A stretch of DNA of 64,000 nucleotides from Herbiconiux ginsengi (GTDB lineage Bacteria > Actinomycetota > Actinomycetes > Actinomycetales > Microbacteriaceae). The notes below the pieces were generated by a model, which searched no databases, was not told the origin of the DNA, and saw nothing but the letters and a program-made list of their open reading frames with translations. Below are positions 1-64,000 of the stretch, piece by piece (position 1 is the first letter of the stretch; each line of letters starts with the position of its first letter). Made by a program: the position numbers and the translations under genes. The DNA is taken from assembly GCF_900107435.1 (NCBI RefSeq), contig NZ_FNPZ01000006.1, forward strand, positions 62,001 through 126,000. The letters run 5' to 3'.

Positions 1-1
1 C

Positions 2-1692
<1,691 letters not shown>

Positions 1693-1729
1693 GCCCCGCC
1701 TGCTCGCCTCCTCGCCGATCATTCGGCTC

Positions 1730-1775
1730 CGACGCCCTCCGCGCACCTGCTCGTCAGCTGTCGCGGAGGGCGTCG
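1730..1775 (+). terminator. hairpin terminator of nrdF
   Basis: Two perfect 14-base arms (1730-1743 CGACGCCCTCCGCG and 1762-1775) enclose an 18-base loop 38 bases after the nrdF stop. A short T run (gggttt) follows. The structure is strong, but the T tract is weak, as is common in high-GC actinobacteria. Confidence 0.75.
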
Positions 1776-1826
1776 TGGGTTTCGGAGGCCGGGGTTGGGC
1801 GCTGATGGGGTCGACGGACGGATCGA

Positions 1827-2099
1827 GTGCTCATGGGTGCGGGGCTGGTCAACGCGGAAGCCTTCCTGGCCGCGTTGAAGGCACCCGCCCCGGCGCCGGC
1901 GCCCGTGCCGGAGCCCGCGGCGGTCGGGGCGCCCCAGCTGACGGCGACCGGCTCGACGCCGGGAGAGTCTCTGGGGTTCGGCTCGTGGGTGGCCCTGCTC
2001 GGAGCGGCTGGGGCGATACTGCTCCTCCTCGGGCGTCGCCGTCCCCTGCGAGGGCACACCGCTCTCGCGAGAGCGGACGGCCGAGCTGACCTCCGATAG
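1827..2099 (+). pseudogene. possible C-terminal remnant of a wall-anchored subtilase
   Basis: A 90-residue frame starting GTG reads MLMGAGLVNAEAFLAALK, then a Pro/Ala-rich linker, LTATG, a hydrophobic segment and an Arg-rich end. GAGLVNAEAFL resembles the last helix of S8 (subtilisin-like) peptidases, and LTATG plus membrane segment plus RRR resembles an LxxTG sorting tail. There is no peptidase domain upstream: the frame meets a stop at 1803 and nrdF ends at 1692. No good ribosome site is seen. I read it as the leftover tail of a lost gene. A small anchored protein of its own or a chance frame are possible alternatives. Confidence 0.35.
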
Positions 2100-2120
2100 A
2101 TCGTCGCCGTCGCGGCGCGT

Positions 2121-3743
2121 CTAGTGCAGAGCGGCGTCAGGCTCCGTGACGCGCCAGGCGTGGAAGCGCACCGTGAGGTCGGCGCGAGAGGGAGCGGAGA
2201 CCAGCGGGCCAGCCCAGGCGACCGCGTCCGGGGGGAACGGCAGTACACGCACGAGTCGTGAGGGCTCGTCGTCGACATGCGCACGGAGCGTCACCGCGTC
2301 GCCGGCCCAGCTCGCGCGGATCGTCACCCGGCGGCCCGTCCACGACGGCACCGGTCCCAGCGACCAATCCGAGGTCGGCGCCGTGACGACTGCTCCGAGC
2401 TGCAGTGAACCCTCCGAGAACTCGAGCCCGGCCTTCACCCAGCGGTCATCGGCGATGCGCAGGAAGAGGCCGGCCTGGTCGAACTCCCCATCGAAGTCCG
2501 CCGTGAACTCGACCTCGACCGCGGAGTCCCGCGAGAACGGCGTCAGCAGGGCGTGCTCGGTGTCGTGCACGAAGCCGTAGGAGGTGGTGCGCCAGGCATC
2601 GCTGCCCTCGACCGCGGTGACGAGGAGATCCGTGCCGTCGACGGCGGATGCGGCGGGCGGGGTCGTCCAACTGCCCTCCGACCACGGAAACTCGCGGGGT
2701 ACGACAGGAGTCGGGGCCGAATCGGCTGAAGCCTCAGGCTCGGCCGACCCGCCTGGTGCATCCCCGTCCACCGGAGTCACCGCTCCGAGCCCCGCCAGCA
2801 CCGCCGCCACGTTCTGCACGGCCAGTGACGCCATCCGCTCTCGCGTCGCGATTCCGGCGCTGCCGATGTGCGGCGCCGTCACCACGTTCGGCAGGGCGAG
2901 GAGACCGGCCGAGACCGAAGGCTCCCACTCATACACATCGAGCCCGGCCCCGCCGATCTCCCCGTCGCGGAGCGCCTCCACCAGAGCCACCTCGTCGACG
3001 ATCGGTCCGCGGGCGGTGTTGATGAGGATGGCCGACGACTTCATCGCTCGCAGCTCCGGGGCGCCGATCAGGTGCCGCGTCGACGCCGTGAGCGGACAGT
3101 GCAGACTCACCACGTCGCTCTCCGCCAGCAGCTCCGGCAGCGTGACCGCGCGGATGCCGAGCGCCGCCGCCTCAGGCGAGGATGCCCGCGATCCCGTCGC
3201 GATGATCCTCATGTCGAAAGCGGCCGCGCGTCGGGCGACCGCGAGACCGATCCGCCCGAGGCCCACGATGCCGAGAGTGGCCCCGCCCGACACGTCGAGT
3301 CCGACGAACAGGTCGGGCTCCCACGTCCAGTCGTTGCCTGCGCGCAGGAACCGGTCGGCCTCGACGACCCGTCGGGCGGTGGCGAGCAGCAGCGCCAGCG
3401 TGAGGTCGGCCGTCGCGTTGTCGAGCACACCCGGGGTGTTCGACACCACGATTCCGCGTTCGCGGGCCGCAGCGAGATCGATGTTGTCGTAGCCGACCGC
3501 ATAGTTGGCGACGACCTTCAGCGACGGACCCGCCGCATCCATCACCTCGGCGTCGATGCGGTCGGAGAGCATGCAGACGATTCCGGATGCCCCGCGCACG
3601 CTCTCGAGAATGGCCGATCGCGGCTCGCCGGTCGGCCCCGCGTAAAAGGTCGTGGGCAACCCGGTCGCGGCGAGCTCGGCTGCCGCGAGGGCCGGCAGTT
3701 CGAAGGTGATGTGGACGTGGCCGGCGGCGCGTTCGGTACCCAT
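2121..3743 (-). CDS. D-2-hydroxyacid dehydrogenase fused to a C-terminal DUF1349 domain
   Basis: A 540-residue protein, about 210 longer than ordinary glyoxylate/hydroxypyruvate reductases. Residues 1-325 are a complete NAD(P)-dependent D-2-hydroxyacid dehydrogenase: GLGRIG nucleotide-binding loop at about 161-166, catalytic Arg in NTARGP (about 245), Glu in the YEWEP region, and His in APHIGS (about 292). A Pro/Ala/Ser linker (325-350) leads to a DUF1349 (concanavalin-like, YesU-type) domain at about 350-540 with FPWSEGSW, QAGLFLRI and the basic WVKAGLEF block. The first ATG of the homologous region is at 3743, preceded by a purine-rich GGAAGAG/GGAG. It is divergent from a glycerate kinase, which suggests reduction of hydroxypyruvate or tartronate semialdehyde to glycerate. 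The role of DUF1349 is unknown; sugar binding is a guess. Confidence 0.88.
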   Translation of the reverse strand: MGTERAAGHVHITFELPALAAAELAATGLPTTFYAGPTGEPRSAILESVRGASGIVCMLSDRIDAEVMDAAGPSLKVVANYAVGYDNIDLAAARERGIVVSNTPGVLDNATADLTLALLLATARRVVEADRFLRAGNDWTWEPDLFVGLDVSGGATLGIVGLGRIGLAVARRAAAFDMRIIATGSRASSPEAAALGIRAVTLPELLAESDVVSLHCPLTASTRHLIGAPELRAMKSSAILINTARGPIVDEVALVEALRDGEIGGAGLDVYEWEPSVSAGLLALPNVVTAPHIGSAGIATRERMASLAVQNVAAVLAGLGAVTPVDGDAPGGSAEPEASADSAPTPVVPREFPWSEGSWTTPPAASAVDGTDLLVTAVEGSDAWRTTSYGFVHDTEHALLTPFSRDSAVEVEFTADFDGEFDQAGLFLRIADDRWVKAGLEFSEGSLQLGAVVTAPTSDWSLGPVPSWTGRRVTIRASWAGDAVTLRAHVDDEPSRLVRVLPFPPDAVAWAGPLVSAPSRADLTVRFHAWRVTEPDAALH

Positions 3744-3827
3744 GTCTCCACTCTTCCGTCTCGCGTGCCGAAGCACCAAACCGGAGGAGATTTGACACTC
3801 CGTCACCGGTCGTGAGGAGATGGGCGG

Positions 3828-4952
3828 ATGAGTCGTCGTCGAGTGGTCGTGGCCCCGGATTCGTTCAAAGGAACGGCGACGGCCATCGAGGTCGCCGACG
3901 GCCTCGCCGCCGGGTGGCGGGAGGTGCATCCGGACGACGAGGTGCGCTGCCTGCCGATGGCCGACGGCGGCGAAGGGGCGTTGGATGCGTTCGCCATCGC
4001 CCGGCCGGATGCGCGCCGGATGCCGGTGACCGTCACCGGTCCGGACGACCGCACGGTCGAGGCCCACTGGCTGCTTCTGCCCGGCGTCGACGGCACGGAG
4101 GCCGGCGGCACCGGGGTAGTCGAACTCGCCAACACGAGCGGCATCACCCTGCTGAATCCGTTGCGCCCGTTGGAGGCGCACTCGATCGGCTTCGGTCAGG
4201 CCATCCGCGCGGCGCTGGACGCCGGAGTCGACCGGCTGGTGCTCGCGATCGGCGGCAGCTCTTCGACCGACGGCGGCGCCGGAGTGCTCCAGGTGCTCGG
4301 CGCGCAGTTCGTGGGGGTCGACGGGTCGCCGGTGCCGGCGGGGAACGGGGGGCTGGGCGCTGTGGTGCGGGCGAGCTTCGAGGGCCTCGCGGCGTTGCCG
4401 CCCGGCGGTGTGACGGTGCTGACGGATGTCACGAACCCGTTGCTCGGGCGCCTCGGTGCGGTGACGGTGTTCGGACCGCAGAAGGGCATCGGCGAGGGCC
4501 TGGCCCACCAGGCCGAGCTGAACCTCCAGAATTTCGCGACGCTGGTGACGGATGCGCGGGGCACCGACCCCCGCGAGTCCGGCACCGGAGCGGCCGGCGG
4601 TGTGGGCTTCGGCTTGGTGGCCTGGGGCGCGACACTCACGGCCGGGGCGGCCTCAGTGGGGGAGGAGATCGGCCTGGCCGGGGCGGTCGCCGACGCCGAC
4701 GTGGTGCTGACCGGAGAGGGCCGCTACGACCACCAGTCGGAGTCGGGCAAGGTGCCGAGCTACGTGCGGGGAGTCGCCCGTGCGGCAGGGGCGCGTGTCG
4801 GACTGGTGGCCGGCGCGGTGCAGTCGACGCCGCGCGACTTCGACGCGGTCGTGTCGCTGACCGATCTGGCCGGCAGCGGCGAGGCCGCGATGGCCGAGAC
4901 CCTCCGCTGGCTGCGGGAGGCCGGCCGTCGCCTGGCCGCCGAGCTGGGCTGA
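3828..4952 (+). CDS. glxK: glycerate kinase (GlxK/GarK type)
   Basis: A 374-residue type-2 glycerate kinase, normal in length. It phosphorylates D-glycerate with ATP. Characteristic stretches are VVVAPDSFKGT at the N terminus, PMADGGEGALDA, IGGSSSTDGGAG, LTDVTNPL and TGEGRYDHQSESGK. The ATG at 3828 has GAGGAG nine bases upstream. The divergent neighbour encodes a hydroxyacid dehydrogenase, so the pair would take glyoxylate-, tartronate- or hydroxypyruvate-derived carbon through glycerate into glycolysis. The intergenic region (3744-3827) must hold both promoters; no clear operator was recognised. Confidence 0.95.
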   Translation: MSRRRVVVAPDSFKGTATAIEVADGLAAGWREVHPDDEVRCLPMADGGEGALDAFAIARPDARRMPVTVTGPDDRTVEAHWLLLPGVDGTEAGGTGVVELANTSGITLLNPLRPLEAHSIGFGQAIRAALDAGVDRLVLAIGGSSSTDGGAGVLQVLGAQFVGVDGSPVPAGNGGLGAVVRASFEGLAALPPGGVTVLTDVTNPLLGRLGAVTVFGPQKGIGEGLAHQAELNLQNFATLVTDARGTDPRESGTGAAGGVGFGLVAWGATLTAGAASVGEEIGLAGAVADADVVLTGEGRYDHQSESGKVPSYVRGVARAAGARVGLVAGAVQSTPRDFDAVVSLTDLAGSGEAAMAETLRWLREAGRRLAAELG

Positions 4953-4957
4953 CCGGA

Positions 4958-4986
4958 GGCCCCGCGGCGCTCCGGCGCACGGGGCC
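4958..4986. terminator. hairpin between convergent genes
   Basis: GGCCCCG at 4958-4964 pairs with CGGGGCC at 4980-4986 in the 50-base gap between the convergent glycerate kinase and glycoside-hydrolase-like genes. It is likely a bidirectional terminator, though without a clear T run. Confidence 0.5.
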
Positions 4987-5002
4987 GCGCGTCGAGCTCG
5001 AG

Positions 5003-6406
5003 CTACCGGGCGAGGATCTCGGCGTTCATCCGCGTCTGCCATTTCTCATCGGCCCACATCGGATGGTGCGGCGCCGCGTTGGAGCAGAGCACCATGCCCC
5101 AGACACCGTGGTCGAGAGCGGTGCGGATGCCGTGCTCGGCGAGCGCACGCCCCACCGGGCCCTCTTCGAAGGTTCCGTGCAGCGGGGTGTACCCGATCCA
5201 GCCCTCGCCGACCACGGCGGGCACGCCTCGCCAGCGAGCCCACTCGGCGATCGCGATCACTCGTGACTCGATCTCGCGCTGCATCACTTCGCGGTAAGGG
5301 CCGTAGTTCTGGTAGAGCCAGGTGTCCCAGGCGTCGGCGTCGAGCCAGTCGTATCCGTAGATCATCTGGTCGGTGACCACCGTCGCACGGTACTTCCACG
5401 CAGCCGCCCGACCGTACTCGGCCGGCGTCGGCGCATCCGCGGTGAGCAGCGAGGCGAGCATCGCGTTCGGGAAGCCCTCGCTGCCCTCGGAGCGGATGTC
5501 GACCAGCTTCTGCAGGGCGTCGAGCACGCCGTAGCTGTAGACGTGGAACTGGGCGGCCCCGAGTTCATCGGGCACCTGGTGCATCGCCAGGTGGGGCGGC
5601 TTGCCGTAGCTCGCGGTGACGAGGAGATCGGGATGCTCCTGCCGCAGCCGCGCGATCTCGATCGCGCCGCCGATGCCCGACTCCGCGCCGTCGCCGAGCG
5701 GGGGGAGGATCGAGAAGTCGACCTCGTTGTGCAGCTCGACCAGGGCGATCGTGTCGCGGTGGCCGGCCTCGGTGAGGAAGTCGAGCATCCGGCTCCAGGA
5801 TGCGCCGAGCAGGGCGTACCGGTCGGCCGGCGGCACGGCGTCGATCGCCTCGAACCAGTCGCTCGAGCGTGCGTAGGCGGGCGACTGCTGGTACTCCCAG
5901 CTCGCGAGGATGACGACCAGGCCGTGCCGTTCGGCCGCGTCGAACAGCTCGAGGAGGCGGGCTCGGAGGTCGACGCGGTAGCCGCCCGGGGTGTCGTACC
6001 AACGGGTGCGCTGCCCGAAGAAGCCGCCGTGCGGTGAGGCCCCGAGGCCCTCGATCTCGAGAGCGCCGGCGAGGTCGGCGAGCGGCCGGCCCTCGTGGGC
6101 CAGGCCGCTGAACAGCAGCAGCGGAGCGGCGCAGATGCGGATCGTGTTGTAACCGAGAGCGGCTGCCTTCGCGCATGCCGCGTCGAGGTCGGCGAAGGGG
6201 CCGCCCGGCTCGGCGTGGGTGTACCACGAGAAGTCCCAGAGCGTGATGGTGAGGCGCTGCGGCAGGTGGGCGGGCACGGGGCCGGTGAGGGCGGACGCGT
6301 CGGCGGCCGGCGCCGCTCCGGAGCCGAGGTAACGCGCGGTGGGCGCGGATTCGGGGGCGGTGGTCGTGGCGGAGGCATTCGGCCCGGTCACGTTCGCGTC
6401 GGTCAC
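5003..6406 (-). CDS. cellulase-like TIM-barrel glycoside hydrolase
   Basis: A 467-residue protein without signal peptide, so probably cytoplasmic. It has the outline of a clan GH-A (GH5-like) barrel: LWDFSWYTH near 57, ASWEYQQSP near 169, acid/base candidate Glu228 in VELHNEVD and nucleophile candidate Glu401 in VVGEGWIGY. The first 45 residues are an Ala/Pro/Thr-rich extension. The start GTG at 6406 overlaps the stop of the upstream gene by four bases (GTGA), so the two are translationally coupled. Together with the DUF5107 partner and the AraC-controlled importer it probably processes an imported oligosaccharide. The exact substrate cannot be read from the sequence. Confidence 0.82.
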   Translation of the reverse strand: MTDANVTGPNASATTTAPESAPTARYLGSGAAPAADASALTGPVPAHLPQRLTITLWDFSWYTHAEPGGPFADLDAACAKAAALGYNTIRICAAPLLLFSGLAHEGRPLADLAGALEIEGLGASPHGGFFGQRTRWYDTPGGYRVDLRARLLELFDAAERHGLVVILASWEYQQSPAYARSSDWFEAIDAVPPADRYALLGASWSRMLDFLTEAGHRDTIALVELHNEVDFSILPPLGDGAESGIGGAIEIARLRQEHPDLLVTASYGKPPHLAMHQVPDELGAAQFHVYSYGVLDALQKLVDIRSEGSEGFPNAMLASLLTADAPTPAEYGRAAAWKYRATVVTDQMIYGYDWLDADAWDTWLYQNYGPYREVMQREIESRVIAIAEWARWRGVPAVVGEGWIGYTPLHGTFEEGPVGRALAEHGIRTALDHGVWGMVLCSNAAPHHPMWADEKWQTRMNAEILAR

Positions 6407-9400
6407 GCTGCTTCCTCTCCTCGGGAGAGGGCGCGGCCCCTCCTCGCCCAGTCTCGCAGTCGGGCGGCCGTGCGCGCCCTCGCTGCCTCGGTGTCGATGT
6501 CGAAGAGCAAGAGTTCCGGCAGCGACGTGGCGAAGTAGTCCACTTGCTGTTTCTCCTGTTCGAGCTGCCCCGCGCGGGCCTCGAGAGCCGACCACACCCG
6601 CTCGGCGGCCGCCGCCTCGTCGAGTCGGAGGTGGGCGACTCCCACCCAGAAATCGTCCGCTTCGGTGGGGCGGGGCGTCACCGCGAGCGCGCCGGCGCCC
6701 GCCCGCGCCCGTTGCCAGGCCTCGATCGCTCCGACGGTGTCGCCGATGCGTGCGCGGGCGTCGCCGAGCAGCAGGAAGCGTTCGGCCATGCTGTGGGCCG
6801 GATGCCGCCCCTCGCCGAGATTGGCGGGCACCTCGATGCCGGAGCTCAGCAACTCGACGGCGGCGTGTGGGTCGGTGTCGATGAGCCGGCGGGCGACCGT
6901 GAGGGTGGCGCGGTCGTAGGCGGCGATCACCGTGCCTTCGCCGCCTTCGAAGGGCTGGAAGCGCCTCGTGGAGAGGATGTGCAGGGCCTCGTCGACCCGG
7001 CCGGCGGCGAGCAGGAGGTCGAGGTAGCTGAGGGTGAGGTCGTCTCGCGTGAAGACGCGGGGGTCGTGTCGTTCGATCGTGGCCAGGCGATCGGCCGCCG
7101 GGACCCCGCGCAGACGCGCCAGCAGGTCGCGCTCGAACACCAGGCGCGGGTCGTCGGGGCTGAGTTCGAGGGCGCGCGAGAAGAAGGCGTCGGCGGTCTC
7201 GGGGTCGCCGCCGGTGTTCACAGTGGCGACCGCGGCGTTCCGCCACGCCACCGGATCGGCCGAGCCGTTCGCGAGCGCGCTGTCGAGTGCGATACGGGCG
7301 TCCGCAGTGCGGCCCGCGTCGAGGAGCCAGGCGCCGAGGAGAGCCGGAGCGACGGCGTCGTGCGGGTCGGCGGCGCTCGCCGCCACCAAGGCGTCGTGCT
7401 CGTCGAGGCCGGCGGGGAAGGCGTAGGTGGTGTCGGCGGCTCGGGCGGCCGATCGCTCGGCGGCGGCGCGGGCTTCCGCGTCGCGGCCTCCCTGCGCGGT
7501 GATCCAGGTGGCCCGCAGGTAGTGGGCGAGCGGCACCGGATTGCCGAAGGTCATGGGTGCCGTGGCGCCGCGAGGGGCTGTGCCCGACGGAGGCGTCACG
7601 AGGGCGTCGGTGAGCGACAGCGCCTCCGACCACTGGCCTGCGCGCGCGAACCCGACGGCCACCAGGAGGGGCGTCTTCGGATCGGCGGTGGCGAGGCGGC
7701 CGGCCAAGGCGAGCGCGACGGGGTCGAGCGGGTCGGCCTCGAGGGTCTCGTCGAGGAGTGCGGCCGACCGGGTGTCGCGTCCGAGCCGGCGGAGGGCGAG
7801 GATCTCGAGGTGCGCGGCCTCCGGGCTCCGCGCGTCGAGGCGGCGGGCCTCGCCGGCGTGGATGAGCGCCTCCGCGGGGTGCCCGGCGCGCAAGGCCAGG
7901 CGGGCCAGTGCGAGAGCAGCCGGATGCGCCCACGCCGCATCCCAGGCGGCTTTGGCGTAGCGCTCGGCGGCCGCCCGGTACTCACCCTGACGCTCGAGCA
8001 CGAGGGCGAGGCGATAGCTGGCCTCGCCGCTGGTGGGGTTCAGGTTGCGACGGGTGAGCCGCTGCAGCGCGTTCTCGAACAGGGTGCGCGCCACGGCGTA
8101 CTCGCCGCGATGCGCGTGCCAGGTGCCGAGCGCGATCGAAGCCCGCGAATCCGACGGGTCGCGCCGCAGCACCTCCTCGAAGTAGGGCTCGGCGGAGCGC
8201 GTCGGGTGCCGGTACTGCACCAGGTGCACGCCCGTCAGGTAGAGCTCGTCGACGCTCTCGATGTCGGCGGGCAGCGGCGGTTCGGTGGCCACCCAGGGCT
8301 CCGCCGGGCGGGTCGCGGCGGCATCCGGGTCGGCGGCCGAGCCTGACTCATCCGGTGTCGCGGAATGAGTGTCCCGTGGCTGCCAGGAGATCAGCTCACG
8401 GCCGTCGGAGAGCACTCGCAGGGTCAGCTCGTGATCGTCTGTGCCGGGGCTCGCGACCGTGGTGGTGGCGACGAAGGGTCGTGCCGGCGAGAGCGCCGTC
8501 TCCCACTCGGTCACCACCTCGCCGAGACGTTCGAGCACGACCGCGGCCCGTTCGTGCTCGACCGCGCTCGAGACGCCCACCCGTACGACGGTGTGCTCGC
8601 GCCCGTCGGCAGGGAGAGCATCGGCGTCGCCCGGTCGCTCCACCCGAAGGCTCACTGCGATCTCCCGGGTGGCCTGGTGGGCCGGACCGAGCTGCCGGAT
8701 CGGGAACCAGAACTGGCTGAACTCCTTCGTCTCCCCGGGCGCGAGCCAGCTGAAGTCGGGCTGGTTGTCGGTGTAGACGCCCGCCATCAGCTCCACGTAC
8801 GGCCCGTCGCCGTCGGTCAGCTGCGCATCCCAGGCGTGTCCGATCGGGCCGTTGCCCCAGGTCCACTGCTTCTTGCCCGGTGCGATCGAGCGATCGGCCC
8901 AGTGCACGAAGCCCGCCCGGGCGTCGTGGTCGTAGCCGCCGAAGAAGCTGTCGCCGGTGTCGGTGACCATGTACGAGGTGGGCACCGGGATGTTGCCGTA
9001 ATAGTCGATGCGGTCGGCGTCCGGATGCGCCGCGTCGGCGAGGGCGGGATAGTCGACCCCGTAGTACGGCCGGTCGGCGCGCGGGAACGCGGTGATCGCC
9101 CGGCGCGCGTGGTCGGCGACGAAGCGCACGTCGGTCGGGAAGAACGACTGGTAGTTCGCGTGCGACCGCGCGGCCACGTTCGCCCACCAGAGGAAGGTCT
9201 GCGGTTCGTCGGTGCGGTTGTGGAGCCGGGCCGCCACTTCGATCACCGAGCTGTCGCCGCGCAGGCGCACACCGTGGCTGCCGCGCATCCGCTGCAGCGG
9301 ATCGAGGTCGGAGTGCCACACCGTCACGTCACCGGCATCCGTTCGCGCGATCGCCGTCTCGACCGGCAGGAAGGTGGCCGGTCGATGGTGTTGGGGCCAG

Positions 9401-9828
9401 TTGAACTCCACGCCACCGGAGACCCACGGACCGGCGAGGCCGACCAGCGCGGGCTTGATGACGTTGTTGCGGTAGAAGAAGTCGTAGCCGTTGGTCTTGT
9501 CGTAGCCGATGTGGATGCGACCGCCGATCTCCGGCAGCAGCATGAGGCGCACCCAGCGGTTCTCGAGGTGGATGGCCCGCCACAGCCGGGGGGTCTTGTG
9601 CTGCGCGATGCGGTCGACGAAGGGGATGGGGTAAACCCGACCGCTCGATCCTTGGTAGACCCGGCGGTCGAGGAACAGGGGGTAGCGGTCGGGGTCGGCC
9701 GGCTCGTAGGTGCCGATCTCCACCGGTTCGCTCCAGCACGCCACGCCGCCGGCATCCAGGATCGCCTGCTGATCGGCGGGCGCGGGAGGGAGGGCGATGC
9801 GGGCGGAGTCGTCTTCGGCGTTCGTCAC
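6403..9828 (-). CDS. DUF5107 domain and TPR repeat protein
   Basis: A 1141-residue cytoplasmic protein. About residues 30-430 form a DUF5107 region (VYQGSSGRVYPIPFVDRI, LENRWVRLMLLPEIGGRIH, GVEFNWPQHHRP, FLWWANVAA), a fold related to carbohydrate mutarotases and sugar-active beta-sandwiches. From about 510 on there are many degenerate TPR helices (for example ASIALGTWHAHRGEYAVART). Start GTG at 9828 lies seven bases after TACTCT, a likely -10 box, so the mRNA would be almost leaderless. It is followed by a coupled glycoside-hydrolase-like gene and is divergent from an AraC regulator whose paired boxes lie in the promoter. Family members usually accompany glycosidases; enzymatic activity is unproven. 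Confidence 0.88.
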   Translation of the reverse strand: MTNAEDDSARIALPPAPADQQAILDAGGVACWSEPVEIGTYEPADPDRYPLFLDRRVYQGSSGRVYPIPFVDRIAQHKTPRLWRAIHLENRWVRLMLLPEIGGRIHIGYDKTNGYDFFYRNNVIKPALVGLAGPWVSGGVEFNWPQHHRPATFLPVETAIARTDAGDVTVWHSDLDPLQRMRGSHGVRLRGDSSVIEVAARLHNRTDEPQTFLWWANVAARSHANYQSFFPTDVRFVADHARRAITAFPRADRPYYGVDYPALADAAHPDADRIDYYGNIPVPTSYMVTDTGDSFFGGYDHDARAGFVHWADRSIAPGKKQWTWGNGPIGHAWDAQLTDGDGPYVELMAGVYTDNQPDFSWLAPGETKEFSQFWFPIRQLGPAHQATREIAVSLRVERPGDADALPADGREHTVVRVGVSSAVEHERAAVVLERLGEVVTEWETALSPARPFVATTTVASPGTDDHELTLRVLSDGRELISWQPRDTHSATPDESGSAADPDAAATRPAEPWVATEPPLPADIESVDELYLTGVHLVQYRHPTRSAEPYFEEVLRRDPSDSRASIALGTWHAHRGEYAVARTLFENALQRLTRRNLNPTSGEASYRLALVLERQGEYRAAAERYAKAAWDAAWAHPAALALARLALRAGHPAEALIHAGEARRLDARSPEAAHLEILALRRLGRDTRSAALLDETLEADPLDPVALALAGRLATADPKTPLLVAVGFARAGQWSEALSLTDALVTPPSGTAPRGATAPMTFGNPVPLAHYLRATWITAQGGRDAEARAAAERSAARAADTTYAFPAGLDEHDALVAASAADPHDAVAPALLGAWLLDAGRTADARIALDSALANGSADPVAWRNAAVATVNTGGDPETADAFFSRALELSPDDPRLVFERDLLARLRGVPAADRLATIERHDPRVFTRDDLTLSYLDLLLAAGRVDEALHILSTRRFQPFEGGEGTVIAAYDRATLTVARRLIDTDPHAAVELLSSGIEVPANLGEGRHPAHSMAERFLLLGDARARIGDTVGAIEAWQRARAGAGALAVTPRPTEADDFWVGVAHLRLDEAAAAERVWSALEARAGQLEQEKQQVDYFATSLPELLLFDIDTEAARARTAARLRDWARRGRALSRGEEAA

Positions 9829-9835
9829 AGCATCG

Positions 9836-9900
9836 AGAGTAGGGGCGACCCGGGCGCCGCTCCATGGCAGATGATCGGGCGAGTATGGATGATTCGCTGA
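9836..9900 (-). promoter_or_regulatory. AraC-type paired boxes and -10 of the DUF5107 operon
   Basis: On the minus strand TACTCT (9841-9836) is a likely -10. Upstream lie two direct half-sites 21 bp apart, seen on the plus strand as CATGG at 9863 and TATGG at 9884, the latter inside ATGGATGATTC (9885-9895). The same 11-mer, the same 21-bp spacing and nearly the same distance to a -10 recur before the importer gene at 14075-14140. Two tandem half-sites two helical turns apart are what AraC-family activators bind. Confidence 0.6.
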
Positions 9901-9917
9901 GGTGACAGAATGACTCC

Positions 9918-10781
9918 ATGGAACGCGCGGTGGGCTTCGACAACCAGCGGTTGTGCGTCGTGCCGCGCCCGCTCGTGACCGAGGCGCTCGCCCGACCGGT
10001 CACCCGGCGACTGGTCGTCACCGACGCGGGGTACTTTCCGCACGCGGTCGCCCACGGGCGGCACCGCCTCGCGGGCGCCGAGGAGACGATCGTGATCGTC
10101 TGCGTCGCCGGTTCGGGCTGGGTCGACGTCGACGGTGTGCGCACGCGCGTCGGTTCGTCGACGGCGATCGTGCTACCGGGCGGCATCCCCCACTCCTACG
10201 GGGCTTCGGAGACCGATCCGTGGACCATCTGGTGGTGCCACGTACGCGGCACCGACGTGCCCGAACTGATCGAGGCCGCCGGCATCGACCCGACCCGGAT
10301 CGCCTTGTCGTTGCGCGCCGTCGATCGCATCACGGCCATGCTCGACGAGATCGTGGGTTCGCTCGAGCGCGACCAGTCGCCCGCGCGATTGCTGGCCACC
10401 GCCGGGATGGCGTGGCGGATGCTCACCCAGCTCGCGGTCGACCGGCGCCTTCCCGAGCAGGGCGAGCCGCTCGAACGCGCGATGCGCTATCTCGAAGAAC
10501 GCGTCGACGGCACCATCCGGGTGCCCGAGTTGGCCGCTCTGGTGGGCGTCTCGTCGTCGCACCTCAGCGCCCTGTTCCGCGAGGCCACCGGCGGGGGCGT
10601 TCTCGCGCACCACACGGCGCTGAAGATGGCGCGGGCGCGCCGCCTTCTCGACACGACGACGCTGCCGGTCGCGGAGGTCGGGCGGGAGGTCGGCATGAAC
10701 GATCAGTTCTACTTCTCGCGCCAGTTCCGCCGCACCCACGGCGTGAGCCCCTCGGCCTACCGCGCTCAGCGCAAGGGCTGA
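9918..10781 (+). CDS. AraC family transcriptional activator
   Basis: A 287-residue regulator. The N-terminal half is a cupin-type sensor (GSGWVDVDGVRTRVGS, then AIVLPGGIPHSY). Residues 185-285 carry the two HTH motifs of the AraC family (LAALVGVSSSHLSALFREATG, then VGREVGMNDQFYFSRQFRRTHGVSPSAYR, described in part). The ATG lies six bases after CAGAAT, a weak -10, hinting at a leaderless transcript. It is divergent from the DUF5107/hydrolase operon and next to the importer operon. Both promoters hold the same paired boxes, so it probably activates both in response to an imported sugar. Confidence 0.94.
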   Translation: MERAVGFDNQRLCVVPRPLVTEALARPVTRRLVVTDAGYFPHAVAHGRHRLAGAEETIVIVCVAGSGWVDVDGVRTRVGSSTAIVLPGGIPHSYGASETDPWTIWWCHVRGTDVPELIEAAGIDPTRIALSLRAVDRITAMLDEIVGSLERDQSPARLLATAGMAWRMLTQLAVDRRLPEQGEPLERAMRYLEERVDGTIRVPELAALVGVSSSHLSALFREATGGGVLAHHTALKMARARRLLDTTTLPVAEVGREVGMNDQFYFSRQFRRTHGVSPSAYRAQRKG

Positions 10782-10811
10782 GCGCGCCGGCTCCTCGGCT
10801 CGTCAGCCCTT
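10773..10811. terminator. hairpin formed by two convergent stop regions
   Basis: AAGGGCTGA (10773-10781) and TCAGCCCTT (10803-10811) are perfect complements. Each arm contains the stop codon of one gene (the AraC regulator and the permease), because both proteins end in Lys-Gly. It would serve as a bidirectional terminator embedded in the gene ends. Confidence 0.5.
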
Positions 10812-11705
10812 CGTCGAACCGGCGGTGAGGTCGGCCTTCCAGAAACGCTGCAGCGAGATCATGAGGATGACGAGCAGGATGGCCGAGACGGCAGAACCGG
10901 TGACCACCAGCTGGTAGAACATCGGGTCGCGTTGGGTCTGCGAGTTCCACAGGGTCAACCCGAGCGTGATCGGGAAGGTCTCGGTCTTGTTGAGCATCAC
11001 GAGCGGCAGCAGGTAGTTGTTCCAGATGGTGACGAACTGGAACAGGAAGATCGTGACCAGGGCGGGCATCATCATCCGGGTCGCGATGGAGCCGAAGATG
11101 CGCAGGTCGCCGGCGCCGTCGATGCGGGCCGCCTCGATCACCTCGTCGGGCACGGCCGCGTTCGCGTGGATGCGCGCGAGGTAGACGCCGAAGGGGCTGA
11201 CCATGCTGGGCAGCAGCACCGCCCAGTAGGTTCCGGTGAGGCCCACGGAGTTGAGCAGGAAGTACAGCGGCAACGCGATGACGGTGGCGGGCACGAGCAC
11301 GCCGCCGAGGATGATCGAGAACAGCGTCTCACGCCCTCGGAAGACGTATTTCGCGAGTGCGTAGCCGCAGGCTGCTGAGATGGCCATTGCCACGAAGGCG
11401 CCGACCGCGGCGTAGAGCACGCTGTTGAGAATCCAGACGGAGAAGATGCCGTTGTCCTGCGTGAAGACGTTGACGAGGTTCTGCCAGGCCTGCGGCGAGT
11501 CGGAGAACCAGAGTCCGAAGCTGTTGAACAGCTGCCCCGGCGTCTTCGTGGCCGCGATCAGCACCCACACGATGGGCAGCAAGAAGTAGATGCCGGCCAG
11601 CACGAGGATGCCGTTCACCACGATGGAGCTGCCGACGGGCTGCTTGATGCGCTGGGAGCGGGCGACGGAGGTCTTCTGCACGCCCGGGCGTGAGCGGTTC
11701 ACCAT
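10803..11705 (-). CDS. carbohydrate ABC transporter permease (MalG type)
   Basis: A 300-residue inner-membrane protein with six predicted helices. The EAA loop EAARIDGAGDLRIFGSIA (about residue 195) that docks the ATPase is clear. The N-terminal helix VVNGILVLAGIYFLLPIVWV and the start GTG/ATG region are as in the CUT1 family. The ATG at 11705 overlaps the stop of the upstream permease gene by a few bases. It acts with the preceding permease and the binding protein to import an oligosaccharide. No ATPase gene is in this operon, as usual for actinobacterial CUT1 systems, which share an MsiK-type ATPase encoded elsewhere. Confidence 0.94.
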   Translation of the reverse strand: MVNRSRPGVQKTSVARSQRIKQPVGSSIVVNGILVLAGIYFLLPIVWVLIAATKTPGQLFNSFGLWFSDSPQAWQNLVNVFTQDNGIFSVWILNSVLYAAVGAFVAMAISAACGYALAKYVFRGRETLFSIILGGVLVPATVIALPLYFLLNSVGLTGTYWAVLLPSMVSPFGVYLARIHANAAVPDEVIEAARIDGAGDLRIFGSIATRMMMPALVTIFLFQFVTIWNNYLLPLVMLNKTETFPITLGLTLWNSQTQRDPMFYQLVVTGSAVSAILLVILMISLQRFWKADLTAGSTKG

Positions 11706-12610
11706 GCGCGGTTCCCCTTCCGGTTGACCAGGCGCAGGAACCCGAACGAGAACACGAAGCCGATCAGGGCCACGATGACGGCCATGGCGGCGGCGAGGCT
11801 CGGGTTGCCCTGGGCGAACGACTGGTTGTAGGCGGCGAGATTCGGGGTGTAGTCCGAGCTGATCGCCGTGGTGAGCGGGCGGAGCACGAGCGGTTCGACG
11901 AACAGCTGCAGCGTTCCGATGATGGTGAAGACGGTCACGAGGATGACGGAGGGGCGCACCAGGGGGAGTTTGATGTTCCAGGTGATCGACCACTCTGATG
12001 CGCCGTCGATGCGGGCGGCCTCGTACAACTCGGAGGGGATGGCGTTCAGGGCGGCGATGAGGATGAGCATGTTGTAGCCGGCGAAGCCCCAGAGCGCGAT
12101 GTTCGCGATGGCGAACAGCACTCCGCTCGAGGACAGCGGGTTGACGTCGATGCCGACGGCCGCGAGCCCTTGCAGCACGGGGCTGGTGGCGGGGATGTAG
12201 AGGAACCCCCAGAGCAGGGCGGCAATCACCCCGGGCACGCCGTAGGGCACGAAGTAGAGCACGCGGAAGAACCGCGGCCAGCGTGCCCGCGCCGATTCGA
12301 GCAGGAGGGCGAGACCGAGCGCGGTCACCACCATCAGCGGCACCTCGATCAGCGAGAACAGGAGCAGCCGACCGAGGCTCTCGACGAAGGAGGGGTTGGA
12401 GAGCGCCGCCGCGTAGTTGTCGAGAAAGACGAAGACCTTCTCCGGTGCACCGAAGCCGAGCCCCGAGGCCTTCGTGGAGAACAGGCTGTCGACGATGGCG
12501 TAGACGATCGGCGCGATGAAGAACAGCGCGAACATGATGACGAACGGGAGCGTCAGAACCCACAGTGCGGGCCGGAAGCGCCGTTTGGGGCGGGATGCGG
12601 TGAGTGCCAT
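11699..12610 (-). CDS. carbohydrate ABC transporter permease (MalF type)
   Basis: A 303-residue permease of the CUT1 family with about six membrane helices. Recognisable are the first helix LWVLTLPFVIMFALFFIAP, the periplasmic-facing loop, and the EAA motif YEAARIDGASEWSITWNI near residue 205. It pairs with the MalG-type permease, whose gene it overlaps. It follows the binding-protein gene after a gap of 77 bases that contains a strong hairpin, so the membrane parts are probably made in smaller amounts than the binding protein. Confidence 0.94.
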   Translation of the reverse strand: MALTASRPKRRFRPALWVLTLPFVIMFALFFIAPIVYAIVDSLFSTKASGLGFGAPEKVFVFLDNYAAALSNPSFVESLGRLLLFSLIEVPLMVVTALGLALLLESARARWPRFFRVLYFVPYGVPGVIAALLWGFLYIPATSPVLQGLAAVGIDVNPLSSSGVLFAIANIALWGFAGYNMLILIAALNAIPSELYEAARIDGASEWSITWNIKLPLVRPSVILVTVFTIIGTLQLFVEPLVLRPLTTAISSDYTPNLAAYNQSFAQGNPSLAAAMAVIVALIGFVFSFGFLRLVNRKGNRAW

Positions 12611-12648
12611 TGTCGTGCCAGTTTCCTCGACTCGGGTGCCGGACGGAA

Positions 12649-12682
12649 AACGGGGCGGGATGCCTGCGCATCCCGCCCCGTT
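12649..12682 (-). terminator. intercistronic hairpin after binding-protein gene
   Basis: Perfect 15-base arms (12649-12663 and 12668-12682) enclose a 4-base loop, immediately after the binding-protein stop and before the first permease. It probably acts as partial terminator or 3' stabiliser of the binding-protein message. Confidence 0.75.
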
Positions 12683-12687
12683 CGCCG

Positions 12688-14025
12688 TCAGTTGACGGAG
12701 ATGCCCTTGGCCTTCAGGGCCGCGACCATGTCGTCCTGCGTCTTCGTGTACGCATCCGTCAGCGGCGTGCCGCCCTCCACGGCGCTCTTGACGTTGTCGG
12801 TGAGCGAGGAGAAGAGGGTGGAGGACAGCGGCGGCCACTTCCACGAGGTGTCGACCGCGGCATCCGAGGCGGCGAAGACGTCCCAGATGTCCTGTCCGCC
12901 GTAGAAGGAGAACACCTCCGGGTCGCTCTGCAGCGACGTGATCTCCGAGGTGTCGGCGATGGCGGGCCAGCCGGCGCCGACGTTGGTGAGGATGTTCACG
13001 CTCTCCGGGTCGGAGTTCAGCCAGAGAGCGAACTCGGCCGCCTCCTTCGGATGCTTCGAACCCTTCAACACGGCGCTCGCGGAGCCGCCGGCCCAGGTGG
13101 CCGAGACGTCTTCGCCGGCCTGCCACTGCGGCATCGCGCCCACGGCCCACTTGCCCGCGGTGTCGGGGGCTGTGCCACGGAGGATCGCATCGGCCCACGA
13201 ACCCGAGATCCAGGTCGCCACGTTGCCGTTCTGGATGTCGGCGTTCCACTCGCTCGAGAAGTCGGCCTCGATCTTCACGAGACCTTCGTCGATCAGCTTC
13301 TGCCAGAAGTCGGCGACCTTCAGCGTGGACTCGTCGTCGATCGTCACGTTCCAGGCGTCGTCGGAGGTGGAGAACCAGTTCGCTCCACCCTGCTGCGAGA
13401 GCCCGATCAGCCAGGGAGCCTGGTTGAACGCGAAGGCGGTGATGTACTTGTTCGGGTCGGAGGCGTGGATGGTCTTCGCGGCCTGGTAGTACTCGTCCCA
13501 GGTGGTGGGGTAGGCGATGCCGAGGGAGTCGAAGATGTCTTTGCGGTAGAACTGGCCGAGCGGACCGGAGGCCTGCGGCACGGCGTAGACCTTGTCGTTG
13601 AAGACGCCGGTGTTCCACTGCCAGGGCACGAAGAGGTCGGAGGAGTCGCCGACGTAATCGGTGATGTCTTCGAGGGCGTCGTTCACGAGGAAGTCCGGGA
13701 TGGCGTCGTAGCCGAGCTGCGCCACGTCGGCGGGGTTGCCCGCCTGAACGGCCGAGAGCATCTTGGCGTAGCCGCCGTCGGGGCCGGCGGTGACGGTCTC
13801 GAGCGTGACCTTCACGTCGTCGTGCGAGGCGTTGAACGCGTCGACGGCCTGGTCGATGTTCGGCACCCACGACTGGAAGGTGATCTCGACGGGGTTGTCG
13901 GCGGAGGCGGTCGATCCGCTGTCGCCGCCGCTCGAGCAGGCGGCGAGACCCCCGACGAGTCCGAGGGTGACGGCGCCCGCGAGTGCCAGCCGGGCGGTTC
14001 GGTTGTTGCGTGGTCCGAACATCAT
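12688..14025 (-). CDS. extracellular sugar-binding lipoprotein of CUT1 ABC importer
   Basis: A 445-residue type-1 solute-binding protein. It begins MMFGPRNNRTARLALAG and has a lipobox LAAC at about residue 35-38 followed by a Ser/Gly linker, so it is anchored to the outer face of the membrane. The body shows ITFQSWVPNIDQAVDAFN, DVAQLGYDAIPDFL and NNVATW-like segments of the family. ATG 14025 was chosen because AAAGGAG lies directly upstream; a second ATG follows at once and may be the true start. The promoter holds AraC-type boxes. The ligand is probably the oligosaccharide handled by the DUF5107 and hydrolase pair, by shared regulation. Confidence 0.93.
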   Translation of the reverse strand: MMFGPRNNRTARLALAGAVTLGLVGGLAACSSGGDSGSTASADNPVEITFQSWVPNIDQAVDAFNASHDDVKVTLETVTAGPDGGYAKMLSAVQAGNPADVAQLGYDAIPDFLVNDALEDITDYVGDSSDLFVPWQWNTGVFNDKVYAVPQASGPLGQFYRKDIFDSLGIAYPTTWDEYYQAAKTIHASDPNKYITAFAFNQAPWLIGLSQQGGANWFSTSDDAWNVTIDDESTLKVADFWQKLIDEGLVKIEADFSSEWNADIQNGNVATWISGSWADAILRGTAPDTAGKWAVGAMPQWQAGEDVSATWAGGSASAVLKGSKHPKEAAEFALWLNSDPESVNILTNVGAGWPAIADTSEITSLQSDPEVFSFYGGQDIWDVFAASDAAVDTSWKWPPLSSTLFSSLTDNVKSAVEGGTPLTDAYTKTQDDMVAALKAKGISVN

Positions 14026-14074
14026 GCTCCTTTGCAAGTGTGTGATGCGAGGGTTCGGGATGAGGTGCGAACTG

Positions 14075-14140
14075 AGATTACGTCGCACCGAGCACGCTGA
14101 TACATGGCGAATCTCGTCGAAAGCATGGATGATTCTACGG
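14075..14140 (-). promoter_or_regulatory. AraC-type paired boxes and -10 of the importer operon
   Basis: On the minus strand TAATCT (14080-14075) is a likely -10 with a poor -35. Two half-sites read CATGG on the plus strand at 14103 and 14124, exactly 21 bp apart, the second inside ATGGATGATTC (14125-14135). Distance from the -10 to the proximal box is 23 bases here and 22 at the DUF5107 promoter. This geometry fits a class II activator overlapping the -35 region. Confidence 0.62.
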
Positions 14141-14229
14141 TGCGCGTCGATGTGCCCGCCTCCTCGTGGGGCGGGTCGATGGTCGACATCGGGCCGGAGG
14201 CGGCCCGGGAGGAGCGGGGAGGGGCGGCC

Positions 14230-15654
14230 TCAGTGGGCCGCGTACTGTTCGCGGATGACGGAACGGAAGTCGGGCGCCGGTGTCGCCGCCGTCGAGACCG
14301 TCCAGGTCGGGCGCACACCGGTGAGGGCCCAGCCGGCCTGCACGGCGCCGCCGTCGGCGACGTACTCTCCGGGCTCGGGCACCGTCACCGGCACGTCGAA
14401 CACCTGGGCCGCGATGGACTGCACGGCGGGGTTCAGCGCGGCACCGCCGATCAGCAGGATGCGAGCGGGTTCGACGCCCACTCGGCGCAGCGCGTCCAGG
14501 CCGTCGGCGAGCCCGCAGAGCAGGCCTTCGATGGCGGCGCGCGCGAGCCCTTCCCGGGTGGTCGACGCGAGCGTCATGCCGAAGAGCGTCGCGGTGGCGT
14601 CGGGCAGGTTCGGCGTGCGCTCGCCCTCGAAGTAGGGCTGAAGCACGAGTCCGCCGGCGCCCGGGGCAGCGGCGAGGGCGAGGGTGCCGAGGCCGTCGTG
14701 ATCGACGCCGAGCAGAGCCGCAGTCGCGTCGAGCACGCGCGCGGCGTTCAGGGTGGCGACCAGCGGCAGAAACGCTCCCGAGGCATCCGCGAACCCCGCC
14801 ACGGTGCCGCTCTCGTCGGTCGAAGGCGCCCCGGTCACGGCGAAGACGGTGCCGCTGGTGCCGATCGAGACGACGACATCGCCTTCGGTGGCTCCGAGCC
14901 CGAGCGCGGCTCCCGCGTTGTCGCCGGCGCCGGGGCCCACCACGATGCCCGCCGGCACCGGGGGGAGGCCGGGGCCCGACAGTGCGACGGTCGATCCGGC
15001 CGGCTCCGACGGCCCGAGCACACGTGGCAGCACGACGTCGTGGCCGAGTGCGGCCACCAGGAGCTCGCGGTCGTATCCGCCCGTGCTCGGGCTCCAGTAC
15101 GACGTGCCGCTCGCGTCGGAGCGGTCGGTCACGAGTTCGTCGAGCACGGGCCCGAGCGGGCTGGCGGATGCCGGCCCGTAGCCGCGCAGACGCCAGGTCA
15201 GCCAGTCGTGGGGGAGGGCCACGGCGGCGACCCGCGCCGCGTTCCCGGGCTCGGCGTCCCTCAGCCAGCGGAGCTTCGTGGCCGTGAACGACGCGACCGG
15301 CACCGAACCGGTTCGGGCGGCCAGCGCGGCCGCCCCGAACTCGGCGACGAGGTCGGTCGCAGCCGCCGCCGAGCGCGTGTCGTTCCAGAGCAGGGCGGGG
15401 CGGATGACCTCTCCCGCGGCATCCAGCACCACCATGCCGTGCTGCTGCCCGGCGATCGACACCGCCGCGACGTCGTCCAACCCGCCCGCGTCGGTGATCG
15501 CCGCGGTGAGAGCCTCCCACCAGGCCTGCGGGTCGACCTCGGTGCCCGCCGGGTGCGGCGCGCGGCCTTGGCGCACGGGAGCCCCGGTCTCGAGGTCGCG
15601 GATGACGACCTTGCAGCTCTGCGTGGACGAGTCGATGCCGGCGACGAGCGTCAT
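14230..15654 (-). CDS. xylB: xylulokinase
   Basis: A 474-residue FGGY-family carbohydrate kinase, normal in length. It phosphorylates D-xylulose to xylulose 5-phosphate. Motifs: N-terminal phosphate loop [13 protein letters not shown], the substrate loop [10 protein letters not shown] with WNDTR, the GTSGTVFAV phosphate loop and [17 protein letters not shown] near the C terminus. It lies downstream of the permease, ATPase, binding-protein and ROK genes on the same strand, but a strong terminator and an 88-base gap precede it, so it probably has its own promoter. No xylA is present in the window. Another pentulose cannot be excluded as substrate. Confidence 0.93.
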
Positions 15655-15742
15655 GGGTGTCTCCTGGGGACTGCGAGTGGGGAAACGGATCTAAAAGTTC
15701 TCAACGACAACATATTCGACGTCCGGTCCCGGCACAATGAAG

Positions 15743-15795
15743 GGCTCGTCCCGAGTCGACCTTCCGCGAGACGGAAGCGCGACTCGGGACGAGCC
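15743..15795 (-). terminator. strong terminator after xylose-type permease
   Basis: Perfect 16-base arms, GGCTCGTCCCGAGTCG (15743-15758) and its complement (15780-15795), contain a second internal stem CTTCCG/CGGAAG (15761-15766/15772-15777). It lies just after the permease stop. Its GGGACGAG core recurs in the terminator at 31379-31432. Confidence 0.8.
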
Positions 15796-15807
15796 GATGG
15801 AGGACGC

Positions 15808-17088
15808 TCAGGCTCGGCCCGCCGCCCGACGCGAGCGACGCGAGAGCGAGTCGACGATCACGGCCAGCAGCAGCACCACGCCGGTGATCATGTACCGCAC
15901 CGAGGAGTCGAGGTTCAGCAGCGTCAGGCCGGAGGAGATCGACTGGATGACCAGGATTCCGAGCAGCGCCGAGAACGCCGATCCACGTCCACCGAACAGC
16001 GAGGTTCCGCCGATGACCGCGGCGGCGATCGCGTTCAGGTTGATGTCGCCACCGCCCGAGCCCTGGTTCGCCGCCGCGAGACGGGAGGCCGCGAGCAGGC
16101 CGCCGACGATCGCCAGCGTCGAACAGAGCACGAACACCGACATGTAGATGCGGTTCACCCGGATGCCCGAACGACGTGCCGCCTCGACGTTGCCGCCTAC
16201 GGCGAACACCGCACGACCCCATCGAGTGCGGGTGAGGGCGTAGTTGAAGATCAGGACGAGTGCCAGGAAGAACACGAACATCGCGCCGACGCCGCGGGTG
16301 AGGTTGAGATACCAGGCCGCAGCGCCGAGCAGCAGGAGCAGCACGACGGCGCGCACGATGATCGACCCGGCCGGCATCGCCGAGAGCCCGGCCGCTGTGC
16401 GGCGACGGGCCTGCGAGACGAGCTGCCACGCGTACACCGCCACGAACAGCACGATCAGGAGGTAGGAGACCCAGGCCGGCAGGAACCACTGCTGCGCGAA
16501 CTGCACGAGGAAGGAGTCGAACGGGATGTTGATCGACCCGGTCGGGCCGAGCACCCAGAGCTGCAGGCCCAGGAAGCCGAGCAGACCGGCCAGTGTGATC
16601 ACGAAGCTCGGCACCCCGAAGCGGGTGTAGAGGAATCCGTAGAGCAGGCCGATTGCGACGCCGACGGCGAGCGCGAGCAGGATCGAGAAGATCGGGTTCC
16701 AGCCCTGCTGTACGAAGGTGACGGCGAGGATCGCCGCGCCCAAGCCGCTGACCGAGCCGACGGAGAGGTCGATCTCGCCGAGCAGCAGCACCAGCACGAT
16801 GCCGATGGAGATCGTTCCGACCGCCGCGCACTGCAGGGTGAGATTCACCAGGTTCGTGCTGGAGAGGAAGTTCGGATTGAGGAGCTGGAACACCGCCCAG
16901 ATGACGACCAGCCCGATGATGACCGGGAGGGTGCCGAGGTCGCCGCCACGCACCCGGGTGAAGAAGGCGCGTACGGCGCCGCCTGCTCCCGCGTTGTGGA
17001 TGAGGCGCTCGTCCTGCAGGTCGGTGGCGACGGTGGAGGCCGTCGCGTCCTGGGCGACGTCAGCCGCCGACGATTTCGTGTCGCTCAT
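15808..17088 (-). CDS. xylH: xylose-type ABC transporter permease
   Basis: A 426-residue CUT2-family permease with about ten helices. LLGEIDLSVGSVSGLGAAIL and the GGNVEAARRSGIRV loop that contacts the ATPase are typical of XylH and RbsC proteins. The ATG at 17088 overlaps the stop of the ATPase gene by four bases (ATGA). It forms the channel for the binding protein at 18031-19119. Assignment to xylose rests on the neighbours (xylulokinase and a XylR-like ROK regulator) and is inference. Confidence 0.92.
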   Translation of the reverse strand: MSDTKSSAADVAQDATASTVATDLQDERLIHNAGAGGAVRAFFTRVRGGDLGTLPVIIGLVVIWAVFQLLNPNFLSSTNLVNLTLQCAAVGTISIGIVLVLLLGEIDLSVGSVSGLGAAILAVTFVQQGWNPIFSILLALAVGVAIGLLYGFLYTRFGVPSFVITLAGLLGFLGLQLWVLGPTGSINIPFDSFLVQFAQQWFLPAWVSYLLIVLFVAVYAWQLVSQARRRTAAGLSAMPAGSIIVRAVVLLLLLGAAAWYLNLTRGVGAMFVFFLALVLIFNYALTRTRWGRAVFAVGGNVEAARRSGIRVNRIYMSVFVLCSTLAIVGGLLAASRLAAANQGSGGGDINLNAIAAAVIGGTSLFGGRGSAFSALLGILVIQSISSGLTLLNLDSSVRYMITGVVLLLAVIVDSLSRRSRRAAGRA

Positions 17089-17927
17089 TCCGAGGCCTCC
17101 GTGACGATGGACGTTGAAGCGGTCTTGTGTGCGGCACGTCGGGTGACCGCGTTGTCGGTGGCGCCGGTGATGGCGGCGATGATGGTCTCGCTCGAGACGT
17201 CGGCGACGCGGAAGTCGCCGTTGTTGCGGCCGAGGCGCAGAACGACGACACGGTCGGCGACCGCCTGTACGTCGGCGATGTTGTGACTGATCAGCACGAC
17301 GCCGAGCCCGCGCTCGCGCAGGCGTTCGATCAGGTTCAGCACCTCGGCGGTCTGTGCCACCCCGAGAGCGGCGGTCGGTTCGTCCAGGATGACGACGCTG
17401 GGCTCGCCGATCAGCGATCGGGCGATCGCGACGGTCTGCCGCTGGCCGCCCGAGAGTGAAGCGATGGGCGTGCGCACCGACGGGATCTTGGCGCTGAGCT
17501 CGCGCAGCAGTGTCCACGACCGCTTTTCCATCTCGACCTCGTCGAGCGAGGCGTTGTGGGTGAGCTCCCGGCCGAGCCACAGATTGGCGACGACGTCGAG
17601 GTTGTCGCAGAGCGCGAGATCCTGGAACACCGTTGCGATGCCGAGCTGCTTCGAGTCGGCCGGGCTCGCGATGGCCACTTTGTTGCCGTGGAACTCGATG
17701 GTCCCACCGTCGGGAGGATGCACCCCGGCGAGGATCTTCACCAGGGTCGACTTGCCGGCGCCGTTGTCGCCGACGATCGCGACGACCTCCCCCGCGTGCA
17801 CATCCAGTTCGATGTCGGTGAGGGCTTGAATGGCACCGAACTTCTTTCCGACTCCGCGCAACGCGAGGATGTGATCCCCTGGGCGGCTCCGTTCGGTGGT
17901 GGGCTGTGACGTCAGCGTCATGTTCAT
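17085..17927 (-). CDS. xylG: sugar ABC transporter ATP-binding protein, single domain (FrcA/XylG-like)
   Basis: A 280-residue ATPase with one nucleotide-binding domain, unlike the double-domain GguA at 26865. Walker A is GDNGAGKST (about 53-61), the signature LSGGQ (about 157), Walker [11 protein letters not shown] and the switch His in LISHN. All catalytic residues are intact. The frame begins at 17927, but the second ATG at 17921 has AAGGGA six bases upstream, so translation probably starts there. It energises the permease encoded downstream. Confidence 0.92.
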   Translation of the reverse strand: MNMTLTSQPTTERSRPGDHILALRGVGKKFGAIQALTDIELDVHAGEVVAIVGDNGAGKSTLVKILAGVHPPDGGTIEFHGNKVAIASPADSKQLGIATVFQDLALCDNLDVVANLWLGRELTHNASLDEVEMEKRSWTLLRELSAKIPSVRTPIASLSGGQRQTVAIARSLIGEPSVVILDEPTAALGVAQTAEVLNLIERLRERGLGVVLISHNIADVQAVADRVVVLRLGRNNGDFRVADVSSETIIAAITGATDNAVTRRAAHKTASTSIVTEASE

Positions 17928-17955
17928 TCCCTTGTCGTTGTCAGGAAAGTAGCAG

Positions 17956-18000
17956 ACACGGATGCTGACCGGAACAGGGTGTTCCGGTCAGCATCCGTGT
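17956..18000 (-). terminator. intercistronic hairpin after xylose-type binding-protein gene
   Basis: Perfect 20-base arms (17956-17975 and 17981-18000) with a 5-base loop AGGGT separate the binding-protein gene from the ATPase gene. It is one of the most stable structures in the window. A role in partial termination or message protection is inferred. Confidence 0.8.
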
Positions 18001-18030
18001 CGTGCCTGCAGTGATCGGTATCGCGCGTCG

Positions 18031-19119
18031 CTACTTGATGTTGGCCGCGGCGCACGCGTCGGCGTACTCGGCGGTGCAGATGTCGTCGACGGTGTAGAAC
18101 CCGTCGGCGACGACCGTGTCCATGATGTTGTCGACGGTCACGACCACCGGGTCGAGCAGCGTGGCGGGGGTGCCGTCCACGTCGGTGTCACCCGAGACCG
18201 TGTCGCCGCCCGCGAGCGAGACGGCGATCTCGGCCGCCTTCTCGGCCTCCTGCTTGATGGCCTTGTAGATGGTCATGTACTGGTCGCCGGCGACGATGCG
18301 CTGGATGCCGGCGAGCTCGGCGTCCTGACCGGTGATGATCGGCCACGGGGTGACGTTCGCTGCCTTCAGTGCGGCGACCGCTCCACCGGCGGTGCCGTCG
18401 TTCGCCGCATAGACGCCCGAGATCTGGCCGGGGAACTGCGTGATCTGGCCGGCCACCCAATCCTGAGCCTTGTCGGGACTCCAGTCGGGAGTGTCGAACT
18501 CGGCGAGCACTTTGAGGCCGGAGGAGTCGATCTTGCTGTGGGCGCCTGACTTGAACAGCGCGGCGTTGCCGTCGGTGGGCGAGCCGTTGACCATCAGGAT
18601 TCCGCCGGTGGCGCCATCGGCCTTCAGCTTCTCGACGATCGACTCGCCCTGCAGCTCGCCGACCTTCTCGTTGTCGAACGAGATGTAGTAGTCGAGCTTG
18701 CCCCCCGCGACCAGGCGATCGTAGGAGACCACCGGAACGCCCTGGGCGTTGGCCTCGGAGACGATGCTCACAGCGGCCTCGGCGTCGACCGGGTCGAGCA
18801 CGAGCACCTTGGCGCCCGAGGTGAGTGCCGATTCAGCCTGCTGCTGCTGCTTCGACGCGTCCTGATCGGCGTTGGAGTAGAGCACCTCACCGCCACCGAG
18901 ATCTTTGACCTTGGCCTCGAAGAGGGGCCGGTCGAACTGCTCGTAGCGAGCGGTCTTCGATTCCGGCAGGAGGAGCGCGATCTTCGCGCCGCTTCCGCTG
19001 TCACCGCTTCCTGCCGAGTCGGTGCTCGTTCCGCCGCCCCCGCTGGCACACGCCGACAGGGCTCCCGCCGCGACGAGGAGTCCGGCAGCCAGGAATGTGA
19101 GTTTCTTGGTGGTCTTCAT
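18031..19119 (-). CDS. xylF: xylose-type ABC substrate-binding lipoprotein
   Basis: A 362-residue periplasmic-binding protein of the ribose/xylose type (Peripla_BP_4). The start MKTTKKLTFLAAGLL has GAGAGG upstream; an earlier in-frame start at 19173 lacks one. Signal peptide ends in a lipobox SAC near residue 22, then a Gly/Ser linker. The body shows IALLLPESKTARYEQFDRP, YSNADQDASKQQQQ, VVSYDRLV and ITGQDAEL, which match XylF. It would capture xylose or a similar pentose and deliver it to the permease encoded downstream. The ROK gene lies directly upstream. Confidence 0.92.
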   Translation of the reverse strand: MKTTKKLTFLAAGLLVAAGALSACASGGGGTSTDSAGSGDSGSGAKIALLLPESKTARYEQFDRPLFEAKVKDLGGGEVLYSNADQDASKQQQQAESALTSGAKVLVLDPVDAEAAVSIVSEANAQGVPVVSYDRLVAGGKLDYYISFDNEKVGELQGESIVEKLKADGATGGILMVNGSPTDGNAALFKSGAHSKIDSSGLKVLAEFDTPDWSPDKAQDWVAGQITQFPGQISGVYAANDGTAGGAVAALKAANVTPWPIITGQDAELAGIQRIVAGDQYMTIYKAIKQEAEKAAEIAVSLAGGDTVSGDTDVDGTPATLLDPVVVTVDNIMDTVVADGFYTVDDICTAEYADACAAANIK

Positions 19120-19288
19120 TGATTTACCTCTCACTGGACCGCCCTCATTGGCGGTTTTGTCCGAGCTTGCCACTCGAAAGATTTGGCGTCAATTCTTGAA
19201 CTCAATACTGCCGAAGAATGCAACCATGTCGTTATCTCCCGAACTCAACGAGGGGGAGGCGGGAGCAGAAGAGCGCCCGTCGCGCCGA

Positions 19289-20485
19289 TCAGGCGTTCTC
19301 GAGAAGGCGGCCCTCGGCGTCGAGCGCGACGTGCTCGATGGCCAGGGCGAGAGCTCCCATGAGCTCGGATCGGTCGCCGAGGAGGGAGCGTGTGACCTCC
19401 GGCGCCTCGGTGGTACCGCCGAGTGCTGAACGCTCGAGGGCGTGCCGGAGCGGTGCGATCAGGATCTCGCCGGTCTCGGCCAGTTCGCCGCCGATGATGA
19501 TGCGATCCGGGTCGAGCAGATTGCAGAGGCTGGCGGCCGCGATGCCGATGTGGCGCCCGGCATCCGCGATCACCCGGCTGGAACTCGGATCGCCGTTCTC
19601 GGCGCGCACGATCAGGTCGCTGAGGCGCTGAATGCTCGGGTCGCCGCGGAACAGGTCGAGCAGGGCCCGCCCGCCCGCCAACGTCTCCAGGCAACCCCGG
19701 TTGCCGCACCGGCAGATCGGGCCGTTCTCGTCGATCGTGATGTGCCCGATCTGGCCGGCTTTCCCCGTCATTCCGCGGAACGGCACGCCGTTCACCACCA
19801 GTCCGGCGCTGATCGTATGGCCGACGCGGATGTAGGCGGCGACGCCTTCGATGCGGCGGAGGTCGCCCCGGGTCTCGGCGATTGCGCCGAGATTCGCCTC
19901 GCTGTCGACGAAGACGGCCGCGCCCGTGCGCCGGGACAGGCTGTCGGCGATGTCGACTCCCTCCCAGTTTCGCAGCAGGCCGAGTGGGGCGACGGTGTTG
20001 CTGCGTGTGTCGACCGGGGCGGGCAGGCCGACCCCGATCGCGAGCAGGTCGGAAAGGGAGGCGCCGAGTGACTCCACCATGTCGGTGAGCAGCAGCGTCA
20101 CGCGGTCGAGTTCGCTATCGTGCCGGTGATCGGCGGCGAGCGGCACGTGGGTCTCGGCGACGACGGTGCGCGCCGTGTCGGAGACGGCCACGCGCAGGTG
20201 CCGGCTCGAGAAGTGCAGTCCGGCCACCAGGCCGAGCTGGCGTGCCAGCGAGACTTGGATGGCGCGGCGGCCGCTGCGCGTAGAGGTGGAGGTGTGCAGC
20301 ACGCCGGCGGCCGCGAGCTCCTTCACGATGTTCGACACCGTGGCGGGCGAGAGGCCCGTTGCGCCGGCGAGTTCGACCTGGGTCAACCGGCCGTGGAACT
20401 TGAGGGCGTCGACGATCCTCCCGCGATTGGCTTCGCGCAATGAACTCTGCGATCCCGGCGTCGGGTTGACGTGCGCCACAGCCAC
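19289..20485 (-). CDS. xylR: ROK family transcriptional repressor (XylR-like)
   Basis: A 398-residue ROK protein: winged helix at about 15-75 (LTQVELAGATGLSPATVSNIVKE, in part), then a sugar-kinase fold with a zinc site CRCGNRGC and the GKAGQIGH motif. Position upstream of the xylF-type operon suggests a pentose-responsive repressor. The longest frame starts GTG 20485. However TAGGGT lies at 20491-20486 and is followed after six bases by GTG 20479, the spacing seen at other leaderless genes here, so 20479 is the likelier start. Operator not identified. Confidence 0.93.
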   Translation of the reverse strand: MAVAHVNPTPGSQSSLREANRGRIVDALKFHGRLTQVELAGATGLSPATVSNIVKELAAAGVLHTSTSTRSGRRAIQVSLARQLGLVAGLHFSSRHLRVAVSDTARTVVAETHVPLAADHRHDSELDRVTLLLTDMVESLGASLSDLLAIGVGLPAPVDTRSNTVAPLGLLRNWEGVDIADSLSRRTGAAVFVDSEANLGAIAETRGDLRRIEGVAAYIRVGHTISAGLVVNGVPFRGMTGKAGQIGHITIDENGPICRCGNRGCLETLAGGRALLDLFRGDPSIQRLSDLIVRAENGDPSSSRVIADAGRHIGIAAASLCNLLDPDRIIIGGELAETGEILIAPLRHALERSALGGTTEAPEVTRSLLGDRSELMGALALAIEHVALDAEGRLLENA

Positions 20486-20534
20486 ACCCTACACGTCCGC
20501 CCTTCCGCCGGGTTGACGTCACGCAACTAGTCGT

Positions 20535-20548
20535 GCGAGAGTACTCGC
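20535..20548. promoter_or_regulatory. inverted repeat at the PadR gene start
   Basis: GCGAG-AGTA-CTCGC ends one base before the GTG of the padR-like gene, in the 63-base divergent gap to the ROK gene. TTGACG at 20513 may be a -35. It may be an autoregulatory operator. Confidence 0.35.
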
Positions 20549-21121
20549 GTGTCATCCATTCGTCTCTTCATTCTCGGGAGCCTCGACTCCGCGGGCCCGA
20601 TGCACGGCCATCAGCTGCGACTGCTGGCCGAGGAGGAGCGCATCCATCTGTGGACGGATGTCTCGGTCGGCTCGCTCTACGGAGCCATCAAGCGTCTCGC
20701 GAACGAGGGCCTGATCGCGGAGGTGCGGGTCGAGCGGGAGGGGTCGTATCCCGAGCGCCAAGTGTTCGAGATCACGGAGGAGGGGCGGCGCGCGCTCGCC
20801 ACCCTGCGGGAATCCGGGCTCAGCGTGGTCGACTTCCGCAACGATCCCTTCGACCTGGCGATGGCCCGTCTGGACCCCGAAACCCTCGATGAGCTCGTGC
20901 CCGTGATCGAGACCCGCGTGCTGGCCTTGCGCACCAAGCTCGCCGAGCAGCAGTTCCTGTCGCGCGCGGCGGCACCCTATCTCTCCGCCGCGGAGGCCTG
21001 GGTGATGCAGCACCGGGTCGACCGGCTGACCGCCGAAGTCGACTCGCATGAGCGACTGCTCTCCCTCCTCCCCGACATCATCGCCGACGAAAAGGCGCGA
21101 AAGGCCACCCCTCATGACTGA
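20549..21121 (+). CDS. PadR family transcriptional regulator
   Basis: A 190-residue PadR regulator. The N-terminal winged helix reads IRLFILGSLDSAGPMHGHQL ... VGSLYGAIKRLANEGLI ... ERQVFEITEEG; the C-terminal half is the helical Vir_act_alpha_C dimerisation domain. Its last codons overlap the start of the MFS exporter gene by eight bases, so the two form an operon in which the regulator very likely controls the exporter, as PadR proteins often do in response to drugs or phenolics. The GTG at 20549 has no clear ribosome site. Confidence 0.93.
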   Translation: MSSIRLFILGSLDSAGPMHGHQLRLLAEEERIHLWTDVSVGSLYGAIKRLANEGLIAEVRVEREGSYPERQVFEITEEGRRALATLRESGLSVVDFRNDPFDLAMARLDPETLDELVPVIETRVLALRTKLAEQQFLSRAAAPYLSAAEAWVMQHRVDRLTAEVDSHERLLSLLPDIIADEKARKATPHD

Positions 21122-22634
21122 CGCCGCACTCCCTACCTCGAGCGCCCCGGCGCCCGCTATCCCGCGCCGGGCCTGGCAAGCGCTGATCGTGCTGCTCGCG
21201 GCGATGTTCATCGCGCTGCTCGACACCACGATCGTGAACGTTGCCCTGCCGAGCATCCGCACCTCGATCGACGCCTCCGAGGCCACCCTGTCGTGGATCA
21301 TCTCCGGCTACGCCCTCGCGTTCGGCCTCGCCCTCATCCCCGCGGGCCGCATCGGCGACCGGATCGGGCACAAGTGGGTGTTCTTCAGCGGCCTCGCTCT
21401 CTTCACCGTCTCGAGCCTGGCGTGCGGCCTCTCGCAGAACGACGTGCAACTCGTCGTGTCGCGCGTCGTGCAGGGGCTCGCCGGCGGCATGTTCGTGCCT
21501 GCCGTCACCGCCTACATCCAGCTGCTGTTCCCGTTCCGCTCGCGCGGCAAGGCCTTCGCCATCATGGGCGCCGTCATCGGAGTCTCCTCCGCGCTCGGCC
21601 CGATCGTGGGTGGTCTCATCATCGAGGCGTTTGGTGCCGAGAACGGCTGGCGGCTGGTGTTCGGCGTCAACCTGCCGATCGGCATCGCGACGCTCGCCGC
21701 CGCCGCCATTCTGCTGCCCGGACACCGGGAATCGGATGCGATCTCCGTGTCGATCAACGGGCCCACGTCAGCCGCGTCGCCGGTCAAGGCGGGCATCGAC
21801 TGGCTCGGCCTCGTGCTCGTGTCAGCGGGCCTGGTGGCCCTGCTGGTGCCGCTCATCCAGGGTGAAGACGAAGGCTGGCCGCTCTGGACCTTCGTCTCTC
21901 TCGCTGTCGGCGCCCTGCTCATCGTGGCCTTCGGCGCCTGGGAGGTCGCCTACGCGAAGCGCGGTCGCAGCCCTCTGGTGCCTCCACGGCTGTTCCGCCA
22001 CCCCTCCTTCACCGGCGGGGTCATCCTGGCCCTGGTGTACTTCGCCGCCTTCACGAGCATCTTCTTCACCATCTCGATCCTCTGGCAGGCGGGGCTCGGC
22101 CACACCGCGCTGGAGTCGGGGGTCGTCTCGATCCCCTTCGCGATCGGCTCGATCGTGGGCTCCTCGCAGAGCGGGCGGCTCGCGCAGCGCCTCGGCCGCA
22201 CCGTGCTCGTGATCGGCACGGCCGCGGTGACCGGCGGGCTCGCCTGGGTGTGGCTCGTGCTCCTGCTCACCGACCCCTCCGATCTCACCAACTGGGAGCT
22301 GATCGCGCCGCTGCTCATCGCCGGGCTCGGCAACGGCCTCTTCATCGCGCCGAACGCGCAGTTCATCGTCGCGACGGTCGATCGCTCCGAAGCCGGCGCC
22401 GCCAGCGGCGTGATCAGCGCCATGCAGCGGGTCGGCAGCGCGGTGGGCATCGCCGTCATCGGCAGTGTCTTCTTCGGCACGCTGGTGATCGACGGGCAGA
22501 CGCCGGATGCCGTCGCGACCGGATTCGGAACCAGTGCGACCTCCGCGATGGCCGTGAGCGTCGGCTTCGCCCTGCTCGCCTTCGCCCTCGTGTTCACGCT
22601 CCCGCGCCGCACCGGCGTGCCCGGCAGCCACTGA
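21114..22634 (+). CDS. MFS drug exporter, EmrB/QacA (DHA2, 14-helix) type
   Basis: A 506-residue membrane protein with 14 predicted helices. It shows LLAAMFIALLDTTIVNVALPSI (motif D1 of DHA2, in part), GRIGDRIGHK between helices 2 and 3, and VVQGLAGGMFVPA with the antiporter motif region VSSALGPIVGG. It exports drugs or other hydrophobic compounds with protons. ATG 21114 overlaps the upstream padR-like gene, and co-transcription with that regulator is likely. It is followed by the structured leader before a GNAT-like gene. Confidence 0.93.
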   Translation: MTDAALPTSSAPAPAIPRRAWQALIVLLAAMFIALLDTTIVNVALPSIRTSIDASEATLSWIISGYALAFGLALIPAGRIGDRIGHKWVFFSGLALFTVSSLACGLSQNDVQLVVSRVVQGLAGGMFVPAVTAYIQLLFPFRSRGKAFAIMGAVIGVSSALGPIVGGLIIEAFGAENGWRLVFGVNLPIGIATLAAAAILLPGHRESDAISVSINGPTSAASPVKAGIDWLGLVLVSAGLVALLVPLIQGEDEGWPLWTFVSLAVGALLIVAFGAWEVAYAKRGRSPLVPPRLFRHPSFTGGVILALVYFAAFTSIFFTISILWQAGLGHTALESGVVSIPFAIGSIVGSSQSGRLAQRLGRTVLVIGTAAVTGGLAWVWLVLLLTDPSDLTNWELIAPLLIAGLGNGLFIAPNAQFIVATVDRSEAGAASGVISAMQRVGSAVGIAVIGSVFFGTLVIDGQTPDAVATGFGTSATSAMAVSVGFALLAFALVFTLPRRTGVPGSH

Positions 22635-22658
22635 CTCCGAACGATTCCACGAAGGGGG

Positions 22659-22688
22659 TTGCGCCCACGCCGCGCGGCCCGCTAATCT
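22659..22688 (+). promoter_or_regulatory. candidate promoter of the GNAT leader transcript
   Basis: TTGCGC (22659-22664) and TAATCT (22683-22688) are spaced 18 bp. Transcription would begin near 22695, leaving a 5' leader of about 255 bases before the GNAT gene. A small hairpin GCGACA/TGTCGC (22697-22711) would lie at the very 5' end of that RNA. Confidence 0.5.
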
Positions 22689-22741
22689 CGGAGACCGCGA
22701 CAGACTGTCGCCTTGAGACAGAGAAGGGAAAGGTGAGTCCC

Positions 22742-22792
22742 ATGATTTCGATCATTCCGGCGCTTTCCCCGATCAGGAGCCTCGCAGGCTAG
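22742..22792 (+). CDS. 16-residue leader peptide MISIIPALSPIRSLAG
   Basis: A short frame starting ATG with GGGAAAGG about eight bases upstream, inside the long untranslated leader of the GNAT-like gene. GAGAAGG around its ribosome site (22721-22727) is complementary to CCTTCTC (22794-22800) just after its stop. Downstream there are overlapping alternative stems. This is the layout of a ribosome-mediated attenuator. The peptide is not one I recognise, and it carries no run of a single amino acid that would point to amino-acid control. A response to ribosome stalling by a drug is a possibility only. Confidence 0.5.
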   Translation: MISIIPALSPIRSLAG

Positions 22793-22828
22793 TCCTTCTC
22801 GACTGCCTGCCTGGCCCTTCGCCAGAAA

Positions 22829-22914
22829 GCGCCCCTTCGCCGGGCGCGTACTGACTCCGCGCACTGCGCCTTGCGCGCCCGGCGCCTCCTGCGCCCTGAG
22901 CGCCGAGTCAGCAC
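22829..22914 (+). promoter_or_regulatory. mutually exclusive stems of a putative attenuator
   Basis: Three stems share strands. B: GCGCCC 22829-22834 with GGGCGC 22842-22847. C: 22838-22848 with 22874-22884, eleven perfect G-C pairs. D: 22848-22857 with 22905-22914, nine of ten pairs. B excludes C, and C excludes D, so the RNA can switch between folds. No T run marks a classical terminator; control might act on translation of the GNAT gene at 22951. Confidence 0.5.
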
Positions 22915-22950
22915 CTCCTCGCTGGTCCTCTCAATGGAAGAAGTCTTCTC

Positions 22951-23481
22951 GTGTTCACATCAAGCAGTCGCGCCCACGACCGGGCGCTCCTGGATTTCCT
23001 CAGTCTCCATCCCGAACCCGGTCCCGATCCCGTGCGCGGTATCGACGCCCTGGAGTTCGGCCGCGGTCTCGCCGCCGGCACGCTCCGCCGTGACTGGACC
23101 TGGCTGGCCTTCGTCGACGACCGACCGGTCGCCCGCGGGGTCTGGTGGGGCCCGGTCGGGGCGGTGCATCCCGTCGAGCTCCGCTGTCTCGCCGTCGATC
23201 CGTCACTGCCGCACCCCGAGGTCTGGGGAGCGGCGCTGATCCGCTCCGCTCACCGTCAGTTCGCCGAAGCGGGTGCCATCCTGGCTCCCGACTTCGTGGT
23301 GGAGTTCGACGGCGCGCATCGCGACGAGCCCGCCCTCCAGCGGGCGCTCGCGTGGCGTGGCCTCGCGGCTGAAGACGCCGGACTCACGGTGCGCACCGTG
23401 GACGGCTCGGGCGATCGGGTCACCTACTCGACCCGCCCGTTGCGGGCCGCCAAGGTGATGGTCTCCGCCGGTTCGCGGTAG
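22951..23481 (+). CDS. GNAT-like acetyltransferase behind a structured leader
   Basis: A 176-residue protein. The central block WLAFVDDRPVARGVWWGP, then VHPVELRCLAVDPSLPHPE and AALIRSAHRQFAEAGA, resembles the beta4-beta5-alpha3 core of GNAT acetyltransferases, although the Q/RxxGxG/A loop is not evident, so catalysis is uncertain. The GTG at 22951 has GGAAGAAG seven bases upstream. It follows the drug-exporter operon and has a separate promoter and a leader of about 255 bases with a 16-codon peptide. This suggests regulated expression, perhaps in response to an inhibitor. Confidence 0.7.
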   Translation: MFTSSSRAHDRALLDFLSLHPEPGPDPVRGIDALEFGRGLAAGTLRRDWTWLAFVDDRPVARGVWWGPVGAVHPVELRCLAVDPSLPHPEVWGAALIRSAHRQFAEAGAILAPDFVVEFDGAHRDEPALQRALAWRGLAAEDAGLTVRTVDGSGDRVTYSTRPLRAAKVMVSAGSR

Positions 23482-23506
23482 CCCTCATGAGCGCGTCCTC
23501 CGCGGA

Positions 23507-23550
23507 TGTGACTGTCACTCGGCATCCGAGTGCGCCGTGTGACAGTCACA
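23507..23550. promoter_or_regulatory. paired TGTGAC palindromes (terminator or operator)
   Basis: TGTGACTGTCACT (23507-23519) and TGTGACAGTCACA (23538-23550) are each near-perfect palindromes and also pair with one another over 12 bases. They lie after the GNAT-like gene and before the LacI gene. They could end the GNAT message or be auxiliary LacI operators, since TGTGA...TCACA also occurs before araD. Confidence 0.5.
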
Positions 23551-23581
23551 TTCTTCGCAGGGAGTCGACGGCCGGAGTGTG

Positions 23582-23619
23582 CATAATGTAACTGCGTCCA
23601 CTCTTTGTGAACGTGCACA
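23582..23619 (+). promoter_or_regulatory. lacI promoter with autoregulatory operator
   Basis: CATAAT at 23582-23587 is a likely -10. TGTGAACGTGCACA (23606-23619) is an imperfect palindrome with a central CG, matching the two operators before araD (24769 and 24793). It covers the first possible start codon of the regulator gene, implying that the site lies in the transcribed leader and represses its own gene. Confidence 0.55.
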
Positions 23620-23642
23620 CCGGCACTGATGCGAGTGGATAC

Positions 23643-24677
23643 GTGACCTCCGAAACCCCTCCCGAGGCGAAGCGCCCGCGTGCCCCGAGCATCCGCGACG
23701 TCGCGAAGCTCGCCGGTGTCTCGCACCAGACCGTCTCCCGGGTGCTGAACAACCATCCGAGCATCCGCGACGAGACCAAGAGCCGTGTGCTCGCGGTGAT
23801 GGGCGAACTGCAGTACCGGCCGAACCGGGCCGCCCGCGCCCTCGTGACCAGCCGTTCCCGAACGATCGGGGTGCTCACCTCGCACCGCTCAGAGTACGGT
23901 CCGGCCTCGAGCATCCAGGCCATCGAAGAGGCCGCGGTGCTGCAGGGGTACCTCGTGGTGACGGCGAACGCCGAGGGCGCCGATTCGCACTCCATCGCCC
24001 GGGCGATCACTCACCTGCTCGACCAGGCGGTGGAGGGGATCGTGGTCATCGCGCCTCAGGTGCGCGTGTTCGACACGCTCGCCGAGATGCAGCTCGACCT
24101 GCCGTTCGTGACCCTGCAATCGACCGGCCGGCTCAACGACCACGCCCTCTCGGTCGACCAGATGACCGGCGCGCGGCTGGCCACGCGGCACCTCATCGAG
24201 CTCGGCCACCGCGGCATCTACCACCTCGCGGGGCCGCAGGACTGGATCGAGGCGGAGGCGCGGATGGAGGGCTTCCTGCGGGAGATGGGCGACCAGGACG
24301 TGCCGACCACGGCGCCCATCCTCGGCGACTGGACGGCGGAATTCGGCTACCACGCAGGCCGCGAGCTGCTCCGCGTGCGCGATTTCACCGCCATCTTCTC
24401 GTCGAACGACCAGATGGCGCTCGGGCTCATGCACGCGATCCACGACGAGGGGCTCGACGTGCCGCGCGACATCAGCGTGGTGGGTTTCGACGACATCCCG
24501 GAGGCCGCTCATTTCTGGCCGCCGCTCACCACGGTGCGGCAGGATTTCGCGGAACTCGGCCGCCGGTGCGTGGCGTTGCTGATCGATCACGACGAGCTGC
24601 CGGAGGGGACGGATGCGCCCGGCTCGGTGATTCCGACACTGGTCGTCCGGAGCTCCACGGCACCCCCTTCCGCCTAG
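23643..24677 (+). CDS. LacI family repressor of the AraD/ChvE operon
   Basis: A LacI-type regulator of about 344 residues. The HTH and hinge read SIRDVAKLAGVSHQTVSRVL and NNHPSIRDETKSRV, followed by a periplasmic-binding-like core with SRTIGVLTS, FVTLQSTGRLNDH, GFDDIPEA and TTVRQDF. An earlier in-frame GTG at 23607 would add 12 residues but lies inside a palindromic operator and lacks a ribosome site, so GTG 23643 is preferred. The twin operators in front of the downstream araD gene match the one at its own promoter. The inducer is probably the pentose or hexose carried by the downstream importer. Confidence 0.93.
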   Translation: MTSETPPEAKRPRAPSIRDVAKLAGVSHQTVSRVLNNHPSIRDETKSRVLAVMGELQYRPNRAARALVTSRSRTIGVLTSHRSEYGPASSIQAIEEAAVLQGYLVVTANAEGADSHSIARAITHLLDQAVEGIVVIAPQVRVFDTLAEMQLDLPFVTLQSTGRLNDHALSVDQMTGARLATRHLIELGHRGIYHLAGPQDWIEAEARMEGFLREMGDQDVPTTAPILGDWTAEFGYHAGRELLRVRDFTAIFSSNDQMALGLMHAIHDEGLDVPRDISVVGFDDIPEAAHFWPPLTTVRQDFAELGRRCVALLIDHDELPEGTDAPGSVIPTLVVRSSTAPPSA

Positions 24678-24727
24678 TCGCCCGAGGCGTGCGGAGCACT
24701 CGGTTATCGAACCGAGACATTTGCGGG

Positions 24728-24806
24728 TTGACACGGGAATCCACTATCGGGCTAACATGATGAACCGATGTGACCGTTCACATCAGACCGAATGTGAACG
24801 GTCACA
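24728..24806 (+). promoter_or_regulatory. promoter and twin LacI operators of the araD-importer operon
   Basis: TTGACA (24728-24733) is a perfect -35. TAACAT (24753-24758) is a -10 at a long 19-bp spacing. Just downstream lie TGTGACCGTTCACA (24769-24782) and TGTGAACGGTCACA (24793-24806); the second is the exact reverse complement of the first, 24 bp centre to centre. Both have the central CG of LacI-family sites and would block elongation or initiation. Confidence 0.75.
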
Positions 24807-24846
24807 CTGAATGCGACAAGAACCGGACGAGGGAGTCAGCGTCGTG

Positions 24847-24885
24847 ATGACGAGCAGCCAGCCGATGCCAGGGGCATCCCGGTGA
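24847..24885 (+). CDS. 12-codon coupled mini-frame before araD
   Basis: GAGGGAG precedes ATG (or GTG 24844), and the frame [12 protein letters not shown] ends in a TGA that overlaps the araD GTG by four bases (GTGA). The araD gene has no other ribosome site, so ribosomes probably enter here and re-initiate. It may be the fused ends of a deleted upstream gene such as a ribulokinase, or simply a translational leader. Confidence 0.4.
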   Translation: MTSSQPMPGASR

Positions 24886-25568
24886 GCGGCTTCGGGCCTG
24901 AGCTCGAGGTGGGCATCGCCCGCCTCCGCGCCGAGGTCGCGAACCTGCACGCCGAGCTCCGGCACTACGGGCTCGTCGTGTGGACCGGCGGCAACGTGTC
25001 CGGCCGGGTGGCCGGCGCCGACCTGTTCGTGATCAAGCCGTCCGGCGTCTCCTACGACCAGCTCGCCCCCGAGAACATGATCCTGTGCGACCTCGACGGC
25101 GTCGTGGTGCAGGGCACTCCGGGCGCCGGGCGCTCGCCGAGCAGCGACACCGCGGCCCACGCCTACGTCTACCGGAACATGCCCGAGGTCGGCGGAGTGG
25201 TGCACACGCACTCGCCCTACGCGGTGGCCTGGGCCACCCGCGGCGAGCCGATCCCGTGCGTCACCACCGCCATCGCGGCCGAGTTCGGCGGCGAGATCCC
25301 GGTGGGCCCGTTCGCCGTGATCGGCGACGACGCGATCGGCCGCGGCATCGTCGACACCCTGTCCGGCCATCGCTCGCCCGCGGTGCTGATGCAGAACCAC
25401 GGCCCCTTCACCATCGGCCCGGATGCCCGCAGCGCGGTGCGCTCGGCCGTTCTGGTCGAAGACGCGGCTCGCGCCGTGCACCTGGCCCGCCAGCTCGGCG
25501 AGCCGATCCCCATCGCGCAGGATGCGCTCGACGAGCGCTACCGGCTCGCCTCACAACTCTCACCTTGA
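24882..25568 (+). CDS. araD: L-ribulose-5-phosphate 4-epimerase (class II aldolase family)
   Basis: A 228-residue member of the AraD/FucA family, normal size. It interconverts L-ribulose 5-phosphate and D-xylulose 5-phosphate. Visible are the phosphate-binding WTGGNVSGR and VIKPSGV, the metal ligands in HTHSPYA and the distal His in [14 protein letters not shown] 24882 is coupled to a 12-codon frame. It heads an operon with a ChvE-type importer behind twin LacI operators, which points to L-arabinose or a related sugar. No araA or araB is visible. A different class II aldolase or epimerase activity is possible. Confidence 0.88.
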
Positions 25569-25612
25569 CCCAAGACGAAGAAGTCCCTCACAGAAACACG
25601 AAAGGAAACACA

Positions 25613-26743
25613 GTGAAGATCACGACACTGCTCGCGGGAGTCGCCGCGGGTGCATTGATGGTCAGCCTCGCGGCCTGCTCCAGCGGAGGAAGCGGCGGAA
25701 GCACCGACAGCGCGGGAGGCGGAGACGGCGGCCTGATCGGCGTCGCGATGCCGACGAAGTCGTCGGAGCGCTGGATCCAGGACGGCGACGCCGTCAAGTC
25801 GCAGCTGGAGGACGCCGGATACACCGTCGACCTGCAGTACGCGGAAGACGACATCCCCACCCAGGTCTCGCAGATCGAGAACATGATCACCAAGGGCGCC
25901 AAGGCCCTGATCATCGCGTCGATCGACGGCACCACGCTCACCAGCGTGCTGCAGGAGGCCGCCGACAACGACATCCCCGTCATCGCCTACGACCGCCTGA
26001 TCCGAGACACCGAGAACGTCGACTACTACGCGTCGTTCGACAACTACAAGGTCGGCGTGCAGCAGGCCAACTCGGTGCTGAACGGCCTCGGCCTCGTCGA
26101 CCTCGAGGGCAAGGCGACCGACGGTGCTCCCGCCGGCCCCTTCAACATCGAGCTGTTCGCCGGTTCGCCCGACGACAACAACGCCACCTTCTTCTGGGAG
26201 GGCGCGATCGACACCCTGCAGCCCTACATCGACAAGGGCACCCTCGTCGTGAAGAGCGGCCAGACCGACTTCGAGCAGGCTGCAACGCTCCGCTGGGACG
26301 GCGAGACCGCCCAGAAGCGCATGGAGAACCTGCTGACGTCGAGCTACTCCGACGGTTCGAAGGTCAACGCGGTGCTCTCGCCCTACGACGGCATCTCGCG
26401 CGGCATCATCTCCGCCCTCACCGACGCCGGCTACACGGTCGGTGCAGAATGGCCCATCATCTCGGGTCAGGACGCCGAGCTCGACTCGGTCAAGGCCATC
26501 GAGTCCGGTGAGCAGTTCGCCACGATCTTCAAGGACACCCGCAACCTGGCGAAGGTGGCCGTCGACATGGCGACCGCTCTCCTCCAGGGCAACGAGCCCG
26601 AGACGAACAACACCACCGATTACGACAACGGTGTGAAGGTCGTTCCTTCCTACCTGCTCGAGTCGCAGATCGTCGTCAAAGACAACATCGAAGACGTCCT
26701 GGTCAAGTCCGGCTACTGGACCGAAGACGAGATCAAGGGCTAG
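25613..26743 (+). CDS. chvE: ChvE-type sugar-binding lipoprotein
   Basis: A 376-residue binding protein. Start GTG 25613 has AAAGGA upstream. The signal peptide ends in a lipobox LAAC near residue 23, then a Ser/Gly linker. The mature part ([54 protein letters not shown]) matches the multiple-monosaccharide-binding ChvE family for galactose, arabinose, glucose and xylose. It is followed by a strong hairpin and then the ATPase and permease genes. Induction by an imported sugar through LacI is likely. Confidence 0.94.
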
Positions 26744-26760
26744 TCAGCCCTCTCTCCACG

Positions 26761-26803
26761 GCATCCGCCCCGCCCCGCCTGCACGCGTGGGCGGGGCGGA
26801 TGC
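26761..26803 (+). terminator. intercistronic hairpin after chvE
   Basis: Perfect 15-base arms (26761-26775 and 26789-26803) with a 13-base loop lie in the 121-base gap between the binding-protein and ATPase genes. It is the third importer in the window with this arrangement. TAAGGT (26826-26831) downstream may be a weak -10 for the ATPase gene. Confidence 0.75.
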
Positions 26804-26864
26804 GCCGGGTCGAGCACTCGGCGAGTAAGGTACAGGCCACCGGCAAGGAAGCAGGCAATCGCGC

Positions 26865-28412
26865 ATGACGGATGACATCCAGGCGAGAACGAACATCCTC
26901 GAGATGCGAAGCATCACGAAGACATTTCCGGGCGTCAAAGCCCTTCAGAACGTGACCGTCGACGTGCAGCGCGGCGAGGTGCACGCCATCTGCGGTGAGA
27001 ACGGCGCCGGCAAGTCGACGCTCATGAAGGTGCTCTCGGGTGTCTACCCGCACGGCACCTATGACGGCGACATCGTGTTCGAGGACGAAGTCGTGCAGTT
27101 CCGCGACATCCGTGACTCGGAGGCGAAGGGCATCGTCATCATCCACCAGGAGCTGGCGCTCAGCCCCTTCCTCTCGATCGCCGAGAACATCTTCCTGAAC
27201 AACGAGCAGAAGGGTGCGTTCGGCCTGATCGATTGGAACAAGACCAATCACGAGGCCGCCAAGCTGCTCGCCCGTGTGGGCCTCCGCGAGAACCCGACCA
27301 CCAAGATCATCGACCTCGGCGTCGGCAAGCAGCAGCTGGTCGAGATCGCGAAGGCGCTCTCCAAGCGCGTGAAGCTCCTCATCCTCGACGAGCCGACCGC
27401 GGCGCTCAACGACGAGGACTCCGACCACCTGCTGAACCTCATCCTGCACCTCAAGGAGCAGGGGATCACGTCGATCATCATCAGTCACAAGCTGAACGAG
27501 ATCAAGAAGGTCGCCGACTCGGTCACCATCATCCGCGACGGCAAGACCATCGAGACCATCGCCAAGACGGACGTGACCGAAGAGCGCATCATCAAGGACA
27601 TGGTGGGGCGCGACCTCGAGCACCGCTACCCCGACCACACGCCGCACATCGGCGAGGAGGTGCTGCGGGTCGAGGACTGGACCGCGCACCACCCCCAAGA
27701 CCCCAACCGCGTCATGGTCGACGGTGTCAACATCCACGTGCGCCGCGGCGAGATCGTGGGCATCGCCGGACTGATGGGCGCCGGGCGCACCGAGTTCGCG
27801 ATGAGCCTGTTCGGCCGCAGCTACGGATCGAAGATCTCGGGCCGTGTGTTCATCGACGGCAAAGAGGTGAAGACCCGCACCGTGTCGGAGGCCATCCAGA
27901 ACGGCCTGGCCTACGCCACCGAAGACCGCAAGACCTACGGCCTCAACCTGATCGAGGACATCAAGCGCAACATCTCGATGGCCGCGCTCGACAAGCTCGA
28001 GCGCTTCGGCATCGTCGACGACGGCAAGGAGTTCCAGGTCGCGAACGAGTACCGCACGAGCATGAACATCAAGGCTCCGAGCGTGCTGTCGAAGACCGGA
28101 AAGCTCTCCGGCGGCAACCAGCAGAAGGTGGTGCTGTCGAAGTGGATCTACGCCGACCCCGAGGTGTTGATCCTCGACGAGCCCACCCGTGGCATCGACG
28201 TGGGCGCGAAGTACGAGATCTACAGCATCATCAACAAGCTCGCAGCATCGGGCAAGGGCATCATCGTGATCTCCTCGGAGCTGCCGGAGCTGCTCGGCAT
28301 CTGCGACCGCATCTACGCACTCTCGGAGGGGCGGATCACCGGCGAGCTGCCGATCGAGGAAGCCAACCCCGAAGCCCTTCTCAAACTCATGACCATGGAA
28401 AAGCCCCGCTAG
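26865..28412 (+). CDS. gguA: multiple-monosaccharide ABC transporter ATPase (GguA type)
   Basis: A 515-residue double ATPase. First domain: Walker [13 protein letters not shown] (about 46-57), signature [13 protein letters not shown] and Walker [11 protein letters not shown]. Second domain: degenerate Walker [12 protein letters not shown] as usual for this family, signature [14 protein letters not shown] and Walker [12 protein letters not shown]. All residues expected of an active sugar ATPase are present, in contrast to the copy at 29807. It works with ChvE and GguB encoded on either side. Confidence 0.95.
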
Positions 28413-28445
28413 CGCCCGCGCTACCGGAGAGGAGATACACCGACT

Positions 28446-29687
28446 ATGTCTGACTTGGAAACCAAGCCGTCCGACTCGACCGCCGCGGGCGCGCAGGTCA
28501 ATCCCGTGGAGAACAAGTTCACCGACCGGCTCAGCCACATCCTGGGCGACCTCGGCAAGAACGGCATCTTCATCGCGCTGATCCTGGTGGTGGTGCTGTT
28601 CAGCATCCTCACCAACGGCATCCTGCTGCGGCCGCAGAACATCTCGAACCTGATCGTGCAGAACGGCTACATCCTCGTTCTCGCGATCGGCATGGTGATG
28701 GTCATCATCGCCGGCCACATCGACCTCTCGGTCGGCTCGGTCGCCGCCTTCGTCGGTGCGGTCTCGGGCGTGTTCGCGGTGCAATGGGGGCTGCCGTGGT
28801 GGCTGTCGATCATCCTGTCGCTGCTCGTCGGAGCTCTGGTGGGTGTCTGGCAGGGCTTCTGGATCGCCTTCGTGGGCATACCGGCGTTCATCGTGACGCT
28901 GGCCGGCATGCTGATATTCCGCGGCCTGGCGCTCGTCGTGCTGGGCAACGCGAACATCGGCTCGTTCCCCGCGGAGTACCGGGCGCTCGGCAACGGCTTC
29001 CTCACCAACCTGTTCGGTGAGTTCCAGCTCGACCCGCTGACCCTCGGCATCGCCGCGATCGCGATCGTCGCCCTGTTCGTGCAGCAGTTCCGTACCCGAC
29101 GCGCTCGCCAGAGCTACAACCAGGAGGTCGAGCCCTTCGCCTGGTTCGTGACCAAGCTCGTGCTGGTCGCGGTGGCGATCGGCCTGTTCGCCTTCGCGCT
29201 CGCCACCTACAAGGGCATCCCGGTCACGCTCATCGTGCTCGCCGTGCTCGTGCTCATCTACGGCATCGTGATGAACCGCTCGACCTTCGGCCGGCACATC
29301 TATGCGATCGGTGGAAACCTGCACGCGGCCGAGCTGTCGGGCATCAAGACCCGTCGGGTGACCTTCTGGCTCTTTGTGAACATGGGCTTCCTGGCGGCGC
29401 TCGCCGGGCTCATCTTCACCGCCCGTCTCAACCTGGCCGGGCCGAAGGCCGGTGACGGCTTCGAGCTCGAGGCCATCTCCGCGGCCTTCATCGGTGGCGC
29501 AGCGGTTCAGGGCGGTGTCGGAACCATCGGCGGCGCCATCATCGGTGGTCTGATCATCGGTGTGCTGAACAACGGTATGTCGATCCTCGGCATCGGCATC
29601 GAGTGGCAGCAGGTGGTCAAGGGCCTCGTGCTGCTGCTGGCCGTGGCCTTCGACGTCTACAACCGCCGCCGCTCGGGCGGTCGCTGA
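28446..29687 (+). CDS. gguB: multiple-monosaccharide ABC transporter permease (GguB type)
   Basis: A 413-residue CUT2-family permease with ten or so helices. VIIAGHIDLSVGSVAAFVGAV (in part) and the cytoplasmic EAA-like loop GGNLHAAELSGIKTRRV are diagnostic, and GGAAVQGGVGTIGGAIIGG marks the last helices. It starts ATG 28446 after GGAGAGGAG and lies 33 bases after gguA. It completes the ChvE-GguA-GguB importer, and the operon ends at the hairpin at 29708. Confidence 0.95.
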   Translation: MSDLETKPSDSTAAGAQVNPVENKFTDRLSHILGDLGKNGIFIALILVVVLFSILTNGILLRPQNISNLIVQNGYILVLAIGMVMVIIAGHIDLSVGSVAAFVGAVSGVFAVQWGLPWWLSIILSLLVGALVGVWQGFWIAFVGIPAFIVTLAGMLIFRGLALVVLGNANIGSFPAEYRALGNGFLTNLFGEFQLDPLTLGIAAIAIVALFVQQFRTRRARQSYNQEVEPFAWFVTKLVLVAVAIGLFAFALATYKGIPVTLIVLAVLVLIYGIVMNRSTFGRHIYAIGGNLHAAELSGIKTRRVTFWLFVNMGFLAALAGLIFTARLNLAGPKAGDGFELEAISAAFIGGAAVQGGVGTIGGAIIGGLIIGVLNNGMSILGIGIEWQQVVKGLVLLLAVAFDVYNRRRSGGR

Positions 29688-29707
29688 GTCCCACGCGCCA
29701 CATCCTC

Positions 29708-29771
29708 CTCGCGACCCGTCGCCTCCGGCCCTGTGTTCCCTGTTTCACGGCCGGAGACGACGGGTCGCGAG
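29708..29771 (+). terminator. long terminator after gguB
   Basis: Arms of 23 bases (29708-29730 and 29749-29771) pair at 22 positions around an 18-base loop. It ends the araD-chvE-gguAB operon. A gene for a degenerate ATPase begins 35 bases later, with TAGCGT (29784-29789) as its possible -10. Confidence 0.75.
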
Positions 29772-29806
29772 CTTGTTGGGGGCTAGCGTTGCAGGGTGAG
29801 TGAGGC

Positions 29807-31312
29807 ATGAGCACGGAAACGGATGACGGCGTGCTGTTCGCGCTCGCCTCGGGGGATGCCGTCGGAGCCGCGGTGGGCGAGCTCGTCGCCCTGTGCGGCG
29901 AGAACGGATCAGGCCTCGACGTCGTGCTTCGCGAGACGACCGACCGGATCCTCGCTCGCGGCCCGGGTTCCACGGAGGCCGCCGCCCGCGTGCCCGCCAC
30001 GGCCCTGATCGGGCGGCGCCGCGGTCTCACGCCGGGGTTCGACGTCGCCGAGAACGTCTTCCTCGGCAACGAGCGCAAGAAGCGGCTCGGGCCGATCCCG
30101 TTGGGCATCGACTGGGAGCGCACCCGCGCCGACACGGCCGAGATCCTGAGGGGCCTCGGTTCGTCGTTGACGCCCCGGATGCGCGCCCGCGGGCTGGGTG
30201 AGTACGACCGGCTGATCGTGGAGCTCGCCCGCGCGATCGCCCGCTCAGCGACATCCGTCGTGCTCGACGAACCGGCCGAGCGCCTCGGTGAGGCCGACGC
30301 CGGGCGCTTCTTCCGTCTCCTGCGATCGGTCGCCGAACGCGGGATCGCGGTGCTCGTGCTCACGCAGAAGCCGCGGCAGGCGCTCGGGTATGCCGACCGG
30401 CTCGTGGTGGTGCGCGATTCCGCCGTGGTGGCGGAGCATCCGCGTTCCGAATGGTCTGACGGGGTGGCGGCGGCGGAGCGGGTGCGCGCGCACGTGCTGA
30501 CCGAACTCGTCGACCGGGGGCCCCGACCGGGGCCCGAGCGGGAGTCCGGCTCGGCGGCCGACATCGCTGCACGGCCGGAGCTTCTGCGCATCACCGGCTG
30601 GAGCACGCACGATCCGCTCGACCCGGAGTCCCTCCTCGTCGACGGCGCCGACCTCGTGGTGCGATCGGGTGAGATCGTCGGGATCGCCGGTCTCCGCCGG
30701 TCGGGTGCGCAGGCGCTGCTGCTCAGCGTGTACGGCAATTCGGCGGGCACGAAGCCGACCGGCACGGTGTCGGTGCGCGGCAGCCAGGTGAAGGCCGACA
30801 CGGTGGAGCGGGCGATCGCCGCCGGCCTCTACTTCGCGTCGACGGATGCGCCTCAGTACCGGGTGCGCTTCGTGGGCGGCATCGCGGTGCCGGTGTCGTC
30901 GTCGAAGCTGCCGGGGCTGGTCAAGGCGGGGCTGGTCGATCGCGACAGCGACCTCGGACCGGGAGACGGGTGGGGCGGTCGCCTGCTCGGCGCCGTGCGC
31001 TCGCTCAGTCGGGAGGGCTCGCAGAGCGACCACATCCGGGGCTTGGTGAAGGAGTTCGCCGCCTCGGAACGGCTGGTGCTGCTGCTCGGCGACCCGACGG
31101 CCGGCGCCACGCCCGCCGAACGCGCCGAGGTGCACGCCGGCCTTGCGCGGATCGCCCGTTCGGGCAAGGCCGTGGTGATCGCATCCGACGACCTCGATGA
31201 ACTGCTCGCCGTCTGCGATCGCGTGATCGGCATGGCAGCCGGTCGCGTGACCGGCGAGGTGCCCGGCGGCTCCGCCCCCGCGACACTGGCCGCCCTCATC
31301 GTGCGCGACTGA
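29807..31312 (+). CDS. degenerate sugar ABC ATPase-like protein (probably inactive)
   Basis: A 501-residue relative of GguA, aligned over its whole length. The first Walker A is GENGSGLDVVL, lacking the essential Lys and Ser/Thr; the signature is GEYDRLIVELARAIA instead of a Gly-Gln-Gln type; Walker B survives as SVVLDEP. In the second domain the signature reads SREGSQSDHIRG and Walker B LVLLLGDPTAGA. Domain order and spacing are kept and the frame is intact, so it is probably expressed and has lost ATP hydrolysis. ATG 29807 has GTGAGG upstream. It follows the gguB terminator. It might be a regulatory subunit or decoy, or a gene in early decay. Confidence 0.85.
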   Translation: MSTETDDGVLFALASGDAVGAAVGELVALCGENGSGLDVVLRETTDRILARGPGSTEAAARVPATALIGRRRGLTPGFDVAENVFLGNERKKRLGPIPLGIDWERTRADTAEILRGLGSSLTPRMRARGLGEYDRLIVELARAIARSATSVVLDEPAERLGEADAGRFFRLLRSVAERGIAVLVLTQKPRQALGYADRLVVVRDSAVVAEHPRSEWSDGVAAAERVRAHVLTELVDRGPRPGPERESGSAADIAARPELLRITGWSTHDPLDPESLLVDGADLVVRSGEIVGIAGLRRSGAQALLLSVYGNSAGTKPTGTVSVRGSQVKADTVERAIAAGLYFASTDAPQYRVRFVGGIAVPVSSSKLPGLVKAGLVDRDSDLGPGDGWGGRLLGAVRSLSREGSQSDHIRGLVKEFAASERLVLLLGDPTAGATPAERAEVHAGLARIARSGKAVVIASDDLDELLAVCDRVIGMAAGRVTGEVPGGSAPATLAALIVRD

Positions 31313-31378
31313 CGCGCATCCACCCCTTCCCGCCGCCGCTCGTCCCAATCGTCCTACCTGGGACGTGCCCGCTACAGT

Positions 31379-31432
31379 GACTCGTCCCTAACGGGGCCAA
31401 AACGCGCGATTCTGCCCAGTTCGGGACGAGTC
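31379..31432. terminator. bidirectional hairpin between convergent genes
   Basis: GACTCGTCCC (31379-31388) pairs with GGGACGAGTC (31423-31432) around a 34-base loop, between the degenerate ATPase gene and galK. The GGGACGAG core is the same as in the hairpin at 15743-15795. Confidence 0.6.
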
Positions 31433-31446
31433 GCGAACCGGGAGGG

Positions 31447-32622
31447 TCAGGAGAGGGACTCGCGGGCGGCGCCTCGGGTGGGGGTGACCGTGAAGACGTC
31501 GGGGGTGGCGTAGCCCGCTGCCGCGAAAGCGGCGAGCGTGGCGGTGCGCAGGGCCTCCACGCGGGAGGACGGGATGACGGCGATCGCCGATCCGCCGAAG
31601 CCTCCGCCGGTCATCCGCGCGCCGATCGCGCCGTGCTGCTGCGCCGTCGTGACCGCGAGGTCGAGCTCGGGCACCGAGATCTCGAAGTCGTCGCGCATCG
31701 ACACGTGCGAGGCGTCCAGCAGGGGGCCGATCGCGGTCGCGCCCTTGTCGCGCAACGTGCGCACCGTCTCGAGCACGCGCTCGTTCTCGGTGATGACGTG
31801 TCGCACCCGGCGGAACGTCTCGTCGTCGAGCTCCCGCGACGCGCGGGGCAGGTCGTCGACCGTGAGGTCGCGGAGCGAGGTCACGCCGAGCAGCTTCGCC
31901 CCGAGCTCGCACGAAGCGCGGCGCGCGGCGTAACCACCGGTCGCGTGCTCGTGCGTCACCTTGGTGTCGATGACCGCGATGGTGAGCTGCGCATCCGACA
32001 GGCCGAGGGGGATGACGGAGGCGTCGAGCGAGCGGCAGTCCAGCAGCACGACGGAGTCCTGTTCGCCGAGGAGCGACGCCGACTGGTCCATGATGCCGGT
32101 GGGGGCGCCCACGACCTGGTTCTCGTTGAACTGGCCGATCCGCGCGATCGACTGCCGGTCGTAGCCGAGCGACCAGAGCTCGGTGATCGCCAATCCGAAC
32201 ACGCTCTCGAGCGCGGCCGAGGAGGAGAGGCCGGCGCCGACCGGGATGTCGGACTCGAGGTACGCGTCGAATCCGAACGCCGCGTCGAGCACCGATCCGA
32301 ACTCGGTCGCCCCCCACACCATGCCGAGGGGATACGCCGACCAGCCGCCCACCGTCTCGGGCGAGATGTCGTCGATGGCGATCTCCACGACCTCGGGCGC
32401 GAAGGAGGTGGCGATGCGGATGACGCGGTCGTCACGCTTTCGCAGGGCCATCACCGTGCGGCGATCGATCGCGAAGGGCAGCACGAAGCCGTCGTTGTAG
32501 TCGGTGTGCTCGCCGATCAGGTTCACCCGGCCGGGCGCCGACCAGAGCGAATCGGGCGTCTCGCCGAAGCGGGCGGCGAAGCCCTCGACGACGGAGTGTT
32601 GGAGCGAGGAGGCGGTGGTCAC
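31447..32622 (-). CDS. galK: galactokinase
   Basis: A 391-residue GHMP-family kinase. It phosphorylates alpha-D-galactose at C1. Motifs: galactose-binding signature GRVNLIGEHTDYNDGFVLP near residue 32, GHMP loop PVGAGLSSSAALE, and C-terminal MTGGGFGGSAIA. The start GTG 32622 overlaps the galT stop by four bases (GTGA), so the two are coupled. With galT it forms the Leloir pathway core; galE and a mutarotase are not in the window. Repression by the divergent DeoR protein is likely. Confidence 0.96.
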   Translation of the reverse strand: MTTASSLQHSVVEGFAARFGETPDSLWSAPGRVNLIGEHTDYNDGFVLPFAIDRRTVMALRKRDDRVIRIATSFAPEVVEIAIDDISPETVGGWSAYPLGMVWGATEFGSVLDAAFGFDAYLESDIPVGAGLSSSAALESVFGLAITELWSLGYDRQSIARIGQFNENQVVGAPTGIMDQSASLLGEQDSVVLLDCRSLDASVIPLGLSDAQLTIAVIDTKVTHEHATGGYAARRASCELGAKLLGVTSLRDLTVDDLPRASRELDDETFRRVRHVITENERVLETVRTLRDKGATAIGPLLDASHVSMRDDFEISVPELDLAVTTAQQHGAIGARMTGGGFGGSAIAVIPSSRVEALRTATLAAFAAAGYATPDVFTVTPTRGAARESLS

Positions 32623-33767
32623 AGCTGGGCGTCCGATCGTTCGAGGGCTTCGCGCAACAGGGCCGCGCTGGTTTCCGGCAGCACGTCTCCGATGAAGGCT
32701 CCCATGGCCGCCTCGGAGCCGGCCAGGAACTTCAGCTTGTCGGCGGCGCGACGGGGCGAGGTGATCTGCAGCATCAGGCGGATGTCGTCGCGGTGGGCGT
32801 GCACCGGCGCCTGGTGCCAGGCGGAGATGTAGGGGGTGGGCGTGTCGTAGACCGCATCGATGGCGCGCAGTAGACGGCGGTAGAGCACCGCGAGCTCGTC
32901 GCGCTCCTCCTCGGTCAGGCCCGCGAAGTCGGGCACGTGGCGGTGGGGGAGGAGATGCAGCTCCAGGGGCCAGCGCGCGGCGAAGGGCACGAAGGCGGTG
33001 AAGTGCTCGCCGCGGTAGACCACGCGATCCGACTCCTGCTCGAAGGCCAGGATGTCGGCGAAGAGCGTCGGCCCGTAGCTCTCGATCGAGGCGATCAGCT
33101 TCTGCGTGCGCGGGGTGATGTAGGGGTAGGCGTAGATCTGGCCATGCGGGTGGTGCAGCGTGACGCCGATGGCCTCGCCGCGGTTCTCGAACGGGAAGAC
33201 CTGTTCGACGCCGGGCATCGCGGAGAGCGCGGCGGTGCGATCGGCCCAGGCCTCGATCACCGTGCGCGCGCGCGACTCGGAGAGCGTGGCGAAGGAGCCG
33301 TCGGTGTCGGGGCTGAAGCACACCACTTCGCAGCGGCCGATGGAGGGGCGCGTGCGGCCGAGGCCGATGCGGGCGAGCTCCGAGAGCGCCTCCGCGTCGT
33401 CGTAGGTTCCGGATGCGCCGGTCACCGCGGCGAGATCCGGCCCGAACGAGGGCGACTTGTTCTCGAACACCGCGACGTCGTAGTTGCTCGGCACCTCGGT
33501 GAGGTTCTCGGGTGTCGACGGGGCGAGCGGATCGAGGTGCTTGGGCGGAAGCATCACGCGGTTCTGCCGGGCGGAGGCGATCGAGACCCATTCGCCGGTC
33601 AGCGGGTCCTGCCGCATCGACGCGACCGCGGGCCGCTCGGCCGGGGGTCGTTCATCCGGGGCGCGTTCGGGATCGAGGGTGGTGTCGGCGTCGTCGAAGT
33701 AGATGAGTTCGCGACCGTCGGAGAGGTGGTGCACGCGCTTGACGATGCCGTGGGAGAGCTGTTTCAC
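32619..33767 (-). CDS. galT: galactose-1-phosphate uridylyltransferase
   Basis: A 382-residue HIT-superfamily enzyme. It exchanges UMP between UDP-glucose and galactose 1-phosphate. The active-site HHPHGQIYAYP, with the nucleophilic His of the HPH triad, is near residue 170, and HLLPHRHVP is the second metal/His block. GTG 33767 is preferred over an ATG at 33797, because TTGACT (33802-33797), 17 bases, CTTACT, six bases, GTG forms a leaderless promoter arrangement. The stop overlaps galK. A candidate DeoR box lies in the promoter spacer. Confidence 0.95.
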   Translation of the reverse strand: MKQLSHGIVKRVHHLSDGRELIYFDDADTTLDPERAPDERPPAERPAVASMRQDPLTGEWVSIASARQNRVMLPPKHLDPLAPSTPENLTEVPSNYDVAVFENKSPSFGPDLAAVTGASGTYDDAEALSELARIGLGRTRPSIGRCEVVCFSPDTDGSFATLSESRARTVIEAWADRTAALSAMPGVEQVFPFENRGEAIGVTLHHPHGQIYAYPYITPRTQKLIASIESYGPTLFADILAFEQESDRVVYRGEHFTAFVPFAARWPLELHLLPHRHVPDFAGLTEEERDELAVLYRRLLRAIDAVYDTPTPYISAWHQAPVHAHRDDIRLMLQITSPRRAADKLKFLAGSEAAMGAFIGDVLPETSAALLREALERSDAQL

Positions 33768-33773
33768 ACCACG

Positions 33774-33850
33774 AGTAAGCCACTTTCGATACCACAAGTC
33801 AAGTCGGGCAGAACTTAGGAATTGACAAGCAAAGCGAAGTATTCGAAACT
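33774..33850. promoter_or_regulatory. divergent galT/deoR promoters with shared box
   Basis: Rightward: TTGACA (33822-33827), 17 bp, GAAACT (33845-33850), six bases, ATG 33857. Leftward: TTGACT, 17 bp, CTTACT, six bases, GTG 33767. A similar element, GTATTCGAAACT (33839-33850) and on the other strand GTATCGAAAGTG (33792-33781), overlaps each promoter. Both messages look leaderless. The shared element is a candidate binding site of the DeoR protein. Confidence 0.55.
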
Positions 33851-33856
33851 CTGCGC

Positions 33857-34651
33857 ATGGCCAACGAATTCGAGCAGCTTCCTGCGGCCGTGCGGCGCGA
33901 GCGCATCCTGGCCCGGGTGTCGGAGACCGGCTTCGTTCGGGTGGCCGATCTGAGCCGTGAGTTCGGAGTCTCGGAGGTCACGGTGCGGTCGGATCTCGAC
34001 GCCATCGAACGCGAGAACCCCATCGACCGGGTGCACGGCGGCGCGGTGCTGCGCGGAGGGCCGTCGCTCCGCGAAGAGCCCTTCGAGCGGGCCCTGTCCA
34101 CCTCGGCCGAGGAGAAGCGGCGCATCGGCGTGGCCGCGGCCGCCCTGGTGCGGAGCGGGGAGAGCCTGATCCTCGACGTCGGCACCACCCCCGCGGCGGT
34201 GGCTGCAGCCCTCCTCGAACGCGACGACCTCGACGATCTCGTGATCGTGACCAACAGCCTCACCACCGCGCTCGCGCTCGAACCCGCCATCCCGCGCTTC
34301 ACGGTCGTGGTGACCGGCGGCACCCTGCGCCCGCTGCAGCATTCCCTGGTGGCGCCGTTCGCCGCGAAGGTGCTCGACGACCTGCATGTGGACCTGGCGT
34401 TCCTCGGCGGCACCGGCGTGCATCCGGAGGGCGGGGCGACCAACGTCAACCTCGCCGAGACCGAGCTGAAGCGCGCCATGCTGCTCTCGGCCGATCGCGC
34501 GGTGTTCGTGGCCGACGCGTCGAAGGTCGGCCGGGTGGATCTCGGCCGCATCGGGTCGATCGAGGAATTCGACACCCTCGTCACCACGGGCGTCGACGAG
34601 CGGATGCGCGCCGAGTTCGAAAAACGTGGAATCGACGTCGTCATCACCTGA
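33857..34651 (+). CDS. DeoR/GlpR family transcriptional repressor
   Basis: A 264-residue DeoR-type regulator: winged helix at the N terminus (RRERILARVSETGFVRVADL, then SEVTVRSDLDAIE), the DeoR signature region VHGGAV, and a sugar-phosphate isomerase-like sensor (LDVGTTPAAVAAAL, VTNSLTTALAL, GGTLRPLQHS, FVADASKVGR). It is divergent from galTK, so a role as galactose-responsive repressor is likely. ATG 33857 sits six bases after the -10, suggesting a leaderless transcript. Confidence 0.93.
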   Translation: MANEFEQLPAAVRRERILARVSETGFVRVADLSREFGVSEVTVRSDLDAIERENPIDRVHGGAVLRGGPSLREEPFERALSTSAEEKRRIGVAAAALVRSGESLILDVGTTPAAVAAALLERDDLDDLVIVTNSLTTALALEPAIPRFTVVVTGGTLRPLQHSLVAPFAAKVLDDLHVDLAFLGGTGVHPEGGATNVNLAETELKRAMLLSADRAVFVADASKVGRVDLGRIGSIEEFDTLVTTGVDERMRAEFEKRGIDVVIT

Positions 34652-34772
34652 CGGATGACGCTCCCGACGGCCTAGACTCTTCTGGACGCCGGGGGGACGA
34701 GGATCCTCGCTGCGCGGACAATCACCATCGTCGGCCCCTGGATCGCGGCAGTGCGCCCGCAGGAATGTCATC

Positions 34773-36020
34773 GTGACCACAGCAACATCGCCCATCACCG
34801 TCGTGCACCCCGGCGACTCCCTCACCACGCGGCAGCGCCTGGTCTACGTGATCATCCTGGGCGCGCTCACCGCCCTGGGGCCCTTCACGATCGACCTCTA
34901 CCTGCCCGCCTTCCCGGTGCTCGAGGCCGATTTCGACGTGCCGGCCGCGCTCATCCAGCTCACCCTCACCGGCACCACGATCGGCTTCGCGCTCGGCCAG
35001 CTGCTGGTGGGCCCGTGGAGCGATCGGGTGGGGCGGAGGATGCCCATCATCATCGCGTCGGGCGTGCACGTCGTCGCCTGCATCGGTGCCGCGGTGGCGC
35101 CCGACATCTGGACCCTTGGCGTCTTCCGCGTGCTGCAGGGCATGGGCGCGGCCGCCGGCGGCGTGGTGGCGATGGCCATGGTGCGCGACCTGTTCGGCGG
35201 GCGGCCACTCGTGGTCATGCTCTCGCGCCTCGCGCTGGTGAGCGGTCTCGCGCCGATCGTGGCGCCCGTGATCGGCTCGCAGTTGCTGCTCGTGATCGAC
35301 TGGCGGGGCATCTTCTGGGTGCTCGCGGCCTACGGCGCGCTCGTCATCCTGGTGGTGACGCTGTGGATCCGTGAGACGCTCCCGGTCGAGCGACGGCACG
35401 ACTCGGGGCACACCACCACCCGGCAGAGATACCGGGCCGTGCTCACCGATCCGGTGTTCGTCGGCGTCGCGATCATCGGGGGGATGACCTTCTCGGGTCT
35501 GTTCTCCTATCTCTCGGCGAGTTCGTTCCTCTTCCAGCAGGTCTACGGTTTCGACGCGCAGCAGTTCGGCATCCTGTTCGCGGTGAACTCGCTCGGGATC
35601 GTGGGCGGTGCGCAGCTGAGCGCGCGGCTCACGAAGTACTTCGGCCCGCAGTGGATCATCGCCGTGTCGACGGTGATGCTGTTCGCCTGCGCGGGCATGA
35701 TCATCCTGTTCGACCATCTCGGGTTCGGGTTGCTCGGAACCCTGATCCCGCTCTGGTTCTTCATCTTCTCGTGCGGCCTCACCTTCCCGTGCGTGCAGGT
35801 GCTGGCGCTGAACGCGCACGGTCACGAAGCCGGAACGGCGGCCTCGCTGCTCGGTGCGGTGAACTTCGGGCTGGCCGGCCTGATCTCGCCGCTCGTGGGG
35901 GTGCTCGGAATCGGCAGCTCGACCCCGATGGCCTCGGTGATGGCGGGCACGGCCGTGGTGAGCATCCTGGCGCTCTGGTTCGTGGTGCGGCCGAAGCGGG
36001 TGCCGGCGCTCACCCGCTGA
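34773..36020 (+). CDS. Bcr/CflA-type multidrug MFS exporter
   Basis: A 415-residue, 12-helix transporter. It shows LGALTALGPFTIDLYLPAFP, typical of the Bcr/CflA group, GPWSDRVGRR between helices 2 and 3, and FRVLQGMGAAAGGVVAMAMVRD (in part). It exports drugs or small metabolites by proton antiport. GTG 34773 has AGGA upstream. It stands alone between the DeoR gene and a PAP2 phosphatase gene. Its last codons run into an array of 8-bp tandem repeats. Confidence 0.93.
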   Translation: MTTATSPITVVHPGDSLTTRQRLVYVIILGALTALGPFTIDLYLPAFPVLEADFDVPAALIQLTLTGTTIGFALGQLLVGPWSDRVGRRMPIIIASGVHVVACIGAAVAPDIWTLGVFRVLQGMGAAAGGVVAMAMVRDLFGGRPLVVMLSRLALVSGLAPIVAPVIGSQLLLVIDWRGIFWVLAAYGALVILVVTLWIRETLPVERRHDSGHTTTRQRYRAVLTDPVFVGVAIIGGMTFSGLFSYLSASSFLFQQVYGFDAQQFGILFAVNSLGIVGGAQLSARLTKYFGPQWIIAVSTVMLFACAGMIILFDHLGFGLLGTLIPLWFFIFSCGLTFPCVQVLALNAHGHEAGTAASLLGAVNFGLAGLISPLVGVLGIGSSTPMASVMAGTAVVSILALWFVVRPKRVPALTR

Positions 36021-36061
36021 CCCGCTGAGCCGTGGAGCCGCTGAGCCGCTGAGCCGTGGAG
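36014..36061 (+). repeat. six tandem 8-bp units
   Basis: Units CCGCTGAC, CCGCTGAG, CCGTGGAG, CCGCTGAG, CCGCTGAG, CCGTGGAG run without gaps. The first covers the stop codon of the exporter gene. A slip-strand array; length may vary among strains. Confidence 0.85.
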
Positions 36062-36144
36062 ATTCGCGCGATGCGGATGCGCGGACGTGCATATTCCCGT
36101 GGATCAGCGCTGCCGGCGGATGGCACTCGGGGTAGCATCGCGAG

Positions 36145-36837
36145 ATGCCCTCCGCTGACGCCGCCTCCGACGCTCCCACCGCTCCGGTTCCGGTGAGGGT
36201 GGCCCGTCGCTGGCCCGTCGTCTCGGGCGCGGTGGCCGTTCTGCTCGTGCTCGGGCTCGGCGCGCTCGTGGTGTTCCGCGAACGCCTGTTGCCCTTCGGC
36301 TTCGACACCGAGTGGATGGAGGAGATCGTCGAGCACCGCAATCCGTTCTGGGAGGTGCCGTCGCTCGTGATGAACTCGCTCGGCGGCGGGGTGATCGCGG
36401 TGTTCGTGGTGCCGATCGTGGTCATCGTCGCCCTGCTGCTGTTCCGGCGGCCGTGGGCGGCGCTCTACTTCACGCTCGCGATCATCGTCAGTGCCGCCGC
36501 GGTGCAGATCCTGAAGAGCGCCATCGGCCGGCCGCGCCCGGAGGAGATCCTGGTCGTCTCGGACTTCGGCTCGTTCCCCTCGGGGCACTCGGCCAACGCC
36601 GCCACTCTGGCCGTGACCCTCGGCATCGTGTTCGTGCGGGTCTGGATCTGGGTAGCCGGGTCGGTGTACACGCTGCTGATGATGGCCAGCCGCACCTACC
36701 TCGGCGCCCACTGGCTGAGCGACACGATCGGCGGCCTGCTGCTCGGCGCCGGGGTCGCCGTGCTGCTCTGGGCGCCCTTCGCGGCGAAACTCTACGACGA
36801 ACGCTCGCGAGCGCATCCGCCGATCTGGGTGCGCTGA
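36145..36837 (+). CDS. PAP2-superfamily membrane phosphatase
   Basis: A 230-residue membrane protein with about six helices and the three acid-phosphatase motifs: KSAIGRPRP (about 129), PSGH (about 150) and SRTYLGAHWLSD (about 192). Likely substrates are lipid phosphates such as undecaprenyl diphosphate or phosphatidate, with the active site facing outward. ATG 36145 lies exactly six bases after TAGCAT (36133-36138) and has no ribosome site, so the message is probably leaderless. A LysR gene starts two bases after its stop, suggesting co-transcription. Confidence 0.92.
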   Translation: MPSADAASDAPTAPVPVRVARRWPVVSGAVAVLLVLGLGALVVFRERLLPFGFDTEWMEEIVEHRNPFWEVPSLVMNSLGGGVIAVFVVPIVVIVALLLFRRPWAALYFTLAIIVSAAAVQILKSAIGRPRPEEILVVSDFGSFPSGHSANAATLAVTLGIVFVRVWIWVAGSVYTLLMMASRTYLGAHWLSDTIGGLLLGAGVAVLLWAPFAAKLYDERSRAHPPIWVR

Positions 36838-36838
36838 G

Positions 36839-37756
36839 GTGGCCGATCTCGACCTGCGCAAGCTGCGGTACTTCGCGGTCGTCGCCGAGGAGTTGAACTT
36901 CGGACGGGCCGCCGAGCGGCTGCGGATCGCCCAGCCGGTGCTGAGCCGGCAGATCGCGGCCCTGGAGAAGGAACTCGGCGTCGAACTCTTCGTGCGCTCG
37001 CAGCGGGGCACGCGGCTGACCGCCGCCGGAGCGGCGCTCCGCGACGACGCCCGCGACATCCTCACCGAGGCCGCCGCATTGCAGCGCCGGGTGCGGCGGG
37101 GGAGTCGCGCGGGCCGCAGCCTCGGGCTCGGGTTCATGCCGGGGCTGATCGTGACGCGGGTGGTGCGCGCGCTGACCGAGCGCTTCCCCGCGCTCGCGGT
37201 CGAGGTGGTGCGTACCTCGTGGGACGACCAGGTGGAGATGGTGCACGACGGGCGCGTCGACGCGAGCTTCGTGCGGCTGCCGATCGCGCGCGACGGACTA
37301 CGGGTGACCGTGCTGTTCGCGGAGCCCCGCGTGGTGGCGCTGCCGGCGTCGCACGAGCTGGCGGGCGCATCCAGGGCGGGCTCCGGCCCGGTGGGGGCGG
37401 GCGCGTCGGGTGGAGTGCAGCTGGCCGATCTGCTGCCGTTGCGGCTGCTGCAGGCTCCGGATGCGGTGCCCGAGTGGCGGGATGCGCTGCGGGCAGCGGG
37501 CACCGACCCGCAGAAGGCGGCGCGCGGCAGGCCCGTGGTGCACACGGTCGAGGAGAAGCTCGAGCAGGTGGCCGCGCTCCGCGGTGTGGTGGTGCTGCCG
37601 GAGTCGACGGCGCGCTTCTACACTCGGCCCGACGTCGTGTACCGGATGGTGGACGATCTGCCGCCGAACGAGGTCGCCGTGGTTTCGGAGGCGCGCAACG
37701 AAGTGCCGGAGATCGAGGCGCTGCACGAGCTCGCCGTGCGGCTGATGCGACCCTAG
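36839..37756 (+). CDS. LysR family transcriptional regulator
   Basis: A 305-residue LysR protein. Residues 1-60 form the HTH (LRKLRYFAVVAEELNFGRAA ERLRIAQPVLSRQIAALEKE), and from 90 onward is a type-2 periplasmic-binding fold for the co-inducer. It starts with GTG one base after the PAP2 gene stop. The next gene, an SDR, is on the same strand 116 bases downstream and is a possible target, but no operator was recognised. Confidence 0.93.
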   Translation: MADLDLRKLRYFAVVAEELNFGRAAERLRIAQPVLSRQIAALEKELGVELFVRSQRGTRLTAAGAALRDDARDILTEAAALQRRVRRGSRAGRSLGLGFMPGLIVTRVVRALTERFPALAVEVVRTSWDDQVEMVHDGRVDASFVRLPIARDGLRVTVLFAEPRVVALPASHELAGASRAGSGPVGAGASGGVQLADLLPLRLLQAPDAVPEWRDALRAAGTDPQKAARGRPVVHTVEEKLEQVAALRGVVVLPESTARFYTRPDVVYRMVDDLPPNEVAVVSEARNEVPEIEALHELAVRLMRP

Positions 37757-37872
37757 GGCACGGTTGCGATACCTGGTGGGCATCACAGCGATGCTGAAGG
37801 GGTCTTGGACGCGCCGACGGGGTGGGCCGCAGAGTGGAGGCGTCCTACTCCTCACCTGAATCGAGTTCCACC

Positions 37873-38592
37873 ATGTCTCTCTCCGGATCCACCGTCGTCG
37901 TGCTCGGCGGCAGCAGCGGCATCGGCTTCGCCGTGGCCCGCGCGGTCGTGGCGGCGGGCGCCCGCGTCGTCATCGCCTCCAGCAGCGCGGCCCGCGTCGA
38001 GGCGGCGGTCGCCCAGCTCGGACCGACGGCCGGCGGACATGCGGTCGACGCATCCGACTCCGTCGCCCTGGACACCTTCTTCGCCGCCGTGGGCCCGTTC
38101 GACCATCTCGTCTACACCGCGGCCGGCACGCTGACCCCCGTGCCGCTGACCGACTACACGGCCGAGGCGGCCCGCGACTTCTTCTCGCTGCGTCTGGTCT
38201 CCGGGCTCGACGCCGTGCGCGCGGCGCTCCCGACGCTCGCGCCGAGCGGCTCGATCACGCTGACCTCCGGCTCGGCCGCCCACCGCTCGGGCGCCGGCTG
38301 GGTTCTCGGAGCCGCGGCATCCGGGGCCATGATCTCGGCGACGCGATCGCTCGCGGTCGAGCTCGCGCCGATCCGGGTCAACGTGGTCGCCCCGGGGGTG
38401 GTGCGGAGCCCGCTCTGGGCCGGGCTGAGTGCTGCCGAGCAGGAGGCGATGTATGCGGGCGTCGGCGCATCCGTGCCGCTCGGGCGGGTGGCGGAGGTCG
38501 ACGACGTGGCGAAGGCCTACCTCTACGCGATGGAGCAGCACTATGCGACGGGCTCGGAGATCCTGGTCGACGGAGGGAGCATCCTGGTCTGA
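37873..38592 (+). CDS. atypical short-chain dehydrogenase/reductase
   Basis: A 239-residue SDR with a good Rossmann start, VVVLGGSSGIGFAVARAV, and TSGSAA, RSLAVELAPIRVNVVAPG and DGGSILV. The catalytic Tyr-x-x-x-Lys is missing: the aligned stretch reads LGAAASGAM, with Gly and Ser where Tyr and Lys should be. A subgroup of SDRs shows this change, and their reaction is unclear. ATG 37873 was chosen at the start of the conserved fold; a further upstream start at 37822 would add an unrelated leader. The last codons form part of a 58-bp repeat unit. Confidence 0.85.
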   Translation: MSLSGSTVVVLGGSSGIGFAVARAVVAAGARVVIASSSAARVEAAVAQLGPTAGGHAVDASDSVALDTFFAAVGPFDHLVYTAAGTLTPVPLTDYTAEAARDFFSLRLVSGLDAVRAALPTLAPSGSITLTSGSAAHRSGAGWVLGAAASGAMISATRSLAVELAPIRVNVVAPGVVRSPLWAGLSAAEQEAMYAGVGASVPLGRVAEVDDVAKAYLYAMEQHYATGSEILVDGGSILV

Positions 38593-38736
38593 ACCTTGCC
38601 TTACCGGTGACGTCGGCCCACGGCGGGAGTGTCGCAGCATCCTGGTCTGAACCTTGCCCTTACCGGTAACGTCGGCCCACGGCGGGAGTGTCACAGCATC
38701 CTGGTCTGAACCTTGCCTTACCGGTAACGTCGACCC
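38578..38736 (+). repeat. tandem triplication of an SDR end plus promoter segment
   Basis: Three direct copies: 38578-38635 (58 bp), 38636-38694 (59 bp, one extra C) and 38695-38736 (partial, 42 bp). Each begins with the last SDR codons AGCATCCTGGTCTGA. Each also carries TTACCGGTAA (first copy TTACCGGTGA), a perfect 10-bp palindrome that overlaps a TAACGT -10 element. The third copy ends at the ATG of the next gene. Direct visual alignment shows only four or five differences among copies, so the event looks recent or is maintained. Confidence 0.9.
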
Positions 38737-40011
38737 ATGAGAATCCTCCTTGTGGGCGCCGGCGGAGTGGGCGACGCCATCGCGAAGATCGCCGCCCGAC
38801 GCGACTTCTACGAACTGCTCGTGGTCACCGATTACGATCCGGCGCGGGCCGAGCGAACGGTCGCCTGGATCGCCGACCGGCACGGCGCCGACGTGGCCGC
38901 CCGCTTCGCCGCCGACCGGATCGACGCCTCCGACCCCGACGACGTCGCCGCTGTGGCCCGCAAGCACGGCGTGACCCATGTGATGAACGCGGTGGAGCCG
39001 AAGTTCGTGCCCACGATCTTCGCCGGCGCGCTCGCCGCGGGCGCCGACTACCTCGACATGGCGATGAGCCTCTCCGAGCCGCACCCCACCGATCCCTACG
39101 TCGAGACCGGCGTGAAGCTCGGCGACGACCAGTTCGCCCAGGCGCCCGACTGGGAGAAGAGCGGCCGCCTCGCCCTGGTGGGCATCGGCGTCGAGCCCGG
39201 GCTGTCGGATGTCTTCGCCCGTTACGCCGCCGACCACCTGTTCAGCGAGATCGACGAACTCGGCACCCGCGACGGCGCGAACCTCGTGGTGCGCGACTCC
39301 GACGGCAACGAGATCTTCGCGCCGAGCTTCTCCATCTGGACCACGATCGAGGAGTGCCTCAACCCGCCGGTGATCTGGGAGAAAGACCGCGGCTGGTTCA
39401 CCACCCCGCCGTTCTCCGAGCCCGAGGTCTTCACCTTTCCCGAGGGCATCGGGGAGGTGGAGTGCGTGAACGTCGAGCACGAAGAGGTGCTGCTGATGCC
39501 GCGGTGGGTGGATGCGAAGCGCGTCACCTTCAAATACGGGCTCGGCAACGAGTTCATCGGCATCCTGAAGACCCTGCACCAGCTCGGCCTCGACAAGACG
39601 ACGCCCGTGCGCGTGCGCTCCGCGAACGGCCCGGTCGAGGTCGCCCCGCGCGACGTCGTGGCCGCGGGTCTGCCCGACCCGGCGACGCTCGGCCCGTTCA
39701 TGACCGGCAAGACCTGTGCCGGCCTCTGGGTCACCGGCACCGGAACCGACGGCCGGCCACGCGAGGTCTACCTCTACCACGTGAGCGACAACGAGTGGAC
39801 GATGGCCGAATACGAGGCCCAGTGCGTGGTGTGGCAGACCGCTCTCAACCCCGTGATCGCGCTCGAACTGCTCGCCGCCGGCACCTGGTCGGGCGTGGGG
39901 GTCCTCGGTCCGGAGGCGTTCGATGCGAAGCCCTTCCTCGACCTGATGGCCGCCCCCGAAGACACGGGCGGCTACGGCCAGGCCTGGGGGCTCGAGGACA
40001 GGCTGGCCTGA
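38737..40011 (+). CDS. saccharopine dehydrogenase-like NADP-binding protein
   Basis: A 424-residue protein of the Sacchrp_dh_NADP family. It starts with the Rossmann loop ILLVGAGGVGDAIA, then VVTDYDPARAERTV and GIGVEPGLSDVFARYA. The family includes saccharopine, carboxynorspermidine and related reductive-amination enzymes; the substrate here is unknown. ATG 38737 lies six bases after TAACGT (38725-38730) without a ribosome site, so translation is probably leaderless. The next gene starts two bases after its stop, so the pair form an operon with a racemase-like enzyme and a GNAT protein, hinting at amino-acid catabolism. Confidence 0.88.
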   Translation: MRILLVGAGGVGDAIAKIAARRDFYELLVVTDYDPARAERTVAWIADRHGADVAARFAADRIDASDPDDVAAVARKHGVTHVMNAVEPKFVPTIFAGALAAGADYLDMAMSLSEPHPTDPYVETGVKLGDDQFAQAPDWEKSGRLALVGIGVEPGLSDVFARYAADHLFSEIDELGTRDGANLVVRDSDGNEIFAPSFSIWTTIEECLNPPVIWEKDRGWFTTPPFSEPEVFTFPEGIGEVECVNVEHEEVLLMPRWVDAKRVTFKYGLGNEFIGILKTLHQLGLDKTTPVRVRSANGPVEVAPRDVVAAGLPDPATLGPFMTGKTCAGLWVTGTGTDGRPREVYLYHVSDNEWTMAEYEAQCVVWQTALNPVIALELLAAGTWSGVGVLGPEAFDAKPFLDLMAAPEDTGGYGQAWGLEDRLA

Positions 40012-40013
40012 CC

Positions 40014-41171
40014 GTGACCACGCTGGCCCCCGTGCACTCGAGCGGTTCCGCTCTCCCCGTCGTGGTGGAGGCGGTGGAACTCCACCGTGTGGCCATGCCG
40101 CTGGTGCGCCCCTTCGAGACGAGTTTCGGCCGGCAGACCGCCCGCGAGGTGCTGCTCGTGCGCGTGATCACGGATGCGGGCGACGGCTGGGGCGAGTGCG
40201 TCGCGATGGCCGATCCCGTCTACTCCAGCGAGTACGTCGAGGGCTGCGCCGACGTCATCCGCAGCTACCTCGCTCCGGCCCTGCTCGAGGCCGGCACGGT
40301 GCGCGCGGCCGACGTCGCGAGCGTGCTCGACTTCGTGATCGGGCACCGGATGGCGAAGGCCGCGGTGGAGACGGCCGTGCTCGACGCGCAGCTGCGGGCA
40401 TCCGGAACCAGCTTCGGCGAATACTTCGGAGCCGTGCGCCCCGAGGTCGACTGCGGCGTGTCGGTGGGCATCGCGCCCGATCTCGACTCCCTGCTGGCCG
40501 AGGTGGCGGGGTACGTCGAGGAGGGCTACCGCCGTATCAAGCTGAAGATCAAGCCGGGCTGGGATCTCCTGCCGGTGGCTGCCGTGCGCGCCCTGCTCGG
40601 CCCGGAGGCGCTCCTCCAGGTCGACGCCAACACCGCCTACACGATCGCCGACATCGATCATCTGCGCGAACTCGACGCCTTCGGCCTGCTGCTGATCGAG
40701 CAGCCCTTCGTGGAGGAGGACATCGCGGCGCACGTGCGCCTGGCCCGCGCGATCGACACCCCGGTCTGCCTCGACGAGTCGATCACGGGCACGCGGGTCG
40801 CCATCGACGCGATCGAGCGGGATGCGACCTCCATCATCAACATCAAGGCCGGCCGCGTGGGCGGCTACCTCGAGGCGATCCGCATCCACGACGCGTGCCT
40901 CGAACGCGATGTTCCGGTGTGGTGCGGCGGCATGCTCGAGACGGGCATCGGGCGAGCGGCCAACGTGGCCCTCGCCGCCTTGCCCGGTTTCACGCTGCCC
41001 GGCGACACGAGTGCCTCGAACCGTTACTTCGCCGAAGACCTCACCGAGTCGTTCGTGCTCGTCGACGGACGGCTCGCCGTGCCCGCCGGCCCGGGCTCGG
41101 GGGTGACAGTGCGCACCGAGCTGGTGGAGGAGTGGAAGTCGCGCCCCACTCAGCTGATCACGCGTGCCTGA
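40014..41171 (+). CDS. enolase-superfamily N-acylamino acid racemase / o-succinylbenzoate synthase-like
   Basis: A 385-residue member of the MenC/NSAR group. Catalytic features are KLKIKPGWD (general-base Lys pair), metal ligands in LQVDANTAY, LLIEQPF and CLDESI, and the second base Lys in IINIKAGRVGG. GTG 40014 begins two bases after the upstream stop. No other menaquinone genes are near, whereas a GNAT gene overlaps its 3' end by eight bases. That favours racemisation of N-acylated amino acids over OSB synthesis, by analogy with known NSAR/GNAT operons that convert D- to L-amino acids. Confidence 0.85.
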   Translation: MTTLAPVHSSGSALPVVVEAVELHRVAMPLVRPFETSFGRQTAREVLLVRVITDAGDGWGECVAMADPVYSSEYVEGCADVIRSYLAPALLEAGTVRAADVASVLDFVIGHRMAKAAVETAVLDAQLRASGTSFGEYFGAVRPEVDCGVSVGIAPDLDSLLAEVAGYVEEGYRRIKLKIKPGWDLLPVAAVRALLGPEALLQVDANTAYTIADIDHLRELDAFGLLLIEQPFVEEDIAAHVRLARAIDTPVCLDESITGTRVAIDAIERDATSIINIKAGRVGGYLEAIRIHDACLERDVPVWCGGMLETGIGRAANVALAALPGFTLPGDTSASNRYFAEDLTESFVLVDGRLAVPAGPGSGVTVRTELVEEWKSRPTQLITRA

Positions 41172-41778
41172 GCGAGCGGATGCGCCGGGCCGCCCCGGCA
41201 TCCGCGTGCGGCTCTACGACCCGCAGCGCCCTGCTGATCGCGCGGCCGTGCTCGAGATCTGCCTGAAGACGGGAGATGCGGGCTCCGATGCCACGGCGGC
41301 CTACCCCGATCCGCGTGAGCTCACGGAGCGCTACGCGGCGCCCTATCTCGGTCTCGAGCCGGCCCTGGCGTTCGTGGCCGAGCAGGAGGGCGACGGTGGC
41401 GACGGGCACGGCGCGGTGCTCGGCTACGTGCTCGGCGCATCCGACACCCGCTCCTTCGCCGCCCGGTTCGCCGCCCGCGAGAGCTCGCTGAGCGCGGCCG
41501 TCCGGGCCGAGCACGCGGCCGGGATGCTGCTGCCCGAGATCGGCGAGTTCCCCGCCCACCTGCACGTCGACCTGCTGCCCGTGGCGCAAGGCCGAGGCGT
41601 CGGCCGGATGCTCGTCGAGACCGTGCTCGACGCCCTCCATGCCGACGGGGTGCGGGGCGTGCACCTCGTGGTCGACCCGCGCAACACCGGCGCCCTGGCC
41701 TTCTACCCGCGTCTCGGCTTCACCGAATCGCGTCGAACCGCCGACGGCGTCGTGTTCGTGTGCGCCCTGGCCCGCTAG
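41164..41778 (+). CDS. GNAT acetyl/acyltransferase next to the racemase
   Basis: A 204-residue GNAT. The fold is complete: VRLYDPQRPADRAAVLEICL at the N terminus, LHVDLLPVAQGRGVGRMLVE (the acyl-CoA loop QGRGVG), HLVVDPRNTGALAFYPRLGF. The LKTGDAGSDATAAYPDP-like N-terminal block resembles the acetyltransferase-like domain of O-GlcNAcase. GTG 41164 overlaps the racemase stop by eight bases. A role as acyl donor enzyme for the racemase substrate is proposed from context only. Confidence 0.88.
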   Translation: MPERADAPGRPGIRVRLYDPQRPADRAAVLEICLKTGDAGSDATAAYPDPRELTERYAAPYLGLEPALAFVAEQEGDGGDGHGAVLGYVLGASDTRSFAARFAARESSLSAAVRAEHAAGMLLPEIGEFPAHLHVDLLPVAQGRGVGRMLVETVLDALHADGVRGVHLVVDPRNTGALAFYPRLGFTESRRTADGVVFVCALAR

Positions 41779-41860
41779 TCGCGTCATTTCGGGCGAACGA
41801 GAGCGACATCAACGCCTGTACAGGCCTCGGTTCGCCTCTCGTTCGCCCGAAACGACGCGA
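41779..41860. terminator. large bidirectional palindrome, dispersed family member
   Basis: Arms 41779-41803 and 41836-41860 (25 bases, 24 paired) enclose 32 bases between convergent genes. The core GTCGTTTCGGGCGAACGAG recurs with small changes at 63262-63339, and partly at 63169-63242. It acts as terminator and may also be a mobile or REP-like element. Confidence 0.8.
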
Positions 41861-41862
41861 GG

Positions 41863-42489
41863 TCAGGCCAAGACGAGCGACGAGGGCGACATCAGGGCGA
41901 TGAGCAGCAGCGCCAGCAGCGAGATCGCCCCGGCGACGCAGAGCCCGCCCACCCACGGCCAGCGTTCGAACCAGTAGACGAGATCGGGCGACTCGGCGCG
42001 CAGCCGCGACGCGGTGATCGGATCGGCCATCCGCCGCACGGGCACGTCGAACGCGCCGGCGACGGCCTCGATGTCGTCGTTCGACCAGAACTCCCCCCGC
42101 ATCCGCAGCAGCCGCTCGCCTGAGGAGTCGAGCAGGAACAGCTGCCGGTGCGTCTCGGTCGAGACTCCCCGGTAGACGTCGACGATGAGCGCCGTCGCGA
42201 TGCGCTTGGCCGGGATGCGGTTCTCGCGGCGGAAGAAGCCGCGCTCGATGAGTCCGTCGCGCCCGATCCGGATGCTCACCCCGCGCAGCAGCCAGGCACC
42301 CGCCGCGTAGAGCGCGGCGATGAACAGGAAGGCGATGATGACGCGGGGCCAGGTTCCGCGCGGGATGGCGAACCAGAGCATGGCGGCCAGGATGGGGAAG
42401 GTGAGAGCGGCCACCACGAGGCGGGTCTGGCTGGAGATCTGATCGCGTGGCCGCACCACGGCGGTGACGGAGCTGTTGCGCAGACTCAT
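41863..42489 (-). CDS. membrane protein with PH-like cytoplasmic domain
   Basis: A 208-residue protein. Two helices (TRLVVAALTFPILAAMLWFA and IIAFLFIAALYAAGAWLL) are followed by a soluble part with RIGRDGLIERGFFRRENRIPA and IATALIVDVYRG, resembling bacterial PH-type domains, and a third and possibly fourth helix at the C terminus. ATG 42489 was chosen because conservation-like composition starts there; upstream codons are an Arg/Pro-rich artefact. Function unknown. A TATCAT near 42540 on the minus strand could be its -10. Confidence 0.65.
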   Translation of the reverse strand: MSLRNSSVTAVVRPRDQISSQTRLVVAALTFPILAAMLWFAIPRGTWPRVIIAFLFIAALYAAGAWLLRGVSIRIGRDGLIERGFFRRENRIPAKRIATALIVDVYRGVSTETHRQLFLLDSSGERLLRMRGEFWSNDDIEAVAGAFDVPVRRMADPITASRLRAESPDLVYWFERWPWVGGLCVAGAISLLALLLIALMSPSSLVLA

Positions 42490-42649
42490 CCGCTCTCGAA
42501 TCCTCTGGTGGGGTGGGCGCTCTGGCCCGGACATCTGTGATGATAGGGGGGCGCCGGCGGCAGCGGATAGCGACCATCCGGGGGACATCGGGGGTGCGAC
42601 TCCCAGCCGGCGTTCAGGGCCTGCACACGAGCCGGGCGAGCGCACGCGA

Positions 42650-42685
42650 CGACGGCCGGATGCCTGGGTGCGCATCCGGCCGTCG
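42650..42685 (-). terminator. terminator of the deacetylase gene
   Basis: Perfect 14-base arms, CGACGGCCGGATGC (42650-42663) and its complement (42672-42685), with an 8-base loop, 17 bases beyond the deacetylase stop. The remaining 160 bases up to the PH-like gene show no gene. Confidence 0.75.
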
Positions 42686-42701
42686 CGGCTGTGGTGGAGT
42701 A

Positions 42702-45254
42702 TCAGCCGATGTAGGCCTGCAGCGAGGTGAAGACCGCTGCCGACACCGTGTTCGTGCCGCCGAGAACCACGATCTTCGCCGGGTTGAGCCGGTTCAGCTC
42801 GGTCTTGACCGAGGCGGGGATGGAGTCGGTGTTCACGAGGAGCACCGGTCCACCCTTGACGATCGCGGCGGCCGATCCGGAGAGCGCGTCGGGGAAGACG
42901 GCTCCGGAGGCGACGTAGACGACCGGCACGCCGGGGGTGAACGTCGCGGCCGAGATCGCGGCCGAGACCGCGAACCGGTCGGCGCCAGCGATCCGGGTGG
43001 TCGGCGCGATGGCCTGCAGCTTGGCCTTCACGGCGTCGGAGACCGTCGCCGTTCCACCGAGCAGCACGATCTTCGCCGGGTGCAACCGGTTCAGTTCGGT
43101 GTTCACGACCGCGGGCACGCTGTCTTTCGCGACCAGCAGCACCGGTCCTCCGAGCTTGCCGGCGGCGGCCGATCCGGAGAGGGCGTCGGGGAAGACGGCT
43201 CCGGATGCGACGTAGACAACGGGCACGTTCGGCGCGAACACGGCCTTCGAGACGCCCGCGGAGACCGCGAACCGGTCGGCTCCACCGATCCTCGTGGTGG
43301 GTGCCGTGCCGTTCAGCGAGTTGAGCACCGCATCCGACACCGTGTTCACGCCGCCGAGGACCACGATCTTCGCCGGGTGGAGCCTGGCGAGCTCGGCACC
43401 GATCGAAGCGGGGATCGTGTTCTTCGACACCAGGAGCACGGGTCCGCCGAGCTTGCCGGCGGCCGCCGAACCCGAAAGGGCGTCGGGGAAGACCTCACCG
43501 GAGGCGACGTAGGCGACGGGCACGTTCGGGGCGAAGGTGCTGGCCGAGACCGCTGCCGAGACCGCGTAGCGATCGGCGCCGCCGAGGCGGACGACGGTCG
43601 CGTCGGCCGCGATCACCGCTGCTGTGGGGGCGGAGGTCGCCGAGAGAGTCTCGTAGCCCGTCTTGGTGCCCGAGACCGTGAACGTGATGGCCTTGCCGAC
43701 CTGCGCCGCGGTGGGCGTGAAGGTGAGGCCCGTTGCACCGGCGATCGCGACTCCGTCAGCGTTCCACTGGTAGGCGAGCGCCACCGGGTCCGGAGCCCAG
43801 GGGGCCACCGTCGCGGTGAGAAGCTTGCCGACCTGCGCCGTGCCCGCCACGGTGGGCGGAACCGGGCTGAGGGCGTAGAGCGGAGCACCGTTCGAGTCGT
43901 ACATCGCGTAGTCGTCGGTGATGAGCTCACCGTTGGCGGCGAGGTTCAGACCGAAGCTGATGCCGGTGATGCCGTCAGGGATGGCCGGGGTGGTGAAGTT
44001 CGCCTGCGTGTAGATCGTGGCCGGTGCGAAGAGCGGGCTCGAGGTCCAGTAGGTCCAGGCCCCCAGCGTGTTCCTCGTGTAGATCGCGAACTGCGTGTTC
44101 GCCGTCGACATGTAGAACGCTCGCAACGAGTACGTGGCGCCGGGCGTCACCGTGGGCGCGCATCCGGATTCGTCGAACAGTGCCAGGATCTTCGCGTCGC
44201 CGTCGACGTAGTTCGTCACCGTGACCTTCGAGGCCGTCGCACCGGTGCGACCGGGCGTGACCGTGGAGTAGGCGGAGGTGTTGTTGCCGAAGCTCGCACC
44301 CCACCAGCACTGCGGCATGTTCACCGCGGTGCCCGGAGTCTCCAGGCTCGGGTTCTGGGTGCCGTTCTCACCCGGTCCGGGCGGCGGTGCCAGCGGCGGA
44401 CCCTGCACCAGCGGCTTGACGGCGCCGCCGACGACCTGGTTCACGTTCTTCACCGTCTTCGTGGTGCCGTCCTGCCACGAGGCGAGCCAGGTGGTGAACT
44501 GGTCGAACAGCACCGGGTTGATGGTGGGGTTGTTCGGATCGAGTGCGCCGGACGTGTCGCCGATGTGGTGGAAGGTGAGTTGCACCCAGCCGCCCTCGGC
44601 CTCGGCGTCGGTGACCCGCTTCTGCAGCTGCTCGAGCGTCCACGTGGCATCGACCTGATCGGCGGCCCGCGTGTAGAACGGGTCGGTCGGCGGGACGGTC
44701 TCGGCGTTGGCGCAGTCGGCGCACTCGGTGCCGGGAGCGGTCTTGAGGTCGCCCAGGCCGCGAGCACTGTTGTACCCGCACTCGGCGACGATCTGCTCGG
44801 CCTGGGCGTTCACCGAGGCGAAGGGATACGCGAAGCTGGTGATCGGGTAGCCCCAGCCCGTGAGGTTGACGCGGTCGTTGCAGACCTGGCGCTTGACGGC
44901 ATCGGCGCCGAGGGCCGCGAGGTCTTGGTGGTTGACCGTGTGCCCGCCGATCTCGTTGCCGGCGGCGTACAGGGTGGCGAGATTCGCCTGAGTGAGATAG
45001 TTCGGCTGGTCGACCGAGCCGGAGATGATGAAGAAGGTGCCGGTGAGGCCCTTGCCGTTCATCACCTGGGCGGCGGCCAGCTGGTCGGCGTCGCCGTCGT
45101 CGAAGGTGAGCGAGACGACGACGTTGCCGGCTGCTTGGGCGGGTGCGGCGACGCCGACGACGGCACCCGCCGATCCGATGATCACGGCCAGAGCCGCAAC
45201 GGCGATGCGCCGCCACTTCGAGCGCGTGGACGATGGAACGACATTCTCGTGCAT
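42702..45254 (-). CDS. secreted polysaccharide deacetylase with three CW_binding_2 repeats
   Basis: An 850-residue exported protein. A Sec signal peptide (basic start, VAALAVIIGSAGAVVGVAA, cut after AQA, about residue 41) is followed by a NodB-type deacetylase (LTFDDGD near 49, metal-binding GGHTVNH, FAYPF). Next come an Asn/Ser-rich carbohydrate-binding-like region, an Ig-like segment (PPTVAGTAQVGKLLTATVAP), and three CW_binding_2 repeats, each with TRIGGADRFAVSA and FPDALSGSAAA. The repeats bind secondary cell-wall polymers without covalent anchoring. ATG 45254 has AGGGGG five bases upstream. It likely trims N-acetyl groups from peptidoglycan or extracellular glycans. The repeat DNA (42720-43560) is itself repetitive. 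Confidence 0.93.
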   Translation of the reverse strand: MHENVVPSSTRSKWRRIAVAALAVIIGSAGAVVGVAAPAQAAGNVVVSLTFDDGDADQLAAAQVMNGKGLTGTFFIISGSVDQPNYLTQANLATLYAAGNEIGGHTVNHQDLAALGADAVKRQVCNDRVNLTGWGYPITSFAYPFASVNAQAEQIVAECGYNSARGLGDLKTAPGTECADCANAETVPPTDPFYTRAADQVDATWTLEQLQKRVTDAEAEGGWVQLTFHHIGDTSGALDPNNPTINPVLFDQFTTWLASWQDGTTKTVKNVNQVVGGAVKPLVQGPPLAPPPGPGENGTQNPSLETPGTAVNMPQCWWGASFGNNTSAYSTVTPGRTGATASKVTVTNYVDGDAKILALFDESGCAPTVTPGATYSLRAFYMSTANTQFAIYTRNTLGAWTYWTSSPLFAPATIYTQANFTTPAIPDGITGISFGLNLAANGELITDDYAMYDSNGAPLYALSPVPPTVAGTAQVGKLLTATVAPWAPDPVALAYQWNADGVAIAGATGLTFTPTAAQVGKAITFTVSGTKTGYETLSATSAPTAAVIAADATVVRLGGADRYAVSAAVSASTFAPNVPVAYVASGEVFPDALSGSAAAGKLGGPVLLVSKNTIPASIGAELARLHPAKIVVLGGVNTVSDAVLNSLNGTAPTTRIGGADRFAVSAGVSKAVFAPNVPVVYVASGAVFPDALSGSAAAGKLGGPVLLVAKDSVPAVVNTELNRLHPAKIVLLGGTATVSDAVKAKLQAIAPTTRIAGADRFAVSAAISAATFTPGVPVVYVASGAVFPDALSGSAAAIVKGGPVLLVNTDSIPASVKTELNRLNPAKIVVLGGTNTVSAAVFTSLQAYIG

Positions 45255-45394
45255 GATGTACCCCCTAGTGATGAGCTGCCGGCCCCCGATCCGGGTCATC
45301 GGGGAGCGGCAGAACGGAAGTCGAGTCACTTCCTTGTTGGGGAAGCTAACAGCGCACCCGGAGCCGTGCCCAGGACGTTTCCCGCACGATTTCG

Positions 45395-45422
45395 ATGCGG
45401 TAAACCACGCGGTTTACCGCAT
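45395..45422. promoter_or_regulatory. 28-bp palindromic operator between deacetylase and phosphoketolase
   Basis: ATGCGGTAAACC (45395-45406), ACGC, GGTTTACCGCAT (45411-45422): perfect 12-base arms. It lies about 110 bases upstream of the phosphoketolase start and 140 from the deacetylase start in a 251-base divergent gap. Symmetry and lack of a T run favour a protein-binding site over a terminator. The regulator is not identified. Confidence 0.6.
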
Positions 45423-45505
45423 GGTCACAGGGGTCGAACCCCCGTATCGTGCTTGTTCATGGTGGGGGTCTGTGCACGGCGGCGGTCTGTTCCTAGGCTG
45501 AGCCC

Positions 45506-47932
45506 ATGACCACACACGGATCGGTTCCGCTGCCCGTCGTCGACGCCTGGTGGCGCGCGGCCAACTACCTCTCGGTCGGGCAGATCTATCTGCTCGACAA
45601 CGCGCTCCTCCGGGAGCCGCTCACTCCAGCCGACATCAAACCCCGGCTGCTCGGGCACTGGGGCACCACCCCCGCGCTCAACCTGGTCTGGGCGCACCTC
45701 AACAAGCTGATCGTCGAGCGCTCCTCGAACGTCGTCTACATCGCGGGCCCCGGCCACGGTGGCCCGGGGGTGGTGGCGAACGCCTGGCTCGACGGCACCT
45801 ACTCCGAGCTGTTCCACCACGTGCCGCGCGACGGGGAGGGGATGCAGAAGCTCTTCCGTCAGTTCTCCTTCCCGGGCGGCATCCCGTCGCACGCCGCACC
45901 GGAGACTCCGGGCTCGATCAACGAGGGCGGCGAACTGGGCTACTCGCTCGTGCATGCCTACGGCGCCGTGCTCGACAACCCCTCGCTGATCACCGCCTGC
46001 GTCATCGGCGACGGTGAAGCCGAGACCGCGACGCTCGCGACGAGCTGGCACCTGAACAAGTTCCTCAACCCGGTCAGCGACGGCGCCGTGCTGCCGATCC
46101 TCAACCTCAACGGCTACAAGATCGCCAACCCCACCATCCTCGCCCGCATCCCGGAGTCCGAGCTCACCGCGTTGTTCACCGGATACGGCTACTCCCCGCG
46201 GATCGTGTCGGGCGGCTTCGACGGCGAAGACCCGATGCTCGTGCACGAGCGGTTCCAGGCCGCGCTCGCGGAGGCCTTCGACGACATCGAAGCCATTCAG
46301 CGGGCGGCCCGTGTCGACGGTGTGACGGAACGGCCGGCGTGGCCCATGATCGTGCTCCGCACCCCGAAGGGCTGGACCGGGCCCAAGGTCGTCGACGGGC
46401 TCCCGGTGGAGAACACCTGGCGGGCGCACCAGGTGCCGCTCTCGAACGTGCGCGACAACCCCGAGCACCTGGCTCAGCTCGAGGAGTGGTTGCGCGGCTA
46501 CCGCCCGGAGGAGCTGTTCGACGACCAGGGCCGGCCGGTCGAGTTCCTCGACGGCGACCAGCCGGTCGGAGATCTGCGGATGAGCGCGAATCCGAACGCC
46601 AACGGCGGGCTGCTGCTGCGTTCGCTCTCATTGCCGCCGCTCGCACCGCACGCCGTCGACGTCTCCCGGGGGCGCGGTGCCGTGGTCGAACCCACCCGCA
46701 TCCTCGGGCGATGGCTCCGCGACCTGATCTCGGAGAACCCCGACAACTTCCGCATCTTCGGCCCCGACGAGGTGGCGTCCAATCGCCTCGACGACGTCTA
46801 CGACGTCACGAACAAGGCCTGGCAGGGTTCGACGTTGCCGACCGACGAGCACCTCGCGCACGAGGGACGGGTGATCGAGATGCTGAGCGAGAACCTCGCC
46901 CAGGGCCTGCTCGAGGGCTACCTGCTCACCGGGCGGCACGGACTCTTCACCTCCTACGAGGCGTTCATCCACATCATCGACTCGATGTTCAACCAGTACG
47001 CCAAATGGCTGGAGTCGAGCGCCCACGTCGAGTGGCGGCGCCCGGTCTCGTCGTTCACCTACCTGCTCTCCTCACACGTGTGGCGGCAGGACCACAACGG
47101 TTTCTCGCATCAGGACCCCGGATTCCTCGACCACGTCGTGAACAAGAAGGCCAGCGTCGTTCGGGTGTACCTTCCGCCGGACGCGAACACCCTGCTGGTG
47201 ACCGCCGAGCATTGCCTCGCGTCGCGCGACTACGTCAACGTGATCGTGGCGGGCAAGCAGCCGACGGCGACGCTGCTCTCGCTCGACGAGGCGCGTGCTC
47301 ACGGTGCTCGCGGCGTCAGCGTGTGGGAGTGGGCGGGCACCGAGAAGCCGGGGGAGGAACCCGACGTCGTGGTGGCGTGCGCGGGCGACATCCCGACGGT
47401 CGAGGCGATGGCGGCGGTGCAGATCGTGAAGCGGGAGATCCCGGATCTCTCCGTGCGGTTCATCAACGTCGTCGACCTGATGCGCCTGCAGGACTCCACC
47501 GAGCATCCGCACGGCCTGGCCGCCGACGACTTCGACGCCCTGTTCACGCGGGACAAGCCGGTGATCTTCGCGTTCCACGGGTATCCGTCGCTCGTCCACC
47601 GGCTGACCTATCGCCGCACGAACCACTCGAACATCCACGTGCGCGGGTTCAAGGAGATGGGCACCACGACCACGCCGTTCGACATGCTGATGCTGAACGA
47701 TCTCGACCGGTTCAGGATCGTGATGGACATCGTGCACCGGGTGCCGCGTCTCCGCGTCTCCTACGCCGGGTTGTCGCAGCGGATGGACGACGAGCGCTAC
47801 GCCCACCGGGCCTACACCCGGGAGCACGGCGAGGATGCGCCCGACGTGGTGGGCAGCGCCGGGCTGCCGTTCGCCGACCCGAGCTCGCAGCCGGGTGGGG
47901 TGGACGACACCGGCGACGACAACGCGCGGTGA
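45506..47932 (+). CDS. xfp: xylulose-5-phosphate/fructose-6-phosphate phosphoketolase
   Basis: An 808-residue thiamine diphosphate enzyme of full length. It splits xylulose 5-phosphate or fructose 6-phosphate into acetyl phosphate and a triose or tetrose phosphate. Family landmarks: [28 protein letters not shown], the ThDP/Mg site [17 protein letters not shown] with [11 protein letters not shown], and C-terminal [14 protein letters not shown]. The ATG lies six bases after TAGGCT (45494-45499) and no ribosome site is present, so it is probably leaderless. Pta and AckA, encoded at 51.9-55.4 kb, would use its acetyl phosphate. Confidence 0.97.
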
Positions 47933-48021
47933 CGACGTCCGGCGAGCTCCCAGCATCCCCGTCTTCCCCGGGAAGGTTTTCGGGTGTCTACTTGTTCTAT
48001 TGAACGGCGAAAGGAGTCAAT

Positions 48022-48144
48022 ATGAAGGTGCGGAATTCATTGGGCTCGATGAAGAAGATGCAGGGTTCACAAGTCGTTCGACGCCGGGGTCGTACATTCG
48101 TGATCAATCACGCGAACCCCCGTTTCAAGGCCCGCCAGGGCTGA
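48022..48144 (+). CDS. rpmJ: ribosomal protein L36, cysteine-free paralogue
   Basis: A 40-residue basic protein beginning [20 protein letters not shown] and ending NPRFKARQG, an unmistakable L36 of the YkgO type. It lacks the zinc-binding Cys residues of the housekeeping form. AAAGGAG lies six bases before the ATG. Such zinc-free copies replace the zinc form under zinc limitation and are often controlled by Zur; no clear Zur box was seen in the 89 bases upstream. Confidence 0.93.
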
Positions 48145-48231
48145 TCGGAACACCCGGATAGCGCCCGCTCGGTTCGTTGAGCACAACGACCCACCGAGCT
48201 CGGCGGCGCTGCATTTCCAGTTCAATCTCTC

Positions 48232-48266
48232 AGAACCGCCCCCGTCCAAGCGATGGGGGCGGTTCT
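48232..48266 (+). terminator. intrinsic terminator after rpmJ
   Basis: Perfect 12-base arms (AGAACCGCCCCC at 48232-48243 and its complement 48255-48266) with an 11-base loop, followed by TCGTTGTTG. It ends the rpmJ message and lies just before the promoter of the next gene. Confidence 0.85.
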
Positions 48267-48292
48267 CGTTGTTGCGCGGCTACGATCAGAGC

Positions 48293-48724
48293 ATGAGCAA
48301 TCTCCTGGGCGTTCCGGAAACCCTCCTCCCCGACGAGCCCGGAGTGCGGGAAGCACTCGCTCGCGCGGTGGGATTCGACGTCGACGACGTGCTGGAGGCC
48401 ACGGTCACCGACTTCCCGACCTCGTCGCTCGCCTGGGCCACCTTGGCCGACCGCACCTGGCACAAGGGCGAGGTCGTGGCCTCCTACGCCTACGCGCGTG
48501 TCGGCTACCATCGCGGGCTGGATGCGCTCCGCAAGGCGGGCTGGCGCGGACAGGGCCCTGTGCCGTGGTCGCACGAGCCGAACCGCGGCGTGCTGCTCTC
48601 GCTCTACATGCTGCGGCGAGCGGCCGAGGGCATCGGCGAGAGCGCCGAGGTCGTGCGGCTCACCGAGTTCCTCGACGGCGCCGACCCCGCGGCGGTCGCC
48701 GCGATCGAGTCCGGGGAGCGCTGA
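48293..48724 (+). CDS. DUF3151 family protein
   Basis: A 143-residue conserved actinobacterial protein. It begins MSNLLGVPETLLPDEPGVRE, with SSLAWATLADRTWHKGEVVASYAYARVGYHRGLDALRKAGWRGQGPVPW (described in parts) typical of DUF3151; helical and soluble. ATG 48293 lies six bases after TACGAT (48281-48286) with no ribosome site, so the transcript is likely leaderless. Function unknown. It converges on the ice-binding-like gene with a strong shared terminator. Confidence 0.88.
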   Translation: MSNLLGVPETLLPDEPGVREALARAVGFDVDDVLEATVTDFPTSSLAWATLADRTWHKGEVVASYAYARVGYHRGLDALRKAGWRGQGPVPWSHEPNRGVLLSLYMLRRAAEGIGESAEVVRLTEFLDGADPAAVAAIESGER

Positions 48725-48741
48725 GCCCCTCCCACCCCGAC

Positions 48742-48795
48742 TTCTTGCCGCCAACCGCCCCGAGATCCGGGTTTTCGGGCGGGTAGCGGCAAGAA
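48742..48795. terminator. bidirectional terminator
   Basis: TTCTTGCCGC (48742-48751) and CCGCCC (48755-48760) pair with GGGCGG (48777-48782) and GCGGCAAGAA (48786-48795), interrupted by a small internal loop. It lies between convergent genes. Confidence 0.75.
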
Positions 48796-48805
48796 CTTCG
48801 GTGGG

Positions 48806-49903
48806 TCAGCTCCGGATGCGGCGGCGGGAGCTCACGAGGAGCGCGACTCCGAGCATCCCGAGCGCGAGGGCTGCCGCGCCGGCGGGCGGGAGCCCGAATC
48901 CGGTGTCGGCCAGCGAGCCGGTGCCGGAGCCGCCGATTCCGCCGCGGCCGGAGCCGCTGCCGGCAGCACCTGAACCGCCCGAGCCCTCACCGCCGGTTCC
49001 GCCGGAGCCTTCGCTTTCGCCTCCGCCGGGGCCGCCGGTGCCTCCGGGTCCGCCTCCGCCGGGAACCTCACCGGGCGTTGTCGGCGGCGGGCTCGAGGCT
49101 GGCGGGCTCGAGGGCGGCGGGCTCGAAGGCGGGGGACTGGTGGGTGTGGTCGCCTCGCACAGGCCGTCGGTGAAGACGTTGTTGTTCAGGGTGACCGAAC
49201 CGTTGCGCGCGAGCGCCCGGCCGTCGACCGTTGCGCCGGAGCCGACGGTGATCGTGGTCAACGCCATGATCGTTCCCACGAACGAGGTGCTCGAGCCGAT
49301 CGTGGCCGATTCGCCGACCTGCCAGAAGACGTTGCAGGCGCGGGCGCCGTTGATCGGCACGACGCTGCTCGATGTGGCCGTGGTGAGGCCCGATCCGATC
49401 TGGAAGACGAAGACCGCGTTCGGATCGCCCTGACCGTCGAGCGTCACGGCGCCGGTGAGGCCGATCGAGCTCGCGGCGTTGTAGACGCCGGGAAGGAGGG
49501 TCAGGTTGCCGAGGTCGCCCGACACGCTCGCGTCGACCGCCTGGGCGGCCGCGGCGTCGTAGGCCGTGCCGAGGTCGCTCTGCGCTTGAAGGGCGGCCGC
49601 ATCGGCGGCGTGCGTCGCGCCGAGCGCGAGTCCGGGCGGGAAGCCCGTGATCGCCGAACCCGGACTCACGCCGACTCCGGCCCCGAGGAGGCTCGGGCCC
49701 GTGTTGGTGACCGATTGGCCGCCGAGCACCGAATAGCTCGCGGCCGTGCCGAGATCCACGGTGGTGCCGATGGCGCTCGCCGACTGAGCGGAGGCGAGCA
49801 GGACGACCGCTCCCACAGCGATCGCCCCACTCCCTGCCAGCGCGCGCGAGTGGCGGTGCTTCTGGTCGGATGTGTGCTGACGTACGGTCAATCGGCTTCG
49901 CAT
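48806..49903 (-). CDS. ice-binding-like (DUF3494) wall-anchored surface protein
   Basis: A 365-residue exported protein. The signal peptide (GAIAVGAVVLLASAQSASA) is followed by a DUF3494 beta-solenoid: VDLGTAASYSVLGGQSVTN, GVSPGSAITGFPPG, LLPGVYNAAS, AVFVFQIGS and NVFWQVGESATIGSSTSFVG. Then come Pro/Ser and Gly-rich linkers (from about 245), the motif LADTG, a hydrophobic helix and a basic tail RRRIRS, matching a class E (LAxTG) sorting signal. DUF3494 proteins bind ice or act as adhesins. ATG 49903 starts before a basic n-region; a longer start at 49966 gives no better signal. The linker DNA is repetitive. Confidence 0.88.
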   Translation of the reverse strand: MRSRLTVRQHTSDQKHRHSRALAGSGAIAVGAVVLLASAQSASAIGTTVDLGTAASYSVLGGQSVTNTGPSLLGAGVGVSPGSAITGFPPGLALGATHAADAAALQAQSDLGTAYDAAAAQAVDASVSGDLGNLTLLPGVYNAASSIGLTGAVTLDGQGDPNAVFVFQIGSGLTTATSSSVVPINGARACNVFWQVGESATIGSSTSFVGTIMALTTITVGSGATVDGRALARNGSVTLNNNVFTDGLCEATTPTSPPPSSPPPSSPPASSPPPTTPGEVPGGGGPGGTGGPGGGESEGSGGTGGEGSGGSGAAGSGSGRGGIGGSGTGSLADTGFGLPPAGAAALALGMLGVALLVSSRRRIRS

Positions 49904-50125
49904 GAAGCGCCCCAAAATCCCTCGCCACCGAGGGCCCCTGATCACGGAATTGTGACTGACACCCAACCGTATGCCCGCGGGCGCTGATTACCTAGGTAAA
50001 CTAACGAACTGCCAGGTTCGGCCGCGAGGCGGGCGTGTGCTCAAAGGTCCGTGCAGAAGGGGGATCCGGAGCCCGGATGAGGGATCTGCGCGCCCGACGA
50101 TGTGTGGGCTGTGCGCGGAGTCTGG

Positions 50126-50210
50126 CGGAGAATGGGGGATTCGAACCCCCGAGGGCTTGCACCCAACACGCTTTCCAAGCGTGCGCCATAGGCCACTAGG
50201 CGAATTCTCC
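50126..50210 (-). tRNA. tRNA-Ser (anticodon GGA)
   Basis: On the minus strand the acceptor GGAGAAT pairs with ATTCTCC, with the D arm, an anticodon loop CTTGGAAAG carrying GGA, a long variable arm typical of class II tRNAs and a T arm with GGTTCGAATC. The discriminator is G, and CCA is encoded directly after it (50125-50123). It reads UCC and UCU serine codons. In many actinobacteria it sits near the SRP RNA gene and dnaX. Confidence 0.95.
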
Positions 50211-50288
50211 TGGAGCATTCTCCCCGTCCGGGGAGATGACCATGAAGCATCCTACCCGCACCGCGCGCCGAATCGCGATTCGGCCGGG

Positions 50289-50942
50289 TCAGAGCGCGCG
50301 CAGGGCCTCGGCGATCGGAGTCGAGCCGCTGATCGCCTCGAACTGGCGGTGCACGGCGTCACCCGAGACGAGCAGCTGGGTCACGATCCAGGCCACGTCG
50401 GCTCGCGGGATGCTGCCGCGGTCGGTCGATTCGGCGAGCGTCACCAGGCCGGTGGCCGGGGCGTCGGTGAGGCCGCCGGGGCGCACGATCGTCCAGTCGA
50501 GTTCGGAGGCCCGCACCGCCGCATCCGCCTCGCTCTTCGCGCGCAGGTAGATCTGGAACACGTCGTCGCTGTCGGGATCGAACGCGTCGGCACCCATCGC
50601 CGAAACGAGCACGTACCGGCGCACTCCGGCCCGCCAGGCTGCGTCGGCGAGCAGCACGGCGCCGTCGCGGTCGACGGTGAACTTGCGTTCGGCGCTCGAG
50701 CCGGGCCCGGCGCCGGCCGCGAACACGACGCCGTCGATCGACTTCGACGCGAGCTCGCCGGCGAGCCGCTCCGAGTCGGACTGCTCCAGGTCGAGCACGA
50801 GAGCGTGTCCGCCGGCCGCCTCGATGTCGGCGGCGTGCGCGGGATTCCGCACGATCCCCCAGACCTCGTGTCCGGATGCGGCCAGGAGTTTCGTGGTGAG
50901 CAGGGCGATCTTGCCGTGCCCACCCGCGATCGCGATCTTCAT
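50289..50942 (-). CDS. NAD(P)H-binding atypical SDR
   Basis: A 217-residue protein with the Rossmann motif IAIAGGHGKIALLTTKLL, VRNPAHAADIEAAGG, VFAAGAGPGS and WTIVRPGGLTD, close to the NmrA/YwnB-like NAD(P)H-binding group. It lacks a clear Tyr-x-x-x-Lys catalytic pair, apart from IYLRAKSEAD (Y and K spaced four residues apart), which fits. Its role is unknown; family members are reductases or redox sensors. It stands alone on the minus strand between tRNA-Ser and the SRP RNA gene. Confidence 0.85.
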   Translation of the reverse strand: MKIAIAGGHGKIALLTTKLLAASGHEVWGIVRNPAHAADIEAAGGHALVLDLEQSDSERLAGELASKSIDGVVFAAGAGPGSSAERKFTVDRDGAVLLADAAWRAGVRRYVLVSAMGADAFDPDSDDVFQIYLRAKSEADAAVRASELDWTIVRPGGLTDAPATGLVTLAESTDRGSIPRADVAWIVTQLLVSGDAVHRQFEAISGSTPIAEALRAL

Positions 50943-50990
50943 GTCACCAGCTAACGCCCGTCGGTGCTCGGACTCAACCCCGTCGACTTG

Positions 50991-50996
50991 CTACAC
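50991..50996 (+). promoter_or_regulatory. -10 box of SRP RNA gene
   Basis: TACACT, nine bases before the predicted 5' end of the SRP RNA. The -35 region is not clear. Confidence 0.5.
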
Positions 50997-51004
50997 TGGT
51001 TTCC

Positions 51005-51093
51005 GGCTCCCCGTGTGGCGCCATCCAGGCCAATTCCCCCAGGACGGAAACGTAGCAAGGGTAACCGGGCTCTGGCGGGTGCGCGGGGGGTCC
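51005..51093 (+). ncRNA. ffs: small signal recognition particle RNA (4.5S)
   Basis: The universally conserved tip of SRP helix 8 is clear: CAGGACGGAAACGTAGCAAG (51050-51069 region), opposing CCATCCAGGCC. The ends GGCTCCCCGTGT and GCGCGGGGGGTCC pair to close the rod. A T-rich run (CCTTTCCTTTT) follows as terminator. It forms SRP with Ffh. Exact ends are estimated from the pairing. Confidence 0.9.
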
Positions 51094-51211
51094 TTTCCTT
51101 TTAACCCCGCTTTCGTCGATGCCTGCCCGAACTGGGGTAGGCGGCCGACCGTCTCCCGGCCCTAGTGTCTGAGGGACGCCGTGCAGACACACGGCCGACG
51201 AGGGGGATGTC

Positions 51212-51871
51212 ATGGGGATGCGTCGTCCGGCTGCGCTCACGGGAGCGGTTCTCGCGGTGCTGCTCACCGCATCCGGCTGTGCCGCCGGCGCCCCGCAACC
51301 CACGCCGACGGTCACCGTGACCGTCACCGCGACGCCCACGCCCACGCCGACCGCGGCGCCGACCCCGACCGATGCTCCCGCGCCCGACCCCGCCGCCTAC
51401 TCGCCCGGCGACGTAGGCACCTGGGTGATCGACTACGCCGGCATCGGCCCCTTCGTGCTCGACGAGACGCTCGCCGACGTGCAGGCCCAGGTTCCCGCCA
51501 GTGTCGAGACCTGCCGCCCCGGTGTCGACACCTACCAACTCGGAGGAATCGGCTTCACCGCGGTGAGCGGCATCGACGAGAGCGACCCGGCCGCCCCGAT
51601 CGTGGTGGTGCGGATGCTCGGGCTCGATGGCTTCGACCCGGCGGCCCCGCAGCCGCGCACGGAGAAGGGCATCGGCATCGGGTCGACCGTGACCGAGCTG
51701 CAGGCGGCCTACCCCGAGCTCGAGAGCTATCAGGGCATGAACAAGTCCACCATCTACCGCATCGCCGCCGACGGGCGCACGGTCAACTTCGAGGATTTCG
51801 GCACGGGAGAGATCCAGATCATCTCTGTCGCGGCGTCGGCGGGCGTGGGCAGCGAGTACTGCGGGGCCTGA
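51212..51871 (+). CDS. lipoprotein of unknown function
   Basis: A 219-residue lipoprotein: signal peptide with lipobox TASGC at about residue 23, then a Thr/Pro-rich repeat linker (TVTVTVTATPTPTPT) and a soluble domain of about 160 residues with GIGIGSTVTELQAAYPELESY and a Cys near the C terminus. TVTELQAAYP resembles short repeats in other actinobacterial lipoproteins, but I do not recognise the family. ATG 51212 has GAGGGGGA upstream, and TAGTGT (51162-51167) is a possible -10. Confidence 0.82.
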   Translation: MGMRRPAALTGAVLAVLLTASGCAAGAPQPTPTVTVTVTATPTPTPTAAPTPTDAPAPDPAAYSPGDVGTWVIDYAGIGPFVLDETLADVQAQVPASVETCRPGVDTYQLGGIGFTAVSGIDESDPAAPIVVVRMLGLDGFDPAAPQPRTEKGIGIGSTVTELQAAYPELESYQGMNKSTIYRIAADGRTVNFEDFGTGEIQIISVAASAGVGSEYCGA

Positions 51872-51936
51872 GCGCATCCGGGCGCTCGCCGGGGCTCGCG
51901 TCATAGGATTGAGTACGGACGACCGAAGAGGATTCC

Positions 51937-54174
51937 GTGCCGACTTTCGAACAGACCCCCAGCCAGCCCGTCGCTGTGAAGAGCATCTACATCACCTCCG
52001 TCGAGGGGCATTCCGGCAAATCCACGATCGCGCTCGGCGTGCTCGACACGCTGAGGCGCTCGCTCCGTCGGGTGGGCGTGTTCCGCCCCGTCGCCCGCTC
52101 GGTGACCGCGCGCGACTACGTGCTCGAGATGCTGCTCGCCCACAACGGCGGCGACCTCGACTACGAGCAGTCCATCGGCGTCACCTACGACGACGTGCAC
52201 GACGATCCGGATGCCGCCCTCTCGCGCATCGTCGAACGCTACAAGGCGGTCGAACGGGAGTGCGACGCGGTCGTCATCCTCGGGTCGGACTACACGGATG
52301 TCGGCAGCCCCACCGAGCTCTCCTTCAACGCCCGCATCGCGGCGAACCTCGGCGCACCCGTGCTGCTCGTGCTCGGCGGCCGCAAGGAGCAGGGAGCGGA
52401 TGAGCTGCTCGGCAACTCCGAGCCGCGCTCGGCCGACGAGATGCGCCAGATCACCGAGATCGCCCTGGTGGAGCTGCGCAACGCGCACGCGACCCTGGTG
52501 GGCATCGTCTCGAACCGCTCCGATCCCGGGCATCTCGAGAAGATCCGCGACGCGATCGGCCGGGCGGCCCGGGAGGCCGTCGACGAGCTCGCCAGTTCGG
52601 CACAGGCGGGCCCGCCGCCGAGCGACGCGACCGCGCCCCTCCCCACCCAGCCGCGCCGGGTGCCGGTCTGGGCCATCCCGGAAGACCGGGTGCTCGTGGC
52701 CCCGAGCATGGCGGGCATCCTGGAGTCGATCGACGGCACCATGATCATGGGCGACCGGCGCCTGCTCGCCCGCGAGGCGCTCGGCGTCGTGGTGGCCGCG
52801 ATGTCGATGCGCAACGTGCTGCCGCGCCTCACCGAGGGCGCCGTGGTGGTGATCCCGGGCGACCGGGCCGAGGTGCTGCTCGCGGTGCTCATGGCCAACG
52901 CCTCCGGAACGTTCCCCTCGCTCGCCGGCATCGTGTTGAACGGCGGCTTCGAGCTGCCCGAGCCGGTGGAGCGACTCGTGGCGGGCCTGGACCCCGCCAT
53001 CCCGATCGTCACCACTCCGCTCGGCACCTACGAGACGGCCGTGCGCATCACCGCGACGCGGGGCCGGCTCGCCGCCGACTCGCAGGTGAAGTACGACAAC
53101 GCCCTGGCCCTGTTCGAGCAGTACGTCGACGGCAAGCAGCTGCTCGATCTGCTGAACGTGAGCAAGTCGGATGTCGTGACCCCGCTGATGTTCGAATACG
53201 GTCTGCTCGATCGTGCACGCCGCGCCGACCGCCACATCGTGCTGCCCGAGGGCGGCGACGACCGCATCCTGCGGGCAGCGAGCACCGTTCTGAAGCGCGG
53301 CGTGGCCCGTCTCACCATCCTGGGCGAAGAGGCGGAGGTGCGCGGCCGGGCCACCGACTTGGGCCTCGACCTCGACGGTGCCGCGGTGGTCAGTCCCTTC
53401 GACGAGGAACTGAGGCCCCGCTTCGCGGAGGAGTACCGGAAGCTCCGCGCGCACAAGGGCATCACCTACGACATGGCCTTCGACACCGTCGCCGACGTCT
53501 CCTACTTCGGCACGATGATGGTGCAGCTGGGCCTGGCCGACGGCATGGTCTCGGGAGCTGCGCACACCACGGCGCACACCATCCGCCCGGCGTTCGAGAT
53601 CATCAAGACCCGGCCCGGCGTATCCGTCGTCTCCAGCGTCTTCCTGATGGCGCTCGCCGACCGGGTGCTGGTCTACGGCGACTGCGCGGTGGTGCCCGAT
53701 CCCACCAGCGAGCAGCTCGCCGACATCGCGGTGTCGTCGTCGGAGACCGCCTTGCAGTTCGGCATCGAGCCGCGGGTGGCGATGCTGTCGTACTCCACCG
53801 GGTCGTCGGGCACGGGCGCCGACGTCGAGAAGGTGCGGCTCGCCACGGCCCTCGTGCACGAGAAGTGTCCCGAGCTGCTGGTGGAGGGGCCGATCCAGTA
53901 CGACGCGGCGGCGGATCTGGTGGTGGCGGCCGCGAAGATGCCCGGCTCCCAGGTGGCAGGTCGTGCCACAGTGTTCATCTTTCCGGACTTGAACACGGGC
54001 AACAACACCTACAAGGCTGTTCAGCGGAGCGCTGGAGCCGTGGCCATCGGGCCCGTGCTGCAGGGTCTCAACAAGCCCATCAACGACCTTTCCCGAGGAG
54101 CGCTCGTGCAGGACATCGTGAACACCATCGCCATCACGGCGATCCAGGCGGCGACGGACGGGGTGGAGTCGTGA
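51937..54174 (+). CDS. pta: phosphate acetyltransferase, long form
   Basis: A 745-residue long-form Pta. Residues 1-230 form a P-loop NTPase/CobB-like part (SVEGHSGKSTIALGVLD), 250-370 the DRTGG regulatory domain, and 400-745 the PTA_PTB catalytic domain (HIVLPEGGDDRILRAA, GMVSGAAHTTAHTIRPAFEI, FPDLNTGNNTYKAVQR). It interconverts acetyl phosphate and acetyl-CoA. TAGGAT (51904-51909) is a likely -10, and GTG 51937 has AGAGGA upstream. The stop overlaps the ackA GTG by four bases. Confidence 0.96.
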   Translation: MPTFEQTPSQPVAVKSIYITSVEGHSGKSTIALGVLDTLRRSLRRVGVFRPVARSVTARDYVLEMLLAHNGGDLDYEQSIGVTYDDVHDDPDAALSRIVERYKAVERECDAVVILGSDYTDVGSPTELSFNARIAANLGAPVLLVLGGRKEQGADELLGNSEPRSADEMRQITEIALVELRNAHATLVGIVSNRSDPGHLEKIRDAIGRAAREAVDELASSAQAGPPPSDATAPLPTQPRRVPVWAIPEDRVLVAPSMAGILESIDGTMIMGDRRLLAREALGVVVAAMSMRNVLPRLTEGAVVVIPGDRAEVLLAVLMANASGTFPSLAGIVLNGGFELPEPVERLVAGLDPAIPIVTTPLGTYETAVRITATRGRLAADSQVKYDNALALFEQYVDGKQLLDLLNVSKSDVVTPLMFEYGLLDRARRADRHIVLPEGGDDRILRAASTVLKRGVARLTILGEEAEVRGRATDLGLDLDGAAVVSPFDEELRPRFAEEYRKLRAHKGITYDMAFDTVADVSYFGTMMVQLGLADGMVSGAAHTTAHTIRPAFEIIKTRPGVSVVSSVFLMALADRVLVYGDCAVVPDPTSEQLADIAVSSSETALQFGIEPRVAMLSYSTGSSGTGADVEKVRLATALVHEKCPELLVEGPIQYDAAADLVVAAAKMPGSQVAGRATVFIFPDLNTGNNTYKAVQRSAGAVAIGPVLQGLNKPINDLSRGALVQDIVNTIAITAIQAATDGVES

Positions 54175-55361
54175 GCACGATCCTCGTCGTCAACAGCGGC
54201 TCCTCCTCGTTCAAGTACCAGCTGATCGAGGTCGAATCGGAGAAGGTGCTGGCGTCGGGTCTGGTCGAGCGGATCGGCGAGGAGTCAGGGCACAGCCGCC
54301 ACACCACGCAGGTGGGGCTGTGGGAACGGGAGGTGCCGATTCCCGACCACGCGGCGGGGTTCGGGGTGATGCTCGAAGCGTTCCAGGAGCACGGGCCGAG
54401 TCTCGACGCGAATCCGCTCGCCGCGGTCGGGCACCGCGTGGTGCACGGCGGCAAGAGGTTCCACGAGGCGACCGTCATCACCGATCTGGTGAAGATCAAC
54501 ATCGAAGACCTCGAGGAGCTCGCTCCTCTCCACAATCCCGCGAACTTGCAGGGGATCGAGGCGGCGCAGGAGGCGTTCCCCGATGTGCCGCAGGTGGCGG
54601 TGTTCGACACGGCGTTCCACCAGACGCTGCCGCCCGCTGCCTACACCTACGCGATCGACGCGACGCTGGCCGACAAGCAGCGCATCCGTCGGTATGGATT
54701 CCACGGCACCTCGCACAAGTACGTGTCGGGTGCGGCGGCCGAGTTTCTCGGGCGGCCGCTCGAGGAGCTGAAGCTGATCGTGCTGCACCTCGGCAACGGG
54801 GCGTCGGTCTGCGCGGTCGACGGCGGGATGTCGGTCGAGACCTCGATGGGCATGACGCCGCTCGAGGGCCTCGTGATGGGCACGCGATCGGGCGACATCG
54901 ACCCGGCCGTGCTCTTCCACCTGAACCGCAAGACGGGCATGGGATTCGCCGAGCTCGACGAGCTGCTCAACCGCAAGAGCGGCTTGCTCGGCCTCTCGGG
55001 GCACGGCGACATGCGCGACGTGCAGAAGGCGGCGGCCGCGGGGGATGCTGCGGCGGCTTTGGCGCTCGAGGTGTACCTGCACCGCATCCGGGGCTACGTC
55101 GGCAACTACTACGCGCAGCTCGGGCACCTCGACGCGATCGTGTTCACCGCCGGAGTGGGCGAGAACGGGCCGGCGGTGCGGGCGGGGGCGCTCGCGGGGC
55201 TCTCCGAGCTGGGCATCTCGGTCGACCCGGTGCTGAACGAGGTGGAGTCGCGTTCGCCGCGGTACATCTCACCTGCCACGTCGCCCGTTGCGGTGCTCGT
55301 GGTGCCCACCAACGAGGAGCTGGAGATCGCCCGGCAGTCGCTCGCGGCCGTGTCTGGCTAG
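54171..55361 (+). CDS. ackA: acetate kinase
   Basis: A 396-residue ASKHA-fold kinase. It makes ATP and acetate from acetyl phosphate. Motifs: VVNSGSSSFKYQLIE at the start, HRVVHGG, the catalytic FDTAFHQTLPP, RRYGFHGTSHKYV, LHLGNGAS and FTAGVGENGP. GTG 54171 overlaps the pta stop (GTGA). Together with phosphoketolase at 45.5 kb it can yield one ATP per acetyl phosphate. The operon ends at a very strong terminator. Confidence 0.97.
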   Translation: MSTILVVNSGSSSFKYQLIEVESEKVLASGLVERIGEESGHSRHTTQVGLWEREVPIPDHAAGFGVMLEAFQEHGPSLDANPLAAVGHRVVHGGKRFHEATVITDLVKINIEDLEELAPLHNPANLQGIEAAQEAFPDVPQVAVFDTAFHQTLPPAAYTYAIDATLADKQRIRRYGFHGTSHKYVSGAAAEFLGRPLEELKLIVLHLGNGASVCAVDGGMSVETSMGMTPLEGLVMGTRSGDIDPAVLFHLNRKTGMGFAELDELLNRKSGLLGLSGHGDMRDVQKAAAAGDAAAALALEVYLHRIRGYVGNYYAQLGHLDAIVFTAGVGENGPAVRAGALAGLSELGISVDPVLNEVESRSPRYISPATSPVAVLVVPTNEELEIARQSLAAVSG

Positions 55362-55365
55362 TTTT

Positions 55366-55421
55366 TGTCCAAATAGCGAGGACCGACCGCGTATAGGGGA
55401 TCGGTCCTCGCTATTTGGACA
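55366..55421. terminator. perfect bidirectional terminator
   Basis: Arms of 21 bases (55366-55386 and 55401-55421) pair perfectly around a 14-base loop. T runs flank both sides (GTTTTT before, ATTTTC after), so it terminates ackA and the opposing TetR-GNAT gene. Confidence 0.9.
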
Positions 55422-55429
55422 TTTTCTGG

Positions 55430-56509
55430 TCAGAGATCCGGTATGAGGCGCTTGCCGAAGCTCACGGCGGCGTCGCGGGTGTAGCCGATCGCGCGGTAGA
55501 ACTCCATCACGGGCTCGTTGCCCTCGCGGACCTGCAGGTTCACCTTCGGGCAGCCGAGCGCCTCGAGCCTCTGCTCGACCTCGGCCATGAGAGCGCGGCC
55601 GAGTCCGCGTCCCTGCATGTCCGGGTCGACCGCGAGGTAGTTGACCCAGCCGCGGTGCCCGTCGTAGCCGGCCATCGCGGTGCCGACGAGGGTGCCGCTC
55701 TCGGCCACCAGGAACAGCTCGGGCTGGGTGGTGAGCTTGCGGGCGATGTCTTTACGCGGATCGTTCCAGGGGCGGGTCAGGCCGCACGCATCCCAGAGGG
55801 CGACGACCGCCTCGGTGTCGGAGGCGCGGAAGGGGCGGATGCGAAGGCCGGCTTCGGCCGGTGACACGAACGTCGGTGCGTCGCCCGTGGTTGCGGTGTC
55901 GCTGTCGGTGTCGCCGTGGCCGTGGCTGCCGAGCATCCGGTCGATCGCGTCGGTCATCATCCGCCGCTGCGCCGCGGGGGAGTAGGTCTCGGGGTCGAGG
56001 GTGCTGAGTGTGTTCGCGCCGTCGGCGAGCGAGATGAGCGCGAGCGCCTCGCGGCCGGCCCGGTCGGCGGACCACGCCGGGCGGCAGGCCTGCACGAGCC
56101 GGGTGACCCGCGCGATCAACCGGCGGTTGCCGGTGACGTGGCGCTCGGCGAGGGTGGGGTCGGCGAGCGCTGCGGCGAGGTAGCTGACCCACACGCGAGC
56201 TTCGTCGACGCTCACCTCGTCGAGCGACATCGCGTCGAGCATCACCGCTCGCAACGCCCTTTCTGGTGCGTCGGTCGTCGCCTCGGCGGCGTCGAGTTGC
56301 TCGCCGGTGCGGCTGTGCAGCAGGTCGCGGGCATGCAGCAGCAAGGCCTCTTTGGTGGGGAAGGCGTGCATGACGAGGCCTGTGGTGCATCCGGCGCGTT
56401 CGGCGACGGCACGGATCGTGAGACCCGGGAGTCCGCGCTCGGTGAGCACCGACCAGGTGGCTTCCGACAGCCGCTGCTGCTGGTCGGCGAGGTTGCGTGG
56501 GCGGCTCAT
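55430..56509 (-). CDS. TetR regulator fused to a GNAT acetyltransferase
   Basis: A 359-residue protein. Residues 1-200 are a TetR repressor: HTH GLPGLTIRAVAERAGCTTGL, then MHAFPTKEALLLHA, and a helical ligand domain. A His/Asp/Thr-rich linker (about 195-215) leads to a complete GNAT domain with AEAGLRIRPFRASDTEAVVALW, VNYLAVDPDMQGRGLGRALM and NLQVREGNEPVMEFYRAIGY, close to the YpeA type. The frame is uninterrupted. GGAGAAGG precedes the ATG. It is divergent from a second GNAT gene, with a palindrome between them that it probably binds. The fusion couples sensing and modification in one chain. Confidence 0.9.
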   Translation of the reverse strand: MSRPRNLADQQQRLSEATWSVLTERGLPGLTIRAVAERAGCTTGLVMHAFPTKEALLLHARDLLHSRTGEQLDAAEATTDAPERALRAVMLDAMSLDEVSVDEARVWVSYLAAALADPTLAERHVTGNRRLIARVTRLVQACRPAWSADRAGREALALISLADGANTLSTLDPETYSPAAQRRMMTDAIDRMLGSHGHGDTDSDTATTGDAPTFVSPAEAGLRIRPFRASDTEAVVALWDACGLTRPWNDPRKDIARKLTTQPELFLVAESGTLVGTAMAGYDGHRGWVNYLAVDPDMQGRGLGRALMAEVEQRLEALGCPKVNLQVREGNEPVMEFYRAIGYTRDAAVSFGKRLIPDL

Positions 56510-56556
56510 CCTTCTCCTGCTCCGTGATGCGCGTGGGTGGTTTGCATCGTTAGCAT

Positions 56557-56581
56557 AACAAGCGTTACGGTAATGCGTGTT
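56557..56581. promoter_or_regulatory. TetR-type operator between divergent GNAT genes
   Basis: AACAAGCGTTA, CGG, TAATGCGTGTT forms a 25-bp palindrome with nine of eleven matching pairs. It lies 48 bases from the TetR-GNAT start and 18 from the GNAT start, so it can repress both. Confidence 0.6.
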
Positions 56582-56598
56582 ACGACGAGAGGATCACC

Positions 56599-57063
56599 GT
56601 GCCCGTTGCCTTCACGATCGCCCGCGAGCCGTTCGACGGCGCCGACTCGGCGGCCCTCCGCCAGGCGCAGCGCGACGAACTCGACGCCCGTTACGGTCGT
56701 GACGACCACGAGCCCGGTGACCCGCCGACGGCCGACTCGGTGCCGGTCTTCCTTGTGGCCCGGTCACCCGAAGGGGCGGCGATCGGATGCGGGGGGCTCC
56801 GCCCGCTGACCGGTGGCGGGGCCGAGATCAAGCGGATGTACGTGGCACCCGAAGCGCGCGGCACCGGGGTGTCGACCGCGATCCTCCGTGCCATCGAAGA
56901 CGAGGCGCGGGCCTTGGGGGTGGCTTGCCTCCTGCTCGAGACGGGCACGGAGCAGCCCGACGCGATCCGCTTCTACGAGCGCGAGGGGTACGCCCGCATC
57001 CCGAACTTCGGTCCCTACGCCGACTCCGACATCTCGGTCTGCTACGCGCGAAACCTGGACTAG
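56599..57063 (+). CDS. GNAT acetyltransferase
   Basis: A 154-residue GNAT with a complete acyl-CoA site: AEIKRMYVAPEARGTGVSTA (Arg-Gly-Thr-Gly-Val loop), ACLLLETGTEQPDAIRFYER and GYARIPNFGPY, a typical small-molecule or amine acetyltransferase tail. GTG 56599 has GAGAGGAT upstream. It is divergent from the TetR-GNAT fusion and probably repressed by it. The substrate is unknown. Confidence 0.92.
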   Translation: MPVAFTIAREPFDGADSAALRQAQRDELDARYGRDDHEPGDPPTADSVPVFLVARSPEGAAIGCGGLRPLTGGGAEIKRMYVAPEARGTGVSTAILRAIEDEARALGVACLLLETGTEQPDAIRFYEREGYARIPNFGPYADSDISVCYARNLD

Positions 57064-57107
57064 TTCTTCCGGGCCCGACTGTCGGTGGCCGAAGGTAGTC
57101 TTACTGG

Positions 57108-60101
57108 GTGGTCACCGCCCTGTATCGCCGTTACCGGCCAGAGAACTTCGCCGAGATGATCGGTCAGTCGCAGGTGACCGATCCGTTGATGACGGCACTG
57201 CGCACGAACCGGGTCAATCACGCCTATCTGTTCAGCGGTCCGCGCGGCTGTGGCAAGACCACCTCGGCGCGCATCCTGGCCCGCTGCCTGAACTGCGCCG
57301 AGGGCCCCACCGACAAGCCGTGCGGTGTCTGCCCGAGCTGTGTCGAGCTCAGCCGAGACGGCATGGGTTCGCTCGACGTGGTCGAGATCGACGCCGCCAG
57401 CCACGGTGGTGTGGATGACGCGCGCGACCTGCGCGAGCGGGCCATCTTCGCCCCGGCGCGCGATCGCTACAAGATCTTCATCATCGACGAGGCGCACATG
57501 GTGACCTCGGGCGGTTTCAACGCGTTGCTCAAGATCGTCGAAGAGCCGCCGGAGCACATCAAGTTCATCTTCGCCACGACCGAGCCCGACAAGGTGATCG
57601 GCACGATCCGGTCACGCACGCACCACTATCCGTTCCGCCTCATCCCGCCGGCACAGCTGCTCGAGTATGTGCAGCAGCTCTGCGAGACCGAGGGCGTCGA
57701 GGTGGCGCCGGGCGTGCTGCCGCTCGTGGTGCGGGCCGGCGGTGGCTCCGCGCGCGACACCCTGTCGCTGCTCGACCAGCTGATCGCGGGCTCCGAGAAC
57801 AACCGGGTCGAATACGAGCGGGCCGTCGCACTGCTCGGCTACACGCACGGGGCCCTGCTCTCCGAGGTCATCGACGCGATCGGCGCCCACGACGGCGCCG
57901 CGGCGTTCGATGCGGTCGACCGCGTCATCCAGACCGGGCAAGACCCGCGGCGCTTCGTCGAAGACCTGCTGGAGCGCCTGCGCGACATCATCATCGTCTC
58001 GGCCACGCGGGAGTCGGCGTCGTCGGTGCTGCGCGGGGTGCCGGCCGAGGAGATCGAAGGGATGCGCCGCCAGGCCGCCATGTTCGGTCACGCCGAGCTG
58101 TCCCGCGTCGCCGACATCGTGAACGATGCGCTCACCGAGATGACGGGGGCGACCTCGCCGCGACTGCACCTCGAGCTGATGATCGCGCGCACGCTCGTGC
58201 CCGCGTCCGACGACACGGAGCGCGGCGCGCTCGTGCGCGTCGAGCGACTCGAGCGGCGCATCGGCGTCGACGGGCCGGATGCCGGTGCTGCGGTTGCGAG
58301 TGGCTCGTCTGCGGGCGCCGAGGCGCGCTCGTCGGTCACGAGTGCCGGGCCGGCCGGTTCTGCCTCTGCGGCGACCTCGTGGGAGGGTGCCGAGACGCGC
58401 GCCGCGGGGTCGAGTGCTGCACCGTCGGGTGGTGGGGCGCCGGTGGCGTCGTCGCGGCCCGGATCGTCCGCGACCGATGCGGCACGTCCGGGGTCGACGG
58501 GTACGGCGTCTTCCGGTTCGGCGGCATCCGCACAGCCCTCCTCGGCTTCGGCTGCCCCCGCGCCGAACGCGCCGGTGTCGACCGGATCGGCCGTCGAGGC
58601 ACCTGCCGGCCCAGGCGCTGGGCCCGGCGTCGCCCACTCCGCCGGGGCGGGCGGCTCGTCGTCTTCCGCCGCGCCCCCCATCGCGAGCACACCGGTGCAG
58701 GCCGCGGCCGGCGAGGTGTCGTTGCAGCAGCTGAAGGATTCGTGGCCCGAGATCCTCGAGGCCGTGCAGAAGGCCAAGCGAACGGCCTGGCTCGTGGTCT
58801 ACACCGCTCAGGTGCGGGCACTCGACGGCGATGTGCTCACGCTGGCGTTCCCGAGCGAGAACGACGTGGCGAGCTTCAAGGAGCGCTCGGCGCCCGGCCA
58901 GGGCGTGAGCGAATACCTGCGGCAGGCCATCGTCGACGTTCTCGGCCTGCGTGTGAAGTACATCGCGCGCGTCGACTCGTCGCTCCGCCCCGAGGCGACG
59001 GCATCGGATGACGCCGCTTCGTCCGGTGGTCCGGATGCGCCCCCGGATTCCGAGCCCGTGTCGACGGCTCCGGCGTCTCTTCCGTCTGAGGCGGCTCCCG
59101 AGAGCGCGAGCACCCAGGGCTCGGCTTCTTCGCCGAAAGCGACCTCTCCCTCTGCGGGCGCGAGCTCCGATGGCTGGGCCCCTTCCGCTCCGTCGGCCGA
59201 AGCGTCCCCGGCTCCCACCTGGTCGACTCCCGGCGTCTCCAACCCTGGGTCGTCGGTGGCCGCGCCCTCGTCAGCTGCCGAATCCTCGGCCGCGCCCTCC
59301 TCCGCATCCGCCGACGCCTCCTCCGCGCCCGTGCCCTCCTCCCCGTCCGCCGACGCCTCCTCCGCGACCGCCACATCCTCGACCGGTCGCTCCGTGGCGG
59401 CCGACGCCACTGCAGCCGCACCGGGAGCGCCCACTGCGAAGGCAGCCCCCGCCAGGGCCGCGACTGCGGCACGATCGCAGAGCGGTGCGGCTCCGGCGCC
59501 CACCACCTCGTGGGATGTCGTGGCCATCCCCACCTCGTCCGACGAAGAGCCCCCGCCCTTCGATGAACCTCTGCCGAGCGACGAGCCCGACCTCCCGCCC
59601 GACCGTGCCGAGTACGGTGCGGCCGGCTCGGTGACGGCGCCCGGAGGCCATACCTCAGCGCCGACATCCGCGCCCGCCCGCACTCCGGCGACCTCGACCG
59701 GCACCGCTACGGGTTCGGACGGCCGAGACGCGTCTTCGACTGCGGGCACCGACCGCGCCGTTTCCGCGACTGCGGGCACCGGCGCATCCGGCTCCGTGGC
59801 ATCCGGCCCCTCCGCGGGCAACGGCAACGGCCCGCAGGGAGCTCGGCCGTCCGAGCGCGCGGCGCGCCCCTCCGGCGCTCCCGACCCGGCGGCCCGCCCC
59901 GGCGCTCTCCGCTTCGAGGCCGCGCCCGACCCCGCCGCCGATGCTGCGCCCGCGGCTCCGGCGTCGTCCGCCCGGCCCGCTCCCGCATCCGCCCCGGCCG
60001 CCACGGCGGGTGGCCGCGCCCGCTACGGCGAAGCAGTCGTGCGCGAGATCCTCGGCGCCAACTTCATCGAAGAACAGCCCCTTCCGGGCAGAGAAGGCTG
60101 A
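57108..60101 (+). CDS. dnaX: DNA polymerase III subunits gamma and tau
   Basis: A 997-residue clamp-loader ATPase, much longer than the usual 600-700. Residues 1-365 are the conserved core: Walker [12 protein letters not shown] (about 44), zinc site CLNC...CGVCPSC, Walker B IDEAHM (about 127) and sensor ATTEPDKV. A Ser/Ala/Gly/Pro linker (about 395-540), a conserved tau-type region [21 protein letters not shown] (in part, about 540-630) and a second long Ala/Ser/Pro/Thr linker (640-960) follow; the end [14 protein letters not shown] binds polymerase. GTG 57108 lies six bases after TAGTCT (57096-57101), so it is probably leaderless. recR follows 11 bases later. Confidence 0.96.
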
Positions 60102-60112
60102 CGGCCACCCGC

Positions 60113-60712
60113 ATGTACGAAGGAATCGTTCAGGAACTCATCGACGAACTCGGTCGCCTCCCCGGCATCGGCCCGAAGTCGGCGCAGCGCATCGCGTTCC
60201 ACATCGTGCAGACCGAGTCGTTCGACGTGTCGCGACTGGCCGAGATCCTCACCGACGTGCGCGAGAAGGTGCATTTCTGCACCGTCTGCGGAAACGTCTC
60301 CGAACAGGAGACCTGCTCGATCTGCCGCGACCCGCGCCGGTCGCAGAACCTCATCTGCGTCGTCGAAGAGGCCAAAGACGTCGTGGCCATCGAGCGCACC
60401 CGCGAATTCCGCGGTCTCTACCACGTGCTCGGCGGTGCGATCAGCCCGATCGACGGCATCGGTCCCGACAACCTCCGCATCCGCGAGCTCATGCTGCGCC
60501 TCGCCGACGGCACGGTCACCGAGGTGATCATCGCCACCGACCCGAACCTCGAGGGCGAAGCCACCGCCACCTACCTCTCCCGCCTGCTCACCACGCTCGA
60601 GATCCGGGTCACCCGCCTCGCGTCAGGGCTCCCGGTGGGCGGCGACCTCGAATACGCCGATGAGGTCACCCTCGGCCGCGCCTTCGAAGGGCGCCGGCTC
60701 GTCGAGAGCTGA
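60113..60712 (+). CDS. recR: recombination mediator RecR
   Basis: A 199-residue RecR of standard size. HhH motif [20 protein letters not shown]4 zinc finger [16 protein letters not shown], Toprim domain from [13 protein letters not shown] to [17 protein letters not shown], and Walker-like tail. It loads RecA in the RecFOR pathway. It lies 11 bases after dnaX, as in most bacteria, and is followed two bases later by the polymerase gene, so all three are probably co-transcribed. Confidence 0.97.
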
Positions 60713-60714
60713 GC

Positions 60715-63159
60715 ATGCCCGGCCGCCCCGCTGAACCTCGGCCGGCGGTCCCTTTCGTGATCGTGACGGATGCGGGCCCCGGCCGCGTGCGCCTCATCCC
60801 CATCGCCGATCCCGCGCCCGCTGCCGCGGCGCCGAACGCTGCGGTTGCGCCCGCGCCCTCCGCGGCACCCCCACCCGCTGACGCGCTCCCGCCCACTGCG
60901 GCGCTTCCATCCGCTGCGGTGCCTGCGCCCGCTGCGGCGCCCCCGCTCGTGGCGGTGCCCGCGCCCACCGTGGCGCCCGGGCGCTCCGCGGAACCCCCAC
61001 CCGCTGACGCGCTCCCGCCCACAGCGGCGCTTCCATCCGCCGTTGACCCTGCGTCCGCTGGGGCACCCCCGTCCGCTGACGCGTCGCCTCCCTCCGCCGT
61101 GGTGCCGCCGCCCGTCGGCGGGCAACCGTTCGCCCGCCAACCCGTGGAGTCGCCGCCGATCGACGTGGCGGTGACCGAGCTGCCGGAAGCGGTCGCGCGG
61201 CTCGAACGGGAGCATCCGCGGTGGGTCTGGAGCGACACTGCGCGCTGGTACCCCGGGCTGCTTGCGGCCGGCGTGCGTGTGGAACGATGTGTCGACCTCC
61301 GCCTCTCGCACGCGATCCTCCGCCATTCGTCTCTCACTGCGACATCCGCCCTCGCGAAGTCGCCGTCCGACGAATGGGACACGACACCCCGCCTTGACGT
61401 TCTCCCGCCCGGCCCGGCGTCGCCCGCCCCGCAGCAGGCGACCCTCTTCGACGCCCTGGACGAGTTCGCCGAGCCGTCGTCTGCACGTGCCGAGGCGAAT
61501 CCAGCCGGCGGATCCCACCCGGCCATGCGGTCGAACCTCGCGACGCGCGACGGCGACGTCGCGGTCGGACCCGACCTGAGCGGTGCGCGGGATGCCGCGG
61601 GCCGTCCAGCGGCGCACGGTGGGTCGGGCGGGGGACCGGCCGGCGAACCCACCGAGCTCACCGAGTGGCGTCGGCAGCGCGCCGCCGTCCAAGGTGCCAC
61701 CGACCCGAGCCGCATCGCGCTCCTGCTCGCGGCCGAATCCGCCGGCAGCCTGGTCGCGGCCGAGATGCAGCACGCCGGACTGCCGTGGAGCGCAGCCCTG
61801 CACGACGACCTGCTCACGAGACTCCTCGGTGCGCGCCCGGCGGCGCCCGGCATCCGGCCCGCGCGTCTCGAGGAGCTGCTCGCGAGCATCCGCACTCTCC
61901 TCGACGACCCCACCGTGAACCCCGACTCGCCGGCCGAACTCGTCAAGTCATTGCGCCGCGCTGGCCTCAACGTCTCGAGCACGCGCTCGTGGGAGCTCAA
62001 AGAGATCGACCACCCGGCCATTCCGCCTCTGCTCGAATACAAGAAGCTCGCCCGATTGCTCACGGCGAACGGCTGGAGCTGGGTGGACACCTGGGTGCGT
62101 GCGGGCCGCTTCCATCCGAACTACATCCCGGGCGGCGTGGTCACCGGCCGCTGGGCCTCCGAGGGCGGGGGAGCGCTGCAGCTGCCGAAGCAGGTGCGCG
62201 GCGCTGTGGTGGCCGATCCGGGCTGGAAGCTCGTGGTGGCCGACGCCGCCCAGCTCGAACCGCGCATCCTCGCCGCCCTCGCCGGCGATCGCGCCATGGC
62301 CGCCGCGGGCCGCGACCGAGACCTCTACGACGGCATCGTCGCGTCGGGGGCCGTCGACACCCGAGCGCACGCGAAGCTCGGGATGCTCGGTGCGATGTAC
62401 GGCGGAACCAGCGGCGAGAGCGGCCGCATGCTCCCGCGCCTCGCCCGGGCGTATCCGGCGGCCATCAAGTTCGTCGAAGACGCCGCGCGCGCCGGGGAGG
62501 CCGGTGCGGTGGTCACCACCCGCCTCGGCCGCACCTCGCCCCGGCCGAGCGACGCCTGGCAAGACGTGCAGGATGCCGCGGGCGGCGACGACGCGAGCGA
62601 GGCCGCGCGATCCCGGGCCCGATCCGCCGCCCGCAGCTGGGGACGCTTCACGCGCAACTTCGTGGTGCAGGGCACCGCCGCCGAGTGGGCGCTGTGCTGG
62701 ATCGGCGCCATCCGTCGCCGCCTCTGGCTGCTGGATGCGCGCGCGGTCGCCCCGGTCGCGCCCGGCGGCACTGCTCCCGCCACGTCCGCGACCACGCCCG
62801 CCGCCTCCGCGCCCACGCCCGCCGCCTCCTCGCCCGCGACCACTACCACCGCGCCCGCAACGTCTGCGCCCGCCCGCCCCGAGCCCGGTGGCACGGCGCC
62901 CGGCGGCAGCGTGCCCGCCACCTCCGCGCCCGCGCTCGCCACCTCCGCAACCACGCCCGCCCGCCTCGAACAGCGCCCGCACCTCGCCTTCTTCCTGCAC
63001 GACGAGGTGATGGTGCACACCCCCGCGCACCTCGCCGACGCCGTGGCCGAGCAACTGCGCGCCGCCGCGGTCGAGGCCGGGCGCCTCATCTTCGGCGACG
63101 CCCCGGTGCAGTTCCCCGTCACGGTCGCGATCGTCGACAGCTACGACCAGGCCAAATAG
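60715..63159 (+). CDS. actinobacterial bifunctional 3'-5' exonuclease/DNA polymerase (family A)
   Basis: An 814-residue protein, about 230 longer than the usual 560-590. Residues 25-165 are a Pro/Ala-rich repeat; the exonuclease-like part spans about 165-400. The family-A polymerase core shows LEYKKLARLLTANGW, motif A VVADAAQLEPRILAAL, the O-helix-like KLGMLGAMYGGTSGESG, and motif C FFLHDEVMVH near 765. Between the thumb-proximal RRRLWLLDARA and motif C lies a second low-complexity insert of about 75 Ala/Thr/Pro residues. ATG 60715 is two bases after the recR stop. The insert may be an unstructured loop. Function is probably repair, by family. Confidence 0.88.
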   Translation: MPGRPAEPRPAVPFVIVTDAGPGRVRLIPIADPAPAAAAPNAAVAPAPSAAPPPADALPPTAALPSAAVPAPAAAPPLVAVPAPTVAPGRSAEPPPADALPPTAALPSAVDPASAGAPPSADASPPSAVVPPPVGGQPFARQPVESPPIDVAVTELPEAVARLEREHPRWVWSDTARWYPGLLAAGVRVERCVDLRLSHAILRHSSLTATSALAKSPSDEWDTTPRLDVLPPGPASPAPQQATLFDALDEFAEPSSARAEANPAGGSHPAMRSNLATRDGDVAVGPDLSGARDAAGRPAAHGGSGGGPAGEPTELTEWRRQRAAVQGATDPSRIALLLAAESAGSLVAAEMQHAGLPWSAALHDDLLTRLLGARPAAPGIRPARLEELLASIRTLLDDPTVNPDSPAELVKSLRRAGLNVSSTRSWELKEIDHPAIPPLLEYKKLARLLTANGWSWVDTWVRAGRFHPNYIPGGVVTGRWASEGGGALQLPKQVRGAVVADPGWKLVVADAAQLEPRILAALAGDRAMAAAGRDRDLYDGIVASGAVDTRAHAKLGMLGAMYGGTSGESGRMLPRLARAYPAAIKFVEDAARAGEAGAVVTTRLGRTSPRPSDAWQDVQDAAGGDDASEAARSRARSAARSWGRFTRNFVVQGTAAEWALCWIGAIRRRLWLLDARAVAPVAPGGTAPATSATTPAASAPTPAASSPATTTTAPATSAPARPEPGGTAPGGSVPATSAPALATSATTPARLEQRPHLAFFLHDEVMVHTPAHLADAVAEQLRAAAVEAGRLIFGDAPVQFPVTVAIVDSYDQAK
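60862..61042 (+). repeat. imperfect direct repeat encoding Pro/Ala linker
   Basis: A segment of about 55 bp at 60862-60916 recurs 126 bp downstream at 60988-61042 with only a few changes; both read PPPADALPPTAALPSA. Shorter degenerate Pro/Ala units fill the space between. It indicates that the N-terminal linker of the polymerase grew by slippage or unequal exchange. Confidence 0.75.
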
Positions 63160-63168
63160 CCTCGTGCC

Positions 63169-63339
63169 GTCGTTTCGGGAGGAGCACAGCGCAACCGAGC
63201 CCGAATACGCCCTCGGTCGTGCTCTCCTCCTCCCGAATCGACACGCGTCCCGGCACGACCTGTCGATTCGGGCGAACGAGGGCGCAATCGACCGCTCCTG
63301 AGGGCGAACTCGCACGCTCTTTCGCCCGAAACGACACGT
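63169..63339. repeat. two adjacent palindromes of the dispersed family
   Basis: First: GTCGTTTCGGGAGGAGCAC (63169-63187) opposes a copy ending AATCGAC at 63242 with a 5-base bulge. Second: GTCGATTCGGGCGAACGAG (63262-63280) opposes CTCTTTCGCCCGAAACGAC (ending near 63335) with two mismatches. Both resemble the palindrome at 41779-41860. They lie between convergent genes and can end both messages. Confidence 0.7.
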
Positions 63340-63369
63340 AGCACGGCGAGCTGCGTCGAGCGAGACCCC

Positions 63370-63573
63370 TCAGGCCGCCAGCGTCTCCGCGAGCTCGTCG
63401 AAGAGCACCGCCCCGGCCTCGGGCGTGATCGTGCCGGCATCCACGCCGGTCACGATGTTGAAGTACTCGAGTCTGCGGGTGGCGACGTCGGCCGTCACGG
63501 GCCTTATGGCGGTGTCGAAGGCGATGTCGGCCCGCAGCCGAGCCTTCAAGGCCTTCTTGTTCCAGTTGGTCAC
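63370..63573 (-). CDS. small hypothetical protein (67 residues)
   Basis: A compact soluble protein, MTNWNKKALKARLRADIAFD to the C-terminal LFDELAETLAA. It is rich in charged residues, with no signal or membrane segment. The GTG at 63573 lies exactly six bases after TAGCGT (63585-63580), the same leaderless arrangement as at several clear genes here, which supports it as real. Composition (Asn, Asp, Thr, Ile) is unlike a shadow frame. No family is recognised. It converges on the polymerase gene through two palindromes. Confidence 0.6.
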   Translation of the reverse strand: MTNWNKKALKARLRADIAFDTAIRPVTADVATRRLEYFNIVTGVDAGTITPEAGAVLFDELAETLAA

Positions 63574-63720
63574 AGCGTGACGCTATTCCGGCCGCGTGAA
63601 TGGCTCGTGAACGGATGCCGCGAATCGCCTTGGAGCGAGCCGCGCAGGCGCCGAGCATCCGCCGCCCGTGCCGCCACCCGGGACCGGCTCGCGCGCAGGA
63701 TTCGTGCATCCCGCGCGCGA

Positions 63721-63726
63721 TATAGT
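63721..63726 (+). promoter_or_regulatory. -10 box of lysC
   Basis: TATAGT is a near-consensus -10, 74 bases before the lysC start. No clear -35 is seen. The leader of about 65 bases shows no recognisable riboswitch. The rest of 63574-63799 holds no gene that I can support. Confidence 0.55.
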
Positions 63727-63799
63727 GGGCAGTCGGGTTTTCGCAGCCCTTTCCCTAACCAGTACAGCGCAAGCAGTGCAGCGCCACCAGGAGTCCCAC

Positions 63800-64000
63800 G
63801 TGAGCTTGATCGTGCAGAAGTACGGCGGGTCGTCCGTCGCCGACGCGGAGAGCATCAAGCGGGTGGCCAAGCGCATCGTCGAGACGCGCAAGGCGGGCAA
63901 CGAGGTCGTGGTCGCGGTCTCCGCCATGGGCGACACCACCGACGAGTTGCTCGATCTCGCGCACGAGGTGGCCCCCATCCCGGTCCCCCGCGAGATGGAC
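63800..64000 (+). CDS. lysC: aspartate kinase, N-terminal part (runs off window)
   Basis: The first 67 residues of aspartokinase: [20 protein letters not shown], with the ATP/aspartate-binding KYGGSSV, and [18 protein letters not shown]. It phosphorylates aspartate, the first step to lysine, threonine, methionine and diaminopimelate. GTG 63800 has AGGAG six bases upstream. The remainder lies beyond the window; asd usually follows. Confidence 0.96.

Follow-up and report, generated by a model that had tools for sequence, protein, structure and literature searches.

A structured leader with an upstream open reading frame, shared by four genera of Microbacteriaceae, is a probable translation attenuator ahead of a small GNAT-fold protein gene

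In attenuators of the ermC type, arm 1 lies in the upstream open reading frame (uORF), arms 2 and 3 lie between the two frames and arm 4 lies at the Shine-Dalgarno (SD) site. Attenuators of the whiB7 type carry an intrinsic terminator in the leader, and an AT-hook is a feature of the WhiB7 protein itself. According to the part of the source used here, the whiB7/wblC uORF leader of actinobacteria is tied to translation-targeting antibiotics and works by transcription attenuation (PMC7157823). The RAPP arrest peptides include ApcA, ApdA and ApdP, of which ApcA and ApdA are found in some actinobacteria, as stated in the portion of the report drawn on (PMC10951233). Going by the sections of its report that were available, the described system nearest in kind to the leader presented below is ToiL, an 8-codon uORF of the topAI-yjhQP operon of E. 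coli that lies together with the ribosome site of topAI in a repressive hairpin and has a demonstrated drug response (PMC12121999).

The window, that is, the whole stretch of DNA analysed, comprises 64,000 nucleotides from Herbiconiux ginsengi. Its leader (about 22696-22950) lies after a PadR-MFS pair (20549-22634) and ahead of a gene of 176 codons that starts with GTG (22951); the parts are listed in Table 1. As far as the available sections on ToiL go, the two systems are alike in having a short uORF and a structured leader able to close the downstream ribosome site, and control would be translational in both. Unlike ToiL so described, the window uORF pairs with a segment beside a separate anti-SD arm, the host is an actinobacterium and the system is known here from sequence alone. 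The leader family shares the ermC-type plan, with the same placement of four arms, but differs from it in that the alternative 2:3 helix, judged by eye, has about 3-5 bp and is missing in some relatives, and in that an ErmC-like opening was not reproduced by folding in most leaders. Like the whiB7/wblC leader, as covered in the part of that source used, the window leader is an actinobacterial uORF leader; unlike it, the window leader has no terminator-like site (0 in 22560-23020 by a simple consensus scan). The window's genome contains two WhiB matches, neither with the WhiB7 AT-hook by eye, and the leader is a short cis-element that could signal how ribosomes behave in a genome in which no WhiB7 was seen. 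Compared with the RAPP peptides, within the portion of that report drawn on (PMC10951233), the leader likewise has an upstream frame with a Pro-Pro-type motif, but the motif is x-Leu-[Pro/Leu/Ser] and not Arg-Ala-Pro-Pro, and the downstream gene is not YidC2/SecDF. RAPP was absent from the leader uORF peptides listed.

An initial annotation of this DNA had described a promoter, a leader of about 255 bases, a well-placed frame of 16 codons with an anti-SD segment after its stop and an attenuator-like architecture without an obvious amino-acid run. These parts are all found in the window: the promoter boxes with their 18-bp spacing, a distance of 255 nt from the inferred transcription start to the GTG, the frame with its SD site, CCUUCUC past the uORF stop, and a uORF that is free of amino-acid runs in a leader laid out like an attenuator. 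The fold of the leader region beats 200/200 dinucleotide shuffles (z -4.8; z -4.5 from the inferred transcription start). With Rfam 15, the whole window gave, at gathering scores, only an SRP RNA and a tRNA, both elsewhere, and 22600-23010 had no match at E <= 1, which agrees with the earlier statement that the leader was not recognized as a known RNA family; no published description of the element was found among open-licence papers. The leader is a new family of a known kind, a structured leader without an Rfam name, and is newly defined by covariation across four genera.

Table 1. Parts of the leader and its gene, with positions in the window.
Feature	Position	Strand	Details and basis
Promoter	22659..22688	+	-35 TTGCGC (22659-22664), 18-bp spacer, -10 TAATCT (22683-22688); seen in sequence
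5'-terminal hairpin GCGACA/UGUCGC	22697..22711	+	about 1 nt past inferred transcription start; covariation
Long-range partner CCUUGAGA of the segment covering the gene's SD site (UCUCAAUGG, about 22929-22937)	22711..22718	+	minimum-energy fold; clade-specific
GAGAAGG 5' of uORF	22721..22727	+	complement of 22794-22800; sequence
uORF SD site AAGGTGAG	22730..22737	+	sequence; SD-like site also in relatives
uORF, 16 codons, MISIIPALSPIRSLAG	22742..22792	+	open frame with SD site directly 5'
Arm 1 GGCGCUUUC	22759..22767	+	within uORF: end of Pro codon, Ala, Leu, part of Ser; best uORF x downstream helix
Hairpin spanning uORF stop codon (GCAGGC.UAGUC/GACU.GCCUGC), loop with CUUCUC	22784..22810	+	predicted fold; kept in L002, L003 by eye
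Anti-SD-like CCUUCUC 3' of uORF stop	22794..22800	+	sequence; CCUUCUC in L002, CCUUCCC in L003
Arm 2 GAAAGCGCC	22825..22833	+	partner of arm 1; family-wide covariation
GC stem a, clade-specific	22838..22884	+	22838-22848 with 22874-22884; predicted fold; kept in L002, shortened in L003
GC stem b, clade-specific	22851..22911	+	22851-22862 with 22900-22911, one C.C mismatch; sequence; kept in L002, mostly lost in L003
Main gene SD site GGAAGAAG	22936..22943	+	sequence; GGAGGA often in relatives
Main gene, 176 aa, GNAT-fold protein, GTG start	22951..23481	+	orthologues; AF2 model; Foldseek

The downstream protein is present in 16/16 genomes of the same genus (the window's own included) and in 19/99 genomes overall. 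Among 299 Microbacteriaceae genomes it was found in 31, and by genus in 9/12 genomes of g8 (Subtercola), 7/8 of g106 and 1/1 of g26. From four Microbacteriaceae genera, 34 leaders were taken upstream of short orthologues, of which 31 are distinct after removal of L007 and L009, near-copies of the L006 leader, and L028, identical in its leader to L052. Alignment A3 omits L001-L003 and L016-L018 of the 31, and alignment A4 omits L013, L036, L037 and L058. Reassignment tests used 18 of the 31 leaders as lineage representatives, and the peptide-selection test used 13 Herbiconiux rows with 9 representatives. Folding of SD exposure covered 27 leaders and folding with arm 1 occluded covered 30, L018 also being left out.

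By comparison among these leaders, the promoter, the 5' hairpin, the uORF position and helix 1:2 are conserved across the four genera; on these parts the initial annotation survives its own refuting condition, an absence of conserved peptide or stems. The pattern TTGNNN-17/18-TANNNT, counted as its last match upstream of the uORF, occurs in 31/31 distinct leaders, with a spacer of 18 bp in 30 and 17 bp in one; a strict sigma-70 scan did not flag the window's promoter. A WhiB7/WblC promoter is not claimed: AAAA stands just 5' of the -35 box in some relatives, not in the window, L003, L011, L013 or L015, and the published GAAAWY motif has, by our reading, a spacing one base longer. The 5' hairpin (5 bp) starts 8 nt past the -10 box. 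In 27 aligned rows, 92.6% of its cells are paired and 21 are double-changed, and its percentage, changed cells and score were reached in 0/500 shuffles; its pair count and pair-type count are not unusual, being matched by 171/500 and 104/500 shuffles, and slid registers give at most 48.1% paired. A uORF of 15-45 codons with an SD-like site lies in the same place in all 31 distinct leaders, and its first part varies in length and sequence, with no conservation by eye. The motif [AVTMR]-L-[PLS] near the uORF end was found in 30/31 leaders (L018 is without it), a count that is not independent because the uORFs were chosen partly by a Leu-Pro-like motif: most were selected via this motif and the SD site, and two were set by hand.

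Helix 1:2 joins the rare-Leu/Pro codons of the uORF to a segment after the uORF stop. In 23/31 leaders it pairs better than dinucleotide shuffles (p<0.05). In the window alone it is not better than shuffles (p 0.23), and the window's own helix is supported by comparison with its relatives. When arm 1 of the 18 lineage representatives was paired with its own whole intergenic region, it beat 10,000/10,000 reassignments. All 10,000 were also beaten in a narrower test of arm 1 against arm 2, which is biased, since that very pairing had served to locate arm 2; the control, arm 1 against the SD site, was matched by 8089/10,000. Across 25 aligned rows, 87.1% of cells are paired and 17 are double-changed, values that 0/500 shuffles reached; every slid register gave a lower score. 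The best helix between the whole uORF and downstream sequence sits on the motif in 28/31 leaders. With its start at GG, the helix always stands in the same codon phase, 6 to 37 codons being ahead of the motif, and the motif begins 10 codons before the uORF stop in 13/14 distinct Herbiconiux leaders. In the window, GGCGCUUUC/GAAAGCGCC shows one C-G to U-A double change relative to the family consensus. On these comparisons, covariation is clear for helix 1:2 and the 5' hairpin and weaker for the third arm.

All 13 aligned Herbiconiux leaders use CTT for the conserved Leu; CTT makes up 23/1233 Leu codons in 28 ORFs of the window. The first codon of the motif varies (GCG, GTG, ACG, ATG), and arm 2 changes accordingly. 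Among the 9 Herbiconiux representatives, the motif has 1 synonymous versus 47 non-synonymous pair differences, and the uORF tail in Herbiconiux has no synonymous excess (0.19 versus 0.17 expected). The synonymous share in this genus is lower in the coding frame (0.15) than in the other two frames (0.29, 0.21). Selection at the peptide level was thus looked for within Herbiconiux and not found. The conserved uORF codons in Herbiconiux look like RNA pairing and not peptide selection, and the constant codon phase of the helix in the family and, in this genus, the nearly constant motif-to-stop distance still point to translation of the frame. Compared by eye from one genus to another, the Ala and Leu codons show mostly synonymous changes (GCG/GCT, CTT/CTC/CTA).

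Arm 3, an anti-SD segment able to pair with the gene's SD site, overlaps arm 2 at its end; in relatives, the two arms share 2-3 nt by eye, which are the last of arm 2 and the first of arm 3. A position-specific test of arm 3 against the SD site was matched by 30/10,000 reassignments. Comparison points to this pairing more weakly than to helix 1:2, because a broader shuffle test was negative (2/31 at p<0.05, combined p 0.25). In the window clade (window, L002 and L003), the stretch from arm 2 to the SD site contains an additional GC-rich segment with two interleaved stems, and the SD site is changed to GGAAGAAG. As stems a and b interleave, they would be mutually exclusive unless a pseudoknot forms; stem b is absent from the minimum-energy fold. 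The GAGAAGG/CCUUCUC pair is retained in L002 and reads GGGAAGG/CCUUCCC in L003. In the predicted fold of the window, the SD site is held by 22711-22718, and in L003 both sides of this pairing change together (CCAUUGA/UCAAUGG). The initial annotation had proposed a switch of three GC-rich stems that share strands. All three are present and the last two do interleave, but the first shares no strand with the others. Of the three, only 22759-22767/22825-22833 is conserved in the family; the other two occur only in the window, L002 and, shortened, L003. Because two stems are clade-specific, the claim that all three form the switch is not supported.

We read the leader as a cis-acting, uORF-dependent translation attenuator, with a probability of about 0.6. 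Its retention through matching stem mutations in several genera suggests that the cell senses ribosome movement through the leader. The transcript would begin at the promoter and carry the hairpin at its 5' end, and ribosomes entering the uORF at its good SD site would meet a short stretch of rare-Leu/Pro codons (arm 1). When free, arm 1 would pair with arm 2 past the uORF stop; arm 2 would overlap arm 3, and arm 3 could shut the ribosome site of the main gene. In the window clade, the extra stems and the 5' partner may join the switch. The location of the ribosome on the uORF would therefore set which pairings form and how open the start site is. We infer that ribosomes translate the uORF and that their position on it drives the switch; slow decoding of the Leu-Pro codons would play a part, and the signal would be some form of translation stress. 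On this attenuator reading, the gene of the small, uncharacterised pseudo-GNAT is likely to respond to translation.

Folding models showed no consistent switch across leaders, and the folding tests conflict. With a ribosome placed on the motif, mean SD exposure rose from 0.25 to 0.29 (27 leaders). Occluding arm 1 closed the start site by >1 kcal/mol in 15/30 leaders and opened it in 6/30. With 60 nt of upstream sequence, a longer fold, the same occlusion closed 4/18 and opened 4/18 at 37 C, and closed 4/18 and opened 6/18 at 28 C, which is no different from control windows (p 0.93 at 37 C, 0.87 at 28 C). Helix 1:2 as an 'on' helix is not claimed, the trend in 30 leaders being lost with the longer folded sequence. 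Enforcing 1:2 gave a lower opening cost than a ribosome on the motif in 9/18 leaders and a higher one in 3/18 (p 0.06). A folding column with 1:2 forbidden was invalid, the constraint having removed other pairs too, and was not used.

The sign of the switch could run either way. Under control of the ErmC/ToiL sign, a ribosome stalled on the Leu-Pro codons, whether a drug or slow decoding of Pro or rare Leu codons holds it there, would disrupt a repressive fold and induce the gene. We hold this tentatively, with the odds somewhat against it. A published uORF of such a kind stands before an E. coli operon, as the available sections on ToiL describe (PMC12121999). Pairing of arm 2 with the SD region was matched by only 108/10,000 reassignments, and with arm 2 masked the opening cost is lower by >1 kcal/mol in 11/18 leaders and higher in 2/18 (37 C). 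The window's own leader opens modestly in folding with a ribosome on the motif, its opening cost falling from 6.4 to 5.5 and from 11.8 to 8.4, but this effect is not specific because control windows lower the cost too (median -1.0 versus -1.8 for arm 1). Against the same sign, in relatives arm-1 occlusion mostly raises the cost or, in the longer fold, has no net effect. Release of the SD site by an occupied arm 1, as expected for the ermC type, appeared by folding only in the minority of leaders counted above as opening by >1 kcal/mol. The opposite sign, in which helix 1:2 is an anti-sequester that forms when ribosomes are upstream or absent and turns the gene on, and ribosomes reaching arm 1 let arm 3 close the SD site, is doubtful. 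It draws on the overlap of arms 2 and 3 in relatives, by which the two helices would compete, on the excess of closing over opening among the 30 leaders and on the 9/18 versus 3/18 result for enforced 1:2. The occlusion trend is not robust to the amount of upstream sequence, the enforced-helix comparison stands at p 0.06, and the behaviour is absent from the window's own leader.

A structured leader that senses nothing, with the 5' hairpin and helix 1:2 protecting the mRNA or fixing its translation level and the uORF merely keeping the leader translated, is unlikely. A covarying hairpin at the very 5' end, the lack of a sign of peptide selection within Herbiconiux and the lack of a consistent folding switch would all suit such a leader, but it leaves unexplained why arm 1 keeps one codon phase near the stop despite varying uORF length, and it accounts for the conserved rare Leu codon by pairing only. 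That the uORF encodes a functional micropeptide is very improbable: good SD sites and a Leu-Pro-like motif in four genera, with mostly synonymous Ala and Leu differences by eye, speak for it, but neither the length (uORFs of 15-45 codons) nor the sequence of the N-terminal part is constant, and the tail is without protein-type conservation. A more specific version of the attenuator would be a new actinobacterial elongation sensor, in which the rare Leu(CUU)-Pro stretch is both ribosome pause and switch arm, so that the leader would read elongation speed and not one drug or amino acid. Some GNAT relatives act on tRNA or ribosomal proteins, and the controlled degenerate GNAT-fold protein may act on translation and so close a feedback loop; we regard this whole scheme as speculative and quite improbable.

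Model R1, built without the window clade, finds the window leader at 22759-22833 (E 2.4e-5). A second match in the window, at 22866-22953 (E 0.0077), covers the clade-specific segment and the SD site, as if arm 2/3 had been partly duplicated. Across the window's whole genome, where 150 of 9429 first-look candidates were scored, the window leader (E 8.6e-4) was the sole match at E <= 0.1. In 10 genomes, R1 located the leader locus in 9, plus one weak match (E 0.06) in a coding-looking stretch; it missed G040 in the genome scan, and the leader of that genome, L017, scores E 9.9e-6 once the locus is given. Under stricter filters, 246 class genomes gave 3 matches at E <= 0.01, about the number expected by chance: the window's own genome and two judged chance by eye. 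At 14 loci with longer relatives of the downstream protein, R1 gave nothing at E <= 1. The exact pattern GGCGCTTCC-N26..56-GGAAGCGCC occurred in 10/398 family genomes, of which four (G001, G009, G348, G349) have the true leader, and the other matches were judged chance from the matched sequence alone. This pattern misses most true leaders, the window's included, and a backwards control pattern matched more genomes (26) than the exact pattern did.

The 176-aa product matched no Pfam or NCBIfam family at E <= 0.001; SnoaL_2, the sole weak match in a Pfam search at E <= 10 (E 0.072, below its cut-off), was not used. Its AF2 model has a pLDDT of 90.8, and Foldseek returned 882 matches at E <= 10, 3 of them at E <= 0.001 (best 2i79, E 6.8e-4, TM 0.53). 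The best 50 of the 882 are GNAT entries by their titles or by our identification of them, in line with the GNAT-like gene named in the initial annotation. The product is, by this modelled structure, a small GNAT-fold protein with an altered CoA loop, the structural match being modest. The canonical acetyl-CoA loop of GNAT proteins is R/Q-x-x-G-x-G/A. At that position, matched to this motif by eye, the protein reads HPEVWGA, in which all 31 aligned proteins keep P89, E90 and W92; with the loop so replaced, catalysis by the usual route is doubtful. Distant relatives of the protein are longer open frames. At 1000-2238 on the minus strand, L040 holds an apparent tandem GNAT, whose first half resembles the window protein and whose second half has a CoA loop of ordinary appearance; the short proteins may thus be N-terminal halves that stand alone.

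The gene had been said to follow a drug-exporter operon. This stands for Herbiconiux, where the end of an MFS frame is visible upstream by eye in all loci but L016, and for g26, but not for g8 or g106. In the five loci read, the neighbours, whose names were recognised from sequence and not by family search, are PadR-MFS in g26, groEL in g8 and purM with purC in g106; because they differ between genera, the exporter link is not general, and leader and gene therefore stay together without the exporter. We note that the leader-gene unit lies between purM and purC in g106 (L071, L074) and beside groEL in g8 (L070, L073). On the 3' side of the main gene, at 23506-23551, two facing copies of the palindrome TGTGACTGTCACA stand ahead of a LacI-type gene. 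The paired pattern is probably a regulator's operator, and it occurs in 17/88 loci, several of which are overlapping stretches of the same genomes.
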